Shown here one piece after another: positions 1 to 21,227 of a stretch of 21,227 nucleotides of DNA. Source of the DNA: Chromera velia (taxonomy: Eukaryota > Sar > Chromeraceae); the NCBI GenBank assembly GCA_018398765.1, contig JAHBMJ010002221.1, positions 1 through 21,227 of the forward strand, given 5' to 3'. Below the pieces are notes generated by a model. The model saw only the letters and a program-made list of their open reading frames with translations, searched no databases and had not been told where the DNA came from. Positions within the stretch are counted from its first letter, which is position 1. Each line of letters starts with the position of its first letter. The translations under genes and the position numbers were made by a program.

Positions 1-28
1 TCTCTTTGTCTTCTATATACCCTTGCAG

Positions 29-186
29 GCATTGAGACTCTAAATGACAGACTTCTTTCTGTCGATTCACCTTTTTCTGTGCCCCGTTGGCTGGTTTGGT
101 TTCCTCGCAGCCTTGGGGGCTCTGACAACGCAATCGACCGTCTTGTGAGTCTGGTCTTCCACACAGGAGATCCAATCTTGCTTTGA
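29..186 (+). CDS. possible 3'-terminal exon of an upstream gene (partial, unrecognised)
   Basis: A pyrimidine-rich stretch ending in TTGCAG (23-28) looks like a splice acceptor. From base 29 (two bases completing a codon, then ATT at 31) a frame stays open for 51 codons to TGA at 184-186. The peptide is ordinary in composition, with a Trp/Pro/Arg patch (SVPRWLVWFPRSLGG) and a hydrophobic end (LVSLVFHTGDPILL). No family is recognised. An open run of this length after an acceptor can occur by chance, and a GTGAGT lies inside it at 144-149. If real, the gene lies mostly to the left of the window and ends about 260 bp before the next start codon, on the same strand. Confidence 0.3.
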
Positions 187-444
187 GGAAGAAAAAAAGG
201 CGCAGCCTCTTTAATTATCATACAGAGACAGATCGCGTCCTGTTTCGAGCCAGTGAATTTCTGTCCTCTGTCTTTCCGTAGTGGTCGACAACTTCGTTCG
301 CTCTGCACAAATCTTCAGCCAAGGCGCTTTCGCAGAGTCAGAGTGGTAAGTCATTCACGCAAGCTCTGTCCCTCTTTGACTGGCCTGAGCGGCATTCAAG
401 CTTTGTTGGTTCAGATCTATGTATAGTTCCTTTTCACTCTGAAG
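187..444 (+). other. 5' flank of the CBM20/Cys-repeat gene, possible 5'-UTR intron
   Basis: No gene is seen here. A GTAAGT at about 345-350 and a pyrimidine-led TTCAG near 410-414 could bound a short intron in the 5' untranslated region, which would place the ATG at 445 about 30 bases into the next exon. No TATA-like element or other promoter motif stands out. Confidence 0.2.
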
Positions 445-2589
445 ATGGCAGCGTTTGTTCTCCCGACTGCCCCTTCTTCCTTTGTGCAGCTGCGTAGACG
501 GGTGTGTCGGAGTGTCTCTACTTTCATCGATCGTTTGTGGAGTGAAGGCGAAGGCGTTAGTCGATCTGCACATTTCGGCACAATGAAGGGAGGAATTGCC
601 TTTGTCGCGTTTTGCCCCGAGGTGCGAGAGAATCAACGCGTTATTGTTGTGGGAGACTGTCCTGAGTTGGGAGGGTGGGAGCTGGGTGGTGCGGTGTGTA
701 TGAGACCTGCACCGTGTGGGCGTCCGTGGTGGGTGTTGAGTGAGGTGGAGGTGAATCTGTCAGGGTGCACGATGGGTGCCTCTGGAGGTTTAGCGGGTGG
801 TGTGGAGACAGAGAGGGAGGTTGAGAGGGTGAAAGTGTCAGAATTGAAGTTTCGACTGGTTGCGATTCCGAACGCTGGCGATGTAGCTCAACTGCCGGAT
901 TCCCATAAGTTCGTGTGTCTTGAGCCGCTGAGGGGGGGAGACTTCCGCATTGTGCGTTTCGTTGGTGCCCCTCCTCCTGCTGACTGCTCTTCGGCGGGAG
1001 AGAGGGGTGACAATACAATCCGTGTCGGTGAAGGAGGGGGAGGAGAGCAGCAGCAGCAGAGGTCAGAGGTGGTTGGGATTGCAGTGGAATGGGGAGTCCC
1101 TGAGAGTGTGCAGCTCGCACTGCTCCCTCGTTCCACGAACGCACAGTCGGAACATTCACAGAGAGAAACTGTCAATGAGCACAGTTGTCTGTCTGTCCCT
1201 CAGTCAGAGAGTGCGTGCGTGACTTCTTCAGATGGGGTCGGAGAGGGGGAGTCAGAAATGTTCGGAAGCACCGATGACACCTTAGCCGTCTCTGTTTCCT
1301 CTTCTCAGTCAGCTGTTGAGGTCAGAGGGTGCGACAGTCAGAGGGGAATGGGTGGGGGCGACTACAGGGGGGGAGAGTCAGGGAGACAGAACCAGCGGGA
1401 GAAGGAGAGTGAGAAGAATTCGGATTGTTCCGAGACAGTCGCTGATATTGTGACTGACAACAGAATCCTTCCCTCCCACCTTTCGTCCTCCACCCATCTG
1501 TCTTCCCATGACTGTACCCTCACTCAGAGACAACAAGAAGAGGGGCAGCAGACGAGGGGGCTTCCCTTGAAGCGTCGTCGGTCTGAGATTGCCGTCTCTC
1601 AGGTCGAGGCTGACGTGTGCGATGGTGTGTCTGGCTGTTGTTCTCACAGAAGGGATATTGCTTCGCGGGGGGGGGGGAGGGATGGGGTTTGCTTGCGGGA
1701 AGAGAAGCAGCGTCGGTTGAGTGTGTCTGTAACAGCTTCGGACTCTGCCCCTCTCTCTTCCAAAGCTGAGGGAGCGAGGGGGGGGGCGATTGCTGGAGAG
1801 AAAGAGGTCGTCTGTGAGAATCGTCGTTGGGGGGGCAGAGAAGGGGAAGAGGTGAAGAGGAACCGCCATGGGCAGATCGTCTGCTTGCATGGGCGGGTTC
1901 GCTCGCAGTGCAAGGAGTGCGGAGGGCGGAGCATTTGTGAGCATGGCCGCATCCGCTCTCGGTGCAAGGAGTGCGGAGGGGGGGGCATTTGTGAGCACGG
2001 TCGCATCCGCTCTCGGTGCAAGGAGTGTGGAGGTAGTGGCATTTGTGAGCACGGCCGGAAGCGCTCGCAGTGCAAGGAGTGTGGAGGGAAGAGTATTTGT
2101 GAGCACGGTAGACGGCGCTCGCAGTGCAAGGAGTGCGGCGGGAGCAGCTTCTGCGAGCACGGCCGACGGCGCTCTCTGTGCAAGGAGTGTGGAGGGAAGA
2201 GTATTTGTGAGCACGGCCGTCATCGTAGTCAATGCAAAGAGTGCGGAGGGGCGAACATCTGTGAGCACGGCCGGCAGCGGTGCAAGTGCAAGGAGTGTGG
2301 AGGAAAGAGTATCTGTGAGCACGGTCGGGAGCGCTACTCCTGCAAGGAGTGTGGAGGAAAGAGTATTTGTGAGCACGGCCGGAAGCGCCCTCAGTGCAAG
2401 GAGTGCGGAGGGGCGAGCATCTGTGAGCACGGCCGCGTGCGGAACAAGTGCAAGGCGTGTGGAGGAAAGAGTATCTGTGAGCACGGCCGGTATCGCTACT
2501 ACTGCAAAGAGTGTGGAGGGAATGGAATCTGTGCCCACAAGAAGGAACGGCGATATTGTCGCGAGTGCAATGCACATCCTGCTTCGTGA
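445..2589 (+). CDS. CBM20 starch-binding domain protein with 13 tandem Cys/His (C-x-H-x6-C-x2-C) repeats
   Basis: Single uninterrupted frame of 714 residues. Residues about 50-172 read as a CBM20 carbohydrate-binding module: a first strand (IAFVAF), then VIVVGDCPELGGWEL with the hallmark Gly-x-x-x-Glu-Leu-Gly-x-Trp pattern (W78), tryptophans at 95-96, and ELKFRLV matching the usual EYKF strand. A Gly/Glu-rich insert (about 105-131) lengthens the module. Residues about 180-470 are low-complexity, rich in Ser, Glu, Gln and Gly, with one basic patch (LKRRRSE, a possible nuclear signal). Residues 478-711 are 13 units of 18 residues with consensus SICEHGRxRSxCKECGGK; the last (GICAHKKERRYCRECNAH) is degenerate. 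Each unit supplies C, H, C, C, which fits one zinc site. Family knowledge: CBM20 binds starch or glycogen. Binding by this protein and the role of the repeats are inferred. Start at 445 (AAGATGG); M47 (base 583), just before the CBM20, is an alternative. A paralogue may lie beyond the right edge (see repeat copy B). Confidence 0.8.
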   Translation: MAAFVLPTAPSSFVQLRRRVCRSVSTFIDRLWSEGEGVSRSAHFGTMKGGIAFVAFCPEVRENQRVIVVGDCPELGGWELGGAVCMRPAPCGRPWWVLSEVEVNLSGCTMGASGGLAGGVETEREVERVKVSELKFRLVAIPNAGDVAQLPDSHKFVCLEPLRGGDFRIVRFVGAPPPADCSSAGERGDNTIRVGEGGGGEQQQQRSEVVGIAVEWGVPESVQLALLPRSTNAQSEHSQRETVNEHSCLSVPQSESACVTSSDGVGEGESEMFGSTDDTLAVSVSSSQSAVEVRGCDSQRGMGGGDYRGGESGRQNQREKESEKNSDCSETVADIVTDNRILPSHLSSSTHLSSHDCTLTQRQQEEGQQTRGLPLKRRRSEIAVSQVEADVCDGVSGCCSHRRDIASRGGGRDGVCLREEKQRRLSVSVTASDSAPLSSKAEGARGGAIAGEKEVVCENRRWGGREGEEVKRNRHGQIVCLHGRVRSQCKECGGRSICEHGRIRSRCKECGGGGICEHGRIRSRCKECGGSGICEHGRKRSQCKECGGKSICEHGRRRSQCKECGGSSFCEHGRRRSLCKECGGKSICEHGRHRSQCKECGGANICEHGRQRCKCKECGGKSICEHGRERYSCKECGGKSICEHGRKRPQCKECGGASICEHGRVRNKCKACGGKSICEHGRYRYYCKECGGNGICAHKKERRYCRECNAHPAS
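1876..2577 (+). repeat. 54-bp in-frame tandem repeat array (13 units) encoding Cys/His units
   Basis: Thirteen consecutive 54-bp units code for the 18-residue C-x-H-x6-C-x2-C motif. Variation is concentrated at the residue between the two Arg of GRxR and at the two or three before CKEC, while Cys and His are kept in all units (the first is CLH, the last CAH). Many units differ at synonymous sites (GGAGGG, GGAGGA, GGCGGG), so the array is not a fresh expansion. Its periodicity leaves long open frames on the opposite strand, which are artefacts. Confidence 0.9.
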
Positions 2590-2639
2590 TTTCTCCCTAC
2601 GCATATTTTCTCATCCTGCATCCCCGCAGCATGTCTTCT

Positions 2640-3345
2640 CTGGCAACAGTCTCTTTCCACTGTCATTCATCTTTCTCTGTATGCTCTGCCTATCTGTGTA
2701 CAAGCTCTGGGTGGATGTTTGCGTTGGTGGTCTTTCGATCGGTAGAGACTTTTTGTATGGTGCATGCGGAGAGGCGTGTTGTGATGCCGCCACCTAGAGG
2801 GAACTCCATGAATGAAAAAAGATTTGAGAATCGCTCTTTGGAATGGAATGGGAGGGGAGGGGAGGTTGCAGAATCGATTTCATGCGTCCATACACAATTA
2901 AGTGGCAGTCCTCGTAGTGACGGGTACCCATGCACAAAGAAGCTCAACGCATGTGTCTGTCTTCGACCTCATACGTGACGAAGCCTCGCATGACTGTCGT
3001 GCAGGTTCACGACCGACTGCAGGGAAGGTTTTGCTCCATCGCTCACGTGCGTGGTTGTGGTAGGCAGGGACAGAGTCTTTTCTTTTTGTAATGGTGGGCC
3101 TGAGTTTGGTTTTGTTTTCAGACCGGGGGATGCAGTCTTCCCTCTTTTTCGCTCGTTCGTCCACATTTCATTTCCGGCTCCGTAACAACAATCAAGATAG
3201 AGCACTGGACAAAAAAAAGTTTGAGGAAAGGGGGAAAGAGGCAGTGAGGTACTGTCGTACCTTCACAAGGACAGTGTAAATATTCGCCCAGAAGTTCACG
3301 TGAATTAAGTCTCGGTGGCAATTAAGTCATAAGGAGAGACTGTAT
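2640..3345 (+). repeat. inverted repeat copy A, in the 3' flank of the CBM20 gene
   Basis: This non-coding stretch begins about 50 bp after the stop of the CBM20 gene. It aligns by eye, in the opposite orientation and in the same order, with 20465-21115. Anchors: GAAGCCTCGCATGA at 2980-2993 (reverse of 20776-20789); AAGTGGCAGTCC at 2900-2911 (20857-20868); TAAATATT(C/T)GC(C/T)CAGAAG at 3277-3294 (20513-20530); AAGTCTCG at 3307-3314 (20498-20505); AAGGAGAGA at 3331-3339 (20473-20481). The last two anchors lie 33 bp end to end in both copies. Between anchors many substitutions and indels are visible. No long open frame is shared, so a duplicated UTR or flank, or an old mobile element, is more likely than a coding repeat. 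Confidence 0.75.
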
Positions 3346-4240
3346 GCACAGATGCCATTGAGGCTGGGAGGCGGGAGGGTCTTGTGGCGGGACGCTACAA
3401 CAGAGAAAGAAGCAGGTAAGGACGCTTTTTTCGTCCACTCTGAGACTTACGTCTTTCTCCTGAAGTTTTTAGACGGCGAAGAGCAGGGAGGTGCATACAG
3501 ATGCTTGGAGGCATGGGGAAGGAAGAGAGTGGATTCGTGTTGGATCGATCGAAGGGGGTGGCGAAAATTCATTTTTGCTCGTCGATCAAATGCCGACTGC
3601 ACGTTCTGGCAGTGGTCACTTCATGCTTTCTTTTGTTGCACCAGTTTACCTTCTTTGAGGTACCCTGCCTTCTTTCCTTTTTCCTATTTGCCTGCCTGCA
3701 TTTCCGTCTTCGTCTCTCTTTGATTGTTTTTGTAACGGCTCCCGCAGTATTGATGGATGACATTTTCTCTGCTGTTCTCTTTCCTTTCGGTTCCCCTTTC
3801 TCGCCCCCTGATTCGTTCGTCAACTTGTTTAATTCAGTCTCCCCCCCTTGCCACCCATATCTTCCTCCGCCATTGCATATATGCAATGCTCACTTCCCTT
3901 TCCACGTCTTCGCTTTTTGTCACGGTAGTTCTTCCCCGTCTCGATTGTTTGTTTGCAGACAACAGGTGATCTGTCCCTTAATTCTTTCACCTTTGCTTCC
4001 CTCCATAGTCTTGTTGATTTCCCCCCCCCTCTATCCCTTCTACTTTATCAGTCTCTCCTTTCCATCCATCTCTAGATCCATCTTTCCACTCTGGCTTTGA
4101 CTACCTCTTTTTCTAACAGCTTACATGTCTTGTTTCATCGGTTGGGCAGTCACGGTAGCGCGCGCGCGTGTGTTCGTGCATGTGTGTTTGTGTATGAATG
4201 TTAATTGCACGATTTTGGCCGGGGAAGGCTAGAAGAGAGC
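3346..4240. other. pyrimidine-rich intergenic stretch, no gene seen
   Basis: From about 3640 to 4130 the + strand is dominated by T and C (many CTTTC, TTCCC and CCTTT runs). Open frames here are Phe/Ser/Leu/Pro-rich products of that composition and are not supported as genes. A short CG/TG alternating stretch lies at about 4157-4175. Confidence 0.5.
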
Positions 4241-4990
4241 GGGGTTTAGAAGACAAAAAACGGATAAAACTCATAGAAACATGTGTTCATGAATCATAAT
4301 ATTGTTTTTGTCATTGCATTGAGCCTGCAATGTCAAAATCATGCGGCGCTGCGGCGGGCACTCGAGTGGGCTGCGGGCACTAAGGTGCTATCACTCTTAT
4401 ACAACAGTGACATTAATATAGATCGGGTATTAGATCCTAACGCATCCTGTATAGCGTAGATCTAGGCGTGGAATCCGTGGATCCTATAATATCCTATATA
4501 ACATAGATAATAGTATAATTAAAATGTATTAAAATGTAATAGCTGGATACGGAACTAGATTGTAGATTTTTAATTAAGTTTCAAAATTGAATTTGTAGTC
4601 TAGATTAGTCTAGATATATATAGAAAATGTTTTGTATATTGTTATACATAACCTTAGTAGTACATAGGACTAGAATCATTATTTTGTTTTCAGTTTTTAT
4701 TGCTGGTACATGCACGTAGAGTTATACGTCAATGGAGCACGGGGAGTCTTAAAACCTAGCTTAAAACTTGAATATACAATCTTATCCTATCCTATCATCC
4801 CAACAAAAATTATTTGTATCTAGATTTGTATCACAATTAAAGTTGAATTAAACGCTAGCCTACGTTATAACCTAGACGCTAGCACAAACGATGAATGTAG
4901 CGAATGTGTACCTAGATACTATTTAGATTTAAAGTTTTATAATGGTGCTTCACTGCATGTTGATTCATTGCTGAACCAGCTTGATGAATG
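4241..4990. other. A+T-rich island 1
   Basis: Base composition changes sharply. The stretch is clearly A+T-rich, with recurrent CTAG, TAGAT and ATCCTA words, and stops in all frames. It resembles the second A+T-rich island (19711-20460) in character, although I could not align the two. Candidates are a decayed mobile element, an organelle-derived insertion, or a matrix-attachment-like region. Nothing coding is seen. Confidence 0.5.
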
Positions 4991-5365
4991 CAATTTTATG
5001 TAACCAACCCCTGGCCTAGCTGCACCCTCTCCTCATGCAGATCTTCATAGCGCCCAAATCGCGGACCGAACAACCTAAAAGCCGGCCACGAGGCACGCCT
5101 GAATTGCAGCCTCAGTAAAGCTCCCTTCCCAAGCGACAAGCGAACCCCCCATCTCCCGATGCACACGCTCGATGCATGGAATGTCCCCAAAAGGTCAAGT
5201 AAGCAAGCCATGAATTCGACGTACCGAAGTAAATAAAATTACTCAATTGACGGCCATACACACACGGGCCGACATTGAGAAAATCTCCCTTGATCGATCG
5301 ATCAATCGACCGACCCAAAATACATGCACCCCAACCCTCTGCCCCGAATCACCAGGCCCTCACTC

Positions 5366-5436
<71 letters not shown>

Positions 5437-7666
5437 GCAGACAATACATGCATCCATGGACGGATGGATGGATACAGCTGGTCATCATGGACGAAACAAA
5501 AATGCAACAATCAACAACACGAAAGCAAAGAATTAAGGAAGCGATCATGCACTCACGCACGCTAGATGTCGGACGGGGGCGAGATGAGATGAAGCCGTGG
5601 GTTCTCTCTTCATTCATTCACTGGGTGCTCCAGTTTGATAGCAATTGTAATGCAGGAACAGTCAGCATGGGTGGGTCTCTGTCATCTCGATCTGCCTGCT
5701 GCGTCGACCATCCTCCCTTCACTTGTCTTTCTGTTCGTTCATCCCCTGACAGGACCTTCCTCCCTTCCCGGCCTGGCTACGCCGGAAAAATTCTGCTCTC
5801 TCTCTTCTATCTCTCCGGCCGTCTATAGACCCTTCCACGTTGCAAGCCGTTTCCCTTCCTCGTCAAAGGACGGCGATTTCATTCGGACAGGCGGAGAGAG
5901 TGAGTGACCAGGAGGGAGCACACTCAAGAAAGTCCGGAAGAGGAAAATAAAAAGAACGCTGAGTTCAATTCTCCCCTCCTCTCTCCTAAGGAAGAGGGAA
6001 ACACAAAGAAAGGAATCATTAATGCACGGTAGTTTTCTCTCTCCTCTATTTGACATTCACAGCTCAGTAAGCCCGGGTCCCCCCCGACCTTGCTTCTTCC
6101 TTTCCTTCCCTTTCGAAGTCTTCATTCAGAGTCTCTCTTTCTTCTCTTCTCTTCTCCACTTGACCTGACCTGACCCCCACCACAGTTGAGGCAGAGGGAC
6201 AGGAAGCCCGCAACAGCCCCCTCCCCTATCCGCCTGACTGAAAGACAAAGACGGACAGACACATGCACGCACAGGAAGGCAGGCAGAAGCGGGCGCACCC
6301 CACACCCCTCCATGCACCCACTCTGCCCTTCTTCTGAGAGGTCTGCATGTCTCTCCAATCCCTCCCTCCCTCCTTTTTTGCAAACACTCGTGCTGCAGAC
6401 ATGCATGCAGTCATCGACACCCGTCGATTCTTCCGGCAGCTGTTACATGTCTGAGGAAGGTTCTTGCTCCCCTGAGCACGCGGGGCAAGACGCGGAAACC
6501 CCCTCGTGGTTCGTTCGTATTTCCTCCCAACATCTGAGACGAGACACGCGCGCGCTCGAGAGAACGAGAACGATTGCGCGCATGACGGAAGAAGGCGACC
6601 TAAAACAAGGTCTCTTGGATCTTTTGTGTGGAAGGAGCAACGAGAAAAAGGACTTCTTCTGCCACCCATTCTGGGGGTTTTATTGCACTGTATTGAGTGC
6701 TCCCCCGACACTCAGGGTCTCATAAGGAGGTCACAAAACGGGGGACGGAAGTGCAGAACAGACGAAACTGAAGAGTTTTAAGCAGTCAGGCAGACAGGCG
6801 AACAGAGAGAGCGGAAGAATAAAAACAACCAAAGAAAGGTGACACAGACAAAGACAAAGGAAGGCTCCAGATGCCCTTCATAATTCACCCTCAGGGCACC
6901 TTGTCTGCTCCCTTTCCTCCCTGCTCTCTGTTCTCCCTCCCGTCCTATCGGTATTCCGTCGAAAATTCGAGTCCTCTCTACCCCTCGGTTTCTTTGTTTG
7001 CCCGACAGACGAAGGCAATCCATATCCCTCTCCCCTTCCACTCTTCCCGCTTTCCAGAGAGACTGAAGATCCATTGCAAATAAAAAAAAATAAACAGCGC
7101 TATGCGAAAAGGAGGAACGAAAAAGCGCGGGAAGAAGAAAAAAAAAACGCAGAACAGGCAAGTTGGCGGTTTGACATTCTGGCGGGTCGCCTAGAGAGAA
7201 CGACAGAAAGAACAGCGGTTTAAAAAACGAAGGCGAAATAATCACAGAAAACAAATACAAAGGGGAAGCCAGAGAGAAGCAGTTGTTCACTGGAGTGAGA
7301 AGAAAGAGGGAGATCAAGATCTCTCTCTCACGCGACACGTGGGGATGCCATAATTACCCTCTTCACCCATACTTGTCACCCGGCATCCTACCACAGGCAT
7401 AGTAGGATTACTTTGAGGAATCGTCCCTTGCTCAGACGAAAAAGAGCAGAGAGAGACAAACAGACAGAGAGACCAAGAGAACCAACCCGGCTTGTTTGTT
7501 TCCCACACATAGGTACACCCATCCGCCGCCCGTCCCATGCATGAATGAATTTGAAAGCTCCCTTTGTACACTTGTTCACTTATTCACTCATCGATTCAGC
7601 AGATGCACACGCATTCACTATACAGGCAAGCGAGTAATCTGACAAACGTCAGAAGAAGAGCATGTG
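4991..7666. other. intergenic region downstream of the kinase gene, no supported gene
   Basis: This stretch lies between A+T-rich island 1 and the kinase stop codon. It contains a CA microsatellite, GATCGATC repeats (about 5290-5310), purine/pyrimidine-rich tracts and scattered CATGCA words. Open frames at 4996-5211 (-) and 6186-6725 (+) are short, have no family resemblance, and the second lacks an ATG at its 5' end. The 3' untranslated region of the kinase should lie just left of 7667, but no clear polyadenylation signal was identified. Confidence 0.4.
5367..5438. repeat. (AC)n dinucleotide microsatellite
   Basis: Long AC repeat with small interruptions (AAACACAT at about 5397-5404) and a trailing ACGCACGC. 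It is intergenic. Confidence 0.95.
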
Positions 7667-8085
7667 CTAGCGATTTCCCTCCCCACCCCCCCCTCCCGGA
7701 TTTGAGTTTGGACCCCCCCCCACGGCCCCGGGCCGCATCGCTAAAGGCGGAGGCATCGAGTACGGTTTCTGAATACAGGAACCCGATTTTCCTGGACTCC
7801 CCCCATCCCCCCCCTTTCCTGCCGGGGGCGACACAGGCTTCGATACAGCGTTGCCCCCCGCCCCCGAATTGGCGGAAACGTCCCTTTCCGCAACCCCGGG
7901 GCTCTTCAACCTAGAAGGGCTGGAGCCTTTGGATGACGCTGTTGCCTCTCCACGGAGACGGACCGACAAGGGTGGAGCGAAAGGTTTGTCGTCAGAGAGG
8001 CCGAGGGTGAGGGCCTCCGCCCTCTGTCTGTGAGGGAGCCGCAGAGACGCACGGGCCTCCCAGGGCGGCTTCTCTAATTGCGCGT
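7667..8085 (-). other. probable last exon of the kinase gene (C-terminal tail)
   Basis: On the - strand, the acceptor GTTCTTGCAG precedes two bases (AC) that complete the codon left by the exon 4 end, giving Asp. The frame then stays open for 138 codons to TAG at 7669-7667. The first 60 residues have a natural mix ([20 protein letters not shown]); the rest is Gly/Pro/Ser-rich. An opposite-strand frame is also open here, but it requires frame changes at poly-C runs. Two other - strand acceptors, ending near 8887 and 8831 in the same phase, would give very short tails and are the main alternatives. Confidence 0.6.
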
Positions 8086-8478
8086 CTGCAAGAACGCAGT
8101 CAGGCGGTAGATCATCAAGTCAGGGAGCAAGAAGGAATATCAGGGCGTGGAGAATCAAGATGTATTAACACCCAATAAATATTTGCCTCATATGTCAACT
8201 CCTCTGTAGCAGGCATGAAGGAATACAGTTTGCACCATGAAAGAAGACTACCTACACTCCGTGAGTGAGTGATGACGATCAGTCCAATTTTCCGACTTCA
8301 GACAAAGCACACGCACGTGAATGCATGAAAGGAGTTCAGACACAAGACAGAAAAGAAAAAGGTGGGAAAGAAGAAGACAGTCCAAAGTTCCATCCAGTCC
8401 GCAAATATTTCTCTCGATGCCAATGTTTGATGCAGAGGCGCGCGCAGACACACGAACCCACCCACCCCCACACACACG

Positions 8479-8521
<43 letters not shown>

Positions 8522-8564
8522 ACACACACACACACACACGCGCGCGCGCACACACACACGCACG

Positions 8565-8609
<45 letters not shown>

Positions 8610-9034
8610 AGGAGGGGGGGAGAGAGAGAGAGAGAGAGAGAGGTATGTAAAAAGGGGATTCAAGGTTGAATGAAGTGACACGACAAGTCGTCACTCACGT
8701 AGAATCCAAAGCACTCTTCCGTCCATCAGACTCCTGACGACTCACACATCCCCCATTTCATTCAGCGCGCTCCCCCCCGGCCCGCATTCTATCGAAACAG
8801 TGACTGACTCTCGCACCCACCCACAGACTGCACATCTGGTTTCTTCCCCTCCTCTTCTTCATGAACACAACAGACAGGCACACTGACTGACTGCTTGACA
8901 GACAGACAGACTATATGTTTCTTCTTCTCCCTTCTTTTCTTCATGAACACAATAGACAAAAAGAAAGAAAGCAACAAAGACAAAAGACCATCACGACAAC
9001 TCAGACAAAGTGGGCAGGGGGTCCGAAAGGAGAG

Positions 9035-9077
<43 letters not shown>

Positions 9078-10912
9078 GAGACAAGACCGACCTTCAAACC
9101 ATGGATGTGAGAAGACTTCATCCAGACTAATTCGCTCTTGCGGGTCCGAGGTCATCATTCTCTTCATCAGGTCAAGGAGGGCGTCCGAGATCAGAGACCG
9201 CTTGTCCCACTTCTGCAGAAGAGGCTCTATCGAGTACTTCTGAATAAACGCAAAGCGCTCGTCGGTCGCTGTGGCCTGTTGCCACGGAGGCGCTGCAGGC
9301 AGGCAGGTAGGTAGGCAGAACACAATGCAACGCGACTTCCATCGGTGCAGAGGTTTCTCGTCTCTTCTTGATCAACCAAGAGCACAGCAGAAGAAGAAAG
9401 AGTGAAAGAGGAGCGAAGGAAAGAAAGAAAAACGAAAACCACACAAGTATCACAGTAGGCAAAGAGAACAAGCAAATGGGCTGCAAGAAAAAGAGCGGAT
9501 GCAAGAAAAAGAAGGGAAGACACGAAGGAAGACCACACGAATGGATTCATCAGAATATCATATCCAGCCCTGTATTGAGAACCACCTCCCGCTTCCGCTG
9601 TCCTTGGAACTCCCCCCCCCCNCCCGTCCTTCTCTTCTGATTCCACACAGAAAACAAGAAAGAAAAAGGCAAAGCAGCCAAGGAAGAAAAGAGAAGGAAG
9701 AAAAGGGTAACTGTAACTGACTTCCCAAAACCATGATGAACATCATCACCCCGCAAGCGAAGATGTCCACAGGTCTGCCGAGATAGTCCCCCTGATACAT
9801 CTCGGGCGCCCGATAATAACTCTTGCCTGCCCTCCCCGTAATTCTCTTTTCCCTCCCTGTCTGCTTGTCAAACAGCTGTGCGGCTTGACCGAAATCGACA
9901 ACTCGGATGGTGTCGTCGGAATGCAACAACGTGTTCTCAAGCGAAATGTCTCTATGGATGATTCCGTTGGCATGCATGGATTTCACAGCTCGCAAGACTT
10001 GGTGCATATAATACTTGGTTTTCGCTTCGGAAAACCGTTTTTGCGTTATAACCTCATTGAACAGCTCCCCCTGTTCCGCAAATTCGGTCACAAAGTACGT
10101 GTACGTCTTGTCCCTGTAACAGTCCAGCATGCGCACAATGAATTCAGATCTCACAACGAAAGTGAGGAATTTGGAAACACCAATCTCGTTCATCGCATTC
10201 TCCAGCTGTTGGGGACCCGACAGTTTCACATTCTCATTCGCCATGCGTTTCACAACGACAGGCTTCCGAGAAGGGATGTGCTCCTGCAGGCAGGCATTCA
10301 TGGAAAGACCAGGAGGCAAAGTGTGAATGCGAAAGTGCTACTGGGGAAGGACTAACGAGAAAGATGTCCTCGAACGAATGTGCTTAAAATAAAGGAAGAA
10401 CGCAGCCACCGGTGGGATTCTCAAGGAGGAAACAGAGGAGACGGCGTTCTTCTTGAGCACGACCGAAACCAACGGTTCAATGCTGCTCCATATCTCTCAC
10501 TGTGACCCACAGACTCAAACAATCTCACCCATAAGAACTGACCATTAAGTACACCTTCCCATGAATCGCGTTTGCTGCAAGGTTGGCAGGGGAGCGCACA
10601 AACGATGATAGGAAGGTCGGCAAAAGCACTAACAACAGAAGGACAGCTTCTGTAACAAGTAGAAGGCAAGACAACCTCTACCTCCAGACCTGACTTACCG
10701 AGCTGCTTGATCTCCCGAAAATCTTCTTCAGGCCATGAAAGAAAGTTCACATACATCGCAAATTCCCATGGGTGCCGTAATCCGACCGGCACTCGCCCCG
10801 CCGTTGCCTCCAGCTCCTCCTTGGGAGGGCGCCTCTTTCTGTACCACGACGCCAACTCACTCTCCGGAGGGGCGACCTCCGGATAGTCAGGGTAATTTCC
10901 CTGGGGCGTCAT
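7667..10912 (-). CDS. protein kinase, serine/threonine type, five exons, about 475 residues
   Basis: Spliced model on the - strand: exons 10912-10699, 10574-10543 (32 nt), 10283-9722, 9292-9092 and 8085-7667. Phases close throughout, and an in-frame TAA lies just upstream of the ATG. The N-terminal region (1-66) is acidic and Pro-rich. The kinase domain runs about 67-333: VYL after the glycine loop; VVVK (K94) for ATP; likely helix-C E115; HRDISLEN (D194, N199); DFG (D212-G214); APE (241-243); [17 protein letters not shown] across the exon 3/4 join; and the [17 protein letters not shown] end. The tail (337-475) begins [15 protein letters not shown] and becomes Gly/Pro/Ser-rich. Oddities: the loop reads ANAIHG instead of GxGxxG, and HRDIS lacks the usual Lys. 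Family: eukaryotic protein kinase, closest in feel to CAMK-like protist kinases; the substrate is unknown. Exons 1, 3 and 4 are secure, exon 2 probable, exon 5 likely. Confidence 0.8.
8468..8643. repeat. compound microsatellite: (CA)n with CG interruptions, then (GA)n
   Basis: About 140 bp of CA repeats interrupted by CGCGCGCG and CACGCACG units, followed by GGGGGGAGAGAGAG. The alternating purine-pyrimidine stretch with CG steps is the type that can adopt Z-DNA. It lies within the large kinase intron and would appear in the pre-mRNA as GU repeats. Confidence 0.95.
9031..9084. repeat. (GACA)n tetranucleotide repeat
   Basis: Runs of GACA/CAGA on the + strand, immediately inside the donor end of kinase intron 4. 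On the kinase strand it reads TGTC repeats, so unspliced reading gives a spurious Ser-Val-Cys-Leu tail. Confidence 0.9.
9622..9622. other. ambiguous base (N) in a poly-C run
   Basis: A single N in a C homopolymer in kinase intron 3 (9293-9721). It does not affect the predicted protein but shows that homopolymer lengths in this assembly are uncertain. Confidence 0.95.
10543..10574 (-). other. 32-nt kinase microexon encoding the glycine-rich loop
   Basis: It is flanked on the - strand by the acceptor CAACCTTGCAG and the donor GTCAGT. With one base from exon 1 it encodes [11 protein letters not shown], which joins IKQL (exon 1) to [14 protein letters not shown] (exon 3). The loop-to-Lys spacing is then exactly that of protein kinases, and both junction phases fit. 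Skipping it shifts the frame. A nearby alternative donor at the exon 1 end would add three residues but spoil the canonical loop length. Confidence 0.65.
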
Positions 10913-11742
10913 TGCGTTTGAACTTCCACGCTCTTACACGCTCCACCAGTAGAGAGAAAATCTCAAACGGTCGATCATCGGGTAATCATGGGATGTAGTG
11001 TCGGTGCAGTCTGAATTTTTCAGATCAAATCTGATACATAATAGAATGCGCTTCCTTCCACAGAACACAGATATGTGGAGATTTACCGAAGGCCGATGAA
11101 ACGAAACGTAGCAGTCAGGAAGATACGAGCGAAATGGAGTTGTAGCACAAGCAAAACGATCTCACAGAGAATTCAACAGAGTCTCTTCTAGGAAGGTTCG
11201 AGGATTCCATTGCTTCGCCGGTTGGAGACGTCTAAACGAAATTCCGCGGGCCACGGTGCCGGCTGGACGGCTCGCGCGCGGGAAAATTAAGCGCTCGCAA
11301 ATGCCTGTCGGGACTGACCTTAATTTTCGCTTTCAGCACACTCTCCAGCTGGGCTGCTCGCACGGAGTATTTCAGGTGCAACCTTTCCACATTGCGGGGC
11401 CGCTTTGCATCGCGCGGGGTCTTGAATCGTGGGCATTTGGTGGCACTTACAGGAACTTTTGCTGAACTGCCATCGTCCCCGACCAGTAAGAGCTCCCTCC
11501 GAACAGAAGATTTTGTCAAGCTCTGGAAGAAGCTTCCGTGTAGCAGTGTATACTCTCCACATCCAAATAACTGCAGCCGCTGAGCCGCTCTCACGTGCAC
11601 TGGCTCTACTCTGACTGTTCCGCTGCGGGCGTGCTGCTCAGCTTTGGTCTCTTCTGCTCACTTCCCTGTCATGGAATTCTAATTCGCCTGAGTCACCTGC
11701 CCGCTCGTCTGTGTGAGAGCATTGTACGAAAAGTAAAAGCCA
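10913..11742. promoter_or_regulatory. divergent intergenic region between the kinase and phytoene synthase genes
   Basis: The two genes are transcribed away from each other, so both promoters must lie in this roughly 830 bp (less any untranslated exons). No TATA box or clear repeated motif was identified. On the - strand, 11232-11680 holds a long frame without an ATG, with possible donors GTAAGT (about 11451) and GTCAGT (about 11318). It could be an exon of a small extra gene or simply G+C-rich non-coding DNA. A possible - strand acceptor (AAAATTCAG) ends near 11011. Confidence 0.45.
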
Positions 11743-11974
11743 ATGTTTGTGACCATGTTGCAGCGTGTTTTTGTAGTGTTTTATCTTTTGCATGTATGTG
11801 TGAACATCCAGTCGGCTGCGGGCTTTCGCTTACCTCTATTCCAGTCAGTAGGTAGTCTCTTCAAAATCCTCTCCCTTTCTCGCACTCCCGCTCCCCCGTA
11901 AACCTCGTCTATTCCCTATCGTGCAGGAGGATAAGAGACCCCGTACAACCAGGATCAGACCGACTTCGGCAAAG
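11743..11974 (+). other. PSY leader exons 1 and 2 (signal peptide plus transit-like segment)
   Basis: Exon 1 (11743-11847) encodes 35 residues: [20 protein letters not shown], then [15 protein letters not shown]. Cleavage near SAA would leave Phe close to the new N terminus, the known mark of transit peptides in red-lineage complex plastids. It ends at donor GTAGGT in phase 0. The proposed exon 2 (11927-11974) follows acceptor TCGTGCAG, encodes [16 protein letters not shown], and ends at a weak donor (GTTGCG). Direct splicing of exon 1 to exon 3 also keeps the frame, so exon 2 may be absent or alternative. Confidence 0.6.
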
Positions 11975-14900
11975 GTTGCGGAGGCAGAGTGCCTCTCCTT
12001 TGCATGCATTTTCCGTTGAGGTGCGTCGTTATGGTTATTCACCGTCTCCGACCAAAAAGTTTTGCCTGGAGTCCATCTTCTGAAATTATCTACCCTTTCT
12101 GACGCCTCGTCGTCTCCCCTCCCCTCTAATATGGATGCAGGAGATCGCCGAAAAGTTTCAAGAGCAGTTCTCACCAGTCTTTGACTTTGACCGTCTCGAC
12201 CACCCAAGCGCACTTGCGGCTGCACGATGGGAAACCCCGCCTTTGGATTTTGATGACCATGATGTGGAAGAACTGCGGGCCTCCTGGGTGCCCCCTTCTC
12301 CCTTGAGTGCACTGGAGGAGAGGGGAGAGGCAGTGCTCCCAGGCACAGAGGGAGAGGGAGTAGATGGATCCGCTACAGCGTCTTCTTCTTTGCGGAGCCA
12401 AAACAGGAAAAAGGAGCTTTTGGTTTCAGAGGAGCAGAAAAAGGTGCAGCTTGCAAAGGTGAGCTGAAGAGAGCGACAGCCTGGGGGGGGGGGAAGAAGG
12501 GGCACATTGAAGTGCGGCTGGCTGGCTGGCTGACTTCGACCGACAGGTTTTATGACCATCTCTATTTCTCTCTTTCCCTCTCTCGTCCCTCCCTCCCTCC
12601 CTCTGAGTGTTTGTGTATCTCTGCTCTCTCTTTGTGTGTCCACCAGAGGAGCTTCTTTCGTGTCAAGGCCTGCCTCATTTTTCTGTCTTGTGCTACTTCT
12701 GTGTGTGCAGGCGTATGAAACTTGTAGACAGTTGACCCAGATCTACTCAAAGACTTTCTACTTAGGAACGCAACTGATGGACAAAGAGACTGCCAAAGCG
12801 ATGTGGGCCATTTACGTTTGGTGCCGGTAAGTCAGCAGCGGGAACTGGATGTGTGTGGTTCTTGTTGCTTGCTTCCTTGCGTCATTCCGTTTTCCTTTGC
12901 TCGTTCCCTGTTTTAATTAATCTCTCCTGGCTGTCTTTAGAGTCTCATCCTTTCCTCTGTGAGTCGATGTGTTGGTTCACCACCCCCTTGCTTGTCTTCT
13001 GCTGTTCCATTCCTTCAGGCGGACGGACGATCTTGTGGATTCCCCCCGAGCTTTGATCACAAAACGGTCAGTGAGTGAGGTGCTTAGTCTGGTGCATTTT
13101 TTCAGTATCTCGGTCGGACACAGAGACAGACAGACAGAGAGACAGACAGACAGACAGGGAGACAGATAGACAGAGAGACAGACAGACAGACCGACAGACC
13201 GACAGAGAGACAGACAGACAGACAGACAGAGAGACAGACAGACAGAGAGACAGACAGACAGACAGACCGACAGACCGACAGACAGACTCACAGACGCGAA
13301 CAGACAGACTCACAGACGCGAACAGATAGACTCACAGACGCAAACAGACAGACAGACAGAGTGACAGACGCACGCCTGCCCTTCCTGAGACGGTGTAGGA
13401 GGACTGGAAGCCGATGGACGAAAAGAGGGGGAGCGCCGTCAGTACGTCGTGGGGGGACCCAGATCTCGTGCTCGGCTTGGTGGGGTGATTGGTTGCTGCA
13501 GGGAGGGGCAGACAGAGGAGGAAGAAGCTTAAAACAAGCACATTTTCGGTGTTTTTGCTCCAACCCACCTTCGATTTCTTGCCTGCATTCCTGCACGAAG
13601 ATGGCCAGGCACACACACACACACTTCTGAGTGTGGTTGTGTTGTTTGTGTGCAGGACTCATCTGTACGATCAGATGATGCTCTGGGAAGAGAGGCTCCG
13701 TCTGATTTTTGAAGAAGGCTACGCGGTGGATGACTTGGACCTGGCGTTGGTCGACACCGTCAAGAGGTTGGTGGTCTGTCTGTTCTGTCGCGTGTGTGAG
13801 AGAGGGAGAGGGCGTGACAGGGAGTTTATCTGTCTTGCTCTGGCTGCTTATTTTGCCTCGGCATTCGCGTTCTTTCTCCCCGGTGTACTGATACATTGTA
13901 TCTGAAGGAGCTAGGGACGTAGGAGAGGATGCAGACCGCTCTCTTGTCTGTCAGTGCACGCGCCTGACACCCACCTTCAATTGACGCGATGCACTCTTTC
14001 TTTCTTTCAGCCACTCGACATAGGGAAATCAAAGATGGGAGGGAAAGCGGGCGTCTTTGTTCTACATATTCTTCTCTCCCGTGTTTTTTTTCAATGCACA
14101 ACCCCACTTTCTCTGCCCCTAATTTCTTTCTCTGTGTGGTTGGGTGGTTGCGTTTTGTACCTGCAGGTTTCCGGGGCTTCAGATCCACCCGTTTGAGGAG
14201 ATGATCCAGGGGATGCTCATGGATCTCAACACCTTCAGATACCAGTCAGTAAGTCTGTTTGAAAGTTGATCGCAGGAGCGCATGCATGAAGGGGACTTGG
14301 CGAACGTGACTGTAGGAGATGTAGCCGTTTTGGGGGGTCTTCTTCTGTCTTTTTATAGGAATCGCGTGCTGCTTTTTTCATTCTCGTCTTCAGTCGACGC
14401 ACCAGATTTCCAGTAAAGGACCAATCTTCTGTTCTCTGTCTGTCGTTTGATTCCCTTCGAGTCTTTCGAGGAGCCACACGTTGTGCTTCCTTTAAAAGAT
14501 GTGTGCATGTGGAAACGCATGCATGTATATATAAAGCGAAAAAGCCTGTCTGTCCTCCTGCTTCTCTCTCTGCAGGACATTCGAGGAGCTGTATGTCTAC
14601 TGCTACCGAGTTGCTGGCACAGTAGGCCTGAAGGTCCTCCCTGTCCTGGGAACTGCAGGGGGGGTCTCCGTGGAAGAGGCGGCGGGACCGGGGGTGGATC
14701 TGGGCATTGCGTTTCAATTGACAAATATTCTTCGGTCAGTCAATTCGTCAAACCGGGGGTGGATCTGGGCATTGCGTTTCAATTGACAAATATTCTTCGG
14801 TCAGTCAATTCGTCAAACCGGGGGTGGATCTGGGCATTGCGTTTCAATTGACAAATATTCTTCGGTCAGTCAATTCGTCAAACCGGGGGTGGACCTGGGC

Positions 14901-16591
14901 ATTGCGTTTCAATTGACAAATATTCTTCGGTCAGTCAATTCGTCAATTCACTCATTCTGAGTCTGATTTATTTTTTTCCTTTCGTCTCCCTCCCCGGCAT
15001 CCTTTTTCTCCCTCCACATCTACTTGCGGGGCGCCCCCTTCTTTTTTTTGTGACAGAGTTTTTCCTTTTTTTCTGGTTTGCGTGCGTGCGTGTGTGTCTG
15101 ATGGACCGACATAGTTTTGTTCACGCCCTTCCTTCCCCTGACTCGCTGAGTGCAGTGATGTGGGTGAGGATGCGGACCGTGGTCGCATCTACCTCCCTCT
15201 CGATGACCTGAAGAGGTTCGGCGTCTCCGAGCAAGACATCTTCAAGAAGAGAGTCACGCCGGGCTACAAAGCCCTCGTGAAGGAGTACATTAGAAAGGTG
15301 AGTGCGTGGGTGGGAGGCTTGAGAACAAATGCGCACTGACCAGCTGGACAAAAGGAGACGGAAGAGAGAGACGGCAGCGAGAGCGAGAGTGAAAGGCAGG
15401 CATAGTGGCAAGGCGTGGCGGACGGGAGAAAGTAGAAGAGGGGAGAGGCGAGACATACCCATATTGGAGGGGGAGAGGCTTGAGGAGGGAGACAGGACCA
15501 CCGAGACACATGAAAAGTAAGGGTTGCGTCCGGTGCATGTGTTTGCGCCGTACGATCCGATTTATTCCAGGGACACTGCCGCTCACCGGTGGCGCTTGCT
15601 GGTTTTTCCGTGGAGTTTTCAATCATTCGTTTTTTGTCCTTCGTCTTCAGCCCCTGTTTCTTTCTGTCTCTCTCTTTTTTTGGTTGCAGGCACGGGCTTA
15701 CTATGCCAGTGCAGAGAGGGGAGTCCGACTTCTCTCTCCGAAGGCGCGATTCCCAATTAGGGCCTCTCTGGACTCATACAGACGGTAGGTCGGTCGGTTT
15801 GTTTGTTTGTTGACGTGTTGCTGTACTATTTCTCTCTTGCTATATCCCTTCCGCCCACGGTTTTCTCTTACCATTGATATTGACTTTTCATTGGCTCCTG
15901 TGCGTGTTTCTCCTTTCGTCTTCTTTCCCTCACTCAGATGTTCGGATCGTTGGCTCGGCGTCTCTTCCGCCTTTGCGTCATTTCTTATCTGTGTGTTGAC
16001 GCTTGCCGCGGTCTGGGTGCTTGTGTCATCTTTCCGCCTGCTTTTCACGTTCCCCCTGAAGCCAGATAGATGATGTCTTTCTTCTTCTCTCACCTCGTCT
16101 TTTCTCTTTTCGTCGGGCGCTCTTTCTTCAAAAGAGCGCGTGCAGGGGTCGCTTTGGTTCCTTTCTCTGGTAGGCATTGCTGTTGCATTCCAGCACATAT
16201 GAAAGGACCCCTTTTTTTGGAGAGCAACAGCAGGCATGTAATTTCGTGGGACGTCTCTTTGTCCTGCAAATGCTATTAAAGGACCTCATTGCCTTCCTGT
16301 GTGTCTGCCTGCCTCCCTGCCTGCTGCTGCAGAATTTTGGACAAAATCGAGCAGAACGGCTACGACAACTTGCGTAGTCGTGCCTACGCAACCAAGCTGG
16401 AGAAGTTGAGTGGTGTGCCCGCAGCATGGATGGCAGCTCAGGAGCCGCCCCAGTTGGGCGACAGGGTACCCCGGTCGATTCTTTCGCGGTTCTCGGATAT
16501 TACTGCGCATGCGTTGCCGCGTCCTCCAATTTTTAGCGACGTTCCGTTCCACATGGCGGCGGATAACCGCAGTTTTTCCGGAGCCGTGTGA
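11743..16591 (+). CDS. PSY: phytoene synthase (PSY/CrtB family), plastid-targeted, 11 exons, about 492 residues
   Basis: Joins two geranylgeranyl diphosphates to phytoene, the entry step of carotenoid synthesis, in the plastid. Exons: 11743-11847, 11927-11974, 12141-12458, 12711-12826, 13019-13066, 13656-13766, 14167-14244, 14576-14734, 15156-15297, 15690-15784, 16333-16591; all phases close. Residues 1-26 form a signal peptide (hydrophobic [12 protein letters not shown]), followed by GFRLP and a basic, Ser/Thr/Arg segment (36-51), a bipartite plastid leader. Residues 52-157 are an acidic linker. The catalytic part starts at about 158: [12 protein letters not shown], the first Asp motif RRTDDLVD (D199-D203), [16 protein letters not shown] (250-265), [18 protein letters not shown], and the second Asp motif [14 protein letters not shown] (D329-D333). 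Both DxxxD motifs are intact, so it should be active. The start has TAA in frame just upstream; ATG at 11755 is also possible. Exon 8 ends inside a 65-bp tandem repeat. Exons 3-11 are firm; exon 1 is likely and exon 2 tentative. Confidence 0.93.
13119..13365. repeat. (GACA)n tract in PSY intron 5
   Basis: About 250 bp of GACA/CAGA repeats with GAGA and CCGA variants, ending in a higher-order unit (GACTCACAGACGCGAACA, two near-identical copies plus variants at about 13284-13350). It sits between the DDLVD exon and the THLYDQMM exon. Confidence 0.9.
14688..14946 (+). repeat. 65-bp tandem repeat x4 spanning the end of PSY exon 8 and its splice donor
   Basis: Units start at 14688, 14753, 14818 and 14883 with an exact 65-bp period. 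Each contains the last 47 bases of exon 8 (encoding [16 protein letters not shown]) followed by the donor GTCAGT and 12 more intron bases. Copies 1-3 are identical; copy 4 has one T-to-C change at 14894, which would be synonymous (Asp). Potential donors are at 14735, 14800, 14865 and 14930. Only the first gives a full-length protein, because the next units add TGA at 14784-14786. Confidence 0.95.
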
Positions 16592-19194
16592 AGGATTGAT
16601 CCGTCCTTCTGGAAATCAAATAGGAAGGAAGTTGTTGACCTCTGTGGACGGCAAGGCACGAGCACCGGTGGTCATTGTTTTGCAGTGGGTTTTGGCTGGG
16701 GTTGGGAGAAGGGGGCTGGCGGGGAGTCAAAAGAGGGGGCTCTCTCTGTGGACAGAGCCGAAAAGAGAACGAACGGCCGTGTCGAGAAAAAGAGACAGAC
16801 AAAGTTTTGAGGAGAGGAGTTACGGTGATGGCGGCCAAAGAAGGGAAGGGTTTTGGGTAGGTCGGTGGTTTGTCTTGTTTGCTTCCTTTTTGACTTCTGT
16901 CCGTTCTTCTTCCCCAGCGACGAGATGGAGGAGGGCTCTTGACTGACACACTGAAACTGGAAAGGAAGGACAAGAGAAGAGAAATGTGAGGGTGGAGGGA
17001 GGACGACAGATCGACTCTATTTACCTTTCTGTTCTTGTTTCTTCGCCCCCCCTCGTCTTCAATAAATGCCTTTTTTTTTTTTTTTCTTTTCTTCAATTCG
17101 TTATGGGGGGGAAGGGACGGGCGGGCTGGGGAAGCGTGAGAACCCTACCTCCTCGAGCGTCAATTTATTATATTAATACATTTTTTTTTCTTCTTTCCGT
17201 GCTTTGGTCTCAGACAGACAGAAACGAAAAAAAAAGAAGCATAAGGGAGGAAGTGCTGCGTCTGGGTGGACGTGCCCTTCTGTTTGTCTGTCTGTATTGG
17301 CTTTTTTGTTTCATTCATTGTGTTTCTTTTTACTTACTTCTCTGGTTGGATGGATGGAGTACGGCTTTGTTAAGAATTTAGCAAGGGAAAGGTACGGGAG
17401 AGACAGACGAAAAGCAGTATTCTCCTTAGGAGACGGAAGGAATACGACCTTTTTCTCTCTTCTGCATTGGCCTGTCTCTGACCCAATCTCTTCACGCCGA
17501 CGTCGGGTCAGGTCAAGTGACCAGAGGACAAGAGGGCAACCACGCAAAAGCAAGAGCGAGAAAGAGACGGAAACAGGTAAGAAAAGGAGAACGAGGAGGT
17601 GAACATACATCAACAGAAGGAATCCACTCTCTCTCACCATTTCATCAATCAATCCCTTGAGGAGGCCAGTTGAGCTTGCAGCATTCCGTTGAGGATCTCT
17701 CTTTCCTCTTCATTCTTCCTGAACTGTCTTCTCTCCCTCTGGCTGCGATCCGATTCGTTGTTCTCTTTTCTTATGTATGTGTTCTTCTTCACCTCTATCA
17801 TCTGTCCCTCCCCTCACTCGGTCCGAACGCGGACTGTGTGCGTAGTGAATTTCTTCCTTCCTTTTTTTCTTCTTCTTCTTCTCTTTCTCTTTCTCTTTCT
17901 CTCAATGTCTCTCCCTTTCTCGCTTGTTCAAGCACCGCTTGACGTTTTTATGCGACCACTCTTTTTTTTGTTTACCTCGATCGAGAATCTGAAGAGAAAG
18001 TGCGTGGGTGGGTCGGAGGGCGGAGGGAGAAGAGTCAGGTCAGGCAGGGGCTCCCTTCTTTCTGCCCTCTTCTCAAGACCCCTCTTTTTTCTTCTCTTCC
18101 ATCTTCCGTCTCTCTTCTTTTTCTTCCTGTCTGCCTCTGTTCTGCCTCTCTGGCCTGTAGTAGTAGCGTCAGCAGTTTGCGCCTGCTCCGCTTTCAACAA
18201 ATCTTCATCTCTTCTTTTCTGCTCTACCTGGCTGAGTTGTCTTTCTGTCTGTCTGCCTGTCTGTCTTGTAGTCGGGGTCCTGCGGTTACTTTTCCGCGTG
18301 CTCCCTTTCTTTCATTCTTCCTTCCTTCCTTCTTGCATCTCGTCCCCTTGGTTGTCTTCTGTCCTCGAGAGAGTGTTAAGAATCTCTCCTTGGACCTGTC
18401 ACCTGTCTGTCCAGTTAATTCGTTCTTAACTTCTTTCTGTTTTTTTGCTTCTTTCCTTTCCTACCTGTCGGACTCTCTTTGCTTGCCTCATTTCTTTTTC
18501 TTCTCTCTTGCTCCTACGATGAGGGTGGGGGTCGGGGTAGCAAACAGACAGGCATGCAGCCAGGAAGACAGACAGGGAGGCTTGACAGACAGACCGAGCG
18601 AAAAGAGGAAGGTGGGAGAGTGAAGAGTAGAGCCGAAGAGCTGCTGAGTGGCTTGCAAGGTCAGACAGTTGGTTGGTCAATTGGAGGGCGCCCTTTCTCT
18701 CTGTGTGTCTTTCTTGTGTTCAACTAGGTGTCGGGGGATCCCCAAAAGTAAAAGTTCGTGAGTCCAATTGATGGGCTTAGTGAGTGAGTGAGTAAGTCTT
18801 TTTAACTTCTTTGAGCATGTGTGGAGGACTTGTCGATCTGTCTGTGTTTGTGTGGCTGCGTGTCGAATGTCCTATTTCCTGTATGTGTGTTGCTGCCGTG
18901 TAGCAGTGTACATGAGTGCCTGTCTTTTTTCATTTTCATGCCGGAGAAAGAGAACGAAGAGACAGAAACAGAAAATTGGGGTTGGAGAGGATCCTCTAAG
19001 CTGCTCAAATGAGACCTCTCTCCCCAGAGAAACAGAAACACGGACACACCAACACATGGACAGAGAGACGGAGTGAGAGAAAGAAAAAACGTGTGAAGCG
19101 AAAAATGGTGCATCGAGTCGAGAAACGGAAACGGGATCTGTGACCGACTGAGCGTTTTAGGCGTGAGGAATTGCGTGCGTTCATGCGTGCGTGT
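16592..19194. other. region downstream of PSY, no supported gene
   Basis: It begins with the presumed PSY 3' untranslated region. AATAAA at 17061-17066 followed by a long T run is a possible polyadenylation signal, about 470 bp after the stop. From about 17640 to 18520 the + strand is almost entirely pyrimidine-rich and yields a long, spurious Phe/Leu/Ser-rich open frame (17689-18429). CAGACAGG-type repeats occur near 18540-18600. No coding signature was recognised on either strand. Confidence 0.45.
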
Positions 19195-19710
19195 ATTGAT
19201 TTACGCATGCAGCTAGTGGCTCGCTGCATCCATCGACAAGGGAAGTCTTGTCAGTTGAGCTGATGCGCTCATACTTGAGTGAGTGCATGCACATGGCTCT
19301 GCATGATCATGTCATGCATTCATCTGCCACTGATCCTCGATCGTTCATCGATCGGTCCTTCCTTAGTTCCTTGGATCTTTCCTTCAGTGCATGCATGCGT
19401 TGTGGTCGTGTCGTGGTGCCTGGTGCAGACGTACACTGTCGTACAGGCATGCTTGCGTTCATGCATGCAGATGTCTACGAGGGAGACATTCATTCGGTCG
19501 GTCTGCTGTTTTACACGGCCGGCTGGTGCATGCAGCGTGACGGTTTATTATCCATGCACATATCCATGCAGCCTGCATTCATGGCAACACGTTTAATAGC
19601 GGGAACCCCCGGCCCGGCCGATTCAGGGAATTCACTCAGCCAGTCAGAGGATGTAATAGTTTCTCAGGGGAGTTTTGGTGGGACTCTGTGAGAGTCTGCG
19701 TGCAGCATGC
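19195..19710. promoter_or_regulatory. cluster of GCATGC / TGCATGCA palindromes
   Basis: GCATGC occurs at 19205, 19285, 19389, 19393, 19447, 19463, 19528 and 19705, and several half sites (CATGCA, TGCATC) lie between them. Eight hits in about 500 bp is far above the roughly 0.1 expected for a random 6-mer. TGCATGC-like motifs are bound by ApiAP2 factors in apicomplexans, and chromerids also carry AP2 proteins. A regulatory role here is inferred. An overlapping + strand frame (19248-19691) is rich in Met, His, Ser and Cys because of the motif and is not called as a gene. Confidence 0.4.
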
Positions 19711-20137
19711 GGCAGGCAAGTCTCGCCCATTCAGGAATCAGGACGGAAGTCCGTTGCTAGCACTGAAAGAATGAATCAATCAATCAACCAATCTCAGGCT
19801 AGCAATCAATCCTAGAATCAATCCAAACTATAGAGCTAGGTCTGGAGCTACATGGAGTTATATATCACAGTGAAAATCAGTTTAAGATAAAGCAGAAATT
19901 CTAGCTGATTGATTAATTAAGTAATTAATTGATAGGTTCCGTGCTAGTATAAGCCTTCCCGCAGCCGCTAAATCTAGCAAACATTTTAAATTTGTAATAT
20001 ATTCAATACTAAATTCAATAATAATATATAATTATCTAGATAATTTTTTTTTTCTCTGTGACTTCAATGCTAACAGCTAGGCTCACAGACTGCTCTTTGC
20101 AATTGGGACACGATGGCTGGGGAGTTAAGTCACCTCA
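19711..20137. other. A+T-rich island 2 (left part)
   Basis: An abrupt switch to A+T-rich DNA, beginning with AATCAATC repeats and GCTAGC/CTAGAA words and containing long A/T-only runs near 19975-20050. No gene is seen. Together with 20138-20460 it forms an island of similar size to the one at 4241-4990. Both islands lie on the inner side of the inverted repeat copies. Confidence 0.45.
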
Positions 20138-20412
20138 TCATATCTCATGATTCTCATCATCATCATCATCTAACCTCTTTACTTGAGAGTGATAAGACTT
20201 GGTGGTAGCACCTGTAACTAGACTTGTAATTTTGAAGTAATCAGTGATTAAGTACATTGGTATGGTGACTCTCACTGCAAGCCTGGGGAAAAAGTAGAGG
20301 AAAAATCCCTTTAAATTTGATAAATAACTCGAATCATGCATTTTAACATTCAACCGGTATCTTAGTCTATCTAAATCAAATGTTTCCTTAACTTTTATAC
20401 CGCTCTGTAGGA
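20138..20412 (-). CDS. open reading frame in A+T-rich DNA, hypothetical exon or decayed gene
   Basis: On the - strand a frame stays open for about 90 codons, which is notable in DNA this rich in A+T. A possible splice acceptor (GTCCTACAG) stands just before SGIKVKETFDLDRLRYRLNV. The peptide has a hydrophobic part (FFLYFFPRLAVRVTIPMYLI) and ends in an acidic GAT-repeat stretch (DDDDDENHEI) before TGA at 20138-20140. An internal ATG lies in NVKMHDSS. No family is recognised. It could be the last exon of a gene whose earlier exons are elsewhere, a remnant of a mobile element, or chance. Confidence 0.25.
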
Positions 20413-20464
20413 CCTATACTGTCCTAGTGCTACTACACAACCGCCCCTCTTTCTACCTGATTGT

Positions 20465-21115
20465 TTATGAAATCTCTCCTTGTGCATGTCTTTCCATCGA
20501 GACTTCAAATGCCTTCTGAGCAAATATTTAATGATTTATTTAATTATACTGTTTTGCAGAGGCCTTCAAAGTGTCTGACTGCTTTTCTGCCCTTTTTATT
20601 CCCCTTTCTCCCCTTCTCTCTCTATTTTTGTTACTGGGCAACTGGAAACGGACTTTGCACAAGTGAAAAAGAAGACCGCTACCCTTTCCAACCAAACCGA
20701 AAGAAAGGACTCTCCATCCGAACTACTCACGTGATGGAGCCAGACCCTCCAGACCGTCAAGAATCCGCACGATAATCATGCGAGGCTTCCTTAACCATCC
20801 ATCACACGAGGTTTGAGACGTACAGGCGTATTCTCTGTAGACAATCGCCGCTGCTCGGACTGCCACTTGTGCATGCAGGAATGAAAACAAGTCTACAACC
20901 TCCCCTTTCGTTCCATTTCACATGCTCATGCAAATCCATGCAAGTTCCTCAAATAGATTCGATCCCTTTGCCTACAGGTCCTCTCTTCGTACATGCATGC
21001 AACACACACAAAAAAGTCATTCATTTTCTCTGGGGAGATCAACAATGCACGCATCCATCCATTCACAGCATGTGCACGCGAATGAAAAAGAAATCAAGGA
21101 CAGCTACAGCACAGA
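20465..21115 (-). repeat. inverted repeat copy B, diverged partner of 2640-3345
   Basis: Read on the - strand, this region follows the same order of anchors as copy A over its whole length (see copy A for coordinates), with many substitutions and indels between them. Copy A lies directly downstream of the CBM20 gene. Copy B may therefore be the 3' flank of a paralogous gene on the - strand that starts beyond the right edge; that is inference. A short ATG frame (MIIVRILDGLEG) in B matches MTVVQVHDRLQG in A, but both end quickly, so a coding origin is not supported. Confidence 0.7.
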
Positions 21116-21227
21116 CCCCGTCGATCAGAGAGGAGCCAGTAGGTGAGTGGATCACAGAAAGGGCACAGAAGGACATCATGCACAGACCCCCTCAGTCCTC
21201 CAGGAGGCACAAAGAGATACAGTTGGC
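21116..21227. other. right edge, no gene seen
   Basis: Contains CACAGACCCC repeated at 21110-21119 and 21181-21190. Neither strand shows the Cys/His repeat signature that would mark the end of a paralogue of the CBM20 gene. A GTGAGT at about 21142 could be a donor, but no supporting exon is recognised. Confidence 0.3.

Follow-up and report, generated by a model that had tools for sequence, protein, structure and literature searches.

A four-copy 65-bp tandem array repeats the exon 8 splice donor of a phytoene synthase gene in Chromera velia

Introduction

Tandem duplications that carry splice signals have been described in several settings, and we compare them here as far as the excerpts of the cited papers describe them. 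In potato, an RdRp gene gained an intron by tandem duplication across an intron-exon boundary (PMC4974935), and the same source refers to Rogers-type intron gain, in which an exonic AGGT is duplicated, and to fission yeast genes with a multi-copy 24-bp unit. At tandem alternative 5' splice sites, for example of the GYNNGY type, several usable donors lie a few bases apart at one exon end (excerpts of PMC2423196 and PMC4267661). A human reporter library in which two tandem donors were both set to the consensus showed predominant use of the first, and its authors mention earlier conflicting evidence on tandem-donor choice (excerpts of PMC6783452). One or two U1 on pre-mRNA with duplicated sites are mentioned in a passage of PMC8724738, which does not give the site that is used. 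Finally, an intronic VNTR of ABCA7 affects splicing (excerpts of PMC5954066).

The phytoene synthase (PSY) gene of Chromera velia considered here lies in a window of 21,227 nucleotides, the whole stretch of DNA that was analysed (contig JAHBMJ010002221.1), and a 65-bp array across one of its exon-intron boundaries resembles each of these systems in part. With potato RdRp it shares a short, apparently recent in-gene duplication of coding bases together with a splice site; the potato case, as excerpted, concerns the acceptor side, a single duplication and a reported new intron, whereas the PSY array concerns the donor side, has four copies of a unit without a strong acceptor and is known from DNA alone (PMC4974935). 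Like the Rogers-type and fission yeast cases cited there, it is a multi-copy tandem duplication bearing splice signals, but its unit includes real intron sequence and removal from GT to AG does not restore the protein. As at GYNNGY-type sites, one exon end offers several candidate donors; in PSY, however, the repeat comprises whole coding-containing units of 65 bases, and the donors share identical sequence on either side (compared with the excerpts of PMC2423196 and PMC4267661). The human library likewise places equal donors in a row, but its preference for the first donor comes from human cells and two designed donors, whereas PSY presents four natural ones (excerpts of PMC6783452). As with the ABCA7 VNTR, a repeat array near exons could shift splicing, the difference being that the PSY unit itself contains a donor and coding bases (excerpts of PMC5954066). 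In the open-licence PMC literature, through searches aimed at subjects other than PSY splicing, we found no multi-copy array that straddles a donor.

Results

The gene was modelled as a chain of eleven exons from splice motifs and reading frame:

11743..16591, + strand: PSY gene, 11-exon model, 506 residues
11743-11843, 11927-12020, 12141-12458, 12711-12826, 13019-13066, 13656-13766, + strand: PSY exons 1-6
14167-14244, 14576-14734, 15156-15297, 15690-15784, 16333-16591, + strand: PSY exons 7-11

The model matches the Pfam profile PF00494 (SQS_PSY) with an E value of 9.5e-73 (residues 183-443, profile positions 4-262 of 263), and its best relatives of solved structure are CrtM (8is6) and a phytoene synthase (5iys). 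Two Asp-rich motifs, DDLVD and DVGED, which we take to be the catalytic motifs, both fall inside the alignments to solved structures. Inspected by eye, the N-terminus is hydrophobic and then reads AAGF; judged in the same way, the presequence suggests that of an alga with a complex plastid. A PF00494 search of the assembly returned four places on two contigs. This search works exon by exon and picked up two of the eleven exons of the known PSY gene, so that a divergent copy could be missed; within that reach no second PSY gene was found. We rejected a second copy that relaxes constraint on this one, because the other two places, both on contig C696, are presumably squalene synthase, and for the same reason the PSY gene described here should have to work.

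Across the boundary between exon 8 and intron 8 lies the array:

14687..14946, + strand: 65-bp tandem array of exactly 4.0 copies across the exon 8/intron 8 boundary
14687..14751, + strand: copy 1, contains the authentic end of exon 8
14752..14816, + strand: copy 2, same letters as copy 1
14817..14881, + strand: copy 3, same letters as copy 1
14882..14946, + strand: copy 4, single change T>C at 14894

Tandem Repeats Finder reports period 65, 4.0 copies, 99% matches and 0 indels at 14687-14946, a total of 260 bp, and a second repeat search of the sequence gives the same array, which cannot have arisen by chance. The initial annotation had recognised the four copies and the 65-bp period but began the array at 14688; in our register it starts one base earlier, which gives 48 coding bases per unit where 47 would hold for a unit beginning at 14688. 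The copies abut without filler, there is no leftover homology at either end of the array, and no element stands between or beside target duplications as in an introner or transposon insertion. Copies 1-3 are indeed identical, as first described, which suggests a recent expansion, and the change in copy 4 (GAT>GAC) is silent in the PSY reading frame. Homogenisation within an older array could also account for three identical copies. A DNA search of the 178-Mb assembly, which passes over very common words, found the unit at four places, all of them in this array.

The array sets four donors before one acceptor and places a stop codon behind the first of them:

14735..14740, + strand: donor 1, GTCAGT, leading to the full 506-residue enzyme
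14800..14805, + strand: donor 2, identical GTCAGT, leading to an early stop
14865..14870, + strand: donor 3, identical GTCAGT, leading to an early stop
14930..14935, + strand: donor 4, identical GTCAGT, leading to an early stop
14784..14786, + strand: TGA in frame with donors 2-4 or a retained intron, product of 358 residues
15154..15155, + strand: AG of the intron 8 acceptor, common to all donors, exon 9 from 15156

All four copies share the context TTCG followed by GTCAGTCAAT, and the equivalence first ascribed to the donors extends to their scores, 8.6 bits each, within the leave-one-out range of the gene's ten donors (4.6-11.4). The next-best GT within 14660-15160 scores 2.7, so that by sequence score this exon end has four donor-grade sites. 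The resulting introns measure 226-421 nt, against 83-589 nt for this gene, and length therefore does not exclude donors 2-4. The intron 8 acceptor is the lowest of the ten PSY acceptors (-0.5, leave-one-out); the other nine lie between 6.0 and 16.0, and T occupies position -5 in every one of the ten.

Use of any of donors 2-4 would retain the same TGA, in agreement with the initial annotation, and the product would, as anticipated, end before the second Asp-rich motif. In the 11-exon model, however, it has 358 residues (342 native and 16 new) and not about 344, a difference of 14. The stop precedes the exon 8/9 junction and two later junctions, the arrangement of an early stop in a decay switch. 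Since the conserved enzyme results from donor 1 alone and the search revealed no second PSY gene, we infer that splicing at donor 1 must at least be frequent. The predicted fold of 14640-15010 is weaker than that of shuffled sequences (z +1.31; of 100 shuffles, 95 fold equally well or better), and we rejected RNA structure hiding donors 2-4 on this result. By eye, a 7-base inverted pair, AATTGAC / GTCAATT, surrounds each donor, in a region that is not special in the fold test.

The genome survey covered 200 kb sampled at 20 places, picked by contig number, out of 178 Mb, as well as 20 loci drawn from 136 kinase matches and 16 drawn from 37 helicase matches, these two sets together making 48 kb. 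Tandem arrays are common in the sampled 200 kb: of 56 Tandem Repeats Finder rows with period 20-250, 13 combine a period of 30-250 with matches of 90% or more, five of these 13 lying in one locus and four having at least three copies. Among the 36 kinase and helicase loci, which were selected for split or partial domain matches and are therefore intron-rich, three clear and one weak duplication straddle a splice junction; one SPT5-like gene has such duplications at eight junctions. Outside PSY, junctions were assigned by visual inspection of AG/GT and of protein continuity, and some of the duplications there carry AT-rich filler. These data suggest an enrichment of duplications at splice junctions, as counted behind a complexity filter that drops some intronic duplications, a bias towards junctions; at 0.59, the PSY array itself narrowly misses the cut-off.

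Discussion

We consider it probable that the array is a recent minisatellite with splicing mostly at donor 1 and little effect on the enzyme. In the sole PSY gene found, the 65-bp minisatellite would have arisen recently where exon 8 meets intron 8. The first duplication, with no homology at its ends, is what end joining of a staggered break would be expected to leave, and slippage or unequal exchange may then have expanded it to four copies. Most splicing would use donor 1, the first to be transcribed and the one that closes the authentic exon, and yield the normal enzyme; donors 2-4 would contribute minor transcripts at most, all stopping at the common TGA and probably subject to decay. The initial annotation treated the choice of the most upstream among identical sites as a special burden on the spliceosome. 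The preference for the first of two equal donors in the human library argues against this (excerpts of PMC6783452), and no special mechanism is needed for PSY.

An assembly error, in which the true copy number differs and is perhaps one or two, seems unlikely. The 260-bp array exceeds many short reads, and N runs in four of the 20 sampled stretches (1, 75, 2049 and 2162 bases) and a single N in a C run at 9622 of the same contig fit, weakly, a gapped assembly. Copy 4, on the other hand, differs from copies 1-3, which implies two or more copies unless that base is itself an error; in assemblies, collapse of pure repeats is commoner than expansion, and similar arrays were found across the genome.

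It is also rather improbable that the donor ladder acts as a splicing rheostat, directing transcripts to the early stop in a regulated proportion, with repeat number or the level of a splicing factor (set by light, for example) tuning the enzyme. Four donors of equal score and one common early stop make such a switch possible, and phytoene synthase is generally held to control carotenoid flux. Yet a regulator would find no difference in structure or strength by which to tell the copies apart, and the suggestion that splice choice tunes output gains no support from the fold test or from the equal donor scores. Similar duplications in unrelated genes of the same genome argue, moreover, for mutation rather than design.

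We think it very unlikely that the array marks a partial loss-of-function allele in which intron-proximal donors win and the functional transcript is the minority. Older experiments with duplicated donors often favoured the intron-proximal, downstream site, and the introns from all four donors are normal in length for this gene. Against this, the gene looks intact and is the sole PSY gene found, and the preference measured in human cells is for the first donor (excerpts of PMC6783452).

AGGT-type intron creation was rejected, as AGGT is absent from the 260-bp array and excision from GT to AG adds 20 residues or reaches a stop. The in-frame cases among these excisions join the GT of copy 1 to the AG of GGTCAG in copy 2 or 3:

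14735-14804, + strand: putative micro-intron of 70 nt to the copy 2 AG, followed by donor 3
14735-14869, + strand: putative micro-intron of 135 nt to the copy 3 AG, followed by donor 4

That a new intron is in the making here is likewise very unlikely, even though both combinations add 60 nt in frame without a stop (a 526-residue protein), the GGTCAG acceptor at 0.0 scores no lower than the gene's weakest and potato RdRp offers a precedent (excerpts of PMC4974935), since this AG falls short of the other nine acceptors and lacks their T at -5, 70 nt is below the shortest intron of the gene (135 nt is within range) and the insert directly precedes the second Asp-rich motif. Two other GT-AG combinations tried within the array run into stops.

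With junction duplications present in other genes as well, the PSY array stands out less and its genome stands out more. We tentatively entertain, as something short of an even chance, that the array is one product of a genome-wide process that duplicates exon-intron junctions, sometimes with small dispersed AT-rich filler between the copies; essential genes would then carry rows of decoy splice sites, among which the spliceosome would routinely take the outermost, the first donor or the last acceptor. Choice of the last acceptor, under such a process, has no first-come advantage.

Taken by itself, the PSY array offers a clean natural experiment on splice-site choice: the spliceosome faces four identical donors in a gene that should be necessary to the alga, and the outcome can be read simply, from four junctions and one common stop. 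More valuable still, it has pointed to a genome where duplications across splice junctions may be frequent. If they do arise by a genome-wide process, this genome would serve as a natural laboratory for studying how splice sites are chosen and how intron gain begins, and if RNA shows which of the copies are used, it could reveal the workings of both without designed constructs.

A 65-bp repeat spans a splice donor of the phytoene synthase gene

The window, which makes up the entire contig C2210 of the 177.8-Mb assembly (4040 contigs), carries a gene for phytoene synthase (PSY), the model of which is a prediction from splice motifs, reading frame and homology:

11743-16591, forward strand: PSY gene, 11 exons, 506 residues (splice motifs and frame)

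The product matched PF00494 (SQS_PSY) with an E-value of 9.5e-73 and was aligned with CrtM (8is6, E 7.9e-42) and a phytoene synthase (5iys, E 6.7e-32), both alignments taking in the two Asp-rich motifs; the residues before 183, which lie outside the Pfam match, are the least certain part of the model. All ten introns start with GT and end with AG. When the assembly was searched with PF00494, we found four places on two contigs, two in the PSY gene and two in a gene that reads as squalene synthase, so that the PSY gene looks like the only one in the assembly.

Elsewhere in the window, a 720-codon open frame runs from stop to stop on the forward strand (427-2589) and finishes with 12 Cys/His repeats, each 18 residues long, of the type RSQCKECGGKSICEHGRK, with a 54-bp DNA period at 1900-2522. 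A protein kinase gene lies beside PSY on the opposite strand (9096-10277; Pkinase E 3.2e-38 and 4.3e-5). Extended simple repeats of AGAC and CA/AC occupy 13124-13369, 9031-9083, 5367-5436 and 8469-8606, the first of which sits inside a PSY intron.

The initial annotation had described a four-copy 65-bp array at the end of a PSY exon, and this was borne out with small corrections: TRF placed the repeat at 14687-14946 with exactly 4.0 copies, 99% matches and 0 indels. The anatomy, four copies of a PSY donor with donors 2-4 leading to a shared TGA, had also been read correctly. Copies 1-3 are identical and copy 4 is set apart by a single T>C at 14894; young minisatellites often carry a change in an outermost copy. 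A DNA search of the 177.8-Mb assembly returned four matches to the unit, all within the array, and none elsewhere. On either side the array stops at a unit boundary, the edge bases being mismatched (14686, G, versus 14751, A, on the left; 14947, T, versus 14882, A, on the right), so that the breakpoints carry no residual homology. Such ends agree with an origin in which a staggered break would have been end-joined and the product then expanded by slippage or unequal exchange. The array holds no filler sequence.

Only the first donor is predicted to yield the conserved enzyme

The four donors read GTCAGT, as do 4/10 donors of the PSY model, so that the array donor is of a normal type for this gene. 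Using a matrix built from the nine other PSY donors, nine sites only, each of the four scored 8.6 bits, where the leave-one-out scores run from 4.6 to 11.4, and the next best GT in 14660-15160 reached 2.7 bits. The introns to the shared acceptor measure 421, 356, 291 and 226 nt for donors 1-4 (the last three by subtraction), all within the range of the gene (83-589 nt). In the model, donor 1 leads to the 506-residue product and is the sole donor of the four that makes the conserved enzyme. Use of donors 2-4 lengthens the message by 65, 130 and 195 nt, and with any of these, or with intron retention, the TGA at 14784-14786 ends translation after 358 residues, in a product that keeps DDLVD and loses DVGED.

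In a leave-one-out comparison, the intron 8 acceptor of the model reached no more than -0.5, and upstream of it, ending at 15056, there is another AG (GACAG, 15037-15056; 5.5 bits). At three other PSY donors, 11844-11853 (GTCAGTAGGT), 13067-13076 (GTCAGTGAGT) and 14245-14254 (GTCAGTAAGT), a second GT follows four bases on, a four-base tandem donor layout in which, according to the model, the first GT alone keeps the frame.

Duplicated splice junctions elsewhere in the genome

Arrays were surveyed in 200 kb from 20 contigs picked by number (4287 N). TRF gave 56 rows of period 20-250, of which 13 had a period of 30-250 and matches of at least 90%; five of these 13 fall in a single locus, L014, and four have at least three copies. 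Thirteen such rows in 200 kb indicate that arrays of this size are common in the genome.

L014 (G000:C401:5001-15000), one of the 20 sampled places, holds a gene at 409-7741 that matches SPT5 KOW domains in two of three pieces (PF23042, E 9.8e-9; PF23284, E 9.3e-11; the third piece had no match). Read by eye, eight of its splice junctions have their sequence repeated, in two or three copies: six are acceptor junctions and two donor junctions, and 3/8 lie outside the family-matching pieces. In one three-copy junction the AG is gone from the middle copy, in another acceptor case the duplication enters the exon by about 1 base only, and filler, either AT-rich or of simple sequence, parts some of the copies. 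At each junction, as it was read, the rest of the exon is connected to the outermost copy, which is the first one for donors and the last one for acceptors. Further duplications in this locus involve intronic or exon pieces only.

For a second survey, domain hits were used to pick 20 kinase loci and 16 DEAD-helicase loci. The filter returned eight local duplications in 6/36 loci, three of which, on reading, clearly straddle a splice junction, all at acceptors. The survey as a whole is of small size, was made in part on selected loci and used a filter that favours junctions; its counts are no measure of junction enrichment.

Duplications at splice junctions in the kinase and helicase loci
L042, 1-207: kinase gene, acceptor; 71-base copies, 137 apart
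L052, 41-124: helicase gene, which we take to be DHH1-like, acceptor; 41-base tandem pair
L064, minus strand: helicase gene, presumably eIF4A-like, acceptor; 25-base copies around 47-nt filler
L055, 939-988, minus strand: helicase gene, donor-side look, weak; 22 bases, 91%, partly simple repeat

The remaining four are two intronic repeats (L052) and two simple-sequence-rich stretches (L049, L058).

The filler of L064 and an array in another locus (L012, 2943-3222) have a core in common, and by eye this filler also resembles pieces of L014. This core, GAAAAAGAATTNTGTATGAAAAT, occurs with at most one mismatch at 433 places in the assembly (235 + 198), and the pattern read backwards at 0. It is the core of a dispersed short AT-rich element, flanked in L064 by direct copies of host sequence and amplified in L012 in tandem together with host sequence. 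Eight GAAAAAGAATTNTGTATGAAAAT loci were cut out, and L065, L066 and L069-L072 were looked at, leaving aside L067-L068 on the other strand. L069-L072 are one array, that of L012. Around the single-copy elements of L065 and L066 no flanking repeat of at least 12 bases was found, with a 12-of-14 similarity in L065. The association of filler with duplication is therefore limited to a few cases, and neither of these two places shows it clearly.

Likely working of the array

The array is built like tandem alternative donors; as a feature read from DNA, it is not called alternative splicing here. Nor does it fit Rogers-type intron gain, which is defined by a duplicated AGGT. In potato RdRp, a local duplication over an intron-exon boundary is described as having given a new intron (PMC4974935), and novel introns in Drosophila have been ascribed to tandem duplication of coding stretches that contain a proto-splice site (PMC2891723).

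RNA folding of the array region gave no hint of a special structure. The suggestion that donor choice tunes enzyme output is unsupported. In a human reporter library (PMC6783452), when two donors were equal, the first was the one predominantly used, and acceptors showed no order preference. By analogy with this first-donor preference, donor 1 is expected to be the default for PSY exon 8. Messages from donors 2-4 would be minor and, as their stop precedes three later junctions, would probably decay. Taken alone, the PSY array is a modest finding, and the better lead lies behind it.
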